From Dryocola sp. LX212 (GTDB lineage: Bacteria > Pseudomonadota > Gammaproteobacteria > Enterobacterales > Enterobacteriaceae), in assembly GCA_041504365.1 (NCBI GenBank), contig CP167917.1, positions 3,162,001-3,226,000 of the forward strand: a stretch of 64,000 bases of DNA, given 5' to 3'. Positions 1 to 64,000 of the stretch are shown in pieces (within the stretch, counting starts at the first letter, position 1; every line of letters begins with the position of its first letter). The position numbers were made by a program, and so were the translations under genes. Below the pieces are notes generated by a model. That model saw nothing but the letters and a program-made list of their open reading frames with translations. It did no database searches and had not been told where the DNA came from.

Positions 1-822
1 GGTCGTCGGGTCGATAACGTGCGACAAGCGTTTGCCATCCAGCTCGTAGTAATTGCGGTAGCTGCCCGAGGTGCTGATCCCGTGACCGTTCAGATCGACC
101 ACCGCCTGTACGGCGTTTTCCCGGTCGGTCGGTTTCTGAATCGCCACGCGCCAGGCCTTGCCGTCCGGGTTAGTGCCACGCGTCACCACCGCTCCACCGA
201 CGGAAACCAGATAGCGGCCAATGCCGTTTTGCTCCATCAGGCGCGCCAGGTGGTCTGCAGCGTACCCCTCCCCTACGGTTGAGAGATCGACATACAGACC
301 CGGCAGATTTTTTTGCAGCCACTGCTCGCCTGCCTGATTAATCACTTTCAGGTGCTGCAGGCCGGTCAGTGCCCTTGCCGCGGCAATCTGAGCTTGGTCC
401 GGCGTCTTCACCGGCTGTTTATCCGGGCCGAACCCCCACAGGTTAACCAGCGGACCAACCGTAATATCCATTGCGCCATCGGTTTTCGCGCCAATTCGCA
501 GCGAGAGCGTCACGATGTCGCTCATCCCTTCGCTGACCCGGTAAGGTTCGGTACTGCGGGACTGGTTAAAACGCGACAGCGCGGAATCTGATTTATAAGT
601 CGACAGCAGGCGGTCGTCGGCGTCCAGCTGAGCCTGAATTTTCGCGCGTAGCTCGCTCTGGCGGGTTTTATCGACGCCTGCCAGGCTGGCACGCCAGAAG
701 GTGCCCATGGTTTTACCTTCCAGCACCATACCCGTGCTTTCTTTGGCTGGCTGATTATCGCACCCGGCAAGTACAAGAAGTGCCACGGCGAACAGGCCAC
801 GGCGAAGCAATTGTCGTTCCAT
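1..822 (-). CDS. apbE: FAD:protein FMN transferase ApbE, 3' end cut by window edge
   Basis: Periplasmic lipoprotein flavin transferase that attaches FMN covalently to threonine residues of target proteins such as Rnf/Nqr subunits. The reading frame is open for 274 codons from the ATG at 822 to the left edge, so the C-terminal part (about 75 residues by comparison with E. coli ApbE) is missing. It begins with a short basic segment, a hydrophobic stretch and a lipobox (LAGC, Cys about residue 21), as expected for a lipoprotein. Conserved family blocks are visible: GKTMGTFWRA near residue 37, GAMDITVGPLVNLWGFGP near 115, and DLSTVGEGYAADHLA near 175. It lies immediately downstream of ompC on the same strand, as in E. 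coli, with a terminator hairpin between them. Confidence 0.96.
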   Translation of the reverse strand, partial: MERQLLRRGLFAVALLVLAGCDNQPAKESTGMVLEGKTMGTFWRASLAGVDKTRQSELRAKIQAQLDADDRLLSTYKSDSALSRFNQSRSTEPYRVSEGMSDIVTLSLRIGAKTDGAMDITVGPLVNLWGFGPDKQPVKTPDQAQIAAARALTGLQHLKVINQAGEQWLQKNLPGLYVDLSTVGEGYAADHLARLMEQNGIGRYLVSVGGAVVTRGTNPDGKAWRVAIQKPTDRENAVQAVVDLNGHGISTSGSYRNYYELDGKRLSHVIDPTT

Positions 823-911
823 TGGTGTCTTTCTCCAGTTCTGAGGCGCAAGAGTATACCAAAAGGGGAAAGGGATGAGGCAAAGCGGAAGTTTTGTTGA
901 GCTTACAGAAA

Positions 912-940
912 GAACAAAGGCGCCCTGAGGCGCCTTTGAC
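912..940 (-). terminator. ompC terminator hairpin
   Basis: A 9-bp perfect stem (AAAGGCGCC/GGCGCCTTT, 916-924 and 929-937) with a 4-base loop lies 15-40 bases beyond the ompC stop codon. On the minus strand it is followed by a T-rich tail, as in a Rho-independent terminator. Confidence 0.85.
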
Positions 941-954
941 AACGAATGTCGGAC

Positions 955-2049
955 TTAGAACTGGTAAACCAGACCCAGTGCAACGATATCGTCGGTACCT
1001 ATGCTAGAAGCGCGGGTGAAATCGTTTTCGTCCAGCAGGTTGATTTTGTAATCAACATAGGTGGACATGTTTTTGTTGAAGTAGTAAGTCGCGCCAACAT
1101 CAACATATTTCAGCAGGTCCTGATCGCCGTAACCTTCGATGTCCTTACCTTTGGACTGCAGGTAAGCCACGGAAGGACGCAGACCGAAGTCAAACTGGTA
1201 CTGAGCAACAACTTCGAAGTTCTGTGCTTTGTTAGCAAAGCCCAGGTCGCCTGCGCGAGTTGCGTTGTAGGTCTGAGTGAACTGAGTTGCCAGGTAAACG
1301 TTGTTCGCGTCGTATTTCACGCCGCCGGTGTAAGTTTCAGCACGGTCACCTTCGCCAAGCAGCATTTCATTCTGGTCAGTCGTACGCTTGGAGCTGGCGA
1401 TTGCAGAACCTACGCTAAAGCCTTCGCCCAGATCGTAAGTCAGGGAGCCGCCGAAGCCGTCACCGTTCTGACGCTGTGCGCCACGGCCGTTGTTGGTCGC
1501 GCCGCCGCCTTCACCAGATGGACTGCCGTTTTTACCCTGGTACTGAAGAGCAAAGTTCAGGCCGTCAACCAGACCGAAGAAGTCGGTGTTACGGTAAGTA
1601 GCAACGCCGTTAGCACGGGATTGCAGGAAGTTGTCGGCACCGTATGTATCGCCGCCGAACTCTGGCAGAACATCGGTCCAGGAAGTTACGTCGTAAACAA
1701 CGCCGTAGTTACGACCGTAGTCGAAAGAGCCGTAGTCAGCAAAGCGCAGACCAGCAAACGCCAGACGAGTCCAGGAGTTGTTTTCGCTTTCAGCGCTGTT
1801 GCCCTGAATCTGGTATTCCCACTGACCGTAACCGGTCAGCTGGTCGTTTACCTGAGTTTCGCCTTTGAAGCCCAGACGCATATAAGTCTGGTCGCCGTCT
1901 GCGCCGTCGTCATCAGAGAAGTAGTGCAGGCCATCAACTTTACCGTACAGATCTAATTTGTTGCCGTCTTTGTTATAAATTTCGGCCGCATGAGCGGTGC
2001 CTGCTACCAGCAGAGCTGGAACCAGGAGGGACAGTACTTTAACTTTCAC
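955..2049 (-). CDS. ompC: Outer membrane porin OmpC
   Basis: Trimeric 16-strand beta-barrel porin for small hydrophilic solutes, 364 residues. A 21-residue signal peptide ends in AHA before mature [16 protein letters not shown]. The constriction loop L3 carries the porin motif PEFGGD, and the chain ends with the C-terminal phenylalanine (GLVYQF) recognised by the BAM machinery. Surface loops are strain-variable; one rich in Gly and Asn near residues 177-192 is characteristic of OmpC rather than OmpF. The start codon is GTG at 2049 (AACGTGAAAGTT), where E. coli has ATG; the SD-like GAGGG sits about 9 bases upstream. The MicF gene lies divergently upstream, which together with the OmpR sites fixes the identity as ompC. 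Confidence 0.97.
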
Positions 2050-2063
2050 GTTATTAACCCTCT

Positions 2064-2077
2064 GTTATATGCCTTTT
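2064..2077 (-). promoter_or_regulatory. Probable MicC pairing site in the ompC leader
   Basis: The ompC 5' leader on the minus strand contains AAAAGGCATATAAC, matching the E. coli ompC leader segment that pairs with the 5' end of the MicC sRNA. It lies 15-28 bases upstream of the start codon. The micC gene is not in this window, so regulation is inferred from conservation of the target. Confidence 0.5.
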
Positions 2078-2143
2078 TATATGCCACTGCTTACTGATTA
2101 GCCTCTAATCAGTCGGCGACACATTGTCCGAAACAAATCCAGA

Positions 2144-2217
2144 TTAATCCAACAAGAATATGATACTAAAACTATATAGATGTTTCAAACATCAATGCGG
2201 ATGTTTCAGGATGTGAA
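2144..2217 (-). promoter_or_regulatory. ompC promoter with three OmpR-binding sites
   Basis: On the minus strand, three segments resemble the E. coli ompC OmpR sites C1, C2 and C3. They lie at about 2199-2217 (TTCACATCCTGAAACATCC), 2177-2196 (containing TTTGAAACATCTA) and 2156-2176 (containing TTTTAGTATCATATTC). They are followed by a -10-like GATTAA at 2144-2149, with no good -35, as expected for an activator-dependent promoter. These sites probably serve micF as well. Confidence 0.8.
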
Positions 2218-2373
2218 TTTCAGGGAACTTTTTCTAGCACAAATAGCTAAAAACATAAGCACTAATAATCAAAAAACCATAAAAAAATAATAAAATCAAT
2301 TAATTACATAATCAACAAGCAAGTAGCACTGAATGACAAAATATTTTCACAATTAATCTATAAAATACTAACC

Positions 2374-2465
2374 GCTATCATCATTAACTTTATTTATTAC
2401 CGTCATTCAGCTCTGAATGCCTGTTTATTCCTATTAATGCCGGATGCTTGCATCCGGTTTTTTTT
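2374..2465 (+). ncRNA. micF: MicF antisense sRNA
   Basis: A 92-base match to E. coli MicF, the Hfq-dependent sRNA that base-pairs with the ompF leader and blocks its translation. The 5' pairing region, GCTATCATCATTAACTTT onward, is unchanged from E. coli as far as I recall for about 35 bases. Differences fall in the middle. The 3' end is a terminator with an 8-bp stem (CCGGATGC/GCATCCGG, 2440-2447 and 2450-2457) and eight Ts. A -10-like TAAAAT lies at 2361-2366. Divergent placement from ompC, with OmpR sites between, is the classical arrangement. Confidence 0.95.
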
Positions 2466-2715
2466 ACTCTTCTTTACGTAACTTTAATAGTTTTGTGCTA
2501 CGCGCTAAAAACATAACCACTATTAAGTAATCACCTGACGAAATAAAATTCCCACCATTGGCTATCAAGATAATTCTTAGGCGTGTTACTCTTTGAAAAC
2601 AATCTGTTCAGGACATTAAGCTGTACGCCTGCCGACCAATTAGTACAAAAAAGAGCATCAGGATGTCTTTTTGAACCTCTCGTCCAGGCGGCTTTTTCGA
2701 TGGCTTCTCAATAAC
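2466..2715. other. micF-rcsD spacer, nothing assigned
   Basis: About 250 bases between the MicF terminator and the presumed rcsD promoter. It is AT-rich at first and shows no convincing ORF, hairpin or known motif. An ORF reaching from 2671 into rcsD in another frame has no recognisable product and is treated as chance. Confidence 0.5.
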
Positions 2716-2744
2716 CTGGCAAAGTACAGTTTTGCCCGTATACT
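2716..2744 (+). promoter_or_regulatory. Candidate rcsD promoter
   Basis: A -35-like CTGGCA (2716-2721) and a -10 TATACT (2739-2744) are separated by 17 bases, about 160 bases before the rcsD start. This is the best sigma-70 match in the spacer; it is inference from sequence only. Confidence 0.5.
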
Positions 2745-2903
2745 CCATGTGTTTAAAACAGAGACGATGACGCCAACGCCCGTTAAAGGTATTCTACGGG
2801 CGGGTGCGTTTAATGCGTCCCTCACGGTTGCAGCGCCTGCGACAGGCAGGTGCCATGGTAAGTTTTCTTGAGTGGCGAGTTTTCGCCTGGTTACGCGCTA
2901 ATA

Positions 2904-5567
2904 ATGAGTCAGTCAGACGGCATGATCCCGAATAAATTTTCCCTCATCCCCGGCAATATCACGCGCTTCTTTCTGTTGTTGATCGTTGTGCTGCTTGTTG
3001 CTATGGGAGTGATGGTACAGAGCGCCGTTAACGCCTGGCTGAAAGACAAAAGTTACCAGATAGTCGACATCACCCATGCGCTACACAAACGTGTCGATAC
3101 CTATCGCTATGCCACATGGCAGATCTACGACAATATTGCGGCCACCCCGGCCTCATCGACGGGTGACGGTTTGCAGGAAACGCGCCTGCGCCAGGACGTT
3201 TACTATCTGGAAAAGCCCCGCCGTAAAACCGAAGCGCTGATTTTTGGCTCCCATGACAGCTCCACCCTTGAGATGACGCAGCGAATCTCCAGCTATTTGG
3301 ATACGCTCTGGGGCGCTGAAAGCAGCCCATGGTCAATGTATTATCTCAATGGCCAGGATAACAGCATGATCCTGGTCTCGACCCTGCCGCTGAAAGATCT
3401 CTCATCAGGCTTCAAAGAAACCGGCGTCGGCACCATCGTCGATTCCCGCCGGGCAGAGATGCTGCAGCAGGCCAATGCGCTGGATGAACGCGAAAGCTTC
3501 TCTCGCCTGCGCCGTTTGGCCTGGCAGAATGGGCACTACTTTACCCTGCGTACCACCTTTAACCAGCCGGGGCATCTGGCCACGGTTGTCGCCTTTGATC
3601 TGCCGATCAACGATCTTATTCCTCCTTCGATGTCTCTTGACAGCTTCCAGCTGGAACCCGATGACTCGCTTTCAGCGCCTCTGGCAACTGATAAAGAGGG
3701 CCCGGACAGCGTCACCATCAACTTTAATAGCGCTCGTATCGAGATAGCTTCCCCGCTGGCCAGCACGCATTTACGTCTGGTCTGGCAAGTGCCGTTTGGC
3801 ACACTGCTGATGGACACCCTGCAAAACATTTTGCTGCCGCTTCTGCTTAATATAGGGCTGCTGGCGCTGGCGCTGTTTGGCTTTACCACCTTCCGCCAGC
3901 AGGCCCCGCGCGCCGCTGAAACAACAGTGGGTGTCAGTAATGAACTGCAAACCCTGCGCGCATTAAATGAAGAGATTGTCGCCCTGCTGCCGCTGGGCCT
4001 GCTGGTGCATGACCTCGATGCCAACCGAACGGTGATCAGCAATAAAATTGCCGATCACCTGCTGCCGCATCTCAATCTGCAAAATATCATCGCTATGGCA
4101 GACCAGCATCAGGGCGTGATTCAGGCCACCATCAACAACGAACTCTATGAGATTCGCCAGTTCCGCAGCCAGATCGCGCCCCGCACGCAAATTTTTGTTA
4201 TCCGCGATCAGGACAGGGAAATCCTCGTTAATAAGAAGCTCAAACAGGCCCAGCGCCTGTATGAGAAGAATCAGCAGGGCCGTGTGGCCTTTATGCAACA
4301 CATCGGAGAAGCCTTGCAGTTACCGGTAAAAAACCTTGCAGAGAGTGCAGCAAAAATCAATACTCCGGAACACATCCATCTTGCGAATGAAGCACAAACT
4401 ATTATTCGCCTTGTTGATGAAATCCAGCTATTGAACCAGCTTGAAACCGATAGCTGGAAAATTAACGCCACGGAGTTTGCGATTCAGCCGCTGGTGGATG
4501 AAGTCGCGCTGGAGATGCTGCCGATCATAAAGCGTAAGGGTCTGCAACTGCTGATTAATAACCAGCTGCCGGCTGACGAGGTGCGTCATGGTGACCGTGA
4601 AGCGCTGCGCAAAATATTGCAGCTGCTGCTTCATTACTCCGTGACCACCACGCAGATTGGTAAAATAACGCTTGAGATATGTGAAGAAGAATCCGCGCCG
4701 GAGCGCCTGCTGTTCCGCGTGCTGGACACCGGAGAAGGCATCGGAAACGATGAAATCGACAACCTGCATTTCCCATTCCTCAACGAAACGAGTGAAGACC
4801 GCTACGGCAAAGCCCACGGCCTGACGTTTTATCTGTGCGATCAGCTTTCTCGTAAGCTTGGTGGACATCTCTCCATCAAGTCTCGCCAGGATATCGGCAC
4901 GCGTTACAATCTGCATGTTTTAATGACCGCAGAACCGCAGCCGGACGACCAGAATGAGAAACTGCTGGATGAAGTGGTGGCAATGCTGGATATTACATCC
5001 AACGAAGTGCGTCACATCGTCACCCGCCAGTTGGAAAACTGGGGTGCGGATTGCATCACGCCCGACGAAAGATTAGCCAGTCAAGAATTTGATATCTTCG
5101 TCACTGATAATCCGTCTAATCTTACATCTTCAGGCTTGCTTTTAAGCGATGATGAAAACGGAATGCGGAAAATAGGCCCTGGCCAGTTCCGGGTTAACTT
5201 TAATATCAGCGCGGCTTTGCAGGATGCGGTGCTAGGGCTGATAGAAGAGCAGCTGACGCGTGAAGAGTTGCCCGAGTCGCCGTCAGGCGGTGACGAAACC
5301 GCACAACTCCATGCCAGCGGCTATTACTCGCTGTTTGTCGACACGGTACCGGAAGACGTCAGTAGATTATATACTGAATCAGCAGCAAGCGATTTTGCTG
5401 CACTGGCGCAAACGGCGCACCGCCTTAAAGGCGTGTTTGCTATGCTAAATCTGGTACCGGGCAAGCAGTTATGTGAAACGTTAGAGCATCACATTCGCGA
5501 GAGTGATGTTGCCAACATACAAAAATATATCAGCGACATTGACGCTTACGTCAAAAGTTTGCTGTAG
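2904..5567 (+). CDS. rcsD: Phosphotransfer intermediate RcsD
   Basis: Inner-membrane phosphotransfer protein that relays phosphate from RcsC to RcsB in the Rcs envelope-stress pathway, 887 residues (E. coli 890). It has an N-terminal membrane segment (about residues 15-40), a long periplasmic domain, a second membrane segment near 305-330, a degenerate kinase-like region without a phosphoacceptor His, and a C-terminal HPt domain with the motif TAHRLKG, His about 839. The ATG at 2904 is preferred because it gives the family's length; an in-frame TTG at 2868 would add 12 unlikely residues, and the ATG at 2922 is a further alternative. rcsB follows after 16 bases. Confidence 0.97.
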   Translation: MSQSDGMIPNKFSLIPGNITRFFLLLIVVLLVAMGVMVQSAVNAWLKDKSYQIVDITHALHKRVDTYRYATWQIYDNIAATPASSTGDGLQETRLRQDVYYLEKPRRKTEALIFGSHDSSTLEMTQRISSYLDTLWGAESSPWSMYYLNGQDNSMILVSTLPLKDLSSGFKETGVGTIVDSRRAEMLQQANALDERESFSRLRRLAWQNGHYFTLRTTFNQPGHLATVVAFDLPINDLIPPSMSLDSFQLEPDDSLSAPLATDKEGPDSVTINFNSARIEIASPLASTHLRLVWQVPFGTLLMDTLQNILLPLLLNIGLLALALFGFTTFRQQAPRAAETTVGVSNELQTLRALNEEIVALLPLGLLVHDLDANRTVISNKIADHLLPHLNLQNIIAMADQHQGVIQATINNELYEIRQFRSQIAPRTQIFVIRDQDREILVNKKLKQAQRLYEKNQQGRVAFMQHIGEALQLPVKNLAESAAKINTPEHIHLANEAQTIIRLVDEIQLLNQLETDSWKINATEFAIQPLVDEVALEMLPIIKRKGLQLLINNQLPADEVRHGDREALRKILQLLLHYSVTTTQIGKITLEICEEESAPERLLFRVLDTGEGIGNDEIDNLHFPFLNETSEDRYGKAHGLTFYLCDQLSRKLGGHLSIKSRQDIGTRYNLHVLMTAEPQPDDQNEKLLDEVVAMLDITSNEVRHIVTRQLENWGADCITPDERLASQEFDIFVTDNPSNLTSSGLLLSDDENGMRKIGPGQFRVNFNISAALQDAVLGLIEEQLTREELPESPSGGDETAQLHASGYYSLFVDTVPEDVSRLYTESAASDFAALAQTAHRLKGVFAMLNLVPGKQLCETLEHHIRESDVANIQKYISDIDAYVKSLL

Positions 5568-5583
5568 CAAGGTAGCCTATTAC

Positions 5584-6234
5584 ATGAACAGTATGAACGT
5601 AATTATTGCCGACGACCATCCGATTGTCCTGTTCGGCATTCGTAAATCACTCGAGCAGATCGAGTGGGTGAATGTTGTCGGTGAGTTTGAAGATTCCACA
5701 GCACTTATCAATAACTTACCAAAATTAGACGCGCACGTGCTCATTACCGATCTCTCCATGCCTGGAGATAAATACGGCGATGGCATCACGCTGATTAAAT
5801 ACATCAAGCGTCACTTCCCATCAATTTCCATCATTGTGCTAACGATGAACAATAACCCGGCGATTCTAAGCGCCGTGCTGGATCTGGATATCGAAGGGAT
5901 TGTGCTGAAGCAAGGCGCACCAACCGATCTGCCTAAAGCGCTGGCCGCTCTGCAGAAAGGCAAGAAATTCACGCCGGAGAGCGTCTCCCGCCTGCTGGAG
6001 AAAATCAGCGCTGGCGGTTACGGCGACAAGCGTCTGTCGCCTAAAGAGAGCGAAGTGCTGCGCCTGTTCGCGGAGGGTTTCCTGGTCACAGAGATTGCCC
6101 GTAAGCTGAACCGCAGTATCAAAACCATCAGTAGTCAGAAAAAGTCAGCGATGATGAAACTGGGCGTTGAGAACGATATTGCCCTGCTGAACTATCTCTC
6201 CTCGGTAAGCCTGTCTCCGGCTGACAAAGACTAA
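5584..6234 (+). CDS. rcsB: Response regulator RcsB
   Basis: DNA-binding regulator of capsule, motility and envelope genes, acting as a homodimer or with RcsA and other partners. 216 residues, as in E. coli. The receiver domain has the acidic pair D10/D11, the phosphoacceptor D56 (LITDLSMPG) and K109 (LKQGAP). A LuxR-type helix-turn-helix spans about 150-205 (LSPKESEVLRLFAEGFLVTEIA). The start at 5584 gives MNSMNVIIADDHP, matching the family; an upstream in-frame extension to 5503 overlaps rcsD and is rejected. It is probably transcribed with rcsD, and in E. coli also from a promoter inside rcsD. Confidence 0.98.
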   Translation: MNSMNVIIADDHPIVLFGIRKSLEQIEWVNVVGEFEDSTALINNLPKLDAHVLITDLSMPGDKYGDGITLIKYIKRHFPSISIIVLTMNNNPAILSAVLDLDIEGIVLKQGAPTDLPKALAALQKGKKFTPESVSRLLEKISAGGYGDKRLSPKESEVLRLFAEGFLVTEIARKLNRSIKTISSQKKSAMMKLGVENDIALLNYLSSVSLSPADKD

Positions 6235-6243
6235 CTTCTTCTG

Positions 6244-6270
6244 AGCCCCCTCTCCCGGGGGCTGTTTCTT
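6244..6270 (+). terminator. rcsB terminator
   Basis: Stem AGCCCCC/GGGGGCT (6244-6250, 6257-6263) with a 6-base loop, followed by GTTTCTT, starting 9 bases after the rcsB stop codon. Confidence 0.8.
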
Positions 6271-6820
6271 ATATGGCGGCGATTTAAGCCCGACCCAACA
6301 TCCTCGCGTCAACTTCTATGAATGGCCCATCTCCGGCGTCGCTGTAGGTTTCAAAGCGATGCGTTTTCCGAAGTTATTTCTGGCTTAAAGCGACACCCTG
6401 TTCCCGGCTTAAATCGCTCCGGTTTTTGCCCTTCAGGCAGGGTCACGTTGTCGGGAACAACGTGAGAGAGCGATCGTCGGACAAAATAGTGAAGCATTTT
6501 GAACAACGCTTGCGTTGGCCACGAAGTGGTTCGGCACAAAGTGCCGAATAAACGAATCGCGAACGACCCTGCATGTTGGGTTAAAACCGGAGTTTACCGC
6601 TTCAGCGGCGATTTATTTGCCGGGCGCCGGGGTCGTCAGGGGGATGGCGTAATCCCCATGACACGTTCACCGTTAACAACGGTTACAGAGATAAACAGAC
6701 GTTAAGGTGAACGGAATGGCAACGGAGATATCAGAGTTCACTCTGACTGATTGCCAGAGTGAGTTGTGACTAAGAGACAACTCCTGCGGGAGGGGAAGCC
6801 TTTGGCTTTACATCCCGCGC
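6271..6820. repeat. Hairpin-dense non-coding stretch between rcsB and rcsC
   Basis: 550 bases without a convincing gene. Consecutive short palindromes run through 6441-6746: TCACGTTGT/ACAACGTGA (6443-6465), CAAAAT/ATTTTG (6482-6501), CAACG/CGTTG (6504-6517), CCAC/GTGG (6519-6529), TTCGGCAC/GTGCCGAA (6530-6548), CCGC/GCGG (6597-6608), GGGGAT/ATCCCC (6640-6657), ACCGTT/AACGGT (6669-6683), TCAGAG/CTCTGA (6731-6746). Next to the rcsC stop, a nested hairpin (GCGGGA outer, AAGCC inner, about 6787-6818) may end rcsC transcription. An inverted match, CCCAACAT (about 6293) against ATGTTGGG (about 6573), brackets part of it. Origin unknown; it looks like an inserted structured repeat. Confidence 0.6.
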
Positions 6821-9670
6821 TTATACTCTTCCGCTTCTTACCCGCGCCGCATAGACCGCCAGCGTCTGCTTAATCACGTCCAGCGTCACCGGTTTCGACA
6901 GGCAGCTGTCCATGCCCGATTCAATACAGCGCTGTTTTTCTTCGGCAAGGGCGTTCGCCGTCACGCCGATCACCGGCAGCGTCAGGCCCAGCTGACGAAT
7001 ACGTTGCGTCAGGCGATAGCCATCCATGTTTGGCATGTTCACATCGCTCAGCACGATATCAATATGGTTTTTGCTCAGCACGTTGAGCGCATCCACCCCG
7101 TCATTGGCCGTCTTACACTGGTAGCCCAGCGATCCCAGCTGATCCGCAAGCAGGCGGCGATTTATCGGATGATCGTCAACCACGAGGATCATCATGTCGT
7201 CGTTCTGCTCGTTGATCTGCGCCGGAGACGGCAGCGCGGAGGGGCTACCAGGCACGTCAACATCAATACTGTAGATACGGCCCAGTAGCGTCAGTAGATC
7301 GTGGGGCGCCGCCACGCTGTGTACCCAGCAGCCCGGCGACTGCTCCTGAGGAATGCCGATGTGGCGACGGCAGAAGATAATCGCCGCACGCCCTGACCAT
7401 GGCGTTTCCAGCGCGTCGTCGGTGATCAGTACGTCGTCACTGCCGGGCGTCTCCCCGCTGTAAATGCCGGTTTGAATGTTATTCATGGACAGCAGCGATT
7501 CCAGATAGCCGCTTAAAGAGGCATTTCTGACCGCCAGCCAGCAGCGCTTCTTAGCCAGTCCGTCAACCTGCGCGTGCGGAGCAGCCACGGCTGAATAAAG
7601 CGGTATACGGATTGTGAACTGGCTGCCCATCCCCGCTTCGGTATCAACCGAGATATCGCCGTCCATCATGCTGATAAGTTTTTCGCAAATAGCCAGGCCC
7701 AGCCCGGTCCCCTGGAAGTTACGCTGCACCCCGGTACCCACCTGGAAGAACGGATCGAACAGACGCGTCACTTCTTTGCCCGGTATCCCAACGCCGGTAT
7801 CCCGCACCCGGAAGCTCAGGTAATCCCCGGTTACCGACACGTGCAGAATAATACAGCCTACATCCGTGAACTTAATGGCGTTGCTCAGCAGGTTAGAGAT
7901 CACCTGCTGCAGACGCATCGGATCGCCCTGCAGCGTCAGCGGCACGTCCGGCTCGATGAAACAGTAAAGCCCCAGCTGCTTGCGCACCACCAGCGGCAGA
8001 TAGTTGGCGGTGATGTGGCTCATCACTTCACGCGGTGAGAACTCGCGCGGTTCAATCTTCAGCTGTTCGGATTCAATTTTCGAGAAGTCCAGAATGTCGC
8101 TGATGATTTTCAGCAGCAGGCTGGAGGAGTTGTTCATCGCCGTCACCAGGCGATCCACCCCTTTCGGCAGCGCTTTGGTTTGCAGCAGATCCAGGTTACC
8201 GATGATGCCGTAGAGCGGCGTGCGCAGCTCATGGCTGACGGTAGCAAGGAACATGGATTTGGACTGGCTCGCCTGTTCGGATGCCTGCGCCATCTCCTGC
8301 AATGACTCTTCCATCTTCACTCGCGCGCTGACGTCTACCAGCACACAAATCGCTACGTTTTCATTGCGATAGCGTGAATGCACGAAGCTTATTTGCAGGT
8401 TGGTGTGATTGCTGGTCAGCACGTCGACAAAATTAACCTGCTGGCCACAGATGATTTTGGTGAGCTGCTGCCGGTCTTCATGGGTCAGCATGTTCAGGTA
8501 GTTGTGGGCGAGCTCGTTACTCAGAATATTCGTGCCGTCCTGGGTGCGCAGGATACAGATACCTACCGGCGCCGAGGCAACAATTTTGCGGTTGAACTGC
8601 TCGTGCTCTTCCAGACGCTGGGCGTCGTTTTCCGCCGGGATAAATATCCTTCGCTCATACATGCGCGCAAGCGTAAACAGCGCGCCCCCCACCAGCACAT
8701 TCAGCAGCACCGCATTGAGTATCAGCATGCGGATGCGTTCAAGCACGGTATCAACCGGCACGGAATAGATAACGCTCAGGGACGACGGCGGCAGGTTCTT
8801 CTTCAGCACCAGCTGCTTAAAGCCTGACGAGTAGCCAAACCAGTTGCGCTCCTGCACCCAAGGCGCCTGGGGCTCGATGCTGGTCTCCGAGCCGGTCAGG
8901 GAGATCAACGGATGGTTATTCTCATCGAGAATGGTAACGCCCACCGGCAGCGTGCCCGGCGTCAGGAAGTTTTCCATGCGCACCGTCTGTTCGATGCCAA
9001 GCAGTGCCTGCAGGCGGTTTGCCAGATAAACGGGGGTTAAAGTATAGAAGTATCCGATGCCCGGACGCGGCCCCTGGCCAATCCAGTAAATGCTGTTGCC
9101 GCGCTCGTCCTGCGGCGCGCTGCGATATTTCATGATCCGTTCGTGCAGCGTTTTCAACGCCTTTTCGCGCTCAAGAGGCATGTTTCTGAGGCCAAAGTCC
9201 GCTATACAAAGGTTCTCGCCGCCGATCAGGAACACGCGATTCAGGTCGTAGGCGGCAGAGAAGTTATCGCGCCAGTAGCGCAGAAACCAGGAGAGCGACT
9301 GCAGGGAGCTGCGCCAGGATGTGCTCACCGCCGAGCAGTCGGAATCGGGAAACAGCGGCATAAAATCAGGGGCTTCGATTTTGCTTTCGTCCCGCTCGAT
9401 AGTCGGTAGCACGCCGTTGGTCGCCGTAAGGCGGTTTTCCGCGATGTACTTCAGCTCTTTCATGACGTCCGACGTGCGCTGGATGTAGCGCTGGGCCTGA
9501 TCGAAACTGGTGTTTAGCTCCTGACGAATATCTGACTCTTTTTCATGCAGCGCATTAACGATATAGAAGACGGAAAAAAGAGCGATCAGCAGCCACAGCA
9601 AAAGTGCCAGCGCCCTGAAAAGATAGCGGGAGATCTTAAGCGTACTGCGGAAAGAGACGAGATATTTCAA
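6821..9670 (-). CDS. rcsC: Hybrid sensor histidine kinase RcsC
   Basis: Inner-membrane hybrid kinase/phosphatase that feeds phosphate through RcsD to RcsB, 949 residues, the same length as in E. coli. It has a transmembrane segment at about 20-40, a periplasmic domain, a second membrane segment at about 313-335, and a PAS-like linker. The H-box is FLATVSHELRTPL (His about 479). The ATP-binding N, G1 and G2 boxes (LLSNAIKFTD, DTGVGIP, GTGLGLAI) follow, then an RcsC-specific ABL-like domain and a C-terminal receiver with VLSDVNMPNMDGY (Asp about 875). It is convergent with rcsB, the usual arrangement. Divergence from E. coli is concentrated in the linker before the receiver. Confidence 0.98.
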   Translation of the reverse strand: MKYLVSFRSTLKISRYLFRALALLLWLLIALFSVFYIVNALHEKESDIRQELNTSFDQAQRYIQRTSDVMKELKYIAENRLTATNGVLPTIERDESKIEAPDFMPLFPDSDCSAVSTSWRSSLQSLSWFLRYWRDNFSAAYDLNRVFLIGGENLCIADFGLRNMPLEREKALKTLHERIMKYRSAPQDERGNSIYWIGQGPRPGIGYFYTLTPVYLANRLQALLGIEQTVRMENFLTPGTLPVGVTILDENNHPLISLTGSETSIEPQAPWVQERNWFGYSSGFKQLVLKKNLPPSSLSVIYSVPVDTVLERIRMLILNAVLLNVLVGGALFTLARMYERRIFIPAENDAQRLEEHEQFNRKIVASAPVGICILRTQDGTNILSNELAHNYLNMLTHEDRQQLTKIICGQQVNFVDVLTSNHTNLQISFVHSRYRNENVAICVLVDVSARVKMEESLQEMAQASEQASQSKSMFLATVSHELRTPLYGIIGNLDLLQTKALPKGVDRLVTAMNNSSSLLLKIISDILDFSKIESEQLKIEPREFSPREVMSHITANYLPLVVRKQLGLYCFIEPDVPLTLQGDPMRLQQVISNLLSNAIKFTDVGCIILHVSVTGDYLSFRVRDTGVGIPGKEVTRLFDPFFQVGTGVQRNFQGTGLGLAICEKLISMMDGDISVDTEAGMGSQFTIRIPLYSAVAAPHAQVDGLAKKRCWLAVRNASLSGYLESLLSMNNIQTGIYSGETPGSDDVLITDDALETPWSGRAAIIFCRRHIGIPQEQSPGCWVHSVAAPHDLLTLLGRIYSIDVDVPGSPSALPSPAQINEQNDDMMILVVDDHPINRRLLADQLGSLGYQCKTANDGVDALNVLSKNHIDIVLSDVNMPNMDGYRLTQRIRQLGLTLPVIGVTANALAEEKQRCIESGMDSCLSKPVTLDVIKQTLAVYAARVRSGRV

Positions 9671-9794
9671 TTTGAGCCTGGTCGCGGAAAATCATAAGGT
9701 TGGGATGCCGTTAAGGTAGCCGCAAAAGCCACAACCCGCAACGGCAGAACGCTGATTTTCCCCATCGCGCCTGACGCCCGATGAGGAAGGATAA

Positions 9795-10187
9795 TCAAAA
9801 CTTTTCGAGCACCTTAAAGTCCATCAGCACCAGCGTCATATCCGGGGAGAACAGCTCGTACTCCTCAAAAAAGCGTTGATGCTCGCGGCGCCAGTAGGCC
9901 AGGGTTTTATCGCCCTCACCTTCCGCCAGAGCATGGGCTTCGTCCACCTGATCGAAAGGCTTCATATCGACCGTGGTCAGCTCTATCGCACAAACCGGTT
10001 CGTTCTTGCCGTCCACCACCACGAAGATATCCCCAGGCTGAGGAATACCCTCGCCGTCAAGATTGGAGCAGGTCGCCGTTTTCACGCCGTCAAGCACCAG
10101 CTTCGCCAGTTCATCCGCCTGACGCTCCGTGTCGCCGAACGCCCAGCGCTCTACATTTTCATACTTCTCAGGGATAGCCATTGTCAT
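9795..10187 (-). CDS. ASCH domain-containing protein
   Basis: A 130-residue soluble protein of the ASCH (PUA-like) fold. Visible family features are the N-terminal aromatic/acidic stretch ERWAFGDTERQADELA, the ligand-pocket segment VLDGVKTATCSNL (about 32-44), a PGDIFVVVDG strand pair, and the C-terminal YWRREHQRFFEEY helix. ASCH proteins are thought to bind RNA or modified nucleosides, and one relative is a ribonuclease, but no substrate can be assigned here. Starts at 10187 or 10181 (128 residues) are both possible; the AAGG upstream is better spaced for 10181. It sits between gyrA and rcsC, where E. coli K-12 has other genes, and looks monocistronic. Confidence 0.85.
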   Translation of the reverse strand: MTMAIPEKYENVERWAFGDTERQADELAKLVLDGVKTATCSNLDGEGIPQPGDIFVVVDGKNEPVCAIELTTVDMKPFDQVDEAHALAEGEGDKTLAYWRREHQRFFEEYELFSPDMTLVLMDFKVLEKF

Positions 10188-10240
10188 ACCTTTATAAATG
10201 AGCTCTTCATACAGCAGAATAGTACAGGGGAGTAAAATAA

Positions 10241-10272
10241 AAAACGCCCGATGCGCTGCATCAGGCGTTTTA
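10241..10272 (-). terminator. gyrA terminator
   Basis: Long hairpin built from AAAACGCC/GGCGTTTT and an inner GATGC/GCATC with a 3-base loop. On the minus strand a T-rich tail follows. It starts about 28 bases after the gyrA stop and could also act on the opposite strand. Confidence 0.85.
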
Positions 10273-10300
10273 AGCGTTGTCTCAGACCGCGAAAGACGGA

Positions 10301-12937
10301 TTATTCGTCCGCGTCGTCCGCCGCATCTTCGTCACCTTCCGCTTCCGGCGCGATTTCATCGTCGCCTTCCGCCAGGGTGCCGTCAATGGCATCCAGCTCT
10401 TCTTCGTCAACCGGTTCTGCAACACGCTGCAGACCCACCACATTTTCATCTTCCGCTGTACGGATGAGGATCACGCCCTGGGTGTTACGGCCAACCACGC
10501 TCACCTCAGAAACGCGGGTACGAACCAGCGTGCCTGCATCGGTGATCATCATGATCTGGTCAGTGTCTACCACCTGCACCGCGCCAACGACGCTGCCGTT
10601 ACGCTCGGTCACTTTGATGGAGATAACGCCCTGGGTAGCACGAGACTTGGTCGGGTACTCGTCTGCCGCAGTACGTTTACCGTAGCCATTCTGCGTCACG
10701 GTCAGGATGGAGCCTTCCCCGCGAGGAATGATCAGGGAAACGACTTTGTCTTCGCCTGCAAGCTTGATGCCGCGAACGCCCGTTGCGGTACGGCCCATGG
10801 TACGAACGGCGTCTTCTTTGAAGCGCACCACTTTACCGGCGGCTGAGAACAGCATCGCTTCGTTGCTGCCGTCGGTCAGGTCAACGCCAATCAGCTCGTC
10901 GCCTTCGTTCAAGTTCACAGCGATGATGCCCGCAGAGCGAGGACGGCTGAAGTCGGTCAGCGCGGTTTTCTTCACGGTACCGCTTGCGGTGGCCATGAAC
11001 ACGTTGATGCCTTCGGCGTACTCGCGGACTGGCAGAATCGCTGTAATGCGTTCGTCAGCTTCCAACGGCAGCAGGTTAACAATCGGACGGCCACGAGCGC
11101 CACGGCTCGCTTCCGGCAGCTGATAAACCTTCATCCAGTAGAGGCGACCGCGGCTGGAGAACAGCAGGATCGTATCGTGGGTGTTGGCCACCAGCAGGCG
11201 GTCGATAAAGTCTTCTTCTTTAATGCGTGCCGCAGATTTGCCTTTGCCACCGCGACGCTGCGCTTCGTAATCCGTCAGCGGCTGATACTTCACATAGCCC
11301 TGGTGAGACAGGGTGACCACCACGTCTTCCTGGTTGATCAAATCTTCAATGTTGATATCGGCGGTATTGGCGGTGATCTCGGTGCGGCGGTTGTCGCCGA
11401 ACTGATCGCGCATCGCAACCAGCTCTTCGGTGATCACTTCCATCAGACGCTCGGCACTGCCCAGAATATGCAGCAGTTCAGCGATCTGCTCCAGCAGCTC
11501 TTTGTACTCGTCGAGCAGTTTTTCGTGCTCGAGGCCGGTCAGTTTCTGCAAGCGCAGATCCAGAATCGCCTGTGCCTGCTGCTCGGTCAGGAAATACTGA
11601 CCGTCACGAATACCGAACTCTGGCTCCAGCCACTCCGGACGCGCGGCATCGCCACCGGCACGTTCCAGCATAGCGGAGACATTGCCCAGTTCCCATGAAC
11701 GGGCAATCAGACCCGCTTTTGCTTCCGCAGGCGTTGGGGCGCGGCGAATCAGTTCGATGATTGGATCGATGTTTGCCAGCGCCACGGCCAGTGCTTCGAG
11801 AATGTGAGCACGGTCGCGGGCTTTACGCAGTTCGAAGATAGTACGACGGGTCACCACTTCACGACGGTGACGCACGAACGCGGAAAGGATCTCTTTCAGG
11901 TTCATGATCTTCGGCTGACCATGGTGCAACGCAACCATGTTGATACCGAAGGAGGTCTGCAGCTGGGTCTGGGAGTAGAGGTTGTTCAGCACAACTTCGC
12001 CCACCGCATCGCGTTTAATTTCGATTACGATGCGCATCCCGTCTTTGTCAGACTCGTCGCGCAGGGCGCTGATGCCCTCTACGCGTTTATCTTTCACCAG
12101 CTCGGCGATTTTTTCGATCAGGCGCGCTTTGTTTACCTGGTACGGGATTTCGTGAACGATGATCGTTTCACGGCCCGTTTTGGCATCGGCTTCTACTTCC
12201 GCGCGTGCGCGAATATAGATTTTGCCACGGCCGGTGCGGTAAGCCTCTTCAATGCCACGACGGCCATTGATGATTGCCGCAGTCGGGAAGTCCGGCCCTG
12301 GGATGTGTTCCATCAGCCCTTCTACGCTTATCTCTTCATCTTCAATGTAGGCGAGACAGCCGTTGATTACTTCGGTGATGTTGTGGGGCGGAATATTGGT
12401 CGCCATACCCACGGCGATACCGGACGAGCCGTTAACCAGCAGATTCGGGATCTTGGTTGGCATAACATCTGGAATACGTTCGGTGCCGTCGTAGTTGTCG
12501 ACGAAGTCAACGGTGTCTTTTTCCAGGTCGGCCATCAGCTCATGGGCGATTTTCGACATACGGATTTCCGTATAACGCATCGCTGCGGCGGAGTCGCCGT
12601 CTACTGAACCGAAGTTACCCTGGCCGTCGACCAACATGTAGCGCAAGGAGAATGGCTGCGCCATACGGACGATTGTGTCATAAACGGCGGTATCACCATG
12701 AGGGTGGTATTTACCGATTACGTCACCAACGACACGGGCGGATTTTTTGTATGCTTTATTCCAGTCATTGCCCAATACGTTCATGGCGTAAAGTACGCGA
12801 CGGTGTACCGGCTTGAGTCCATCGCGGACATCTGGCAGTGCGCGGCCGACAATAACCGACATCGCGTAATCCAGATAGGAGCTCTTCAGCTCTTCCTCAA
12901 TGTTGACCGGTGTAATTTCTCTGGCAAGGTCGCTCAT
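10301..12937 (-). CDS. gyrA: DNA gyrase subunit A
   Basis: Breakage-rejoining subunit of gyrase (A2B2), which introduces negative supercoils; 878 residues (E. coli 875). The catalytic Tyr is at 122 ([10 protein letters not shown]). The quinolone-resistance-determining region reads [10 protein letters not shown], so residue 83 is Thr instead of the E. coli Ser, while Asp87 is kept. The GyrA-box motif QRRGGKG (about 560) and six pinwheel repeats of the C-terminal domain follow. The tail after about 840 is strongly acidic (EEELDAIDG onward), as in other enteric GyrA. It is transcribed alone, divergently from ubiG, as in E. coli. Confidence 0.99.
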
Positions 12938-13095
12938 GTAACCGCTATCCCTCTACTGTGTCCCGGATTCAAAGGTCGCAAATTATAACACAAGCGGCGC
13001 GTGGTGGGGAAACCTAAGACGTATGCGCGGCGCTTTATTCATTGCCTGAGGCTGATATACTCCCCGCTAAACACCCGCAAGGAATGAGAGCCCCT

Positions 13096-13815
13096 ATGAA
13101 TGCCGAAAACCAACCGGTAATCCAGAACGTTGACCATGATGAAATCGCCAAATTTGAAGCCGTTGCTTCGCGCTGGTGGGATTTAGAAGGCGAATTTAAA
13201 CCGCTGCACCGCATCAATCCGCTGCGTCTTGGCTATATCAACCAGCGTTCCGGCGGATTGTTTGGCAAAAAGGTGCTGGACGTCGGCTGCGGCGGCGGCA
13301 TTCTGGCTGAGAGCATGGCGCGTGAAGGCGCGAACGTGACCGGCCTGGATATGGGCTTTGAGCCCCTTCAGGTCGCCCGCCTGCACTCGCTGGAAAGCGG
13401 CATTAAAGTCGATTACGTTCAGGAAACGGTTGAACAGCATGCCGCTGAACATGCGGGGCAGTACGACGTGGTCACCTGCATGGAGATGCTTGAGCATGTG
13501 CCAGACCCGCAGTCCGTAGTACAAGCCTGCGCGAAACTCGTCAAGCCGGGCGGCCATGTATTCTTCTCCACGCTTAACCGTAACGGCAAATCCTGGCTGA
13601 TGGCCGTGGTCGGCGCTGAATACGTGCTGCGCATGGTGCCAAAAGGCACGCACGATGTTAAAAAGTTCATCAAGCCTGCCGAACTCTTAAGCTGGGTAGA
13701 CGCCACGCAGCTGCGCGAGCGTCATATGACCGGGCTGCATTACAATCCGATCACCAATAATTTTAAGCTGGCGCCGGGTGTTGATGTTAATTATATGTTG
13801 CACACCGAGGCGTAA
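13096..13815 (+). CDS. ubiG: Ubiquinone biosynthesis O-methyltransferase UbiG
   Basis: SAM-dependent enzyme performing both O-methylation steps of ubiquinone synthesis. 239 residues (E. coli 240). The SAM-binding glycine motif [13 protein letters not shown] is near residue 60, the acidic loop VTGLDMG near 83, and [14 protein letters not shown] near 122. The ATG at 13096 (MNAENQPV) gives the family N-terminus; an in-frame start at 13042 would add 18 residues over the gyrA-ubiG promoter region and is rejected. It is divergent from gyrA. nrdA follows directly, without the yfaL autotransporter gene that separates them in E. coli. Confidence 0.97.
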
Positions 13816-13849
13816 TTAGCCCACCGCTCATAAGCTCAGGCTATGGATC

Positions 13850-13875
13850 TTGCGCAACCTCAGTTGCGCAATTAT
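13850..13875 (+). terminator. Probable ubiG terminator
   Basis: A 9-bp stem TTGCGCAAC/GTTGCGCAA (13850-13858, 13863-13871) with loop CTCA lies 35 bases after ubiG. The following TTAT is a poor T-tract, so efficiency is uncertain. Confidence 0.55.
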
Positions 13876-14015
13876 CCATAAAGTTTAAGAAATCAGCACT
13901 CGATCAAAAATATCATTTTTTTTGCATCCCATTGACAACTGGCACAGGCCTTATGTGCCGTGGACTTAGGGAAAATCCTGGCATCGCAACCTTAAATCAG
14001 GCACGAAATCAATAC

Positions 14016-14043
14016 TTGTTCTCCGCCGATTAGTTACTAGAAT
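14016..14043 (+). promoter_or_regulatory. Candidate nrdA promoter
   Basis: TTGTTC (14016-14021) and TAGAAT (14038-14043) with a 16-base spacer. This would start transcription near 14050, about 120 bases before nrdA. Inferred from sequence. Confidence 0.5.
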
Positions 14044-14045
14044 AC

Positions 14046-14092
14046 TCACCATATAGCGGTCCATTATCTCGCAACCCCCTACATATAGTATT
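14046..14092 (+). promoter_or_regulatory. Probable pair of NrdR boxes
   Basis: Two sites sharing the core CATATAG (14050-14056 and 14082-14088) are exactly 32 bases apart, about three helical turns, the spacing expected for NrdR repressor boxes upstream of nrd operons. They overlap the presumed transcription start. Each matches the palindromic NrdR consensus only in part. Confidence 0.5.
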
Positions 14093-14131
14093 TATCCACA
14101 ACGTTAGTCACAAGACGGCAACTGTGGATAA
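14092..14131 (+). promoter_or_regulatory. Two consensus DnaA boxes upstream of nrdA
   Basis: TTATCCACA at 14092-14100 and its reverse complement TGTGGATAA at 14123-14131, both perfect DnaA boxes in inverted orientation. DnaA control of nrdAB is known in E. coli and ties dNTP synthesis to replication initiation. A weaker variant, TTATCCATA, occurs at 13872-13880. Confidence 0.75.
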
Positions 14132-14171
14132 GCGGGGGATATTCTTAATTTCACGGACAGGGTCAACTCAC

Positions 14172-16457
14172 ATGAATCAGAGTCTGCTGGTTACAAAACG
14201 TGACGGGCGCACCGAGCGTATCAATCTGGATAAAATTCACCGCGTGCTCGACTGGGCTGCCGAGGGGCTGAACAACGTCTCCGTTTCGCAGGTCGAACTG
14301 CGTTCCCACATCCAGTTTTATGACGGCATCAAAACCTCTGATATTCATGAGACCATCATCAAGGCTGCCGCCGATTTAATCTCCCGCGAAGCACCTGACT
14401 ACCAGTATCTTTCTGCGCGTCTGGCCATCTTCCACCTGCGTAAAAAAGCTTATGGCCAGTTTGAGCCGCCCAAGCTACACGACCATGTTGTACGCATGAT
14501 TGAGCTGGGCAAATACGATCAACATCTGCTGGAAGACTACACGGAAGAAGAGTTCAAGCAGATGGACGATTTTATCGACCATGACCGCGACCTGAGCTTC
14601 TCCTACGCGGCTGTTAAGCAGCTGGAAGGGAAATACCTGGTGCAGAACCGCGTTACGGGCGAAATCTACGAAAGCGCGCAGTTCCTTTATATTCTGGTTG
14701 CTGCCTGCCTGTTCTCCGGCTACCCGCGTGAGACCCGCCTGAGTTACGTGAAGCGCTTCTATGATGCGATCTCCACGTTCAAGATTTCTCTGCCTACACC
14801 AATCATGTCCGGCGTGCGCACCCCTACCCGTCAGTTCAGCTCCTGTGTGCTGATCGAGTGCGGCGACAGCCTTGACTCCATTAACGCCACCTCCAGCGCA
14901 ATCGTGAAATACGTTTCCCAGCGCGCCGGTATCGGTATTAACGCCGGCCGCATTCGTGCGCTGGGCAGCCCGATCCGTGGCGGTGAAGCGTTCCACACCG
15001 GCTGTATCCCATTCTATAAGCACTTCCAGACGGCGGTTAAATCCTGCTCTCAGGGCGGCGTGCGCGGCGGGGCGGCAACGCTGTTCTACCCGATGTGGCA
15101 CCTGGAAGTGGAAAGCCTGCTGGTCCTGAAGAACAACCGTGGCGTTGAAGGCAACCGCGTTCGTCACATGGACTACGGCGTACAGATCAACAAGCTGATG
15201 TATACCCGTCTGCTGAAAGGGGAAGACATCACCCTGTTCAGCCCGTCCGACGTGCCGGGCCTGTACGATGCGTTCTTCGCCGATCAGGAAGAGTTTGAGC
15301 GCCTGTACACCAAATACGAAAAAGACAGCACCATCCGCAAGCAGCGCGTGAAAGCCGCCGAGCTGTTCTCACTGATGATGCAGGAACGTGCTTCTACCGG
15401 CCGTATCTATATTCAGAACGTTGACCACTGCAACACCCACAGCCCGTTTGACCCGGCTATTGCGCCCGTTCGCCAGTCCAACCTGTGCCTCGAAATTGCG
15501 CTGCCGACCAAACCGCTGAACGACGTGAACGACGAAAACGGCGAAATTGCGCTGTGTACCCTGTCTGCTTTCAACCTGGGCGCCATCAAGAGCCTGGACG
15601 AGCTGGAAGAGCTGGCCACGCTTGCGGTACGTGCGCTGGACGCGCTGCTGGATTACCAGGACTACCCCATCATCGCGGCAAAACGCGGCGCAATGGGTCG
15701 TCGTACCCTGGGTATTGGCGTTATCAACTTCGCTTACTACCTGGCGAAGCACGGCGTTCGTTACTCCGACGGCAGCGCGAACAACCTGACGCACAAAACC
15801 TTCGAAGCCATTCAGTACTATCTGCTGAAAGCCTCGAACGAGCTGGCGAAAGAGCAAGGCGCGTGCCCGTGGTTCAACGAAACCACCTACGCCAAGGGCA
15901 TCATGCCGATCGACACCTACAAGAAAGACCTGGACGCGATCAGCAACGAACCGTTGCACATGGACTGGAACAGCCTGCGTGAATCCATCAAAACGCACGG
16001 CCTGCGTAACTCCACGCTCTCTGCGCTGATGCCGTCTGAAACCTCTTCGCAGATCTCAAACGCGACTAACGGCATTGAGCCACCGCGCGGCCACATCAGC
16101 ATCAAAGCGTCGAAAGACGGCATTCTGCGCCAGGTGGTGCCGGACTACGAAGAGCTGAAGGACCGCTACGAACTGCTGTGGGATCTGCCGAACAACGACG
16201 GCTACCTGCAGCTGGTTGGCCTGATGCAGAAGTTTATCGACCAGTCTATTTCGGCGAATACCAACTACGATCCGACCCGCTTCCCGTCTGGCAAAGTGCC
16301 GATGCAGCAGCTGCTCAAAGATCTGCTCACCGCCTATAAGTTCGGCGTGAAAACGCTGTACTACCAAAACACCCGCGACGGTGCGGAAGATGCGCAGGAT
16401 GACCTGGCACCTTCTATCCAGGACGACGGCTGCGAAAGCGGCGCATGTAAAATCTAA
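14172..16457 (+). CDS. nrdA: Ribonucleotide reductase class Ia alpha subunit NrdA
   Basis: Catalytic subunit reducing ribonucleoside diphosphates to deoxy forms with a radical supplied by NrdB. 761 residues, as in E. coli. An ATP-cone allosteric domain occupies about 1-95. Active-site residues are recognisable in RQFSSCVLIECGD (C225), SNLCLEIALP (N437, C439, E441) and ALCTLSAFN (C462). The C-terminal redox pair is in DDGCESGACKI. The ATG at 14172 (MNQSLLVTKRDG) is the family start; an in-frame upstream start at 14124 would begin inside the second DnaA box and is rejected. First gene of nrdA-nrdB-yfaE. Confidence 0.99.
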   Translation: MNQSLLVTKRDGRTERINLDKIHRVLDWAAEGLNNVSVSQVELRSHIQFYDGIKTSDIHETIIKAAADLISREAPDYQYLSARLAIFHLRKKAYGQFEPPKLHDHVVRMIELGKYDQHLLEDYTEEEFKQMDDFIDHDRDLSFSYAAVKQLEGKYLVQNRVTGEIYESAQFLYILVAACLFSGYPRETRLSYVKRFYDAISTFKISLPTPIMSGVRTPTRQFSSCVLIECGDSLDSINATSSAIVKYVSQRAGIGINAGRIRALGSPIRGGEAFHTGCIPFYKHFQTAVKSCSQGGVRGGAATLFYPMWHLEVESLLVLKNNRGVEGNRVRHMDYGVQINKLMYTRLLKGEDITLFSPSDVPGLYDAFFADQEEFERLYTKYEKDSTIRKQRVKAAELFSLMMQERASTGRIYIQNVDHCNTHSPFDPAIAPVRQSNLCLEIALPTKPLNDVNDENGEIALCTLSAFNLGAIKSLDELEELATLAVRALDALLDYQDYPIIAAKRGAMGRRTLGIGVINFAYYLAKHGVRYSDGSANNLTHKTFEAIQYYLLKASNELAKEQGACPWFNETTYAKGIMPIDTYKKDLDAISNEPLHMDWNSLRESIKTHGLRNSTLSALMPSETSSQISNATNGIEPPRGHISIKASKDGILRQVVPDYEELKDRYELLWDLPNNDGYLQLVGLMQKFIDQSISANTNYDPTRFPSGKVPMQQLLKDLLTAYKFGVKTLYYQNTRDGAEDAQDDLAPSIQDDGCESGACKI

Positions 16458-16461
16458 CGCT

Positions 16462-16489
16462 AAATCCCCTCACCTCGCTGAGGGGATTT
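16462..16489 (+). terminator. Hairpin after nrdA, possible attenuator
   Basis: An 11-bp perfect stem (AAATCCCCTCA/TGAGGGGATTT, 16462-16472 and 16479-16489) followed by TCTCG, 5 bases after the nrdA stop. It resembles a Rho-independent terminator but has a short T-tract. Since nrdB must be expressed, it is more likely a partial terminator or mRNA-end stabiliser. Confidence 0.6.
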
Positions 16490-16501
16490 TCTCGATCCAG
16501 T

Positions 16502-16538
16502 CCCCTCGCCCCTATGGGGAGAGGGTCAGGGTGAGGGG
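16502..16538. repeat. Intergenic palindromic repeat between nrdA and nrdB
   Basis: CCCCTC (16502-16507) pairs with GAGGGG (16533-16538), with an inner CCCC/GGGG (16509-16519). C-rich palindromes of this kind are common between genes in enteric bacteria. Function unknown. Confidence 0.6.
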
Positions 16539-16565
16539 AAAATCAGCACAACAGGACTCCAATTC

Positions 16566-17696
16566 ATGGCTTACACTACTTTTTCACAGACGAAAAACGA
16601 TCAGCTCGCTGAGCCTATGTTCTTTGGCCAGCCGGTTAACGTGGCGCGCTACGATCAGCAAAAATATGACATCTTCGAAAAGCTGATTGAAAAGCAACTC
16701 TCCTTCTTCTGGCGTCCGGAAGAGGTGGACGTTTCCCGCGACCGCATCGACTACCAGGCCCTGCCGGATCACGAAAAGCATATTTTCATCAGCAATCTGA
16801 AGTACCAGACGCTGCTGGATTCCATTCAGGGGCGCAGCCCGAACGTGGCGCTGCTGCCGCTGATCTCTATTCCGGAGCTGGAAACCTGGATTGAAACCTG
16901 GGCGTTTTCCGAAACTATCCACTCACGTTCGTACACCCATATCATTCGTAACATCGTTAACGATCCGGCGATTGTGTTCGACGATATCGTCACCAACGAA
17001 GAGATCCTCAAACGCGCGAAAGATATCTCCGGCTACTATGACGATCTGATTGAGATGACCAGCTACTGGCATCTGCTGGGTGAAGGCACGCACAACGTGA
17101 ACGGCAAAACCATCACCGTTAACCTGCGCGCGCTGAAGAAGCAGCTTTACCTGTGCCTGATGAGCGTCAACGCGCTGGAAGCCATTCGTTTCTACGTTAG
17201 TTTCGCCTGCTCCTTCGCCTTCGCCGAACGCGAACTGATGGAAGGCAACGCGAAAATCATCAAGCTGATTGCCCGCGACGAAGCCCTGCACCTGACCGGT
17301 ACCCAGCACATGCTGAATCTGATGCGCTCCGGTGAAGACGATCCGGAAATGGCAGAGATTGCTATTGAGTGCCGCCAGCAGTGCTACGACCTGTTTGTGC
17401 TGGCCGCCGAGCAGGAGAAAGAGTGGGCAAGCTACCTGTTCCGCGACGGCTCCATGATTGGCCTTAACAAGGACATCCTGTGCCAGTACGTGGATTACAT
17501 CACCAATATCCGCATGCAGGCCGTTGGTCTGGATCTGCCGTTTAAGACTCGTTCTAACCCAATTCCGTGGATCAACGCATGGCTGGTGTCGGACAACGTG
17601 CAGGTTGCGCCGCAGGAAGTGGAAGTCAGCTCTTATCTGGTTGGGCAGATCGATTCCAATATCGACGCTGACGACCTGAGCAACTTCCAGCTTTAA
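16566..17696 (+). CDS. nrdB: Ribonucleotide reductase class Ia beta subunit NrdB
   Basis: Diiron-tyrosyl radical subunit partnering NrdA. 376 residues, same as E. coli. Metal ligands and the radical Tyr are recognisable in the family motifs [20 protein letters not shown] (Glu, His and Tyr122 region), [29 protein letters not shown] (Glu, Glu, His), and an Asp near residue 85. The C-terminal tail [10 protein letters not shown] is the peptide that docks on NrdA. It is separated from nrdA by 108 bases holding two hairpins, and is followed after 3 bases by yfaE. Confidence 0.99.
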
Positions 17697-17699
17697 GCT

Positions 17700-17954
17700 A
17701 TGGGTCAGATTACGCTTCGCCTCACCGGCGCACGCCTGATGTGTGAGGATGAGCACCCTTCCCTGCTGGCGGCGCTGGAACATCACCAGGTCGCCGTGGA
17801 ATACCAGTGCCGCGGTGGCTACTGCGGCTCCTGCCGCACGCGACTGGTATCAGGGGAAGTGAAATGGCTTACCGAACCGCTGGCGTTCATCCAGCCCGGT
17901 GAAATATTGCCCTGCTGCTGTCAGGCGCAGGGCGATATCGAAATCGAAATGTAA
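17700..17954 (+). CDS. yfaE: 2Fe-2S ferredoxin YfaE, NrdB maintenance protein
   Basis: Small plant-type ferredoxin, 84 residues as in E. coli. YfaE supplies electrons to rebuild the diferric-tyrosyl cofactor of NrdB. The cluster motif is visible as CRGGYCGSC (about 37-45) with the fourth ligand in LPCCCQA near residue 71-73. It is 3 bases behind nrdB, so translation is probably coupled, and a strong terminator follows immediately. This matches its role as part of the same class Ia RNR module. Confidence 0.97.
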   Translation: MGQITLRLTGARLMCEDEHPSLLAALEHHQVAVEYQCRGGYCGSCRTRLVSGEVKWLTEPLAFIQPGEILPCCCQAQGDIEIEM

Positions 17955-17982
17955 GGGCTTCTTAAAGAAGCCCTTTTTTTTG
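17953..17982 (+). terminator. nrdAB-yfaE terminator
   Basis: Stem AAGGGCTTCT/AGAAGCCCTT with a 3-base loop followed by a run of Ts, overlapping the last bases of yfaE. Strong Rho-independent terminator. Confidence 0.92.
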
Positions 17983-17985
17983 GTG

Positions 17986-18087
17986 GTGACGGACTGTGAA
18001 ACCTGTAAGTGGCAAATCGAGATGTCCACCAGCAAAAAGTGCGAGCACCCGATTACTTTACTGGCTCAGGCGCTCGAACAGATTTAA
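17986..18087 (+). CDS. Possible 33-residue Cys-rich small protein
   Basis: A GTG-started frame of 33 codons directly after the yfaE terminator. I do not recognise the product. It has Cys at 4, 7 and 19 and His at 21, giving CxxC-x11-CxH, a spacing that could hold a zinc ion. The rest is mildly amphipathic (ITLLAQALEQI at the end). The SD is weak (GGTGG just upstream). Being placed behind a terminator, it would need its own promoter or read-through. Its stop codon overlaps the yfaY stop by 4 bases on the opposite strand. It could be chance; an internal ATG at 18022 is the only other start. Confidence 0.4.
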   Translation: MTDCETCKWQIEMSTSKKCEHPITLLAQALEQI

Positions 18088-19280
18088 AGCTCAATGGCCT
18101 CAGCGACGTTGATCCAGCCGTGCTCGGCGGCAACATTCCAGCCGTTCAGCCAGCGGCGGAGCATGTTCAGCGCCATCATGGCGCACACTTCCTGCCGGGT
18201 GCGCAGGCCGTGACGGTTGACGTTGAACATTACCCGTAAACCATGGGTACCCGTTGGGGTGTGTAACGCAACGCTCAGGTGATCTTCGATAAGGGCGCTG
18301 ACGACCAAAGCAATTTCGCAACCAGCCTGCACGGCCTCTGCCTTCGCACGCCAGGTTACCTCAGCCAGCGTTTCGGAACGTGGCGAAAGTACGCTGCTGT
18401 TGCCCAGCGGCGCTTCGGCACCAGCAAGCTGCAAGCACAGTAACCCTGCCGTGAACTGCTCGCTAACCGCAATCCTCAGCCCTTTTTCTTTGAGGCGGCT
18501 GGCCAGCTGCGCTGGCAGGCCTTCGGTGCCTTCAAAAATCGTGCTTTCACCCGCCACGCGTCGGACTTCCGGCCAGACGGCTTCCATCTCTTCACACAGG
18601 CTTGCCGGCCCGGTGAGCTTCAGCTCGATAATCGGCATGGACGAGCGGTAACCCATCACGGCACCTGCGGGCAGCGTCAGCGGATCCAGGCTTTGTGCAA
18701 GCTCGCTTTCAGAGCGACCAAAGGTAGTCAGACGCAGGCAAACCGGCGGCTCTGGCAGCGTGAAGCGCTCGCGCAGGTGCGGCATGATTTGCCTGTCGAC
18801 CATCGCTTTAAATTCAGAAGGGACCCCCGGCGTGAAAAACATCAGGCAGCGGTTCAACTGCATGGCGAAACCGCAGGCGGTACCGACCGGATTGTCGATC
18901 ATTTCGCTGTTAGCGGGGATTAGGGCCTGTTTACGGTTGCTCGGTGCCATGACCCGCCCCCGTTCTGAGAAGAATTTCTCCATGTGCAGCAGCCACTCTT
19001 CATGCTCGACCAGCTCAACGCCAGCCGCCTTTGCCGCCGCCAGCGCGCTTAAATCGTCGCTGGTTGGCCCGAGGCCACCGTTTACAATAAGGATATCAGC
19101 ATGTTCACTGCGCTCTTTGAGCACGGCGATCAAATCTTCAAGGCTGTCGCCCACCGTATTGCGGCGCGACATGGGTAAACCCTGCTCAAAAAAGTAGTCG
19201 GCAAGCCAGGCTGCATTGGTATCAATGATTTGCCCGTACAGCACTTCGTCGCCGGTAGAGAGCATTTCCACTTTTATCAT
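18084..19280 (-). CDS. yfaY: CinA-like protein YfaY
   Basis: 398 residues (E. coli YfaY 400). The N-terminal MoCF/COG1058 domain has the motifs STGDEVLYGQIIDTNAAWLA, VNGGLGPTSDDLS and FFTPGVPSEFKAMV. These are typical of CinA-type proteins, some of which are ADP-ribose pyrophosphatases. The C-terminal part, from about 245, corresponds to the CinA/PncC domain but diverges from active NMN deamidases, so enzymatic activity is uncertain. It is upstream of and co-oriented with the gene yfaZ lies behind, with 101 bases between them, as in E. coli. The E. coli genes between yfaE and yfaY (inaA, glp and others) are absent here. Confidence 0.93.
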   Translation of the reverse strand: MIKVEMLSTGDEVLYGQIIDTNAAWLADYFFEQGLPMSRRNTVGDSLEDLIAVLKERSEHADILIVNGGLGPTSDDLSALAAAKAAGVELVEHEEWLLHMEKFFSERGRVMAPSNRKQALIPANSEMIDNPVGTACGFAMQLNRCLMFFTPGVPSEFKAMVDRQIMPHLRERFTLPEPPVCLRLTTFGRSESELAQSLDPLTLPAGAVMGYRSSMPIIELKLTGPASLCEEMEAVWPEVRRVAGESTIFEGTEGLPAQLASRLKEKGLRIAVSEQFTAGLLCLQLAGAEAPLGNSSVLSPRSETLAEVTWRAKAEAVQAGCEIALVVSALIEDHLSVALHTPTGTHGLRVMFNVNRHGLRTRQEVCAMMALNMLRRWLNGWNVAAEHGWINVAEAIEL

Positions 19281-19348
19281 CGTTTTACTCCGCGGGAAGA
19301 TAACGATTCACTATAACTCAAGCAAAGTGGAAGGATCGCAGAAATGCA

Positions 19349-19373
19349 TTGCCGCGGCAGGACGCCGCGGCAA
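19349..19373 (-). terminator. Hairpin beyond yfaZ
   Basis: 10-bp GC-rich stem TTGCCGCGGC/GCCGCGGCAA with a 5-base loop, about 10 bases after the yfaZ stop on the minus strand. The T-tract is weak; it probably ends yfaZ transcription. Confidence 0.65.
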
Positions 19374-19381
19374 AGAAGAGA

Positions 19382-19924
19382 TTAGAAGCTTGCGCTTACG
19401 CCAACATACGGGCCGTCAGCAATGTCGTTGTCACGATTGCCATCTTTGCCTTCCAGACCAATGTAACGGTAGCCCGCTTCGATAGTAACTGGACGCAAGA
19501 TAGTCCAGCGCGCACCGGCGCTCGCTTCCTGGTAGTCTTTCACGCCGCTGGACAGGGAGTCCGGGGAATAATAGTAGTCGCCAAACACGGTGAAGCTGTC
19601 TGCCAGCTTCCAGCTTAAACCGCCGCCCACGGCAACGGCATAACCTTCATCACCATCTTTCGGGTTAAGATAAAGCGCCTTACCACCCACGGTGCCCAGT
19701 AACGGACCCAGCGGCACGTTCAGACCCAGACCCAGACCAGCAACGTCACCATCGTCATCGCTGTGCGCCCAGTTGCCGCTGAAGGCAAGGCCAGTAGTAT
19801 CCTGACCAAAACCAACGGCGATGTTGGTGTATTTTTCGCCCGCTTCGCCGCTGATGCTGATAGCATTGGCCGCAGCAGAAACCAGCGCAAGGCTGGCAAC
19901 GCCTGCAAGTAGAAGTTTGTTCAT
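19382..19924 (-). CDS. yfaZ: YfaZ family outer membrane protein
   Basis: 180 residues, the length of E. coli YfaZ. A signal peptide of about 21 residues ends at ANA. The mature chain is a series of alternating polar and hydrophobic strands with Gly-rich turns (VAGLGLGLNVPLGPLLG, YAVAVGGGLSWKL) and ends in VGVSASF with a terminal Phe, consistent with a small beta-barrel inserted by BAM. The function of the family is not established; a porin-like role has been suggested. It lies just downstream of the divergent katA promoter region and is read away from katA. Confidence 0.9.
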   Translation of the reverse strand: MNKLLLAGVASLALVSAAANAISISGEAGEKYTNIAVGFGQDTTGLAFSGNWAHSDDDGDVAGLGLGLNVPLGPLLGTVGGKALYLNPKDGDEGYAVAVGGGLSWKLADSFTVFGDYYYSPDSLSSGVKDYQEASAGARWTILRPVTIEAGYRYIGLEGKDGNRDNDIADGPYVGVSASF

Positions 19925-20188
19925 TCCATGGATCCTAAAATAAATAAAAAGGGTAAGCCCGAAAAAACGCTGATTGTACAGTCAGCCGTCTTGTAATCAA
20001 TGTGTTAGAAAATGCTTTACACACTTCGATTGTAAGAAAATGAAAATGATCTCTATTCCGGTGACAGGATCAAGGAATAGCAGCGATAGAAAGTGCCACA
20101 TTGTCTTGAGGGCATAACTTGTTGAAAATGATCCTCCTCATACAAAACTGTTTAATATCATCATTTTACATTTTTACTGGAGACGACA
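19925..20188. other. yfaZ-katA divergent control region
   Basis: 264 bases that must contain both promoters. The decamer TGAAAATGAT occurs twice in the same orientation (20041-20050, 20123-20132), and an inverted relative, ATCATCATTTTA, lies at about 20158-20169. These resemble half-sites of Fur boxes but none is a full match. The katA SD is CTGGAG just before the ATG. No other ORF or hairpin of note. Confidence 0.4.
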
Positions 20189-21640
20189 ATGAGCAAGAAA
20201 GGATTGACTACCGCCGCCGGCTGCCCGGTCGCCCATAACAATAACGTGGCCACCGCAGGCCCACGCGGCCCGATGCTGTTACAGGACGTCTGGTTCCTCG
20301 AGAAACTGGCCCACTTCGACCGTGAAGTGATCCCGGAGCGTCGCATGCATGCCAAAGGTTCCGGCGCTTACGGCACTTTCACCGTCACCCACGACATCTC
20401 TAAATACACGCGGGCAAAACTTTTCTCTGAAATTGGCAAACAAACCGACCTCTTTATTCGCTTCTCAACGGTCGCGGGAGAACGCGGCGCAGCCGATGCT
20501 GAACGAGATATTCGCGGTTTCTCAATGAAGTTCTATACCGAAGAAGGTAACTGGGACTTAGTTGGCAACAACACGCCGGTGTTTTATCTGCGCGATCCGC
20601 TGAAATTCCCGGATTTAAACCACGTCGTTAAGCGCGACCCGCGCACTAACCTGCGCAACGCCACCTGGAAGTGGGACTTCTTCTCCCATCAGCCGGAATC
20701 GCTTCACCAGTTAACCATCGACTTCAGCGACCGTGGCCTGCCTCGCTCTTACCGCCATATTCACGGCTTCGGCAGCCATACTTTCAGCTTTATCAACGCC
20801 GACAACGAGCGTTTCTGGGTGAAGTTCCACCTGAAAACCCAGCAGGAGATCGCCAACCTGATGGACGACGAAGCGGCCGCGATTATTGCTGATGACCGTG
20901 AAAGCTCCCAGCGTGATCTGTTTGAGTCTATTGAGAAAGGCGACTTCCCGCGCTGGAAATTCTACGTACAGGTGATGCCGGAAGCAGACGCGTCTAAAAC
21001 GCCGTACAACCCGTTCGACCTGACCAAGGTCTGGCCGCACGGCGACTATCCGCTGATTGAGGTGGGCGAGCTGGAGCTGAACCGCAACCCGGACAACTAT
21101 TTTGCTGAGGTTGAGCAGGTTGCCATGTCACCGGCGAACGTCGTGCCCGGAATCGGTTTCTCGCCGGACCGCATGCTGCAGGGTCGCCTGTTCTCCTACG
21201 GTGATGCGCACCGCTACCGCTTAGGCGTAAACCATCACCAGATCCCGGTAAACGCGCCAAAATGTCCGTTCCACAACTATCACCGCGACGGCGCGATGCG
21301 TATTGACGGCAACAGCGGCAATGGCCCGACCTATGAGCCAAACAGCTTTGGGGCGTTCCAGGAGCAGCCAGATTTCAGCGAACCGGCGCTGAGCCTTGAG
21401 GGCGCTGCGGATCACTGGAACCACCGCGAAGACACTGACTATTTCAGCCAGCCGCGGGCGCTTTATAACCTGCTGAGCGACGAAGAGCATCAACGCATGT
21501 TCAAACGTATCGCCGGGGACATGAAAGACATACCTGAATTTATTCAGGAGCGCCAGATTGGCCTGTTCAGTGAAGTTCACCCGGAATACGGCGCGGGTAT
21601 TGCCAACGCGCTGAAGGCGTTGAAAGAAGCGAAGCAGTAA
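20189..21640 (+). CDS. katA: Monofunctional haem catalase KatA
   Basis: Small-subunit (clade 3) catalase, 483 residues, which converts hydrogen peroxide to water and oxygen; closely resembles Proteus mirabilis KatA. The distal His is in [15 protein letters not shown] (about residue 53), the distal Asn in [14 protein letters not shown] (about 127), and the haem-ligating Tyr in [14 protein letters not shown]. No signal peptide, so cytoplasmic. E. coli K-12 has no clade 3 catalase and none at this site, so the gene distinguishes this lineage. A terminator follows 12 bases after the stop codon. Confidence 0.97.
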
Positions 21641-21652
21641 GTAAGCCATTCT

Positions 21653-21676
21653 AAAACGGCCATTACGGCCGTTTTT
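21653..21676. terminator. Bidirectional terminator between katA and tctE
   Basis: Stem AAAACGGCC/GGCCGTTTT (21653-21661, 21667-21675), 5-base loop, followed by Ts on the plus strand; the A-rich left arm gives a T-run on the minus strand. It ends both convergent genes. Confidence 0.9.
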
Positions 21677-23086
21677 TTATGTAGCCTTTAGCCGCACCCG
21701 AACCAACAATCCCCCCAGCGTCTCGCCGACCAGCAGCTCCGGACGAGTCTGATGCCAGCGGGCGATGTCGTTAACCAGCGCCAGCCCCAGCCCGGCCCCC
21801 ACCCGACCCGCTGCGTTGTCCAGCCGATGAAACGGCTGTAAAGCCTGCTGCCGCCGTTCGGCGTCGATGCCCGGCCCGCTGTCCTCAACCTCCAACAGCA
21901 CCGACTCTCCTTCGCTCCGGATGCGTATCGTCACCGTGCCGTTATCAGGGGTATATTTCAGCGCGTTATCCAGCAGGTTGGCGCACATTTCCGCCAGCAG
22001 GATGCTGTCGCCCTGAATCCAGGCCTGCGGCTCCCCTTCGTAGCCCAAATCCACCTGCTTACTGCGCGCCTGGGCCAGCCGCGAGAAGCAGCACTCCTGG
22101 GCGATGGCCACCAGGTCCACCCTCTCCAGGGTGCGCTGCCGTGACAGATCTTTATCCTTAATTTTTGCGAGCTGCAGCAGCCGCTCGGTAAGCAGAATGG
22201 TGCTGTCCAGCGTGCCGCTCATCCCCTCAAGGCTTTCCCGCCAGTGTTCAGGGTTCGGGCTTGCCAGCGCAAAAGAAAGCTGGGTTTTCAGCACGGTAAG
22301 CGGGGTTTTTAACTGATGGGAGGCGTCAGCGCTGAACCTTTCCTGGCGGGAGATAAGCGAACGTAGCCGCTCAATGTAGCGGTTAAACGCCACGATCAGC
22401 AGGCGTGTTTCTGACCAGGGCAGCAGGTCGGGCAGCGGAGTGAGCACGGCAGGATCGCGGCGCACCATGATCGTCGAAAGCTGGCGCATCGGCCTTAGCA
22501 CTTTGCGCAGCAGCCACCAGGCCAGCAGCAGCGTCAGCAGTACCAGAATACCCTGCATCAACAGCGACGAGACTAACAGGCTGGAGGCCAGGTGCCGCCG
22601 GGAGGCCAGGGTTTCGGCCACGTAGATTTTCGCCATGCCGTTCACGCCCCCTTCGTTGACCGGCTGCAAAAGGCTGGCAACGCGGATGGGCTGGTTTTGA
22701 TAGCTGGTGTGATAAAACCAGGCCAGCGCGGGATAGAGATCGGTCCGCCGCGTGTGGGCCGGAATATCCGGCAGGTCGTCATAGCCGGATATCACTTTAC
22801 CGTGCGTATCAACCACCTTGTAAAACAGGCGGTCGTTCATGTTCAGCTCGAAGCTGTCGAGCACCACCCAGGGAACGTCAACCTGCAGCTTACCTTCTTT
22901 CACCACCAGCCGCTCCGCGATGGTTCGGGTAGAAGCCAACAGCGTCCGGTCGTAGGCCTGAGTCGCCGCCGTCAGCGCGCTGGAATAGCTGGAAAGCGCC
23001 GAAACGCCCCACAGGCCAAAAAGGGGGAGTCCCAGAAACAGCAGCAGCTGCCAGAGCAGAGAGTCCGGACGCTTAAGAAGCCTCAT
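21677..23086 (-). CDS. tctE: Sensor histidine kinase TctE
   Basis: Membrane kinase of the TctDE two-component system controlling tricarboxylate uptake; 469 residues. Two membrane segments (about 11-33 and 170-195) flank a periplasmic sensor domain. HAMP and H-box (SADASHQLKTPLTVL), N-box (LLDNALKYTPDNG) and G-box (GAGLGLALV) follow. The ATG at 23086 (MRLLKRPDSLL) gives the Salmonella-like length; an upstream in-frame start at 23203 lies inside tctD and is rejected. It overlaps the end of tctD by 14 bases, so the two are translationally coupled. Confidence 0.94.
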   Translation of the reverse strand: MRLLKRPDSLLWQLLLFLGLPLFGLWGVSALSSYSSALTAATQAYDRTLLASTRTIAERLVVKEGKLQVDVPWVVLDSFELNMNDRLFYKVVDTHGKVISGYDDLPDIPAHTRRTDLYPALAWFYHTSYQNQPIRVASLLQPVNEGGVNGMAKIYVAETLASRRHLASSLLVSSLLMQGILVLLTLLLAWWLLRKVLRPMRQLSTIMVRRDPAVLTPLPDLLPWSETRLLIVAFNRYIERLRSLISRQERFSADASHQLKTPLTVLKTQLSFALASPNPEHWRESLEGMSGTLDSTILLTERLLQLAKIKDKDLSRQRTLERVDLVAIAQECCFSRLAQARSKQVDLGYEGEPQAWIQGDSILLAEMCANLLDNALKYTPDNGTVTIRIRSEGESVLLEVEDSGPGIDAERRQQALQPFHRLDNAAGRVGAGLGLALVNDIARWHQTRPELLVGETLGGLLVRVRLKAT

Positions 23087-23747
23087 CGCTGCGCTCCAGA
23101 AGGTAGCCCAGGCCGCGCAGCGTGGTGATTTGCAGATTGCTGCCGTGCAGCTTCTTGCGCAGCCGATGCACGTATAGCTCAATGCTTTCGAGGCTTGCCT
23201 CATCGTTCAGGCCAAACATTTGCTCGAACAGCTGGTTCTTCGCCACCGGACGACGACGGCGGTACAGCAGAATCGTCAGCAGCGCGTGTTCGCGGGGCGT
23301 CAGCGCCAGCGCTTTGTCCTGAAGCATAAAAATATTGCCGTCATGCAGGCTGAGATCGCCAAACTGCTGCGCCTCGGAAACCTGCCCTTCGCTGCGTCGC
23401 ACCAGCGCCCGCAGGCGGGCATCAAGCTCCTCTACCTCAAAAGGTTTGGCAAGATAGTCGTCCGCGCCTGCATTCAACCCTTTCACCCGATCCGCCACCG
23501 CATGGCGCGCGGTAAGAAACAGGACCGGCGTGCTCTGACCGCGGTGCCGCAGGCGTTGCACAACCTCAAGCCCGTCCAGCCGTGGCATCTCAATATCCAG
23601 CACCGCTACGGCGTAACCTTCGTTTTGTAGCAGGTGGTCTGCCGCCTGGCCGTCATAGACGCAATCAACGGCAAAGCCGTTCTGCACCAGCGCCTTCTCC
23701 AGCCAATGAGCCAGCTCACGGTTATCTTCCGCCAATAAGAGACGCAT
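23073..23747 (-). CDS. tctD: Response regulator TctD
   Basis: OmpR-family regulator, 224 residues. The receiver domain has the acidic pair near 7-8 (LLAEDN), phosphoacceptor Asp51 (AVLDIEMPRLDG) and Lys in YLAKPFEVEEL. The winged-helix DNA-binding domain occupies about 125-220, with ALTPREHALLTILL and IELYVHRLRKKL. It is divergent from tctCBA across 135 bases and is expected to activate that operon when its ligand is sensed by TctE. Confidence 0.95.
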   Translation of the reverse strand: MRLLLAEDNRELAHWLEKALVQNGFAVDCVYDGQAADHLLQNEGYAVAVLDIEMPRLDGLEVVQRLRHRGQSTPVLFLTARHAVADRVKGLNAGADDYLAKPFEVEELDARLRALVRRSEGQVSEAQQFGDLSLHDGNIFMLQDKALALTPREHALLTILLYRRRRPVAKNQLFEQMFGLNDEASLESIELYVHRLRKKLHGSNLQITTLRGLGYLLERSDEAS

Positions 23748-23882
23748 ATCACATCCTGTAAAGTTAGTAGCGCAGTGAAAGGAAAATGAAAGGTTACTGT
23801 TTTAACAATCGAGAAACAGAATCGCTACAGAGCGGTTCACATAACGCAAAACATCTCTCGATAATTTGATGTGAGGAAGACA

Positions 23883-24863
23883 ATGAAAACATCTCTGCTC
23901 TGTACCCTTTCAGCGCTTTCCCTGCTTTGCAGCTCGTTTGCAGGCATAGCGGCGGAAGCCCCCTCCCGAACCGAATGTATTGCCCCAGCAAAACCCGGCG
24001 GCGGTTTCGATCTGACCTGCAAACTGATTCAGGTCAGCCTTCAGGAAACGGGAGCCATTAACAAACCGATGCGCGTCACCTACATGCCGGGCGGCGTGGG
24101 TGCCGTGGCTTATAACGCCATTGTGGCCCAGCGCCCTGCCGAAGCGGGCACGCTGGTGGCATTTTCCGGCGGCTCGTTGCTTAACCTTTCCCAGGGGAAA
24201 TTTGGCCGCTATGGCGTGGACGACGTGCGCTGGCTGGCGAGCGTGGGCACCGACTATGGCATGATTGCCGTGCGCGCCGACTCCCCGTGGAAGAGCCTGA
24301 AAGATTTAATGCAGGCAATGGAAAAAGATCCTAACAGCGTGGTGTTTGGCGCGGGCGCCTCCATCGGCAGCCAGGACTGGATGAAAACGGCGCTGCTGGC
24401 GAAACAGGCTGGTGTCGATCCCCATAAAATGCGCTACGTGGCCTTTGAGGGCGGCGGCGAGCCGGTGACCGCCCTGCTCGGCAATCATATCCAGGCCGTT
24501 TCCGGCGATCTGAGCGAAATGGTTCCCTATCTGAAAGGCAACAAGCTGCGCGTGCTGGCGGTGTTTTCCGACAAGCGGCTGCCCGGCGATCTGGCCCAGG
24601 TTCCCACCGCTAAAGAGCAGGGTTATGACCTCGTCTGGCCGATTATTCGCGGCTTCTACGTTGGGCCAAAAGTCAGCGACGAAACCTACGCCTGGTGGGT
24701 AAAGGAGTTTGAGAAGCTGCAGCAGACCGCCGAATTCAAACAGCAGCGGGATCTGCGCGGCCTGTTTGAGTTCAACATGACGGGCGCAGCGCTGGACAGC
24801 TACGTCAAAAAACAGGTTACGGATTATCGCGAGCAGGCTAAAGCGTTTGGGCTGGCGAAATAA
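23883..24863 (+). CDS. tctC: Tricarboxylate-binding periplasmic protein TctC
   Basis: Substrate-binding component of a tripartite tricarboxylate (TTT) transporter, 326 residues. Signal peptide of about 24 residues (MKTSLLCTLSALSLL, cut near IAAEA). Family signatures are ECIAPAKPGGGFDLTCK near the mature N-terminus and VFGAGASIGSQDW in the middle. In Salmonella it binds citrate and related acids; here the exact ligand is inferred. The ATG at 23883, with GAGGA at a good distance, is preferred to the GTG at 23871. First gene of tctCBA. Confidence 0.94.
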   Translation: MKTSLLCTLSALSLLCSSFAGIAAEAPSRTECIAPAKPGGGFDLTCKLIQVSLQETGAINKPMRVTYMPGGVGAVAYNAIVAQRPAEAGTLVAFSGGSLLNLSQGKFGRYGVDDVRWLASVGTDYGMIAVRADSPWKSLKDLMQAMEKDPNSVVFGAGASIGSQDWMKTALLAKQAGVDPHKMRYVAFEGGGEPVTALLGNHIQAVSGDLSEMVPYLKGNKLRVLAVFSDKRLPGDLAQVPTAKEQGYDLVWPIIRGFYVGPKVSDETYAWWVKEFEKLQQTAEFKQQRDLRGLFEFNMTGAALDSYVKKQVTDYREQAKAFGLAK

Positions 24864-24881
24864 CCGATACCGGAGGTCATG

Positions 24882-25313
24882 ATGAGCGATCGTATTTTTG
24901 CCGGTATCTGGCTGCTGCTGTGCATCGGCGGCCTGTTCGTCGCCTGGCAAATCCAGAGCGAATATACCTATGAACCCGTTGGACCAAGGCCGTTCCCGAT
25001 GGCGATTGTCGGACTGATGGCGCTGTGCTCCCTGCTGCTTCTGCTGCGCCAGCCGGACGTGGTCAGTTGGCCTCATCACAAGGTGCTTCAGCGCCTGCTG
25101 GTGATGGTAATCGGTCTGCTACTGTACGCATGGGGCTTTGAGTGGCTGGGCTTCCCGCTTGCCACCGCGCTGCTAACGGTCTGTATCGGTATGCAGTTTG
25201 GGGCGACATGGCCTGCCGCCATCGTTGCGGGGATCGTGATGGGCGGCGCGCTCTTTTTCGCCTTCGATTATCTGCTGGACGTCACCCTACCCCTCGGCGC
25301 CTGGCTGAGCTAA
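24882..25313 (+). CDS. tctB: TTT transporter small membrane subunit TctB
   Basis: 143 residues with four predicted membrane segments (about 4-22, 38-56, 72-92 and 98-135), the small integral membrane partner of TctA. The SD GGAGG is better spaced for the second of two adjacent ATGs (24882 rather than 24879). The motif YEPVGPRPFP after the first helix is typical. It lies 18 bases behind tctC and 10 before tctA. Confidence 0.93.
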   Translation: MSDRIFAGIWLLLCIGGLFVAWQIQSEYTYEPVGPRPFPMAIVGLMALCSLLLLLRQPDVVSWPHHKVLQRLLVMVIGLLLYAWGFEWLGFPLATALLTVCIGMQFGATWPAAIVAGIVMGGALFFAFDYLLDVTLPLGAWLS

Positions 25314-25323
25314 CGGAGGATTT

Positions 25324-26835
25324 ATGGATACCTGGCTTTATCTTTCACAGGGCTTTGCCGTTGCGCTCACCCCTGAAAACCTGATGATTGCCCTTATCGG
25401 CTGCTTCGTCGGCACCATCGTCGGGCTGCTGCCGGGCCTGGGGCCAATAAACGGCGTGGCGATACTGCTGCCGCTGGCTTTTGCGCTCAAGCTGCCACCC
25501 GAGTCGGCGCTGATTCTGCTGGCAACGGTCTATATAGGCTGCGAATACGGGGGGCGGATTTCATCCATTTTGCTGAACGTGCCGGGGGATGCCGCCGCTA
25601 TCATGACCGCGCTGGACGGCTATCCGATGGCGCAGCAGGGGAAAGGCGGCGTCGCGCTTTCTATCTCTGCGGTCAGTTCGTTCGTCGGCTCAATGATTGC
25701 CATCGGCGGGATTATTCTATTTGCTCCGGCGCTGGCGCAGTGGTCGCTGAGCTTCGGGCCCGCCGAGTACTTTGCGCTGATGGTCTTCGCCATTGCCTGT
25801 CTGGGCAGCATGATGGCGCAGAATCCGCTGAAATCGTTTCTTGCCGCCCTCATCGGCCTGGGTCTTGCCACCGTCGGGGTAGATGCCAACACCGGGGTTT
25901 ATCGCTTCACGTTTGACAGCGTTCATCTCTCCGACGGCGTGCAGTTCATCGTGGTGGTTATCGGCCTGTTCTCAGTGTCCGAAATTCTGCTGATGCTGGA
26001 GTCCACCAGCAGCGGGCAGACGCTGGTGCGCAAAACCGGACGCATGATGTTCAACATGAAAGAAGCCGCGCAGTGTACCGGGGCGACTTTGCGCTCGTCG
26101 GTGATTGGTTTCTTCGTCGGCATTCTGCCAGGTGCCGGGGCCACCATCGCCAGCGCCATCACCTACATGACCGAGAAGAAAATCAGCGGTAACAGCGACA
26201 CGTTTGGCAAGGGGGATATTCGCGGCGTAGCCGCACCGGAGGCCGCCAACAACGCCTCAGCCTGCGGGTCGTTTATCCCGATGCTGACGCTGGGCGTGCC
26301 GGGTTCCGGCACCACGGCGGTTATGATGGGCGCGCTGACGCTCTATAACATCACGCCTGGACCCGCAATGTTCACCGAGCAGCCGGATATCGTCTGGGGC
26401 CTGATTGCCTCGCTGCTGGTTGCCAACGTGATGCTGCTGGTGATGAACATCCCGCTGATTGGCCTGTTTACCCGCATGCTGACCATCCCTCTGTGGTTCC
26501 TGGTCCCGGCGATTGCGGCTGTTTCGGCCGTCGGGGTTTATGCGGTTCACAGCACCACCTTCGATTTGGTGCTGATGGTCGGGCTTGGAATTCTGGGGTA
26601 CATCCTGCGTAAGATGCACTTCCCGATGTCGCCGCTGATCCTGGGATTCGTGCTGGGGGAAATGCTCGAGCAGAACCTGCGCCGGGCGCTGTCCATCAGC
26701 AACGGCGGGCTGTCTATACTGTGGGAAAGCGGCGTCGCAAAAAGCCTGCTGGTACTGGCGGCAGCGGTGATTGTAATCCCGCCGCTGTTACGTCTGGTTC
26801 GTCGTCAGCGTAAGGCGGCGGTGGAATTAGGGTGA
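25324..26835 (+). CDS. tctA: TTT transporter large membrane subunit TctA
   Basis: 503 residues, about 11-12 membrane segments, forming the transport path for sodium- or proton-coupled uptake of tricarboxylates delivered by TctC. The two family motifs are present: [18 protein letters not shown] near residue 40 and [19 protein letters not shown] near 265, along with [16 protein letters not shown] near 325. The SD GGAGG lies 5 bases before the ATG. Downstream, the gene faces menE, and a palindromic repeat fills the 17-base gap. Confidence 0.95.
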
Positions 26836-26841
26836 TTCTTT

Positions 26842-26872
26842 GGTGGATGGCGCTAATGCTTATCCACCCTAC
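26842..26872 (-). repeat. Palindromic intergenic repeat, copy A
   Basis: 31 bases read on the minus strand as GTAGG-GTGGATAAGC-loop-GCGCCATCCACC. The stem GGTGGAT/ATCCACC is perfect. The repeat overlaps the last 6 codons and the stop codon of menE. It differs from copy C (62410-62440) only in the loop and is related to copy B (53735-53764). Confidence 0.8.
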
Positions 26873-28226
26873 TTTTCTCATTAACCCATGCAATTAACCG
26901 GGCGCGGGATATTTTTATCCCGCCCTGTTTTACCGAGTCGGGCAGCGGCAGCCAGCGCACAGGCTGCTGGAAACGCGCCAGCCGCCCTTGCACCCACTCC
27001 GCCATAAGCGACAAATCAAATTCCGCATCCGCCTCAACCACTGCAACCGGCCGCTGGCCAAATTCGGCATCGTCAACGGGTACGACAAATATCTGCTTCA
27101 CCGCCGGGTGCGCAGCGATAACGCGCTCCACCTCTTCCGGCTGAATGCCTTCCCCCCCGCTGAAAAAGAGATTATCCAGACGCCCGATAATCGTCAGACG
27201 CTTGCCGCTTAGCATGCCCCGATCGCGGGTGCTGAACCAGCCTTCATCATTGACAATCGGCACCAGCTTGCCGTTACGCCAGTAGCCACAGGCCAGGCTG
27301 TTGGCGCGGATGCAGACCTCGTTTTCGACGATCTTCACTTCGCGGCCAGGCAGCGCCTCACCGACGTCAGGCAACCCGTCAGCCCGCTTTGCACACACCG
27401 TAGAAGCAAGCTCCGTCAGGCCATAACCACACCAGCAGTTGACACCGCGCGCCTGAGCTGCTTCGGTTAGCTCAACGGGGATTGCCGCGCCGCCCAGCAG
27501 AACTTCGCGTAATGCCAGTGGTTCAGATTGTTCGAGCAGGCGCCAGAGCTGCGTTGGTACAAGCGAGGCGTGCGTGCAGCCCTGCAACGCATCCGCGAGA
27601 GGGTGAAGCGACCTCACAACCATGCAGCCACCGGCGAGCAGCCAGCGCCAGAGGATGCCCTGCCCGGAAACGTGAAACAGCGGCAGCGAGAGCAGCCAGC
27701 TGTCGTCCTTTCCATAATTCATCACCGACAGCACGCCCTGCGCGCTGGCAAGATGCGCGGCAAAAGTATGAACGGCGGCCTTTGGCAAACCGCTGGAGCC
27801 GGAAGTGAGGGTCATGGAGGCCAGCCGCTGCGGCTGCCAGCCTATCTGCCAGGGTTTATCCGCTATAACCTTAAGCGTGATGAATCCCGGCACAGGCTGC
27901 GCGTCATCCAGCACCAGCGCGTGGCTGATGGACAGTTCTGGAAGCAGCTGGCGGAGCAAAGCATCCGGCAGTTGAGGGTTGAGCGGCAAGACCCGCGCAC
28001 CGCACTGCAGCAGCGCCAGCCAGCAGAGTAGAGTTTCAGCGCTGTTTTTTGCCCGCAGCGCAACGCCGTCCCCTTCGCGAACGCCCTGCTGGCAGAACCC
28101 ACCGGCCAGCGCATCGACTCGTTGACAAAGCGTCAGCCAGTCCAGCGTTTCATCCGCCAGCCGTAGCGCCGAAGATTTACTACGAAGCGTTGCCCAGTGC
28201 TGCCAGGGCCAGGTAATAAAATTCAT
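26853..28226 (-). CDS. menE: o-Succinylbenzoate-CoA ligase MenE
   Basis: Acyl-adenylate enzyme that forms OSB-CoA in menaquinone synthesis, 457 residues. The P-loop-like motif [15 protein letters not shown] is near residue 135, [12 protein letters not shown] near 265, and the hinge and C-terminal domain follow from [19 protein letters not shown] (about 350). The start overlaps the menC stop as ATGA. The last six residues (SRVDKH) and the stop codon are encoded by a palindromic intergenic repeat, making the protein about six residues longer than E. coli MenE. Last gene of the men operon. Confidence 0.95.
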
Positions 28227-29188
28227 AGTACGCGCTCAAGCTTGTCCAGCTGCCAGCACGGCAGCGGACTACCCGGCCATTTCCGCACCAGCTGCGCCTG
28301 CATCAGCGACAGGGTATCAAGCCCGGGCACGGTCTGTGGCGTAAGCCAGGCGGCAATGCGCGCCAGCTGCGTCAGGCCAAGGCTGGACTCAATGGATGAG
28401 CTGATCACAGCCGTTAACCCCAGAGCGTGCGCCGCTTCCACCTGCGTCCGTACTTTTCCTAGGCTGCCGGTAAGCGTGGGTTTGATAATTACGGCTTTCA
28501 GGCCAGGCTCGGCGGCAAACTCAAAATCCGCCTCGCGCAGGCTTTCGTCCCAGGCGATCGCAATGCCCGTTTCGCGCGCAAATTCGCGGGACTGCTCGCG
28601 GGTTTTACACGGCTCTTCGATAAAGGCGATGCGCGGACGCAGCTCAGGATTGACGTATTTTGCAAACTGCTGCGCCTTAAGCGGCGTCCAGCCACGATTG
28701 GCGTCCAGACGCAGCCGTAAGTCAGGCATCGCTTCAAGCAGCAGATTAACGACCATGCCGTCGCGCACGGCTTCGTACAGGCCGACTTTCACCTTCGCCA
28801 CTTTCTCGCCGGGCAAAGCTTCCAGCATCGTAAAAAGCTCGTCCGGGTCGCCGGTGCAAAGCGGCGCGGCGCGATAGTCTGCCGCCGCTGGCAGCTCACC
28901 GTTAAGCTCCGCCAACGCGCAGCCCAGGCCAAATGCCACGGAAGGCAGCTCGGGCAGCTCACTGCCCCAACCGGATTGCCAGGCCGTTAGCCAATCCAGC
29001 GCTAAACGCTGCGCGTCGTCCACGGTTTCAGCGCTAAAGCCCGGTAGCGGGGAGATTTCCCCCCAGCCTTCTTTTTCGCCGTCGCAAAGTCGCACCAGCA
29101 GGCCGTCGCGGGTTTTCAGGCGCTGATTGCGCAGCACCACGCCTGCATCCATTGGCAGCTGAAAACGCCACAGCCCAACGCTTCGCAT
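28223..29188 (-). CDS. menC: o-Succinylbenzoate synthase MenC
   Basis: Enolase-superfamily enzyme that dehydrates SHCHC to o-succinylbenzoate; 321 residues (E. coli 320). Catalytic Lys in KVKVGLYE (about 133), metal ligands Asp in LRLDANRGW (about 161), Glu in AFIEEPC (about 190) and Asp in AIAWDESL (about 213), and the second Lys in AVIIKPTL (about 235). Its start overlaps the menB stop by 1 base (TAATG), and its stop overlaps menE by 4, so the operon is translationally coupled. Confidence 0.97.
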
Positions 29189-30045
29189 TACGGATTCCGT
29201 TTAAATTTGCTGAAGTCCGGCTGGCGCTTCTGGTTGAACGCGTTGCGCCCTTCCTGGCCTTCTTCGGTCATGTAGAACAGCATGGTGGCGTTACCCGCCA
29301 GCTCCTGCAGGCCGGCCTGGCCGTCGCAGTCCGCGTTCAGCGCGGCTTTCAGGCAGCGCAGCGCCATCGGGCTGTTTTCCAGCATTTCACGGCACCAGCG
29401 CACGGTCTCTTTTTCCAGATCGGCATTCGGCACCACGGTGTTAACCAGGCCCATATCCAGCGCCTCTTTCGCGTCGTACTGACGGCACAGGAACCAGATT
29501 TCGCGCGCTTTTTTCTGACCCACGATGCGGGCCATGTAAGAAGCACCCCAGCCGCCGTCAAAGGAGCCAACTTTCGGGCCGGTCTGGCCGAAGATGGCGT
29601 TTTCAGCCGCGATTGTCAGGTCACACATCATGTGCAGTACATGACCGCCGCCGATGGAATAACCGGCTACCATCGCCACCACTGGTTTTGGGCAGGTGCG
29701 GATCTGGCGCTGGAAGTCCAGCACGTTCAGGTGGTGGGTGCCGCTGGCGTCCTGGTAGCCGCCGTAGTCGCCGCGTACTTTCTGATCGCCGCCCGCGCAG
29801 AAGGCTTTTTCGCCTTCGCCGGTCAGAATAATGACGCCGATGTTGTCATCATAGCGGGCATCCGCCAGCGCGTTGATCATCTCTTTGACGGTCAGCGGGC
29901 GGAACGCATTACGCACTTCCGGGCGGTTAATGGTGATTTTAGCGATGCCGTCTGCGGATTTGTGGTAGCGGATATCGCTATAGCCTTCGGAGCAGTCCTG
30001 CCATTCAACCGGGGCGTAAAGTACTTTTTCATCAGGATAAATCAT
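29188..30045 (-). CDS. menB: 1,4-Dihydroxy-2-naphthoyl-CoA synthase MenB
   Basis: Crotonase-fold enzyme closing the second ring of menaquinone from OSB-CoA, 285 residues as in E. coli. Oxyanion-hole and catalytic segments are [18 protein letters not shown] (about 80-97), [20 protein letters not shown] (about 130) and [16 protein letters not shown] (about 155). The C-terminal [17 protein letters not shown] closes the active site of a neighbouring subunit. It overlaps menH by 4 bases upstream. Confidence 0.98.
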
Positions 30046-30824
30046 GGTGAGACCTCAATATATTGACGCAATAAAATGAGCAGGCAGGCGCGAAACGCAG
30101 CAGGATTTTCCCTGTGTGCGTTATGCCCGGCTGCGGGAATAAGATGCGGTGACAGGCCCAGGCCTGCGGCAGCGGTGCGGAATTTTTCATCCCGCTCACC
30201 ACAAATATAGTGAAACGGCACGTGCAGCTCGCGGAGCGGCGTGTGTAGATCCGGCTGTGCACCCAGGGAGGTGGATTCAAGCATATCTGCAAGCGTGGCG
30301 GGATTGTTGTGGCTGCGTAGCTCAACCAGCGCCGCCCGCTGTGCATCCGTCAGCGAGCGGAACACCGGTTGTTGATACCAGTCGTTCAGTACCTCAGCGA
30401 CGGGCTGCACACGGATTCGCTGCGCCCATTGCCGATCGGAGATCAGCCTCGCGTGACGAGCGTCGGTCTCCCCAAGGCCCGGGTTTCCGCCCTCGACGAT
30501 CAGCCCCTGCAGCCCGGTATTTTCTGTCTGACAGGCGTGATACATCGCCACTCTTCCACCGAGCGAGTACCCCACCAGCCAGTAATTAAGTATGTTGTAA
30601 CTAACTAACGTTTTACGCAGCAAATCGTCAACCGCAGCAAACCCTTCCGCCGAAATCTCTGCCGAGCCGCCGTGGCCGGGCAAGTCAACGGCGAGCTGAG
30701 GCCACTGTGCAAACGAATCGTAAAAGGGCGCCCACTCCTGCTGGCTGCCCAGAAAGCCGTGCAGCCAGACCACGCAGGGCAGATCCGCACGCAGGCCTGG
30801 CATGTGGGCCGCATGCAGGATCAT
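30042..30824 (-). CDS. menH: SHCHC synthase MenH
   Basis: Alpha/beta-hydrolase-fold lyase that removes pyruvate from SEPHCHC, 260 residues (E. coli 252). The nucleophile elbow is GYSLGGR (Ser about 86), preceded by the oxyanion segment [12 protein letters not shown]; the catalytic His is in [12 protein letters not shown] near 232. Start and stop overlap menD and menB respectively as ATGA. The C-terminus diverges somewhat from E. coli. Confidence 0.95.
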
Positions 30825-32491
30825 GCCTGGCTGACCTGCGCCAGCAGCGTTTGCAGAGTCTGCGCACCGTCCGTTTCCGGCACGGTTATTTCAACTACCG
30901 TGGCCCGTGGCGATTTCCAGGCCTGCGTCACCACGCTCTCAAGATCGCTCCAGGAGGATGGATTGTGGTAGTCCAGCCCGAACATCGCCGCTGCGTGAGA
31001 GAAGTTGACGTCCTGCGGCATACAGTAGAAGCGCTCGCGCTCGGCGGCAGGCGTAGGCAGCAGCGAGAAGATTTGGCCGCCGTTGTTGTTCACCACCAGC
31101 AGCACAAAGGGCGCGGAAACCTGGCGTAATAACGCCAGCGAGTTCATATCGTACAGCGCGGACAAATCCCCGACGATGGCAAGCGTAGGGCGAGCAGTCG
31201 CCCGCTGGACCCCAGCAGAAGTCGAAAGCAGACCATCAATGCCGCTCGCGCCGCGGTTGCTGTAAACCGGGTAGCCCGCGGGCATCTGCGCAAAGGAGTC
31301 AACGAGGCGAACAATCAGGCTGTTGCCGACGAACAGCTGGCCCCCTTCGGGAAGCAGTTCCGGCAGGCGTGCAGCGATCTGCGCCTCGCCAAACTCAGCG
31401 GTGCCCAGTTTTACGGTATCCCGCGCCAGACGAGCCAGCGGCGCCAGCTTTTCCGTCCAGGCCGAACGTTTTTCAGCCGGATGCATTTCCAGCCATTCGC
31501 CAATATTCGCAGAAAGACGGCGGCCACGGTGGTTAGCCGGATCGAGCCTGCCCGGCAGCGGGTCGATAATCCAGTATTCTTCAGGCTGGCAGGTAGCCTG
31601 CCATTGCAGAACGCGCTTGCCCGTCAGGCTGCCGCCGAATTGAATAATAATTTGCGCCTGGGCAAGCTCCGTCGTCGCCTGGCTGTTGCCGAGCCACAGG
31701 TCCGCACACGGCAGCGGCTGCCCGGTTTGCGACAGCACGTCGCCTATCAGCGGCCAGCCGAGCATTTTTGCCCACACGGCAACCTGCATGCCCTCTTCCG
31801 CGTTCATACGCCCGGCCACTACCACGCCGCGCTTCTGCCGCCAGAAGAACCAGTCGCGCTGTTTAGCGATTTCGCGGCCATAAACTTCGCGCAGCCAGGG
31901 TTTATCGCCCTGCCACCAGTCGCCCAGCTCGTTCAGCCAGCCGATGCCGGTCTCATCCGGCGCGCCGTAAAGGGGCTCCGCGAACGGGCAGTTGATATGG
32001 ACGCCACCGCTGGTCTGCTGGCCCAGCGCGCTGTCAACTGTCGAGACGAGCCAGCGGGCGGGGATATCCTGGGTCGGCCGAGGTAAATTCACGCTGACCG
32101 TTGGATGAGTGCCAAACATGCCCGACTGGCGAATCGCCTGGTTGGCCCCGCAGTCGATAAGTTCCGGCGGACGGTCCGCGGTCAGCAGAATGAGTTTTTC
32201 ACCCGTCAGCCCCGCTTCAATCAGCGCGGGATAGAGATTTGCCACCGCCGTGCCGGAGGTCACAATCACGGCCACGGGCTGGCCGCTCGCTTTCGCAAGC
32301 CCTAATGCAAGATGGCCCAGCCCACGCTCATCAAAGTGGGTGTGGCAAATAAACGCCTGATTCTCCGCCGCGGTTAACGTCAGCGGGGTGGAGCGCGAGC
32401 CCGGTGCGATACAGACATGGCGCACGCCGTGGCGGGTGAGCGCTTCGAGGATCACCTGCGCCCAGCGGCGGTTAAACGAGCTTATCGACAT
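30821..32491 (-). CDS. menD: SEPHCHC synthase MenD
   Basis: Thiamine-diphosphate enzyme adding succinic semialdehyde to isochorismate; 556 residues, as in E. coli. The catalytic-Glu region is [30 protein letters not shown] (about 40-65). The ThDP-binding motif begins at [15 protein letters not shown] (about 440) and ends in [11 protein letters not shown]. The ATG at 32491 has AGGA upstream and gives the family length; the TTG at 32509 is rejected. It follows menF by 82 bases containing a small inverted repeat (GAGTCA/TGACTC). Confidence 0.96.
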
Positions 32492-32573
32492 TTTCAGGTC
32501 CTGAGTCAAATTCGCTGACTCATTATAATTATTGCTGGAAAGGTTATTTTGACATGAATCGGTAATGAATCAT

Positions 32574-33875
32574 TCAGAAGGCCGTTTTGGTCAGCAAAGT
32601 CCGCAGGCTTGCCGCTTTATTTTCTATTTCCTGCCACTCCTGCTCCGGGTCAGACCCGGCTACGATCCCTGCCCCGGCGTACAGCCGTACCGTGATGCTG
32701 CTGACCTTAGCCGAGCGCAGCGCGACGCAAAACTCCGTCTGGTGACAGGACAGATAACCTGCCGAACCGGCGTACCACTCACGGTCGAAAGGTTCGAAAT
32801 CATTAATAAACGCTTTAGCGGATTCGCGAGGAAGCCCGGCAACGGCGGCGGTTGGCTGCAGCTGTTCCAGGCAAACGGCGTCATCAGGGTTTTCCAGATC
32901 CGTCCAGATGCAGCGGCGAAGATGCTGCACCTTGCGCAGGCGTACCACCTGGGGAGGCAGCACGTCCAGCACGCCGGACTGGCCCTTCAGGCGCTCGCAG
33001 ATATCTTCCACCACCAGCATATTTTCCCGTTGGTTTTTATCATCTTTGAGCAGCCACTGGCCCAGTGACCACGCATGATGATCGTCAACGTGATTAGCTA
33101 CGGTGCCGGCCAGCGCTTCGGTACGCAGCGCCGAGTCGATACGCCGCCACAGCCGCTCCGGGCTTGAGCCCAGGAAAGCAGCGTTGGCGTCAAAGACCAT
33201 CATGAAATGGTAGCATCTGAAATTCACCCGTCGGCTGGCTGCCATCAGCGCCGCGGGCGCAACGGGGCCGGAGAAGCGGAGATCGGTTGCGCGGGCCAGC
33301 ACGACTTTTTCCATCTCGCCGTTACTAATGGCCTCCGCTGCCCGTCCAATCAGACGATACCAGTCGTTCTGCCCCGGCTGGTGCTGTTCGCTCATGCATT
33401 GCAGGTGCAGAGGCTGCAGTGGCCTGGCGGGAAGAAGCCGTTCAATGAAGGCCGCCGCCGCTAGGGCGTCGTCTTTAAGCGAAGTTTCGCTGTATAAATG
33501 CAGCCACAGGCAGGCTTCGCCGCCTCTACGCCGCCATTCAAGACGCGAGAGGAATAAGCAGCCCTGCGCCGGGTCGAAGGCGTTCAGACCCCAGACGCGC
33601 AACGAAGCATGAGTTGAATGGGCTTTCAGAAAGGCCTGGGCATCCGCCAGCGCTGTAAACTGACGCAGGGAGCCGAGCGCGGCAACTTCGTCACTGCCCT
33701 CACGCTGCTGCCAGTAAAATTGAGGATACTGCTTCTGGCAGGCCAGCCAGGCAAGCGGGTCAGAATCATCGCTCAGGGTGACGTCCACACAGATGCGGTG
33801 AAGCCCTGGGACATCCGCAAATTCGCCTGTCAATGCAAGCCGGAGTTGTTGCAGCGCGACGGCTACTGAATTCAC
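32574..33875 (-). CDS. menF: Isochorismate synthase MenF
   Basis: First committed enzyme of menaquinone synthesis, chorismate to isochorismate; 433 residues (E. coli 431). Chorismate-binding fold with the motifs EKVVLARATDLRF (about 190, catalytic Lys), FLGSSPERLWRR, LAGTVAN, DDKNQRENMLVVEDI, QPTAAVAGLP and YAGSAGYLS. The start codon is GTG with a GAGG SD. First gene of menFDHBCE. The N-terminal 180 residues are less conserved, as usual for the family. Confidence 0.96.
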   Translation of the reverse strand: MNSVAVALQQLRLALTGEFADVPGLHRICVDVTLSDDSDPLAWLACQKQYPQFYWQQREGSDEVAALGSLRQFTALADAQAFLKAHSTHASLRVWGLNAFDPAQGCLFLSRLEWRRRGGEACLWLHLYSETSLKDDALAAAAFIERLLPARPLQPLHLQCMSEQHQPGQNDWYRLIGRAAEAISNGEMEKVVLARATDLRFSGPVAPAALMAASRRVNFRCYHFMMVFDANAAFLGSSPERLWRRIDSALRTEALAGTVANHVDDHHAWSLGQWLLKDDKNQRENMLVVEDICERLKGQSGVLDVLPPQVVRLRKVQHLRRCIWTDLENPDDAVCLEQLQPTAAVAGLPRESAKAFINDFEPFDREWYAGSAGYLSCHQTEFCVALRSAKVSSITVRLYAGAGIVAGSDPEQEWQEIENKAASLRTLLTKTAF

Positions 33876-33962
33876 GTTTACCTCACCTTCCCTGAAAACC
33901 CCTGATTATACGTGGTCATGGCGACAAAAAAAAATCCCACCCTGTAGGTAAGATTTCTTTAG

Positions 33963-33988
33963 CTGGCGTACGGTGAAATGTACGCCAG
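33963..33988 (-). terminator. elaB terminator hairpin
   Basis: 9-bp stem CTGGCGTAC/GTACGCCAG with an 8-base loop just beyond elaB. A second, weaker AAATC/GATTT pairing follows toward menF, with an A-run that reads as Ts on the minus strand. Confidence 0.7.
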
Positions 33989-33995
33989 TATCACT

Positions 33996-34295
33996 TTAGC
34001 GTCGGGCCAGCAGCAGCCCCAGTATTAACCCGGCGGCGGCGCCCACCCCAATCCCCTGCCAGGGTTTCTCGTGGACATAATCATCCGCACGATAGGCCGC
34101 TTTTTTAGCGCGATAATAATAGTTGTCAGAAGCATGGCTGACCCGATCTTTTACATCGTTCAACGCCTGTTCGGCGCGTGCTTTAAGCTCGATGTACTTT
34201 TGGTCAGCCGGATCGCCGGAAGAGCGCAGGACTTCCTCAAGCGTCTCACTCAGCAGGGTCAGGTCATCATCAAGACGAGATTCATACGGTTGCAT
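33996..34295 (-). CDS. elaB: Tail-anchored ribosome-associated membrane protein ElaB
   Basis: 99 residues, DUF883 family (E. coli ElaB 101). An N-terminal amphipathic helical region (about 8-65), rich in Glu, Arg and Ala, precedes a single C-terminal membrane anchor (IGVGAAAGLILGLLLARR). The pattern YRADDYVHEKPWQGIGVGAAAG is shared with YqjD and YgaM. In E. coli these proteins tether ribosomes to the inner membrane in stationary phase. No promoter was assigned; a long gap separates it from elaA. Confidence 0.95.
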   Translation of the reverse strand: MQPYESRLDDDLTLLSETLEEVLRSSGDPADQKYIELKARAEQALNDVKDRVSHASDNYYYRAKKAAYRADDYVHEKPWQGIGVGAAAGLILGLLLARR

Positions 34296-34388
34296 CGTTG
34301 TTCTCCGTGTTATTTCCGGGAAAAGGAAGGAAATTTGCTCGTTCGCTAACTATAGACAATGAGCGCGCTTCTTGCCTGCCCGCAACGC

Positions 34389-34838
34389 TTAACGATTCGC
34401 CATGCCAACGTGGGGGATGCCATCTTCGTCATAAACTTCCGTCACGGGCTTAAAGCCGAAGTGGGCGTAGAAGCCTTGCAGATGCGCCTGTGCGCCAAGA
34501 TAAACCGTGCACTGCGGCCAATGCTGCTGGCATGAAGCCATCGCCTGCTCCATCAGTTTGTAGCCCAGCTTTTCGCCGCGCGCCCCCGGGTCAATAATAA
34601 CCCGACCGATCACCACCGGTTCGAGATCGTTATCGCTTTTCAGGATCCGGGCGTAGGCCGCAAGTTTGCCGTCGCGCCAGCCAAGCAGATGACGATTTTC
34701 GTCAACCAGGTCGTCACCGTCGATATCCTGATACGGGCAGTTCTGCTCAACGATAAATACCGCGTTGCGCAGGGCCAGCACGCTGTAGAGATCGTTCACA
34801 CCCAGCTCTGAGTGATGTAGGTCTTGCCAGATTACCAT
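34389..34838 (-). CDS. elaA: GNAT family acetyltransferase ElaA
   Basis: 149 residues (E. coli 153). GCN5-related N-acetyltransferase fold with the acetyl-CoA loop VIIDPGARGEKLGYKLMEQA (about 84-103) and the ending GFKPVTEVYDEDGIPHVGM. The substrate is not known. The front part, ALRNAVFIVEQNCPYQDIDGDDL, is typical of the ElaA subfamily. It is followed by elaB on the same strand. Confidence 0.95.
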   Translation of the reverse strand: MVIWQDLHHSELGVNDLYSVLALRNAVFIVEQNCPYQDIDGDDLVDENRHLLGWRDGKLAAYARILKSDNDLEPVVIGRVIIDPGARGEKLGYKLMEQAMASCQQHWPQCTVYLGAQAHLQGFYAHFGFKPVTEVYDEDGIPHVGMANR

Positions 34839-34883
34839 TCTGAAGTTCCTTATTTTTCGACGAGTCGCCTATCTTCACGCATA

Positions 34884-34913
34884 AAAAAACCGCCGACAAG
34901 CGGCGGTTTTCTA
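34884..34913 (-). terminator. nuo operon terminator
   Basis: 10-bp stem AAAACCGCCG/CGGCGGTTTT (34886-34895, 34901-34910), followed on the minus strand by further Ts. It lies about 20 bases after nuoN. Confidence 0.92.
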
Positions 34914-34927
34914 AAGCAGGACTCAGC

Positions 34928-36385
34928 TTACATCAATGGCTTCGCTAACTGTACCAGCTCGATAAGCGGCTGCGGGTAAACGCCCAGCAGCAGCACCAGC
35001 ACGGCAGAAATCAGCACCACTACGCCGCCCGCGGTAAACGCCCAGTTCCCCGGAGTGTCGCGATTGAGCTGCTGAGGCGCGCTCAGATACAAGCTGACGG
35101 TGACGCGCAGGTAGTAATACAGGCCGATGGCGCTGCCCAGCACCACGGCGCCGGTCAGCCACCACAGGTGCGCCTGAACGCCCACTGCAATGATGTAGAA
35201 CTTACCGATGAAGCCCAGGGTCATTGGGATACCCGCCAGGGACAGCATCATCACGGTCAAGACGGCTGACAGAACCGGCTTGTGCCAGAACAGACCGCGG
35301 TAGGAGTACAGTGAATCTGCATCCGGGCCACGGTACGGGCTGGACATCAGACTGACCACACCGAACGCGCCAAGGCTACTGAACAGGTAACCTGCCAGGT
35401 AAACACCAACGGACTCCATAGACATGCTGCCGTTCTGCATCGCAATCAACGCTACCATCAGGTAACCCAGGTGCGCGATGGAGGAGTAGCCGAGCAGACG
35501 CTTGATGTTGGTCTGGCTCAGCGCCATCAGGTTGCCGAAGAGGATGGAGGCGAAGGCGATAATGCCCAGCACCACGCGAACGGCCTCGCTGTCACCTATC
35601 GGTGCGTAGAGGAACAGACGCATCACCACGCCAAAGATGGCGATTTTGCTGGCGGTAGCCAGGAAAGTGGAAACCGGAGCAGGTGCGCCCTGGTAAACGT
35701 CTGGCGTCCACAGGTGGAACGGCACCAGCGACAGCTTGAAGCCCAGGCCAACGATCATCATGCCTAGACCCGCCAGCAGCAGCGGCTCGTGCAGCATGTT
35801 GTCCGCCAGGCTCTTGCCGAGGCTAACGAACGACAGGCTGCCGGACTCTGCGTACACCAGCGCCATACCGAACAGCAGGAAAGAAGAGGCCGCAGCGGAC
35901 AGGATCATGTACTTGATGCTGGCTTCCAGCGACCGCTTCTGTCGGAAGGCGTAGCCAATCAGACCGAACAGCGGCAGTGAAATCAGCTCAATGCCGAGGA
36001 ACAGCGCGGCCAGGTGGTTGGCGTTCGCCAGCAGAATCCCGCCCAGGGCGGCGATCAGCACCAGCAGATAGAACTCTTCTTTGTTGTCGGTGTAGCCCTG
36101 TAACCACGGATAAGCGAAGGTACAGGTCGCGAGGCTTGCCAGCAGCACCAGCCCGGTATAGAGCATAGCGTAGCCGTCAACGCGCATCAGCGGGGTGACA
36201 TCCATCGCACCGGCCTGCCCCACAAACCACAGGGAGACGAGTGCCGCGTTAAGCCCGATAACGGACAGTATTGCATTAACAAAATGGTCGCGTCGCCACG
36301 CTATGGAGAGCATCACAACCACCACCGTCAATCCGACGATCAACAGCGGCAGCAGCGCGATCAAATGTTGAGGAGTTATAGTCAT
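34928..36385 (-). CDS. nuoN: NADH:quinone oxidoreductase subunit N
   Basis: Antiporter-like membrane subunit of complex I, 485 residues as in E. coli, with about 14 membrane helices. Proton-channel Lys residues lie in [22 protein letters not shown] (about 217) and in later helices. Nearest of the three antiporter-like subunits to the hydrophilic arm. Last gene of nuoA-N, 6 bases behind nuoM, with the terminator right after it. Confidence 0.98.
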
Positions 36386-36391
36386 GGCGAA

Positions 36392-37921
36392 TTACGGCCT
36401 TGTAGTTGAAAGTGAACTGCTAAACCACTGCTGAACATTGCTCATCGCAGCGTGCGAGGTATCCAGAATCGGCTGTGGATAGAAGCCCAGCAGGACCAGC
36501 AGCACCACCAGCAACATGATGATAAAGAACTCGCGCAGCGACATGCCCGGCAGCTGTTTATCGCTGATTTCGCTCTTCGCTTTACCGAAGTAGGCGCGAT
36601 GCAGCATCGCCAGCGAATAGACAGAAGCAAACACCAAGCCGAAGGTCGAGATAACGGTGATCGTCGGCACGGTGTGGAAGCTGCCGAACAGGATCATGAA
36701 CTCGCCAACGAAGTTACCGGTGCCCGGCATCCCGAGGGTTGCCACAGCAAAGAACATCGACAGACCCGGCAGCCATTTAATTTTGTTCCACAGGCCGCCC
36801 ATCAGACGCATGTCACGGGTGTGCAGACGCTCGTAGAGCTGACCACAGATGATGAACATACCCGCAGCGGAAAGGCCGTGGGCAATCATCTGAATAACCG
36901 CACCCTGGTAAGCGAGCTGGTTGCCTGTGTAAATAGCAATCAGTACGAAGCCCATGTGGGAAACGGAGGTATAAGCAATCAGACGTTTGATATCGGTTTG
37001 TGCGAAGGCCATCCACGCACCGTAGAAGATACCGATGACACCCAGCCACATAGCGATAGGGGCAAACTCAGCGGAAGCTTCCGGGAACAGCGGCAGCGAG
37101 AAGCGCAGCAGGCCGTAAGCTGCGGTTTTCAGCAGGATACCCGCCAGGTCAACGGAACCCGCCGTTGGCGCCTGGGAGTGAGCATCCGGCAGCCAGCCGT
37201 GCAGCGGAACCACCGGCATTTTCACCGCAAACGCAATGAAGAAGCCGAGCATCAGCAGCCACTGCACACCGTGGGACATCGGCGTTTTCAGCAGCAGCTC
37301 ATAGTTGAAGGTCCAGACGCCGGTTGCGTTGTAATGCACGAATACCAGGCCAAGAATAGCAATCAGCATCACCAGGCCGCTTGCCTGGGTATAGATGAAG
37401 AACTTGGTCGCAGCGGTAATACGCGTCTTCCCGTCAGAGGCTTTGTGGCCCCACAGCGCGATCAGGAAGTACATCGGCACCAGCATCATTTCCCAGAAGA
37501 AGAAGAACAGGAACATGTCGATGGCAAGGAACACGCCGATAACGCCACCGAGGATCCACATCAGGTTGAGGTGGAAGAAGCCCTGATACTTTTCGATTTC
37601 ATTCCAGGAACAGAGTACGGCCAGCACGCCGAGCAGACCGGTCAGCACGACCATCAGCAACGACAGACCGTCCAGCGCTAAGTGGATTTCAATCCCGAAG
37701 CGGGGGATCCACGGCAGAACAAATTCAGACTGCCACTGCGGCAGGCCTGCGGCCTGCGTCAGCGTGTAGCCGCCCTGCAACCACAGTTGCAGCGAAAGTG
37801 CCAGTGTCAGCCCCATGGTCACCAGCGCGATCCAGCGCGGCACTTTTACGCCGAAGCGCTCAGTTTGCCAGCAGAGGAAGCCGCCAATAAAGGGGATTAA
37901 TATTAGCCAGGGTAATAGCAT
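36392..37921 (-). CDS. nuoM: NADH:quinone oxidoreductase subunit M
   Basis: Antiporter-like proton-pumping subunit, 509 residues as in E. coli. The key Glu is in FFFFFWEMMLVPMYF (about 144) and the channel Lys in FAVKMPVVPLHGWLPDAHSQAPTAGS (about 234). Fourteen membrane helices. It sits 76 bases after nuoL, a gap filled by a strong hairpin. Confidence 0.98.
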   Translation of the reverse strand: MLLPWLILIPFIGGFLCWQTERFGVKVPRWIALVTMGLTLALSLQLWLQGGYTLTQAAGLPQWQSEFVLPWIPRFGIEIHLALDGLSLLMVVLTGLLGVLAVLCSWNEIEKYQGFFHLNLMWILGGVIGVFLAIDMFLFFFFWEMMLVPMYFLIALWGHKASDGKTRITAATKFFIYTQASGLVMLIAILGLVFVHYNATGVWTFNYELLLKTPMSHGVQWLLMLGFFIAFAVKMPVVPLHGWLPDAHSQAPTAGSVDLAGILLKTAAYGLLRFSLPLFPEASAEFAPIAMWLGVIGIFYGAWMAFAQTDIKRLIAYTSVSHMGFVLIAIYTGNQLAYQGAVIQMIAHGLSAAGMFIICGQLYERLHTRDMRLMGGLWNKIKWLPGLSMFFAVATLGMPGTGNFVGEFMILFGSFHTVPTITVISTFGLVFASVYSLAMLHRAYFGKAKSEISDKQLPGMSLREFFIIMLLVVLLVLLGFYPQPILDTSHAAMSNVQQWFSSSLSTTRP

Positions 37922-37965
37922 GGCATTTGTGTCCCTAAGTCAAAATAAACCAAAACATCACTCAC

Positions 37966-37990
37966 CTCCCTCCTCCACTGGAGGAGGGAG
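37966..37990 (-). other. Intercistronic hairpin nuoL-nuoM
   Basis: 11-bp perfect stem CTCCCTCCTCC/GGAGGAGGGAG with a 3-base loop, between nuoL and nuoM. It is not followed by a T-run on the coding strand, so it looks like an mRNA-processing or stabilising structure, not a terminator. One strand also resembles an SD sequence. Confidence 0.65.
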
Positions 37991-37997
37991 TGTTGAA

Positions 37998-39839
37998 TTA
38001 GCGCAAGACCAACAGCAGGCCCAGAACCACCACCGCACCGATGCTCATTGAAGCCACATACCAGCGCAGGTAACCGTTCTCGCTCACCAGCAGGCCGCGG
38101 CCCCCGAAGCGGGCAAGGACTGCCGGAATGTTCATCAGTGAGTTCAGCGGATCGCGCTTCAGTAGCCAGGCAATAGCGAGGAATGGCTTAACGAAGATTT
38201 TGTCGTACAGCCAGTCGAAGCCCCAGGCATGGAACCACCAGGTACCGAAGAAGCGGCCCGGCGCGCTGTTAGCGATAGCCGTTACCAGCGTACGTTTGCC
38301 CAGCCACAGCCATGCCGCAATCAGGATGCCCGCGATAGCGACAACGCCAGAAGTAATCTCAAGCGTCAGCACGCTACCGTGCGCCAGTTCAGCCGTTGCC
38401 GGCAGCACGCCCGCTAACGGTGGAACAATCATTGCGCCAACGAAGGTGGACAGCACCAGCAGTACAATTAGCGGCAGGTGGTGAGTAATGCCTTTGCCCG
38501 CGTGAGCGTGGATTTGCTCTTTCCCGTGGAAGACGATGAAGATCATACGGAAGGTATAGAGGGAGGTCATGAACGCACCCACCAGACCCGCAATCATCAG
38601 ATTCATATGACCGTTTGCCAGCGCACCGGCAAGGATTTCGTCTTTACTGAAGAAACCTGCGGTAATCAGCGGCAGAGCGGACAGCGCCGCGCCCCCCACC
38701 AGGAAGCAGACGTACACCAGCGGAATGGACTTACGCAGGCCACCCATTTTGAAGATGTTTTGCTCGTGGTGGCAGGCCAGAATCACCGAACCGGATGACA
38801 GGAACAGCAGCGCCTTGAAGAACGCGTGGGTCATCAGGTGGAAGATAGCCGCATCCCACGCCTGTACGCCCAGCGCCAGGAACATGTAGCCAATCTGGCT
38901 CATGGTCGAGTAAGCAAGCACGCGTTTGATGTCGGTCTGCACCAGGGCCGCAAAGCCCGCCATCACCAGGGTAATTGCACCCACGATACCGACCAGATGC
39001 AGCACTTCAGGCGTCATCAGGAACAGGCCGTGAGTACGGGCAATCAGATAGACGCCCGCGGTAACCATGGTGGCGGCGTGGATCAGAGCAGAAACCGGCG
39101 TTGGGCCAGCCATCGCATCCGCAAGCCACGTTTGCAGCGGAAGCTGTGCAGACTTACCAACCGCACCGCCCAACAGCATCAGGGTTGCCCAGGTGAGCAT
39201 CTGATTGCCAGCGGCGAAGTGCGCAGGCGCCAGCTCAACCATTTCGCGGAAGTTCAGCGTACCCAGCTCGTTGTAAAGAATGAACAGCGCGAAAGCGAGG
39301 AACACGTCACCCACACGGGTAACCACGAACGCTTTCATTGCCGCTGCGCCATTCTTCGGATCGGTGTAGTAAAAACCGATCAGCAGATACGAGCACAGGC
39401 CTACGCCTTCCCAGCCGAGATACATCAGCAGCAGGTTATCACCCAGCACCAGCACGACCATGCTGGCGATAAACAGGTTGGTGTAGGCGAAGAAGCGAGA
39501 GTAGCCCTCTTCCCCACGCATATACCAGGAGGCGAACATGTGGATCAGGAAGCCCACGCCGGTGACCACGGAGAGCATGGTCAGCGACAGGCCATCCAGC
39601 ACCAGGTTGAAGCCGATGTTGAAATCGCCTACCGACATCCAGGTCCACAGCGGCTGCACGAACGCCTGACGACCGTTGTTGAAGAAATCAACGCCCGCAA
39701 AAGCGGTGACCAGGGCTGCCAGGCCGATAGAGCCAATCCCGATGGTGGCAGACAGGTTTTCAGACCAGCGGCCACGGGAAAATGCCAACAGAACAAAGCC
39801 AATAAATGGCAAAAGAATGGTTAACCAGAGAAGGTTCAT
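37998..39839 (-). CDS. nuoL: NADH:quinone oxidoreductase subunit L
   Basis: Distal antiporter-like subunit, 613 residues as in E. coli, with 14 helices and the long lateral amphipathic helix near the C-terminus (about 530-560). Conserved Glu in [23 protein letters not shown] (about 144) and Lys in [33 protein letters not shown] (about 229). It overlaps nuoK by 4 bases. Confidence 0.98.
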
Positions 39840-40138
39840 CCACGCATCTCACTTACTGAATCGATATTCAGATTCTGGCGACGACGATGGAGCTGCAGTA
39901 ACAGCGCGAGGCCAATACTGGCTTCGGCGGCCGCTAAGCTAATCGCCAGGATATACATCACCTGACCGTCGGCCTGGCCCCAATAACTACCGGCAACCAC
40001 AAATGCGAGCGCCGCGGCGTTAATCATGATTTCCAGGCTAATCAGCATGAAAAGCAGGTTGCGACGGATGACCAGCCCCGTCAGACCCAGCACAAACAAA
40101 ATGGCTGCGAGGATGAGTCCATGTTGCAACGGGATCAT
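39836..40138 (-). CDS. nuoK: NADH:quinone oxidoreductase subunit K
   Basis: 100-residue, three-helix membrane subunit as in E. coli. Conserved Glu residues in membrane helices are at about 36 ([13 protein letters not shown]) and 72 ([14 protein letters not shown]), both needed for proton transfer. It overlaps nuoJ and nuoL by 4 bases each. Confidence 0.98.
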
Positions 40139-40689
40139 ACGTGCTCCTCCGTTTTTCTTTTTGTAGCCATTTCTGGACGGTTGCTCAGCACTTCACCCAT
40201 GCGGTCTTCACGACCCAGGTGGAAGGCAACAATCAGACCCGCCAGCAGCAGCATGGATGCCAGCTCAACGGCCAGCACGTATGGCCCGAACAGCGCGATA
40301 CCGACCTGCTTCGCGTCAATTGCCGTGCCGTCGATGCCCTGGTCGTTAAGTCCCAGAATCGCGTAAACCAGCACGGCCAGCAGGATGGCGGACAGCACGC
40401 CCGGCCCAATCCACAGCTGCGGCTTCAGCCACTCGCGCTCCTGCTGCACCACGGAGTTACCCAGGTTAAGCATCATGACCACGAAGACGAACAGCACCAT
40501 GATGGCCCCGGCGTAAACGATAATCTCCAGCGCACCGGCAAAATACGCGCCGAGCGAGAAGAACACCCCGGCGATAGAGAGCAGGGAGATAATCAGATAC
40601 AGCAGCGCATGCACCGGATTACTGTGCGTGATCACCCGCAGGGTGGTCAGGATCGCCACTAAGGCGCATATATAAAAAGCGAATTCCAT
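40135..40689 (-). CDS. nuoJ: NADH:quinone oxidoreductase subunit J
   Basis: 184 residues, five membrane helices (E. coli 184). The third helix carries the conserved Tyr in [25 protein letters not shown] (about 59), where a pi-bulge is seen in complex I structures. 10 bases behind nuoI. Confidence 0.98.
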
Positions 40690-40699
40690 TCCTGACTCC

Positions 40700-41242
40700 T
40701 TAAGGTAACAGGCCTTTGACGTCGATAGGCTTGGCTTCGTTTTCCGCTTCGCCCTTATCTTTGCCGTCGATTGCCATGCCTGCCATCCGGTAGAAGTTAT
40801 ATTCCGGGTATTTGCCCGGACCGGAAATCAGCAGGTCCTCTTTTTCGTAAACCAGATCCTGACGCTTAAACTCACCCAGTTCGAAATCCGGGGTCAGCTG
40901 AATCGCCGTTGTTGGACAGGCTTCTTCGCACAGGCCGCAGAAGATGCAGCGTGAGAAGTTAATGCGGAAGAATTCTGGATACCAGCGGCCGTCTTTGGTC
41001 TCTGCTTTTTGCAGAGAGATACAGCCAACCGGGCAGGCAACCGCACACAGGTTACAGGCAACGCAACGCTCTTCGCCATCCGGATCGCGCGTCAACACGA
41101 TACGGCCACGGTAGCGCGGCGGCAGATACACTGGCTCTTCCGGATACATCTGCGTTTCGCGTTTCGCGAAGGCGTGCAGACCGATCATCCAGATACTGCG
41201 TACCTGGGTGCCGAAACCAACCACTAACTCTTTCAATGTCAT
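40700..41242 (-). CDS. nuoI: NADH:quinone oxidoreductase subunit I
   Basis: Hydrophilic subunit with two 4Fe-4S clusters (N6a, N6b), 180 residues as in E. coli. The two ferredoxin motifs are [16 protein letters not shown] (about 60-75) and [16 protein letters not shown] (about 99-114). Electrons pass from here to N2 in NuoB. 14 bases after nuoH. Confidence 0.98.
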
Positions 41243-41256
41243 GGTTTTTTCACCCC

Positions 41257-42234
41257 TTATGGTGCCTGATAGAGAATGACCGCGGCGGTCACCAGCAAGT
41301 TGACAAGCGTCAGCGGCAGGCAGATTTTCCAGCCGAACGACATCACCTGGTCATAACGAGGACGAGGCAGCGCTGCGCGAATCAAAATGAACATCATCAT
41401 GAAGAACGCGGTTTTCAGCGCGAACCAGATGAACGGTGGTAACCACGGGCCATTCCAGCCACCAAAGAACAGCGTCACAATCATAGCGGAGACGGTGACG
41501 ATACCGATGTATTCACCCACGAAGAACAGACCGAATTTCATCCCGGAATATTCAATGTGGTAGCCATCGGCCAGTTCCTGCTCGGCTTCCGGTTGGTCAA
41601 ACGGGTGACGGTGACATACCGCCACGCCCGCAATCGCAAAGGTCACAAAGCCGAAGAACTGCGGGATGACGTTCCACAGGTGCGCCTGGTTGTTGACGAT
41701 ATCGCCCATATTGAACGACCCCGCCTGAGCAACCACGCCCATCAGGGAAAGACCAAGGAACACTTCGTAGCTCAGCGTCTGCGCGGATGCACGCATTGCG
41801 CCCAGCAGGGAGTATTTGTTGTTACTTGACCAGCCCGCGAACAGCACGGCGTAAACCGCGAGGCCTGCCATCATCAGGAAGAACAGGATGCCGATGTTCA
41901 GATCCGCAACTACCCAGCTCGGGCTAACCGGCACGATAGCAAAGGCCAGCAGCAGCGAGGTGAAGGCGATCATCGGTGCCAGAGTAAAGATCACGCGATC
42001 CGAGAAGCGCGGGATCCAGTCCTCTTTAAAGAACATCTTGATCATGTCGGCAACCAGCTGGAGCGAACCGCCCCAGCCAACGCGGTTTGGTCCATAACGG
42101 TTCTGGAACAGACCGAGCAGACGACGTTCACCGAAACTCATGAACGCGCCGCAGGTGACGACAACCAGCAGGATAACCACCGCTTTGAGGATGGTAAGCA
42201 GAATGTCGATAACATCCGGTGTTAACCAACTCAT
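41257..42234 (-). CDS. nuoH: NADH:quinone oxidoreductase subunit H
   Basis: Membrane subunit forming most of the quinone chamber, 325 residues as in E. coli, eight helices. Conserved blocks are [29 protein letters not shown] (about 35) and [29 protein letters not shown] (about 208), a charged loop rich in Glu and Asp that lies at the quinone entrance. It overlaps nuoG by 4 bases. Confidence 0.98.
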
Positions 42235-44954
42235 TGCGCAGCCTCCTGCAGATTTTCAAGACGGGCACCGGCCAGTACCGGGGCAATGCCAGGCATGCCC
42301 ATTGGCAGACCAACCTGCCCTGCTACCAGCCCTTCGGACAGCTGCAGCGGCAGGCTTAGCGTCTGGCCTTCGTAGCTGAAGGAGATCAGCTGACCGGCGT
42401 TGACGCCAAGCTTCGCGGCGTCTGCCGGGTTAAGAGTAATGTGTGGTGTGACCATGCGGCTCTGGAAGACAGGAGAACGCTGGGACATCTCGTCGCTACC
42501 GAACAGGTGGTAGTACGGCGCGATACGCCATTTGCCTTCTTCTGCCTGGAAGCTTTCCGGGACCGTTGCGAAGAAATCGATACCCGTGTCCGCTGCTTCA
42601 ATCAGACGCACGCCCGGATCGCCGTGGCGCAGCTTGCCGCCCACTTCGGCCTGGAATTTGTTCCATGCTTGCGGTGAGTTCCAGCCTGGTGCCCATGCAA
42701 ACGGGATCTGCTGACGGTCGGCCAGCGGGCTGTTGTTCCCTTCCATAGAGAAGGCGAACATCGTGTCTTTATCATGCGGCTGACGCGGCTCATGTACGCT
42801 GATATTAGCGCGCATTGCCGTACGACCGCTTGAGCGGATAGGAGAACGAGCCAGTTTCTGACCGCGTATACGGAAGCTTGCATCCGGCGCGGCATCTTTG
42901 ATACCGGCCAGCTGCGGTAGCGCTTTCACGCAGGCATCGATAACGTGATCAAGCTGCGTCCAGTCCACTTCACGGCTCAGCACGGTGCTGTGCAGAGAGT
43001 GCAGCCAGCGCCAGCTTTCAAGCATCGCCACGTTTTTGTCATAGTAGGACGGGTCGTAAACCTGGAAGAAACGCTGGGCGCGACCTTCGTTGTTAACGAC
43101 CGTGCCGTCGCTCTCCGCGAAGCTTGCGGTGGACAACACCAGATGCGCTTTGTCCATGATCGCCGTGCGCTGATGATCGATAACCAGCACCAGCGGTGCT
43201 TTAGACAATGCAGCATCAACGCGAGCGGCTGAAGCATGACGGTGAAGATCGTTTTCCAGCACCACAACCGCATCGGCCGCGCCGCTTTCCAGCTCGCTCA
43301 GCGCCTCTTCAAGAGAGCCGCCGCCAATCATGCCCAGGCCAACGCTGTTCACGGCGCGGGCAATCATAGTGATACCCACTTCGGCACCGCGACCTTTCAG
43401 CGCTTTCGCAACGTTCGCCGCAGCCTGAATCACCGCTTCGCTGCCGGAGTTAGTCCCGGAGACGATAAGAGGTTTCTTCGCACCCGCCAGCGCCTGAACA
43501 ATCACGTCGACCTTGTTTTTCAGGTCGCGATCCAGTTCAACTGCCGGGGAGTTGCTGTCCAGCGCGTTGGCAATCGCGAAGCCCAGGCGGGCCTGATCTT
43601 CAACTGGTGCGCGGTAGGTCCATGCTGCGATGTCATCCAGGCGGGTGTTATCCACGTTGGTGACAAACAGCGGATGTTTCGCGTGCTGGCCAATGTTCAT
43701 GATTGCTGCAATCTGCCAGTCAGCCACTTTTTGTGCCGCTGCCATCTCGCGCGCTTTGCCTTTCACTGCCTGACGAATTGCCAGCGCGGCGCGAGCACCG
43801 GTCTGAGTGACATCCTCACCCAGAATCAGTACCGCATCGTAGGATTCGATTTCACGCAGCGCAGGAGTGTGAACTCCGCTTTCGCGCAGCACTTTAAGCA
43901 TCAGCTGCAGGCGAGCCTGCTCTCCTGCCGCAATGCCGGTATAGAAGTTGGCAGCACCCACCAGCTCACGCAGCGCGAAGTTGCTTTCAACGCTGGCACG
44001 CGGGGAGCCGATACCGATAACCTTCTTCGACTGGCGTAGAATATCTGCCGCGCCCTGCATCGCCTGCTCGGCGTTCAGGGCGATCAGATCGTCGCCACGG
44101 CGCTGAATTGGCTGACGTGGACGGTCTTTCAGGTTCACGTAGCCATAGCCGAAACGACCGCGGTCACACAGGAAGTAGTGGTTGACCGTACCGTTGTAGC
44201 GGTTTTCGATACGACGCAGTTCACCGTAACGTTCGCCTGGGCTTGTATTACAACCCAATGAGCACTGCTGACAGATGCTCGGTGCGAACTGCATATCCCA
44301 CTTACGGTTGTAGCGCTCGGAGTGGGTTTTGTCGGTGAAAACGCCGGTCGGGCAAATCTCTACCAGGTTGCCGGAGAACTCGCTTTCCAGCGTGCCGTCT
44401 TCCGGGCGACCGAAGTAGACGTTGTCGTGAGCGCCATAGACGCCCAGATCTTTGCCGTCTGCATAATCTTTGTAGTAACGCACGCAGCGGTAGCAGGCGA
44501 TACAGCGGTTCATTTCGTGAGAGATGAACGGGCCGAGATCCTGATTGCGGTGCGTACGCTTGGTGAAACGATAGCGACGGAAGCTATGCCCCGTCATTAC
44601 AGTCATATCCTGCAGGTGGCAGTTGCCGCCCTCTTCACAGACCGGACAGTCGTGCGGGTGGTTGGTCATCAGCCACTCCACAACGCTCTCACGGAACTGC
44701 TTCGCTTCGCCGTCATCAATAGAGATGAACGTACCGTCTGAAGCCGGTGTCATACAGGACATCACCAGGCGACCACGGGTATCTTCTGCGTTCTGATATT
44801 GCTTCACCGCACACTGGCGGCAAGCACCGACGCTGCCCAGCGCCGGGTGCCAGCAAAAATAAGGAATATCGAGTCCAAGGGAGAGACAAGCCTCTAGCAG
44901 GTTGTCGGCCCCATTGACCTCATATTCTTTGCCGTCTACATGAATCGTAGCCAT
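42231..44954 (-). CDS. nuoG: NADH:quinone oxidoreductase subunit G
   Basis: Largest peripheral subunit, 907 residues (E. coli 908). N-terminal 2Fe-2S ferredoxin domain ([15 protein letters not shown], with a further Cys in VMSCMTP), then the His/Cys cluster motif [14 protein letters not shown], a 4Fe-4S motif (CIACYRC) and the extra cluster N7 motif (CQQCSLGC) found in enteric NuoG. The rest is a molybdopterin-oxidoreductase-like domain without cofactor. The ATG at 44954 ([11 protein letters not shown]) is the family start; 44963 would add three residues. Confidence 0.98.
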
Positions 44955-45044
44955 AGTCAGCATGCTTCCAGTTGGCCTGAGTAACCTCAGGCGTTAATCA
45001 AAAATTCTTGTGCAATTCCTCGCGGCAAGCCGCAGGGAAAAATA

Positions 45045-46391
45045 TCACCAGCGCGTTTTTAACAGGTTCGGCTGAATGCCACCGATGGCACGCAGATTCC
45101 CGAGATCCTGTTTGGCAATGCCTGCTTCGAATTCTTCGCGGAAATATTTAATCGCACTCTGCAATGGCTCAACCGCGCCCGGCGCGTGTGCACAGAAGGT
45201 TTTACCCGGACCGAGGAAACGGCACAGCTGCTCGAGCGTTTCGATATCCCCAGGCTGGCCTTCGCCACGCTCCAGCGCACGCAGAATTTTTACGCTCCAC
45301 GGCAGGCCGTCACGGCAGGGTGTACACCAGCCGCAGGATTCACGGGCAAAGAACTCTTCCAGGTTACGCACCAGCGGCACCATGCCAATTTCATGGTCCA
45401 CGGCCATCGCCAGCGCCGTACCCAGACGGCTGCCCGCTTTACCGATGCTTTCAAACTCCATCGGCAGGTCGAGGTGAGATTCGGTCAGGAAGTCTGTCCC
45501 TGCCCCACCCGGCTGCCAGGCTTTGAATTTCAGGCCGTCGCGCATGCCGCCAGCATAGTCTTCCAGGATTTCACGTGCGGTAGTCCCGAACGGTAATTCC
45601 CAGACGCCTGGATTTTTCACGCGGCCTGAGAAGCCCATCAGCTTGGTGCCGGCGTCTTTGCTAAGCCCGCCGCCAATGCCCTGATACCACTCAACGCCAT
45701 CCGCCAGAATCGCCGGGACGTTACACAGCGTTTCAACGTTGTTGACGCAGGTTGGTTTGCCCCAGACGCCGCTTGAAGCAGGGAAAGGTGGTTTTGAACG
45801 TGGGTTCGCGCGGCGGCCTTCCAGGGAGTTAATCAGCGCGGTTTCTTCACCGCAGATATAACGCCCGGCACCGGTGTGCACGATCAGCTCAAAATCAAAA
45901 CCAGACCCGAGAATATTTTTACCAAGCAGGCCCGCTTCGGTCGCTTCTGCGATTGCACGGCGCAGGTTTACTGCCGCTTCAATGTATTCCCCGCGCAGGA
46001 AGATGTAGCCGCGATAAGCTTTCAGTGCGAATGCGGAAATCAGCATGCCTTCCACCAGCAGGTGCGGCAGCTGTTCCATCAGCAGGCGGTCTTTATAGGT
46101 GCCCGGCTCCATTTCATCGGCGTTACACAGCAGGTAACGGATGTTCATGGATTCGTCTTTCGGCATCAGGCTCCACTTCAGACCAGTGGAGAAGCCCGCG
46201 CCGCCGCGGCCCTTCAGGCCCGCGTCTTTTACGGCGTTAACGATGTCGTCCGGCGCCATACCGGTTAATGCTTTACGCGCACCTTCATAACCGTTTTTGC
46301 TGCGATATTCATCCAGCCATACCGGCTGTTTGTCATCGCGCAACCGCCAGGTCAGCGGATGGGTTTCGGCAGTACGAATAATCGTCTTCAT
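45045..46391 (-). CDS. nuoF: NADH:quinone oxidoreductase subunit F
   Basis: NADH- and FMN-binding subunit with 4Fe-4S cluster N3, 448 residues (E. coli 445). NADH site [16 protein letters not shown] (about 60-75), FMN site region [19 protein letters not shown] (about 175-195), cluster motif [12 protein letters not shown] (about 350-361) plus a later Cys in [10 protein letters not shown]. The start overlaps nuoE by 4 bases. Confidence 0.98.
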
Positions 46392-46888
46392 TTATACTGC
46401 TCCAGCAGGTCAGGGATCGCTTCCGGCGTCAGATGGCTGTGAGTATCATCATCAATCATCATGGTCGGCCCTTTGTCGCAGTTGCCCAGACAGCAGGTCG
46501 GCAGCAGGGTAAAGCGACCATCAAACGTGGTCTGGCCCGGTTTGATATTCAGCTTCGCTTCGATAGCGGACTGAATGCCCTGGTAACCTGTGATGTGGCA
46601 AACCACGCTGTCGCAGTAGCGAATAACATGACGGCCCACCGGCTGGCGGAATATCTGGCTGTAGAAGGTGGCAACGCCTTCGACGTCGCTGGCAGGAATG
46701 CCCAGCACGTCAGCGATGGCGTAAATTGCCCCGTCCGGCACCCAGCCACGCTGCTTCTGAACGATCTTCAGCGCTTCGATGGACGCGGCGCGAGCATCTT
46801 CATAATGGTGTTTTTCGTGCTCGATCGCTTCACGCTCAGCCGCACTCAGCTCGAAAGCTTCGGTTTGTGGTTGTTGATTCTCGTGCAT
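46388..46888 (-). CDS. nuoE: NADH:quinone oxidoreductase subunit E
   Basis: Thioredoxin-like subunit with 2Fe-2S cluster N1a, 166 residues as in E. coli. Cluster ligands: Cys pair in [13 protein letters not shown] (about 92 and 97) and Cys pair in [13 protein letters not shown] (about 133 and 137). It pairs with NuoF at the NADH end. It starts 2 bases before the end of the spacer following nuoCD. Confidence 0.98.
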
Positions 46889-46890
46889 AG

Positions 46891-48702
46891 TTAGCGGTCC
46901 ACATCTGACATGACAAAATCGATACTACCCAGATAGACAATCAGGTCAGAAACCAGGCTGCCGCGGATCGCCGCCGGGATTTGCTGCAGGTGCGCAAAGC
47001 TCGGGGTACGAATACGGGTACGGTAGCTCATGGTGCTGCCGTCGCTGGTCAGGTAGTAACTGTTAATCCCCTTGGTTGCCTCAATCATCTGGAAGGATTC
47101 GTTGGCCGGCATAACCGGGCCCCAGGAAACCTGCAAGAAGTGAGTAATCAGGGTCTCGATATGCTGTAGCGTGCGCTCTTTCGGCGGCGGCGTGGTGAGC
47201 GGGTGATCCGCCTTGAACGGGCCAGCAGGCATGTTTTTCAGGCACTGGTCAAGAATACGCAGGCTCTGGCGCAACTCTTCTACCTTCAGCATCACGCGGG
47301 TGTAACAGTCGCTCACGCCACCGCCGACCGGGATTTCGAAGTCGAAGTTTTCATAGCCAGAGTAAGGGCGGGCTTTACGAATATCGAAGTCGATACCGGT
47401 GGCGCGCAGGCCAGCACCGGTGGTGCCCCACTCCAGCGCTTCTTTCTTGCCGTAAGCGGCAACGCCCTGGGAACGGCCTTTCAGAATGGTGTTACGCAGC
47501 GCGGCTTTCTCGTAGGAATCCAGACGCTTCGGCATCCACTCGAGGAACTCTTTCAGCAGGCGCTCCCAGCCGTTCGGCAGGTCGTGTGCCACACCGCCGA
47601 TACGGAACCAAGCCGGGTGCATACGGAAGCCGGTAATCGCTTCAACCAGATCGTAGATTTTCTGACGGTCGGTAAACGCAAAGAACACCGGCGTCATCGC
47701 CCCAACGTCCTGAATGAACGTGGAGATATATAGCAGGTGGCTGTTGATACGGAACAGCTCGGAGAGCATGACGCGGATGACGTCAACGCGTTCAGGCACC
47801 TTGATGCCCGCTAGTTTCTCAACGGCCAGCACGTATGGCATTTCGTTCACGCAGCCGCCGAGATACTCGATACGGTCGGTGTACGGAATGTAGCTGTGCC
47901 AGGACTGGCGCTCGCCCATTTTCTCAGCGCCACGGTGGTGGTAGCCGATATCCGGTACGCAGTCGACAATCTCTTCACCGTCGAGCTGAAGGATGATGCG
48001 GAACGCACCGTGCGCGGACGGGTGGTTTGGCCCCAGGTTCAGGAACATGAAGTCTTCATGCTCGCTGCTGCGCTTCATGCCCCAGTCTTCAGGCTTGAAG
48101 GTCAGCGCTTCCATTTCCAGATCTTCTTTCTGTTTGGTTAACTCAAACGGATCGAATTCGGTGGCGCGAGCCGGGTAGTCTTTACGCAGCGGGTGTCCTT
48201 CCCACGTTGGCGGCATCATGATGCGCGTCAGGTGCGGGTGGCCGGTAAAGGTGATGCCAAACATTTCCCAGGTTTCACGCTCGTACCAGTTGGCGTTCGG
48301 GAAGAGTTTGGTGATTGTCGGCACGTTCAGATCGTTTTCTGAGAAGGCCACCTTGAGCATGATGTCGCGGTTGCGATCGATAGAAATCAGGTGGTAGAAA
48401 ACGGAAAAATCCGCGGCCGGTAAACCGTCGCGGTGAGTTCTGAGACGCTCGTCCATGCCATGTAAGTCGAACAACATGACATAAGGTTTCGGCAATCTTT
48501 TCAGGAAATCGATTACTTCCAGTAGCTGTTCACGCTTGACCCAAACCACCGGGACCCCGGTGCGGGTTGGCTGAACGCTGAAGGCATCCGGCCCAAAACG
48601 GTTACGCAGTTCGCCAATTACCGGGTCATCGAGATGATCCCTTGTCTGCAAAGCTGGCAGGGCGGCGTCTTGCGCTGTTAAATCGGTCATATTTCTCACC
48701 AT
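46891..48702 (-). CDS. nuoC: NADH:quinone oxidoreductase fused subunit CD
   Basis: Fusion of the 30-kDa (C) and 49-kDa (D) subunits, 603 residues, the fused form typical of E. coli and relatives. The C part runs to about 190 and includes [20 protein letters not shown]; the D part begins near 215 with [19 protein letters not shown] and ends in [19 protein letters not shown]. It lines the quinone site with NuoB and NuoH. The start is ATG at 48702, or ATG at 48690 with the better SD (GGTGAG), giving 599 residues. Confidence 0.98.
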
Positions 48703-48791
48703 TGCAAATGGTTCTGTGGTGACTGTCGGCCAGCGGCTCCGCGCTAATATTATTGATATGCGAAGCAGTGTTTGCTGGCTACAGGCGCAAA

Positions 48792-49469
48792 TTAAATCTC
48801 GTCTGGCGACCTCAGATTGGTCACAGCAATTCGCTCGCCGCGCTTACGCTCGCGCTCGGACTGCATGTTGGCGCGATAAACGCCCTGATCGCCAACAACC
48901 CACGACAGCGGGCGGCGCTCTTTACCAATCGATTCCTGCAGCAGCATCAGCGCCTGCATATAGGCTTCGGGACGCGGCGGGCAGCCCGGGATGTAGACGT
49001 CAACCGGCAGGAATTTATCCACGCCCTGCACGACGGAGTAGATGTCGTACATGCCGCCTGAGTTGGCGCAGGCACCCATGGAGATTACCCATTTTGGCTC
49101 AAGCATCTGGTCGTAAAGGCGCTGAATAACCGGTGCCATTTTGGTGAAGCAGGTCCCGGCGATAACCATCAGGTCAGCCTGACGAGGAGACGCACGCAGT
49201 ACTTCTGCACCAAAACGGGCCACGTCATGCACGGCGGTAAACGAGGTCACCATCTCTACGTAGCAGCAAGAAAGGCCAAAGTTATATGGCCAAATTGAGT
49301 TTTTACGTCCCCAGTTAACCATGTCGTGCATGGCATGCTCGAGCTTGCCCATGTACACGCTACGGTTAATTTCTGCGTCCAGTGGATCGGTAACGATTTC
49401 CTGTTTTTGCAGGGGATAACGGTCATTCTCACCGTTGTTGGGGTCTATGCGGGTGAGCGTATAGTCCAT
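48792..49469 (-). CDS. nuoB: NADH:quinone oxidoreductase subunit B
   Basis: Subunit carrying the terminal cluster N2 next to quinone, 225 residues (E. coli 220). Adjacent Cys ligands in [11 protein letters not shown] (about 68-69), with others in AGTCFTKM and [10 protein letters not shown]. The small extra length is at the C-terminus. About 90 bases separate it from nuoCD. Confidence 0.98.
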
Positions 49470-49484
49470 CTTATTGCCTCGCTG

Positions 49485-49931
49485 TTACTGCGTATGACGG
49501 TTAGTGAGACTGTCGGTTTCCGGGTTGATTTGCTCACGGCGCGAACGCGCAGGAGTCCAATCGAGCGCGCCAATACGCACCAGATACACCAGACCAGCCA
49601 GTAGCACTAAAATGAAAATTGCGGCTTCCGCGAAACCAATCCAGCCACTTTCCCGAATGGAAGTAGACCACGCATAGAGATACAGGGCTTCCACGTCGAA
49701 GATAACGAAGAACATGGCCACCAGGTAAAACTTAGCGGAAAGGCGTAAACGCGCGGTACCAACGGAGTCAATACCTGACTCGAAGGGGGTATTCTTGTGC
49801 CGGCCCTTGGCTCTCCCGCCCAGGAACCATGCCCCGAGCAGCATTACGCAACACAGGCCAACGGCAACAATAAGAAAGACAGCGAACGCCCAGTGATGAG
49901 CGATAACTTCAGTGGTTGTTGACATACTCAT
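49485..49931 (-). CDS. nuoA: NADH:quinone oxidoreductase subunit A
   Basis: First gene of the nuo operon, a three-helix membrane subunit of 148 residues (E. coli 147). Conserved loop [39 protein letters not shown], including the FESG and FDVE motifs, near the quinone site. 15 bases before nuoB. Confidence 0.98.
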
Positions 49932-50561
49932 TGCTTACTCATCAAAAGTGGCGCTAAAACCTCTGCTCTTGGCTGGCAGATGAACACCACATCGATTCAT
50001 GGGGAGGAACAAATAAACCTACAATAACTACCGGAAAACAGAAATTCACCAGCAAATTGATGGGGTTTTTTACTCCTTTCTATAACCTTTTGTCAACTTT
50101 AACAAAAGTATCCACACATTAATTTACATCGACGCCGATTCATTAACATTTAATGCCTAATACTCGATTTAACCGAATTATCAATCAGTTTTAACTGTAG
50201 GTGAATCGTGTCCGTAAGGCGCGGAAAAATGTGCAGCACCTCTATTTTGGCAGGAAATCACAACTATTCCTCCCCCTAAGAGGGAGTATTTTCTTGATCT
50301 GAGACACGCTTTTGTTAATTCGAAGCTTAAAGGAGCAACATTGCCGCCCGTTTTTTAACAATTACTGCGACTCAGAATTTGTCAAATGGCATTTGTGGAA
50401 AGAAGCACAACTTAATAACAACTTCTTGTTTTTATTATTATTTATATTTATTATAATTAAATAATCGCACGTTTAGATAAAAAATAGGCGGTCGGAAGAA
50501 AAATTTGACCCAGCGGCCCGTTTTATACAGCTAACAATTTGTTACCAACTAATCCCTAAAA
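49932..50561. other. nuo operon control region and lrhA 3' flank
   Basis: 630 bases without a gene, as expected for the long nuo promoter region known in E. coli (regulated by ArcA, NarL, FNR and others). ATTAACATTTAATG near 50142-50155 resembles an ArcA-type repeat. A short hairpin CTCCC/GGGAG lies near 50270-50287. The stretch 50430-50465 is almost pure AT and could favour H-NS or IHF. I cannot place transcription starts. Confidence 0.55.
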
Positions 50562-51497
50562 CTATTCAGTATCGCGCTCAACCAGCAGCGGATCGCTGCC
50601 CTCTTCCGGACTAGCTGGATAATGATAGGGGTTCGGGCTGGTTTCCATCGCGCTGAAGATTGCCTGCGCCATCTCGTTGTTGGTGTTCGGATCGCGACAA
50701 AGCAGATAGCGGGTATCGGGCATCGCAGGCAGACCATCTGTAGCACCCAGCACGCGAAGTTCAGGGCTCATCATCTCCACCGGCCGCGCGGTGATCCCCA
50801 GACCAGCTTTAACAGCCGCTCTTACGGCGGCAAGCGTGGAAGCGACATAAGATATCCGCCACGGAATGCGTTCAGCGTTAAGATGTTCAAGCATCATGTC
50901 GCGATAGGGACTTGGGTCGTCCAGCAGCACCAGAGGTACGGCCTCCCCTTTCTGGAAAACGTAATCCGCCGCGCAGTACCATAATGTAGGCGAGGTGCGC
51001 AGCACGATTGAGTCAAAATGCGCAGGCCTGGAAGTTGTGACGACTAAATCAACTTCCTGCTGGTTCAGCATTTCAATCATAAAGGGGTTACGCTTGACAC
51101 GCACATCCAGCGCCAGCTTCGGATAGACCGAACTCACCCGATTAAGCAGGAAAGGTAAAATCGTGTCTGCGGTTTCGTCTGATGCGCCGATTGTTAGCAC
51201 GCCCTGCAGATTACTGAACATTAAAGACGAACAGGCTTCATCGTTAAAACGAAGAATTTTCCGCGCATAGCCCAGCAGCTGAATACCGTGCTCCGTCAAA
51301 AGTTTGTTACGCCCATGACGCGCAAAGAGTTCTTTTCCTACCAGTTGCTCAAGGCGCTGCATCTGCTGGCTGACGGCGGACTGCGTGCGGCGTACTGCTG
51401 CGGCAGCGGCCGCAAAGGTGTTCAGATCGGCAACCGCAACAAAAGTCCTCAACAGATCGAGGTCGAGATTAAGGATCGGACGATTTGCGTTAATCAT
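50562..51497 (-). CDS. lrhA: LysR-type regulator LrhA
   Basis: Repressor of flagellar master genes flhDC and of type 1 fimbriae in E. coli, 311 residues (E. coli 312). The N-terminal winged helix-turn-helix is clear ([42 protein letters not shown], about 12-53), followed by a LysR substrate-binding domain. The start at 51497 ([16 protein letters not shown]) matches the family. It is divergent from alaA with nearly 1 kb between, consistent with the long leader and autoregulation described in E. coli, where RcsB also represses it. Confidence 0.97.
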
Positions 51498-52372
51498 AAT
51501 TTTTTCACTAGTAGGTTGCTCTTACGAGTCTGCCCTTGTTCTATTGCTGTGATTTATCAAATAGATAAAGCAATTCCATTTACAGAACGGATCCTGAGGG
51601 TTTTACTGCCATTGGGTTCAGTCGTTCTGACAAGTAATTTTTATTACCGCTGCGTCTTCTCTATTTTGAGAAAATCAACGCGGGATATTGCACTGACGAA
51701 TACAACATACAAATAATCGTCTCGTCGTACCAGTAGGTTTAATTCAAAAATCGTAATATTTGTAAACTCTCTACAGGAATGATTTTAATTATTCCTGGCA
51801 CCGGTAAGAAACGCAGTACGTGAAACCCGGCCTGGAGACTAGCGGCGCAAGCATGGGCGCAGAAACAACGAGACATCAGTGAACAACCAGTAACACAGGG
51901 GATAATCCGAAATGAGGTAATGTAACGACCTTATTCCAGGGGTATCTTACCGCAAATCAACACAACTTATAAGGTAACATGCGAATTATCTGATCTCATT
52001 CTCTTTTTTTCACTTCCACCCAGTCAGTTTATTCTTAACGTAGAGTGATTTTGTCACGCGCTATAATAAATTCACCTTAACTATTACTCATGCATATATT
52101 AATTACATCCTGGATTAAGATTATAAACATCTTCTTAACGCCTGAAGTTTGCTATTCACCCTAGTGCATGAACATTCATTTTTCCTTATGCATTGTTCAA
52201 TAATGTTACAGCTGGGAACAGCTACTCTATGAAAGTTCGAGAACAGCAGTAGATAAAATCATACTAAAAGCCATAACCCAGATAATTACGCTGTATAAAA
52301 TTAAATTTCAAAAATAAAAGACTAGCTAAGTTTTTTTTTAGCTAGATTTTCAACTTACTAAGGAGTGCAAAC
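51498..52372. other. lrhA-alaA divergent control region
   Basis: About 875 bases, AT-rich, no protein gene recognised. Inverted repeats: CAGGAAT/ATTCCTG (51774-51797), whose right part (TTTAATTATTCCTG) resembles an RcsAB box; TTAAGAT/ATCTTcTTAA (52115-52138); and CTAGCTAA/TTAGCTAG around a T-run (52322-52345), 28 bases before a leader ORF. The region is expected to hold the lrhA promoter and long leader on one strand and the alaA promoter on the other. Confidence 0.5.
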
Positions 52373-52471
52373 ATGCGCAACTTCCCACCTCGCCTCGCTT
52401 CAAATCTCGAGCCTGCAGGAGTACATTGGAGCCTGGTTGCTTCCACGGCAGGAAGTAACGCTCACATTTAA
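52373..52471 (+). CDS. Possible 32-residue leader peptide of alaA
   Basis: ATG-started ORF of 32 codons with an excellent SD (AAGGAG, 7 bases before the ATG), ending 12 bases before alaA. The peptide begins MRNFPPRLASNLEP and ends STAGSNAHI; it has no membrane segment and no alanine run. It is not recognised. Its SD and position suggest a translated leader that could control alaA, for example by stalling at the PP pair or by coupling, but this is inference. Confidence 0.5.
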   Translation: MRNFPPRLASNLEPAGVHWSLVASTAGSNAHI

Positions 52472-52483
52472 GGTCGAAGGTTC

Positions 52484-53698
52484 ATGTCCCCTATCGAAAA
52501 ATCCAGCAAATTAGATAACGTCTGTTACGACATTCGCGGTCCGGTTCTCAAAGAGGCAAAACGCCTGGAAGAAGAAGGCCATAAAGTGCTTAAGCTGAAC
52601 ATCGGCAACCCGGCGCCGTTCGGTTTTGACGCCCCGGATGAAATCCTTGTCGATGTGATCCGCAACCTTCCGACCGCGCAAGGATACTGCGATTCGAAAG
52701 GGCTGTACTCCGCGCGCAAGGCTATCATGCAGCATTACCAGGCCCGCGGTATGCGTGATGTAACCGTCGAAGATATCTACATCGGTAACGGCGTGTCCGA
52801 ACTCATCGTCCAGTCGATGCAGGCGCTGCTGAACAGCGGCGACGAAATGCTGGTTCCGGCCCCGGACTACCCGCTGTGGACCGCCGCCGTGTCTCTTTCC
52901 GGCGGTAAAGCGGTTCACTATCTTTGTGATGAATCCGCAGACTGGTTCCCGGACCTCGACGATATCCGCGCTAAAATCACTCCCCGTACCCGCGGCATCG
53001 TAATCATCAACCCGAATAACCCAACCGGGGCAGTCTATTCGAAAGAGCTGCTGATGGAGATCGTTGAGCTGGCGCGCCAGCACAACCTGATCATCTTCGC
53101 CGATGAGATTTACGACAAAATCCTTTACGACGAAGCAGAGCACATCTCCATCGCCACGCTGGCGCCGGACCTGCTGACCATTACCTTCAACGGGCTGTCC
53201 AAGACCTATCGTGTCGCGGGCTTCCGCCAGGGCTGGATGGTGTTGAGCGGGCCGAAGAAGCACGCAAAAGGCTATATTGAAGGGCTGGAGATGCTGGCCT
53301 CGATGCGTCTTTGCGCCAACGTGCCCGCACAGCATGCGATTCAGACCGCGCTGGGGGGCTATCAGAGCATCAGCGAATTTATCGTGCCCGGCGGGCGTCT
53401 TTACGAGCAGCGCAATCGGGCATGGGAGCTAATCAACGATATTCCCGGCGTTTCGTGCGTGAAACCGCGCGGCGCGCTGTATATGTTCCCAAAAATCGAT
53501 GCCAAACGGTTTAACATCCACGACGACCAGAAAATGGTGCTGGATTTCCTGCTGCAGGAAAAAGTGCTGCTGGTACAGGGCTCGGCGTTCAACTGGCCGT
53601 GGCCGGACCATGTGCGTATCGTCACGCTGCCGCGCGTGGATGACCTGGAGATGTCCATCAACAAATTTGGGCGTTTCCTGGGGCATTACCACCAGTAG
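52484..53698 (+). CDS. alaA: Glutamate-pyruvate aminotransferase AlaA
   Basis: PLP-dependent class I aminotransferase making alanine from pyruvate, 404 residues (E. coli AlaA, formerly YfbQ, 405). PLP-binding motifs: NPNNPTGAVYS (about 178), FADEIYDKILYD (about 206) and the Schiff-base Lys in FNGLSKTYRVAGFRQGW (about 240). Substrate-carboxylate Arg near 378 in DHVRIVTLPR. The SD AAGG lies 5 bases before the ATG. Preceded closely by a short ORF that may be a leader. Confidence 0.97.
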   Translation: MSPIEKSSKLDNVCYDIRGPVLKEAKRLEEEGHKVLKLNIGNPAPFGFDAPDEILVDVIRNLPTAQGYCDSKGLYSARKAIMQHYQARGMRDVTVEDIYIGNGVSELIVQSMQALLNSGDEMLVPAPDYPLWTAAVSLSGGKAVHYLCDESADWFPDLDDIRAKITPRTRGIVIINPNNPTGAVYSKELLMEIVELARQHNLIIFADEIYDKILYDEAEHISIATLAPDLLTITFNGLSKTYRVAGFRQGWMVLSGPKKHAKGYIEGLEMLASMRLCANVPAQHAIQTALGGYQSISEFIVPGGRLYEQRNRAWELINDIPGVSCVKPRGALYMFPKIDAKRFNIHDDQKMVLDFLLQEKVLLVQGSAFNWPWPDHVRIVTLPRVDDLEMSINKFGRFLGHYHQ

Positions 53699-53710
53699 TC
53701 TGAATCACGC

Positions 53711-53764
53711 AGGGTGGTCATCCACCCTCTTACCGGCGGGTGACGCTCTGCTTACCCGCCCTAC
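53711..53764 (-). repeat. Palindromic intergenic repeat, copy B, with adjoining hairpin
   Basis: The unit at 53735-53764 has the stem GGCGGGT/ACCCGCC and flank GTAGG, the same layout as copies A and C but with paired changes in the stem. A second hairpin, AGGGTGG/CCACCCT (53711-53728), adjoins it. It fills most of the 84-base gap between alaA and yfbR and may act as a terminator. Confidence 0.75.
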
Positions 53765-53782
53765 GCATAATTCGGTGATCCC

Positions 53783-54382
53783 ATGAGTCAAAGTCATTTC
53801 TTCGCCCATCTCTCCCGCCTGAAACTCATTAATCGCTGGCCGCTGATGCGCAACGTGCGCACCGAAAACGTCTCGGAGCACAGCCTGCAGGTGGCAATGG
53901 TTGCTCATGCCCTGGCGGCGATCAAAAACCGTAAGTTCAACGGCAGCGTGAACGCCGAGCGTATTGCGCTGCTGGCGATGTACCACGACGCCAGCGAAGT
54001 CCTGACCGGCGATCTGCCCACCCCGGTGAAATACTTTAATTCCCAGATTGCCCATGAGTACAAAGCGATTGAAAAAATAGCCCAGCAGAAGCTTATCGAT
54101 ATGGTGCCGCAGGAGCTGAGGGATATCTGGGCGCCGCTGATTGATGAACATCAGTGCAGCGAAGAAGAGAAAGCGATAGTGAAGCAGGCCGACGCGCTTT
54201 GCGCCTATCTGAAATGCCTCGAAGAGCTGTCCGCCGGGAACAACGAGTTTCTGCTGGCGAAGGGCCGTCTGGAAAAAACGCTGGCCGACCGGCATAGCGA
54301 AGAGATGGATTACTTCATGAATGTGTTTGTGCCGAGCTTTCAGCTTTCGCTGGATGAAATAAGCCAGGATTCACCGCTTTAG
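53783..54382 (+). CDS. yfbR: 5'-Deoxynucleotidase YfbR
   Basis: HD-domain phosphohydrolase that removes phosphate from deoxyribonucleoside 5'-monophosphates, 199 residues as in E. coli. Residues known in the E. coli structure are all present: R18-W19, H33 (ENVSEH), H68-D69 ([15 protein letters not shown]) and D137 region ([12 protein letters not shown]). Cytoplasmic. It probably helps balance dNMP pools with dcd/dut pathways. Transcribed in the direction of alaA. Confidence 0.97.
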
Positions 54383-54765
54383 AGGGTTTATTTAAAGTTG
54401 ACGGTTGCCACTTGGTAAATCGGTTAGTGTTAACTGGGGGGACGCAGGATATCCACAAAATGAACCGCCCCCTCCAGACACCGTTAACCCAGAGAGAGTT
54501 GTGAATCGGTGCTGGGAATGTCCAGCACTACATCGTTGCCATCACGTTTAAACGCAATTTGTACGCATATTTTACTGAAATTCCAATTGCATTGGGAAGT
54601 TTTATACTGATTTTAGATTTTACTTTTCTGTGGCTGTTATTTTATATAAAACCATCACGGCGGCGGCTAAGATCGCTTTATTAATTTGCGGGAAGGCATT
54701 GTGGGTAAGCGCTAGTCTCAGCTATCCTGGCTGAAGATATAGAGACCCCGGCTATAATTATTTAA
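54383..54765. other. Convergent spacer yfbR-yfbS
   Basis: 383 bases. A long inverted pairing, GTTAAC (54429-54434) with GTTAAC (54483-54488), encloses GGGGGG and CCGCCCCC segments and probably ends yfbR transcription. A 34-codon GTG ORF with a hydrophobic centre lies at 54630-54734 but has no SD. Otherwise nothing is recognised. Confidence 0.45.
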
Positions 54766-56598
54766 TTAAAAGGGGAACAGCATCGGCACCATCACAACGC
54801 TTACCACCATCACAATCACCGTGAAAGGTACGCCCAGCTTTACGAAGTCGCTGAACTTGTAGTTCCCCGGTCCCAGCACCAGCGTATTGACCGGGGAAGA
54901 AACAGGCGTCATGAACGCGGCGGAAGCGGCAAGCGCCACAATCATCGCAAACGGATAAGGGGACACGCCCATTGTTTTTGCGGCAGCCAGAGCAATCGGC
55001 GCCATTAATACGGCCGTTGCGGTATTAGAGATAAACAGCCCGATAGCCGCACACATCACGAACAGGCACACCAGCATGATGTACGGCCCGTAACCGCCTC
55101 CGAATGACATTAACCCGCTGACGATTAAATCCACCCCGCCGGTTTTCTGCAGCGCCAGCGCAAACGGCATCATGCCAACGATCAGGATGATGCTCGGCCA
55201 GTGAATGGCTTTATAGGCGCTTTCCATGTCGATACAGCGGAATTTACCCATCAGCAGGCAGGCGATAATGGCCGCGATGGGGTTGGGAACTTCATCAGTC
55301 AGCATCAGCGCCACCATCAAGGCCAGGCAGAAGATGGCGTGCGGGGCCTGACTGTGGGCAGGAGAGGCTTCCCCTTCCTCTACCGGCAGGTTTAACACCA
55401 GGAAATCGCGGCTTTTCTGGTTCAGCTGGCTGATAAGCTTCCAGTCCCCCACCACCAGCAGAATATCCCCCAGCTGAAGAGCCTCATCCACCAGCACGCC
55501 TTCCAGCGCCTCGCCGCTGCGCTTAAGGCCTACCACGTTCAGCCCGTAGCGGGTACGAAAGCCGATTTCTCGCAGCGTCTGGCCGATAAGTTCTGAATCC
55601 GGGATCATCGACACTTCCGCCATGCCAACATCCAGCGCCTGGTCAGAGAAGTAGTCTCCACGCAGCACCATAGGCTCCAGCATCTGCTGGGTGCAAAACT
55701 CCCTGAGATCCACATCCGAGGAGGACATATCAATCAGCAGCACGTCGCGGGCGCGGAACTCCGTTACCCCGGTAACGTTGACGATCACCCGACGGAATTT
55801 ACGCCAGCGCTCCAGGCCAATCACGTTGGCCCCGTAACGCTCGCGCAGTTTTAAATCATCCAGGCGGTGGCCCACCATCGGTGAGCCGGGGCGGATAGCC
55901 AGGCGACGAGCGCGTCCGGTCAGGCGATACTCTTTTATAAGGTCGCGAAACGTGCGCCGCTTCCATCCCGCCCTGCCGTCTTCCTTGTTCTGGCCCTTAA
56001 GGGCGAACCGCGCGAACAGCATATAAACGATACCGAGCACCAGCACGACAAGACCGATTGGCGTGACGCTAAAGAAATTGAAGCCGTGCAACCCTTCGCG
56101 CAGCAATTCACTATTGATAACCAGGTTAGGCGGCGTGGCGACCAGCGTCATCATGCCGCTGATAAGGCCAGCGAAGCTTAGCGGCATCATCAGCCGCGAC
56201 GGGGAGATCTTCATGCGCATGGAGACGCTGAGTACAACGGGGATAAAAATGGCGACGACGCCGGTGGAGCTCATAAAGGCCCCCAGTCCGGCAACGGTTA
56301 ACATCAGCAGGACCAGCATTTTCGTTTCGCTGCTGCCCGCGGCGCTGACCAGCCAGGATCCCATCTTGGTTGCCACGCCGGTGCGCACCAGGCCGTCGCC
56401 GAGAATAAAGAGGGCGGCAATCAGAATAACGTTAGGGTCGCTGAAGCCGGAAAAAGCTTCGCTGAGCGTGAGCGTGCCGCTAAGCACGAAGGCGATAATC
56501 ACCAGCAGCGCGATCGCGTCCATCCGAACCTTGCCGGTAGCGAACAGCACGACGGCAATGCCTAACAGCGATAAGACCCAAATCAATTCCGAACTCAA
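54766..56598 (-). CDS. yfbS: SLC13-type transporter with two TrkA-C domains, YfbS
   Basis: 610 residues, as in E. coli. Divalent-anion:Na symporter (ArsB/NhaD-like, SLC13/CitM) membrane domain in two halves, about 1-190 and 405-610, separated by two regulatory TrkA-C (RCK_C) domains (about 205-290 and 300-380; [24 protein letters not shown] and [23 protein letters not shown]). Family motifs are [16 protein letters not shown] and [12 protein letters not shown] in the first half and [17 protein letters not shown] and [15 protein letters not shown] in the second. The substrate is unknown. Confidence 0.95.
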
Positions 56599-56652
56599 AA
56601 CGCGTCCTTGTTTTCCGAAAATTAACCGAATGCGCTGAGCATGCCATAAAAA

Positions 56653-56672
56653 AACCCCGCCGGTGCGGGGTT
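56653..56672 (-). terminator. yfbT terminator
   Basis: Stem AACCCCGC/GCGGGGTT with loop CGGT, followed on the minus strand by seven Ts, 11 bases after yfbT. Confidence 0.92.
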
Positions 56673-56683
56673 AAATCATGGGA

Positions 56684-57343
56684 TCAGTGTTTTCTTAGAA
56701 CTTCGACGCTGCCGTCCGGCATTTTCTGTATCAACAGCTCGGTCAGTGATTTCAGCGCGTAGTCAACGTGTTCCAGGCGAGGCGTGTCGCCAGGCGCGTT
56801 CACCGCGATCACATGGCAGCCCGCCGCCAGACCGGACAAAATCCCCGCCGGAGCATCTTCCACCACGACGCACTCTTCTGGCTCAAGGCCCAGCAGCTGC
56901 GCCCCCAGCAGATAGGCATCCGGCTCCGGCTTACCGCGCGCCACACGTTCTGCGGTGACGAAAACTTCCGGCTCCGGCAGCCCGCCCGCCAGGCGGCGCG
57001 CGGCGGCAACCGGCACCGAACCAGAGGTGACTATGGCCCAGGGAATGCCCACTTCATTAAGATGCGCCAGCAGCGCTGCCGCCCCCGGCAGCGCCGTGAC
57101 GCCGTCGGTGTCTTCGGATTCGATTTTCTCCAGGCGCAGAAACTCCTGCTGGATCTCTTCTTCAGAGGCCCCCGCCATGAAGTGGCGCAGTGAAGTTATC
57201 GCTTGCTTACCGTGGATAAAGCCCAGCACCTCCTGAGACGAAATATCAAATCGCTTCGCCCAGTTCATCCATGCGCGCTCAACGGCTGGCAGGGAGTCCA
57301 CCAGCGTACCGTCCAAATCAAACAGGAAACCTTTACACTTCAC
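56684..57343 (-). CDS. yfbT: HAD-family sugar phosphatase YfbT (HxpA)
   Basis: 219 residues (E. coli 216). HAD superfamily subclass IA phosphatase acting on small phosphosugars in E. coli. Motif I GFLFDLDGTLVDSLPAV holds the nucleophile Asp; motif II AIVTSGS; motif III Lys in RGKPEPDAYLLGA; motif IV VVVEDAPAGILSG. The GTG at 57343 with GAGGA upstream gives the family length. The ATG at 57364, overlapping the yfbU stop, would give 226 residues and is a real alternative. Confidence 0.93.
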   Translation of the reverse strand: MKCKGFLFDLDGTLVDSLPAVERAWMNWAKRFDISSQEVLGFIHGKQAITSLRHFMAGASEEEIQQEFLRLEKIESEDTDGVTALPGAAALLAHLNEVGIPWAIVTSGSVPVAAARRLAGGLPEPEVFVTAERVARGKPEPDAYLLGAQLLGLEPEECVVVEDAPAGILSGLAAGCHVIAVNAPGDTPRLEHVDYALKSLTELLIQKMPDGSVEVLRKH

Positions 57344-57356
57344 CACACGTCTGTCC

Positions 57357-57881
<525 letters not shown>

Positions 57882-57922
57882 CTAAAAGTATGCCTTCCTT
57901 TATATGCGTAATCGCCCTGCTT

Positions 57923-58378
57923 TTACAAATCATCGAGGAAAGTTTTATCCAGCTGATTAAAGGCACGTTTAAGCACGTCAGCTAACGCCTGATAGTCCGG
58001 CTTTCCTTCGACGGGGGCCAGCGCCTGCCCGGCTTCTTCAAGCTTGCCGCGCACTTCGTAGTACCAGCCTAGAAGGGTTGGCGGCAGTGGAGTCACGGAG
58101 CGTTTGCCCAGCCACCATAGCCCCTGCATCGGCAGGCTACAGGCAAAAAGTGCGGTTGCTACGGCGGGGCCAAGCTGGCCGCCAAGGGCGATCTGCCAGG
58201 TCAATGTGAAGATGGCGAGCGGAGGCATAAAGCGGATCGCAAAGCGGGTGGCGCGGATCACGCGGTTTTCGACAAAGATTGGGGCGAGGCGTTTATCCAC
58301 GGGCCAGGTCTTTGAATAATGCTGGCCACGACCAAAAAGGCTGAACCAGCTTATGTGGGTTTTCTGGGGTGTCGACAT
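57923..58378 (-). CDS. yfbV: UPF0208 membrane protein YfbV
   Basis: 151 residues as in E. coli, two membrane segments (about 44-62 and 68-90) flanked by charged ends. YfbV has been linked in E. coli to insulation of the Ter macrodomain; mechanism unknown. It is divergent from ackA. Confidence 0.95.
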
Positions 58379-58711
58379 GGCTTTACCTCAACTTCACATA
58401 TAAAAAATAAAATTATTGTGCAAGACAACAACTCTATATGACATAATTCAAAATCTTTTGTCTTTACGGGCCGCGGAGGTTATCCTGTGCCGGCTTTTGA
58501 TGGTCGTAGCCGGGAAACCCGCACCTGTCAAATTATCACTCTATTCGCCTTTGCCGAAAAAATGCGCAAAATGGCGTAAACTCAAGAGACTCTCTTCGCC
58601 ATGCCAGAAAAACCACTTTGGCATGACGTTAATCATAAATGTCAGCCTCTTCATGCGCTACGCTGAGAGACTATCTGACGTTTTTTTAGCCACGTAAAAG
58701 TAGGTACTTCC
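58379..58711. other. yfbV-ackA divergent control region
   Basis: 333 bases with an AT-rich half near yfbV. A hairpin, CATGCCA/TGGCATG (58600-58606, 58619-58625), lies in the presumed ackA leader, about 90 bases before the start. No clear -35/-10 pair could be chosen. No gene recognised. Confidence 0.5.
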
Positions 58712-59914
58712 ATGTCGAGTAAGTTAGTACTGGTTCTTAACTGCGGTAGCTCCTCACTGAAATTCGCAATCATTGATGCATTAAACGGTGATGAGTACCT
58801 CTCTGGTTTAGCCGAATGTTTCCATCTTCCTGAAGCACGTATCAAGTGGAAAATGGATGGCGGTAAACAAGAAGCGGCTTTAGGTGCAGGCGCCGCTCAC
58901 AGTGAAGCTCTTAGCTATATGGTTAATACCATTCTGGCACAAAAACCAGAGTTGTCCGAGCAACTGACCGCAATCGGCCACCGTATCGTCCACGGCGGCG
59001 AAAAGTACACCAGCTCCGTCGTTATCGACGACTCTGTGATTCAGGGTATCAAAGATTCCGCCTCTTTTGCACCGCTGCATAACCCGGCGCACCTGATCGG
59101 TATCGCTGAAGCGCTGAAATCCTTCCCTAAACTGGCTGATAAAAACGTTGCCGTGTTCGACACCGCGTTCCACCAGACCATGCCGGAAGAATCTTACCTC
59201 TACGCCCTGCCGTACAAACTGTACAAAGAGCACGGCGTTCGTCGCTACGGCGCACACGGCACCAGCCACTTCTATGTGACTCAGGAAGCGGCCAAAATGC
59301 TGAACAAGCCGGTGGAAGAAGTGAACATCATCACTTGCCACCTGGGCAACGGCGGCTCCGTTTCAGCTATTCGTAACGGCGAATGTGTTGATACTTCTAT
59401 GGGTCTGACCCCGCTGGAAGGTCTGGTTATGGGCACCCGTTCTGGTGACATCGACCCGGCAATCATCTTCCATCTGCACGATGCCCTGGGCATGAGCGTT
59501 GAAGATATCAACAAAATGCTGACCAAAGAGTCCGGCCTGCTGGGCCTGACCGAAGTCACCAGCGACTGCCGTTATGTTGAAGATAACTACGAAACCAAAG
59601 CTGACGCTAAGCGTGCAATGGACGTTTACTGCCACCGCCTGGCAAAATACATCGGTTCTTACACCGCGCTGATGGACGGTCGTCTGGACGCGGTTGTGTT
59701 CACCGGTGGTATCGGTGAAAACGCGGCAATGGTACGTGAACTGTCTCTGGGCAAACTGGGCGTTCTGGGCTTTGAAGTTGACCACGAACGCAACCTGGCC
59801 GCTCGCTTCGGCAAGTCCGGCTACATCAACAAAGAGGGTACCCGCCCGGCGATGGTCATTCCGACCAACGAAGAGCTGGTTATCGCTCAGGATGCATCTC
59901 GCCTGACAGCCTGA
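58712..59914 (+). CDS. ackA: Acetate kinase AckA
   Basis: Converts acetyl phosphate and ADP to acetate and ATP, 400 residues as in E. coli. ASKHA-fold motifs: [15 protein letters not shown] at the N-terminus (phosphate 1), [25 protein letters not shown] (catalytic Asp about 148), [17 protein letters not shown] (about 208), and [13 protein letters not shown] (about 330). Acetyl phosphate made by the pathway can also phosphorylate RcsB, linking to genes elsewhere in the window. Confidence 0.99.
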
Positions 59915-59922
59915 TTCTCCCG

Positions 59923-59951
59923 CCGCCAGCCTTAGCTGGCGGGGTTGTTTT
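59923..59951 (+). terminator. Hairpin between ackA and pta
   Basis: 8-bp stem CCGCCAGC/GCTGGCGG with loop CTTA, followed by GGTTGTTTTC. It looks like a leaky terminator that lowers pta relative to ackA. Confidence 0.6.
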
Positions 59952-59994
59952 CTGAGTCTCACAAGCCACGCTTGTGCAACAAAGAGGTTATCCC

Positions 59995-62136
59995 GTGTCC
60001 CGTACTATTATGTTGATCCCTACCGGAACCAGCGTCGGCCTGACCAGCGTCAGCCTGGGCGTTATCCGTGCTATGGAACAGAAAGGCGTTCGCCTTAGCG
60101 TCTTCAAGCCTATTGCCCAGCCGCGTACCGGCGGCGATACGCCAGACCAGACCACCAGCATCGTGCGTGCTAACTCCGCCATCCCTGCGGCCGAGCCGCT
60201 GCACATGTCCCACGTTGAATCGCTGCTCTCCAGCAACCAGCTGGACGTGCTGATGGAAGAGATCATCGCCAACTACCACGCCAGCAGCAAAGATGCGGAA
60301 GTGGTGCTGGTTGAAGGTCTGGTGCCGACTCGTAAGCACGAGTTTGCCCAGTCCCTGAACTACGAAATCGCCAAAACCCTGAACGCTGAAATCGTCTTCG
60401 TGATGTCCCTGGGCAACAACACCCCGGAACAGATGAAAGAGCGTATCGAACTGGCGCGCAGCAGCTTCGGCGGCAGCAAAAACACCAGCATCACCGGCGT
60501 TATCATCAACAAGCTGAACGCGCCGGTTGATGAGCAGGGTCGCACCCGTCCGGATCTGTCCGAGATTTTCGATGACTCCACCAAAGCGAGCATCGCAAAC
60601 ATCGATCCGAAAGAGCTCTTTGCCGACAGCCCGCTGCCGGTGCTGGGCTGCGTACCGTGGAGCTTCGAGCTGATTGCTACCCGCGCAATCGACATGGCTC
60701 GCCACCTGAACGCAACCGTGATCAACGAAGGCGACATCAAAACCCGCCGCGTGAAGTCCGTGACCTTCTGTGCGCGCAGCATTCCGCACATGCTGGAGCA
60801 CTTCCGCCCTGGTTCACTGCTGGTGACCTCCGCAGACCGTCCGGATGTGCTGGTTGCAGCCTGTCTGGCCGCAATGAACGGCGTTGAAATCGGTGCCATC
60901 CTGCTAACCGGCGGCTACGAAATGGACCCGCGCATCACCAAACTCTGCGAACGTGCCTTTGCCACCGGCCTGCCGCTGTTCATGGTTGATACCAATACCT
61001 GGCAGACCTCCCTGAGTCTGCAGAGCTTCAATCTGGAAGTCCCGACCGACGACCATCAGCGCATCGAGAAAGTGCAGGAATATGTGGCAAGCCACATCGA
61101 CAGCAGCTGGATCGAATCCCTGACCGCCACCTCCGAGCGCAGCCGTCGCCTGTCTCCACCGGCGTTCCGCTATCAGCTGACCGAACTGGCCCGTAAAGCC
61201 GGCAAGCGCGTTGTGCTGCCGGAAGGCGACGAGCCGCGTACCGTGAAAGCAGCCGCTATTTGCGCTGAACGCGGTATCGCGACCTGTGTGCTGCTGGGTA
61301 ACCCGGATGAAATCGCCCGTGTTGCTGCGGCGCAGGGCGTTGAGCTGGGCGCAGGCATCGAAATCGTTGACCCGGAAGTGGTTCGCGAAAGCTACATTCC
61401 CCGCCTGGTTGAGCTGCGTAAGAACAAAGGTATGAACGAAGCCGTTGCTCGCGAGCAGCTGGAAGACAACGTCGTACTCGGCACGCTGATGCTGGAGCAG
61501 GACGAAGTTGACGGCCTGGTTTCCGGTGCGGTGCACACCACCGCGAACACCATCCGCCCACCGCTGCAGCTGATCAAAACTGCACCGGGCAGCTCGCTGG
61601 TTTCCTCCGTGTTCTTCATGCTGCTGCCTGATCAGGTTTACGTTTACGGCGACTGCGCGATCAACCCGGATCCAACCGCTGAGCAGCTGGCAGAGATCGC
61701 CATTCAGTCTGCGGATTCCGCTGCTGCATTCGGCATCGAGCCACGCGTAGCGATGCTCTCCTACTCTACCGGTACCTCTGGTGCAGGTAGCGACGTAGAG
61801 AAAGTGCGTGAAGCGACTCGTCTGGCCCAGGAAAAACGTCCTGACCTGATGATCGACGGTCCGCTGCAGTACGACGCCGCCGTGATGGCAGACGTTGCGA
61901 AGTCCAAAGCGCCAAACTCCCCGGTTGCGGGTCGTGCCACTGTGTTCATCTTCCCGGACCTGAACACCGGTAACACCACTTACAAGGCGGTGCAGCGTTC
62001 AGCAGACCTGATCTCCATCGGGCCAATGCTGCAGGGCATGCGCAAGCCGGTCAACGACCTGTCCCGTGGCGCACTGGTAGACGATATCGTTTACACCATC
62101 GCGCTGACGGCGATCCAGTCCTCCCAGCAGGACTAA
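59995..62136 (+). CDS. pta: Phosphate acetyltransferase Pta
   Basis: Interconverts acetyl-CoA and acetyl phosphate, 713 residues (E. coli 714). N-terminal P-loop-like domain (about 1-220, [20 protein letters not shown]), central DRTGG domain (about 225-340), and C-terminal catalytic PTA_PTB domain (from about 385; [38 protein letters not shown]). The GTG at 59995 follows a GAGG SD and gives the family start; the in-frame upstream start at 59974 is rejected. It is the second gene of ackA-pta, 80 bases behind ackA. Confidence 0.98.
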
Positions 62137-62153
62137 GTTTCGTTGATGAGCAA

Positions 62154-62175
62154 AAAGGCCGCGAAAGCGGCCTTT
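62154..62175 (+). terminator. pta terminator, first copy
   Basis: 9-bp stem AAAGGCCGC/GCGGCCTTT with GAAA tetraloop, 17 bases after pta. The T-tract is short (TTTAGATT). The same 22 bases recur at 62316-62337. Confidence 0.8.
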
Positions 62176-62190
62176 AGATTGCTAACAAAA

Positions 62191-62253
62191 AAGGAAAAAG
62201 CGTGGTTTTTCCTTCTTTGTGATAAGCAGGCGAAAATCAATGAATTGATTTTC
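62191..62253 (+). other. Two hairpins between the duplicate terminators
   Basis: AAGGAAAAA/TTTTTCCTT (62191-62199, 62206-62214) and GAAAATCAA/TTGATTTTC (62232-62240, 62245-62253), each with a 9-bp perfect stem. With the two terminators they give four strong hairpins in about 190 bases. Function unknown. Confidence 0.6.
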
Positions 62254-62315
62254 CTTGTTAATTATTCGGTGAGATCTTTTCGAAACTCATTCGCTTTAGG
62301 TTTATCATCAGTCTG

Positions 62316-62341
62316 AAAGGCCGCGAAAGCGGCCTTTTTTA
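62316..62341 (+). terminator. pta terminator, second copy
   Basis: Identical to the first in stem and GAAA loop (62316-62337), and followed by a better T-tract (TTTTTTATT). It may be the main terminator for ackA-pta read-through or end a small transcript from between the two. Confidence 0.85.
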
Positions 62342-62409
62342 TTGGCAGTGTCGGATGACGCAGGTTTACCGACCTAAAAATCTTTCGGCCTCATCCGCCA
62401 TAAAGTTCC

Positions 62410-62440
62410 GTAGGGTGGATAAGCGCCAGCGCCATCCACC
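62410..62440 (+). repeat. Palindromic intergenic repeat, copy C
   Basis: 31 bases on the plus strand with stem GGTGGAT/ATCCACC and flank GTAGG. Outside the loop it is identical to copy A. It lies 8 bases beyond the transketolase stop codon. Confidence 0.8.
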
Positions 62441-62447
62441 GAAAAAG

Positions 62448-63380
62448 CTAAAGCAGTTCTCGCGCGGCCTTAACGATATCGTCCGCCGTCAGGCCGTACA
62501 CCTTCTGCAAATAGTCCTGGGTTCCCACCTGGCCATAGCGTTCTTTCACCCCTACCCGCCTCATCGGTACCGGACAAGTTTCCACTAAGACCTCCGCCAC
62601 CGCTGAACCCAGCCCGTTGTGAATACTGTGGTTTTCACAGGTCACGATGCGCCCGGTTTTTTCCGCGTAGTTCTTCACCAACATGCGATCGATGGGCTTG
62701 AGGGTGAACATATCAATCACCGCCGCCTTCACGCCCTGCACCGCCAGCATGTCCGCCGCCTTCAGCGCTTCGGCGACCATAATGCCGTTGGCGATAAGCG
62801 TAACGTCCTCGCCGTCGCGCAGCACGTTGCCCTTGCCGATGGTGAAGGTCGCCCCTTCTTCGTAGATCTTCACCGCCTGCTTGCGGATGGTGCGTACCCA
62901 GTAAAATCCTTCCAGCGTGATCAGCTGATTGAGGATATCTTTGAACATCGTCGCGTCCGTCACCTCCAGCACGACCGAGTTCGCCAGCCCGCGCACGATG
63001 CCCATATCCTCAAACGACATATGCGTGCCGCCGTTATGACAGGCCGTTACCCCCGCGTCGGAGGCAATCACCTTCACGTTGTTGCGCTGGTAGTCCAAAG
63101 ACATAAACAATTGATCGAAGCAGCGGCGGCTGGCGAATGCGGTAAAGGTGTGAACGAACGGCTTGCGCCCGGTGAGCGACAGCCCCGCCGCCACGCCAAT
63201 CACGTTGGCCTCCATAATGCCGCAGTTAATCACCTGCTGAGGATAGTCCCGCTGCACGCTGTCCATCGCCATCGAACTCATCAGATCCGCTTCCAGCGCG
63301 ATAATCTCGCTGACTGCCGTAATCTGCTGCTGAACAAATCCCGCGTAGACCTTACGCATCTCAATGCTGTCATTTGTCAT
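62448..63380 (-). CDS. Transketolase C-terminal subunit
   Basis: 310 residues, homologous to the pyrimidine-binding and C-terminal domains of transketolase (Transket_pyr, Transketolase_C). The ThDP-activating Glu is probably the one in NCGIMEANVIGVAAGLS (about 61). The region VHTFTAFASRRCFDQ and HNGGTHMSFEDMG are typical. It works with the separate N-terminal subunit upstream, whose stop it overlaps by 11 bases. Salmonella has a comparable pair downstream of pta next to PTS genes. The in-frame start at 63413 lies inside the partner gene and is rejected. Confidence 0.92.
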   Translation of the reverse strand: MTNDSIEMRKVYAGFVQQQITAVSEIIALEADLMSSMAMDSVQRDYPQQVINCGIMEANVIGVAAGLSLTGRKPFVHTFTAFASRRCFDQLFMSLDYQRNNVKVIASDAGVTACHNGGTHMSFEDMGIVRGLANSVVLEVTDATMFKDILNQLITLEGFYWVRTIRKQAVKIYEEGATFTIGKGNVLRDGEDVTLIANGIMVAEALKAADMLAVQGVKAAVIDMFTLKPIDRMLVKNYAEKTGRIVTCENHSIHNGLGSAVAEVLVETCPVPMRRVGVKERYGQVGTQDYLQKVYGLTADDIVKAARELL

Positions 63381-64000
63381 CTGCTGCCTCCAGCTCTGCA
63401 ATAGCCTGCTCAAGCGCCTGTTTTGAGGAATCGGTCAGTCGAATATGATGTGAATTGCTGAGCTGCTCGAGATAAGGCACGCCCTGCCCTTTAATGCTGT
63501 CGAGAATCACTACCAGCGGACGTTCGCCTTCGCCCCGCACGGGCTTCACTGCTGCCAGCAGGCCGCTGATGTCATCGCCTTTCACGGTCTGCACGTCGAA
63601 GCCAAACGAGATGAATTTCCCCGACAGGTCAAAGGCGCAGATAATTTCATCCAGCTCGCCGTCCAGCTGCTGCTTATTCCAGTCGATAAACACCGTCAGG
63701 TTGTTCAGCTTATGGTGGGCAATAAACTGGAACGCCTCCCAGCACTGCCCCTCGTTCAGCTCGCCGTCGCCCACAATACAAAAAACGCGGTTGCTACGCC
63801 TGCCGAGCTTGTGGGAAAGCGCCATCCCCGCCGCAATCGAAATCCCCTGCCCGAGCGAGCCGGTCGTCGCATCCACGCCGCGCGTTTTCAGACGATCGGG
63901 ATGGCTGGGTAATTTGGTGCCGTTCTCGTTGAGCGTGGAAAGCTGCTCAACGGGGAAGTAGCCTTTCAGCGCCAGCGTGCTGTACAGCGCCGGGCCCGCG
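63370..64000 (-). CDS. Transketolase N-terminal subunit, 5' end cut by window edge
   Basis: The frame is open from the right edge (64000) to the stop at 63370, so about 209 residues of the C-terminal side are seen. ThDP/Mg-binding motif: IVGDGELNEGQCWEAFQFIAHHKLNNLTVFIDWN. Upstream, PSHPDRLKTRGVDATTGSLGQGISIAAGMAL matches the ThDP diphosphate-binding region. It has no C-terminal transketolase domain, which is encoded by the next gene. The first roughly 65 residues lie outside the window. Substrate sugar unknown. Confidence 0.92.
   Translation of the reverse strand, partial: AGPALYSTLALKGYFPVEQLSTLNENGTKLPSHPDRLKTRGVDATTGSLGQGISIAAGMALSHKLGRRSNRVFCIVGDGELNEGQCWEAFQFIAHHKLNNLTVFIDWNKQQLDGELDEIICAFDLSGKFISFGFDVQTVKGDDISGLLAAVKPVRGEGERPLVVILDSIKGQGVPYLEQLSNSHHIRLTDSSKQALEQAIAELEAADDK

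Follow-up and report, generated by a model that had tools for sequence, protein, structure and literature searches.

A hairpin array between rcsB and rcsC in Dryocola sp. LX212 is very probably a non-autonomous Tn5/IS50-type transposable element

The spacer between the convergent genes rcsB and rcsC of Dryocola sp. LX212 is filled by a dense array of hairpins, which we interpret, with a probability of about 0.9, as a non-autonomous transposable element (MITE) of the Tn5/IS50 type that was inserted at the apex of a terminator-like hairpin. The array has dispersed copies in the genome and ends of the Tn5 type; a direct repeat flanks it, and in a sister species the corresponding site carries a hairpin without interruption. 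The mechanism class of such an element is known already; its interior is an unusual hairpin array. The window analysed here is a stretch of 64,000 nucleotides (contig CP167917.1, positions 3,162,001 to 3,226,000), and an initial annotation made from its sequence alone had offered a structured mobile repeat, a decayed prophage fragment or a structured RNA as explanations for the array.

Hairpin content of the rcsB–rcsC spacer

The gap extends from the end of the rcsB ORF at 6234 to the 3′ end of the rcsC ORF at 6821, both gene names being those assigned in the initial annotation. Under a rule of stems of at least 5 and loops of 3–9, we identified seven non-overlapping perfect hairpins in 6262–6780, six of which had stems of at least 6. 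Dinucleotide shuffles of the same stretch (n=300) yielded means of 2.9 hairpins and 0.75 hairpins with such a stem; seven hairpins were reached in 9 shuffles and six stems of at least 6 in none. Of 249 further windows of 519 bp elsewhere in the 64 kb, ten reached seven hairpins, two the summed stem length and none the six longer stems. The excess of hairpins is therefore real, although the seven-hairpin count is less extreme than the six stems of at least 6. Folding z-scores were −6.9 for DNA, −7.1 for RNA of the + strand and −7.95 for RNA of the − strand, with equal stability in 0 of 100 shuffles each. At least nine palindromes had been reported for 6271–6820; the number depends on definition, our rule giving eight, and relative to the element that range starts 9 bases late and ends 40 bases too far. 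The inverted pair said to bracket part of the run does exist in the window copy (CCCAACAT at 6294–6301, ATGTTGGG at 6573–6580), but its left member reads CCCAACAC in both sister copies aligned, and we rejected a functional bracket in favour of probable chance.

Copies, ends and boundaries of the element

Copies of the stretch were found at 11 loci of the LX212 genome (27 and 26 partial matches, grouped by us). Their occurrence at unrelated loci with sharp ends, and for the window copy the flanking direct repeat and the empty site of a sister species, support the proposal of a structured mobile repeat. The longest copies, of ~710 bp (e.g. L021:1501–2210), comprise two inverted halves, with between-half self-matches of 68–76 % identity. 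By longest-ORF calls on unannotated sequence, 6 of the 11 copies are flanked by convergent ORFs and 5 by ORFs of one direction, one of the latter having only an 85-aa ORF as its neighbour. Matches to the element were found in three of six genomes of the genus, LX212 included, and in 42 of 392 genomes of a family sample in which at most two candidate places were scored per genome, many of them through short core-only matches.

Full copies terminate, with some variation, in CTGTCTCTTAGTCACAACTC (end A) and CTGTCTCTTATACAGATCT (end B). Common to both ends, in inverted orientation, is CTGTCTCTTA, end B being reduced to 13 bases in the window copy. This terminal sequence matches the ends of Tn5/IS50-type insertion sequences, those of Tn5 being named OE and IE, and the same end type is present on elements with PF14706 (Tn5-type DNA-binding domain) genes in other enterobacteria. 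A PF14706 search of the LX212 genome detected no Tn5-type transposase domain, and the longest stop-to-stop frames (window copy, 80 aa; L021, 94 aa) indicate by their length that no transposase gene is carried. The exact 19 bases of end A occurred in five stretches among 84,980 genomes, a set from which the genus itself is possibly left out: three, accompanied by a related core, in a Buttiauxella agrestis record, plus a single stretch from Zobellella maritima and another from an Oceanisphaera, both of which have a different interior. The two latter loci (L195:6260–6615 and L198 from 5688, respectively) combine the same Tn5-type end with another hairpin-rich interior; by eye, L195 and the Yersinia RU-2 repeat, as printed in PMC2759123, have GCGCCA.GGATGGCGCGG and TTTACGGCGT in common.

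Ten anchors from the LX212 genome were used to find sites in five congeners, and the element was absent at rcsB–rcsC in all five. In the sister species G002, the left-flank and right-flank matches share exactly 10 bases, CTCCTGCGGG, which form the apex of an uninterrupted terminator-like CCCTCTCC-TGC-GGGAGAGGG hairpin. This sequence, single in the empty site, flanks the window element as a 10-bp direct repeat with 8/10 identity, and because CTCCCGGGGG and CTCCTGCGGG stand on either side, we delimited the insert as given in Table 1. Across copies the repeat measured 8–11 bp by best overlap and was 9/9 in L090, L099 and, with an offset of one, L197; perfect direct repeats were found in only two to three copies elsewhere. 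The element thus has the characters of a MITE, namely many unrelated loci, terminal inverted repeats, an (imperfect) target-site duplication and no encoded transposase.

The window copy lacks ~260 bp of the adjoining half, immediately behind the 13-base remnant of end B. The alignment program put these 13 bases opposite the interior; we assigned them to end B because they stand directly behind the left direct repeat. Their derivation from an ordinary rcsB tail was considered and rejected, as the G002 site continues differently. The ~70-bp stretch of small hairpins is set into one core hairpin and is also present in L051, in diverged form in L062 and cut short in L002.

Table 1. Positions of the element, its parts and its flanks in the window
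Feature	Position	Strand	Basis
Whole element, 519 bp; very probably an internally deleted copy of a ~710-bp Tn5/IS50-type MITE	6262..6780		11 genome loci; flanks join precisely in sister species G002
Left flanking direct repeat CTCCCGGGGG, two differences from right copy	6252..6261	+	Empty site in L147; letters checked
Right flanking direct repeat CTCCTGCGGG, identical to G002 empty site	6781..6790	+	Comparison with G002
End-B remnant CTGTTTCTTATAT, 12/13 bases as in L022	6262..6274	+	Position directly behind direct repeat; inspection of letters
End A, − strand reading TTGTCTCTTAGTCACAACTC, 19/20 bases as in L021	6761..6780	-	Sequence comparison
First 139 positions of remaining core half (TTCCGTTCACC, GTGAACG, covarying hairpin)	6577..6716	-	Match to model R1, 129 bits (own-genome copies are among the relatives of the sequences used to build R1)
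~70 bp with several small hairpins, not in L022 or L047 at that place	6481..6549	+	Alignment; letters
Terminator-like stem AGCCCCC-TCTCCC-GGGGGCT with tail GTTTCTTATA	6244..6273	+	Pattern scan; fold

Insertion sites and hairpin apices

We rejoined the flanks of 14 insertions with both ends placeable and ranked the stability of each rejoined site against nearby 44-base windows. The set comprised ten insertions of the window kind (six from LX212, one from G002, L063 and two from Buttiauxella), one from Zobellella and three coding IS; L002, L025, L026, L028 and L034 of LX212, in which an end was missing or degraded, were left out, as were L049, L196, L198 and IS loci with one end. The duplicate copy was removed before rejoining at 9 of the 14, and the flanks were joined whole at L022, L024, L063, L194 and L195, where none scored well enough. 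Eight of the 14 rejoined sites (5/10 of the window kind and 3/3 coding IS) fell within the most stable ~5 % of the neighbouring windows, which are mostly coding and in this respect unlike other spacers. Unusual stability was lacking at five sites, and one was borderline at 5.5 %. Our best reading is that the Tn5-type MITE often inserts at hairpin apices. A search of the window for the CCCTCTCC..GGAGAGGG hairpin pattern found none. In other enterobacteria, the coding Tn5-type IS at L090, L099 and L100 sit in hairpin apices with perfect 8–9 bp repeats.

Tn5 targets are described as often palindromic, and IS are on record as inserting into REP palindromes, in some cases at the hairpin's axis of symmetry (PMC1525189). 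The element resembles the Tn5/IS50 group (IS4 family) in its terminal CTGTCTCTTA and in palindromic insertion sites, and roughly in its direct repeats, which are ~9 bp in that group and measured 8–11 bp here; it differs in that it lacks a transposase gene and has an interior of ~710 bp filled with hairpins. According to the same source, the REP-targeting ISRm22 and ISPsy8 likewise insert into palindromic extragenic DNA, often between convergent genes and, for ISPsy8, at the symmetry axis; they carry transposase genes, however, whereas the targets seen here are terminator-like CCCTCTCC..GGAGAGGG hairpins. The RU-1 (127 bp), RU-2 (168 bp) and RU-3 (103 bp) repeats are also intergenic, non-coding, rich in stem-loops and MITE-like, yet shorter, with TA ends and TA duplications where the present element has other termini (PMC2759123). 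Membership of the ERIC or RU repeats, 103–168 bp long with TA ends in that paper, was accordingly rejected for an element of ~710 bp with CTGTCTCTTA ends.

Proposed course of the insertion and a putative terminator behind rcsB

Through two substitutions in the left repeat, a 7-bp terminator-like stem (Table 1) is built from the rcsB spacer, that repeat and the end of the element. A pattern scan rated this stem as a terminator, although it returned three sites in the region vs 1.0±1.1 in shuffles. The predicted stability of the stem behind rcsB is −15.4 kcal/mol, compared with −15.8 kcal/mol for the G002 hairpin; on the rcsC strand the predicted hairpin is much weaker, at −8.1 vs −20.1 kcal/mol in G002. 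Termination may have been kept after the insertion.

The following course of events would account for the present arrangement. A Tn5-type transposase supplied in trans would have recognised both CTGTCTCTTA ends and joined the element into the apex of the hairpin between rcsB and rcsC, duplicating ~9–10 bp. Its position in a spacer may have made the insertion tolerable, as may the terminator that the left duplicated bases and the T-rich end of the element would re-form behind rcsB. Some 260 bp would later have been lost from one half. The interior would derive from an older enterobacterial hairpin-array sequence, present as two diverged copies in inverted orientation; this sequence is also found without detectable Tn5 ends. 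Counting against the MITE reading are the 8/10 direct repeat and its variable length between copies, the five sites without an unusual hairpin, the failure to find an autonomous partner in the LX212 genome, an end-B remnant of only 13 bases and the weaker hairpin on the rcsC side.

Covariation and distribution of the core

The core of the element consists of two inverted, diverged halves bounded by TTCCGTTCACC...GGTGAACGGAA, and many enterobacterial genera contain halves delimited by TTCCGTTCACC...GGTGAACG, for the most part with no detectable Tn5 ends. In 33 halves, picked from 58 for diversity, the outer pair CGTTCAC/GTGAACG was identical throughout (7/7 pairs) and the next stem varied freely. 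Over the whole structure, 104 cells were changed on both sides and 97.1 % of 757 cells were paired, against 36–46 % in slid controls; the number of pair types was not above shuffles (104 of 500 reach it). The covariance analysis of aligned copies suggested in the initial annotation thus revealed strong covariation in the main stem. Its 12 covarying columns contained no G-U pair in 395 cells and no one-sided change, whereas 6S RNA given the same treatment displayed G-U in 32 of 286 cells and 26 one-sided changes, a yardstick rather than a proof, being drawn from 30 of 53 matches of 184 bases each across the order with the structure partly recovered (17 pairs). One predicted, non-covarying pair outside the 395 cells is G-U in 28 of the 33 halves, and we take it for a prediction artefact. 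The lack of G-U in the covarying columns suggests a DNA hairpin rather than an RNA, and the pattern fits constraint or correction acting on DNA, be it as a cruciform, as a single-strand hairpin or through template switching that perfects palindromes. Loops of the TTCCCGA or CATCCYTG type, on different stems, closed 25 of 100 perfect hairpins in 32 dereplicated halves vs 0.2 after shuffling, these motifs being a post hoc choice.

A core from another genus (L070) matched 5375 of 5426 E. coli genomes at a median of three places, 16944 of 16950 of which were chromosomal; none covered 80 % of the query, and no annotated feature underlay the 20 matches listed. A second core (L080) matched 4468 of the same 5426 genomes. 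In E. coli K-12, the yegH–asmA gap (L117:1515–1655) contains a core half and no annotated feature. A search of E. coli with the window's own gap sequence gave no match at E 1e-5; the link to E. coli therefore passes through other genera. No plasmid match was found for the rcsB–rcsC gap, and the four of 72,556 records in the plasmid search that matched a related core were all E. coli, of 1.4–4.9 Mb, and taken to be chromosomes. A covariance model of the 33 halves gave 18 matches in the LX212 genome and matched 13 of 197 genomes of the order, seven belonging to this family and six, more weakly, to two others. Tandem core halves were observed in L073 (G016; four starts ~640–710 bp apart) and L058 (G075; two copies 844 bp apart), and G550:C1:2190025-2198529, from another family of the order, displayed seven weak model matches in a row ~1 kb apart, their kinship being uncertain. 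Among the matches listed from open-licence literature, we recognised no description of the element or of the core.

Alternative explanations

Two further origins named in the initial annotation were weighed against these data. A structured RNA of the rcsB–rcsC region, either an sRNA or a 3′ UTR element, would agree with the strong folding on both strands and with the covariation of the core, but the sequence is absent at this place in all five congeners, no Rfam family reached its gathering score in 6100–6900, and the covarying columns are free of the G-U pairs that 6S RNA accumulates; we therefore rejected this explanation as very unlikely. At a lax threshold, Rfam matches to the region were at chance level and below gathering score (best E 0.053), and those to the related loci L072 (naRNA4) and L080 (TwoAYGGAY) went down to E 0.0001, likewise below gathering score. 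The only matches in the window at gathering score were MicF RNA (2373–2465, + strand) and the nuoG leader (44965–45007, − strand). Even less probable, and likewise rejected, is a remnant of a P4-like or other prophage: neither the gap nor a related core matched any of 50,697 phage records at E 1e-5, and seven ORFs located within or next to core copies in other genomes hit no family, phage families included. P4 was examined because the initial annotation had named P4-like prophage genes, and a faint echo is what remains of that lead. Model R1 gave four faint matches on phage P4 (E 0.017–0.13), three of them on ori and crr, but the strongest lay outside both. The type I iterons of P4, sites of binding by P4 alpha, are inverted pairs set 43 bp apart start to start, with TGTTCACC/GGTGAACA in ori and TGTTCACC/GGTGAATA in both crr copies, and a 43-bp pair was also present at 5 of 15 loci with P4-alpha-like genes. 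The invariant GTTCACC/GGTGAAC pair of the core resembles this inverted GTTCACC/GGTGAA motif pair, in resemblance only, yet the core has CGTTCACC with GGTGAACG at 40–42 bp (30 of 33 halves), and GGTGAACG was found in none of the 15 P4-like loci.

A question of a different kind is whether the core (TTCCGTTCACC...GGTGAACGGAA) is itself a mobile unit with its own mode of spread, to which Tn5-type ends were added later in a few lineages. We regard this as possible, though somewhat doubtful. Cores without detectable Tn5 ends are present in LX212 itself (L025), in other genera and in E. coli, several copies per genome occur in g20 and g151, and the copies in L058 and L073 are in tandem; neither an empty site nor a direct repeat was seen for a bare core, however, its missing ends could reflect decay, and the rcsB–rcsC junctions fall at the Tn5-type ends and not at the core. 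A joint reading, which we consider unlikely, would make the core a hitherto undescribed DNA element of enterobacteria that acts as single-stranded or cruciform DNA and is present in almost every E. coli genome examined. The GTTCACC/GGTGAAC pair would then be a putative site for a P4-alpha-like replication protein, hairpins with conserved loops would be processed as DNA, and copying would proceed via satellite replication machinery; in this genus and Buttiauxella the core would have become freely mobile via acquired Tn5-type ends that deliver it to hairpin apices.

Implications

Read as a Tn5/IS50-type MITE, the array illustrates how the terminator shared by a major stress-signalling gene pair can accommodate a large palindromic insert: with insertion at the apex, the duplicated target bases and the T-rich end supplied by the element could together re-form a terminator. 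The analysis also brings to light a repeat family with matches in almost every E. coli genome examined; its main stem varies through Watson–Crick exchanges only, and a DNA-level role of its hairpin arrays can be tested.
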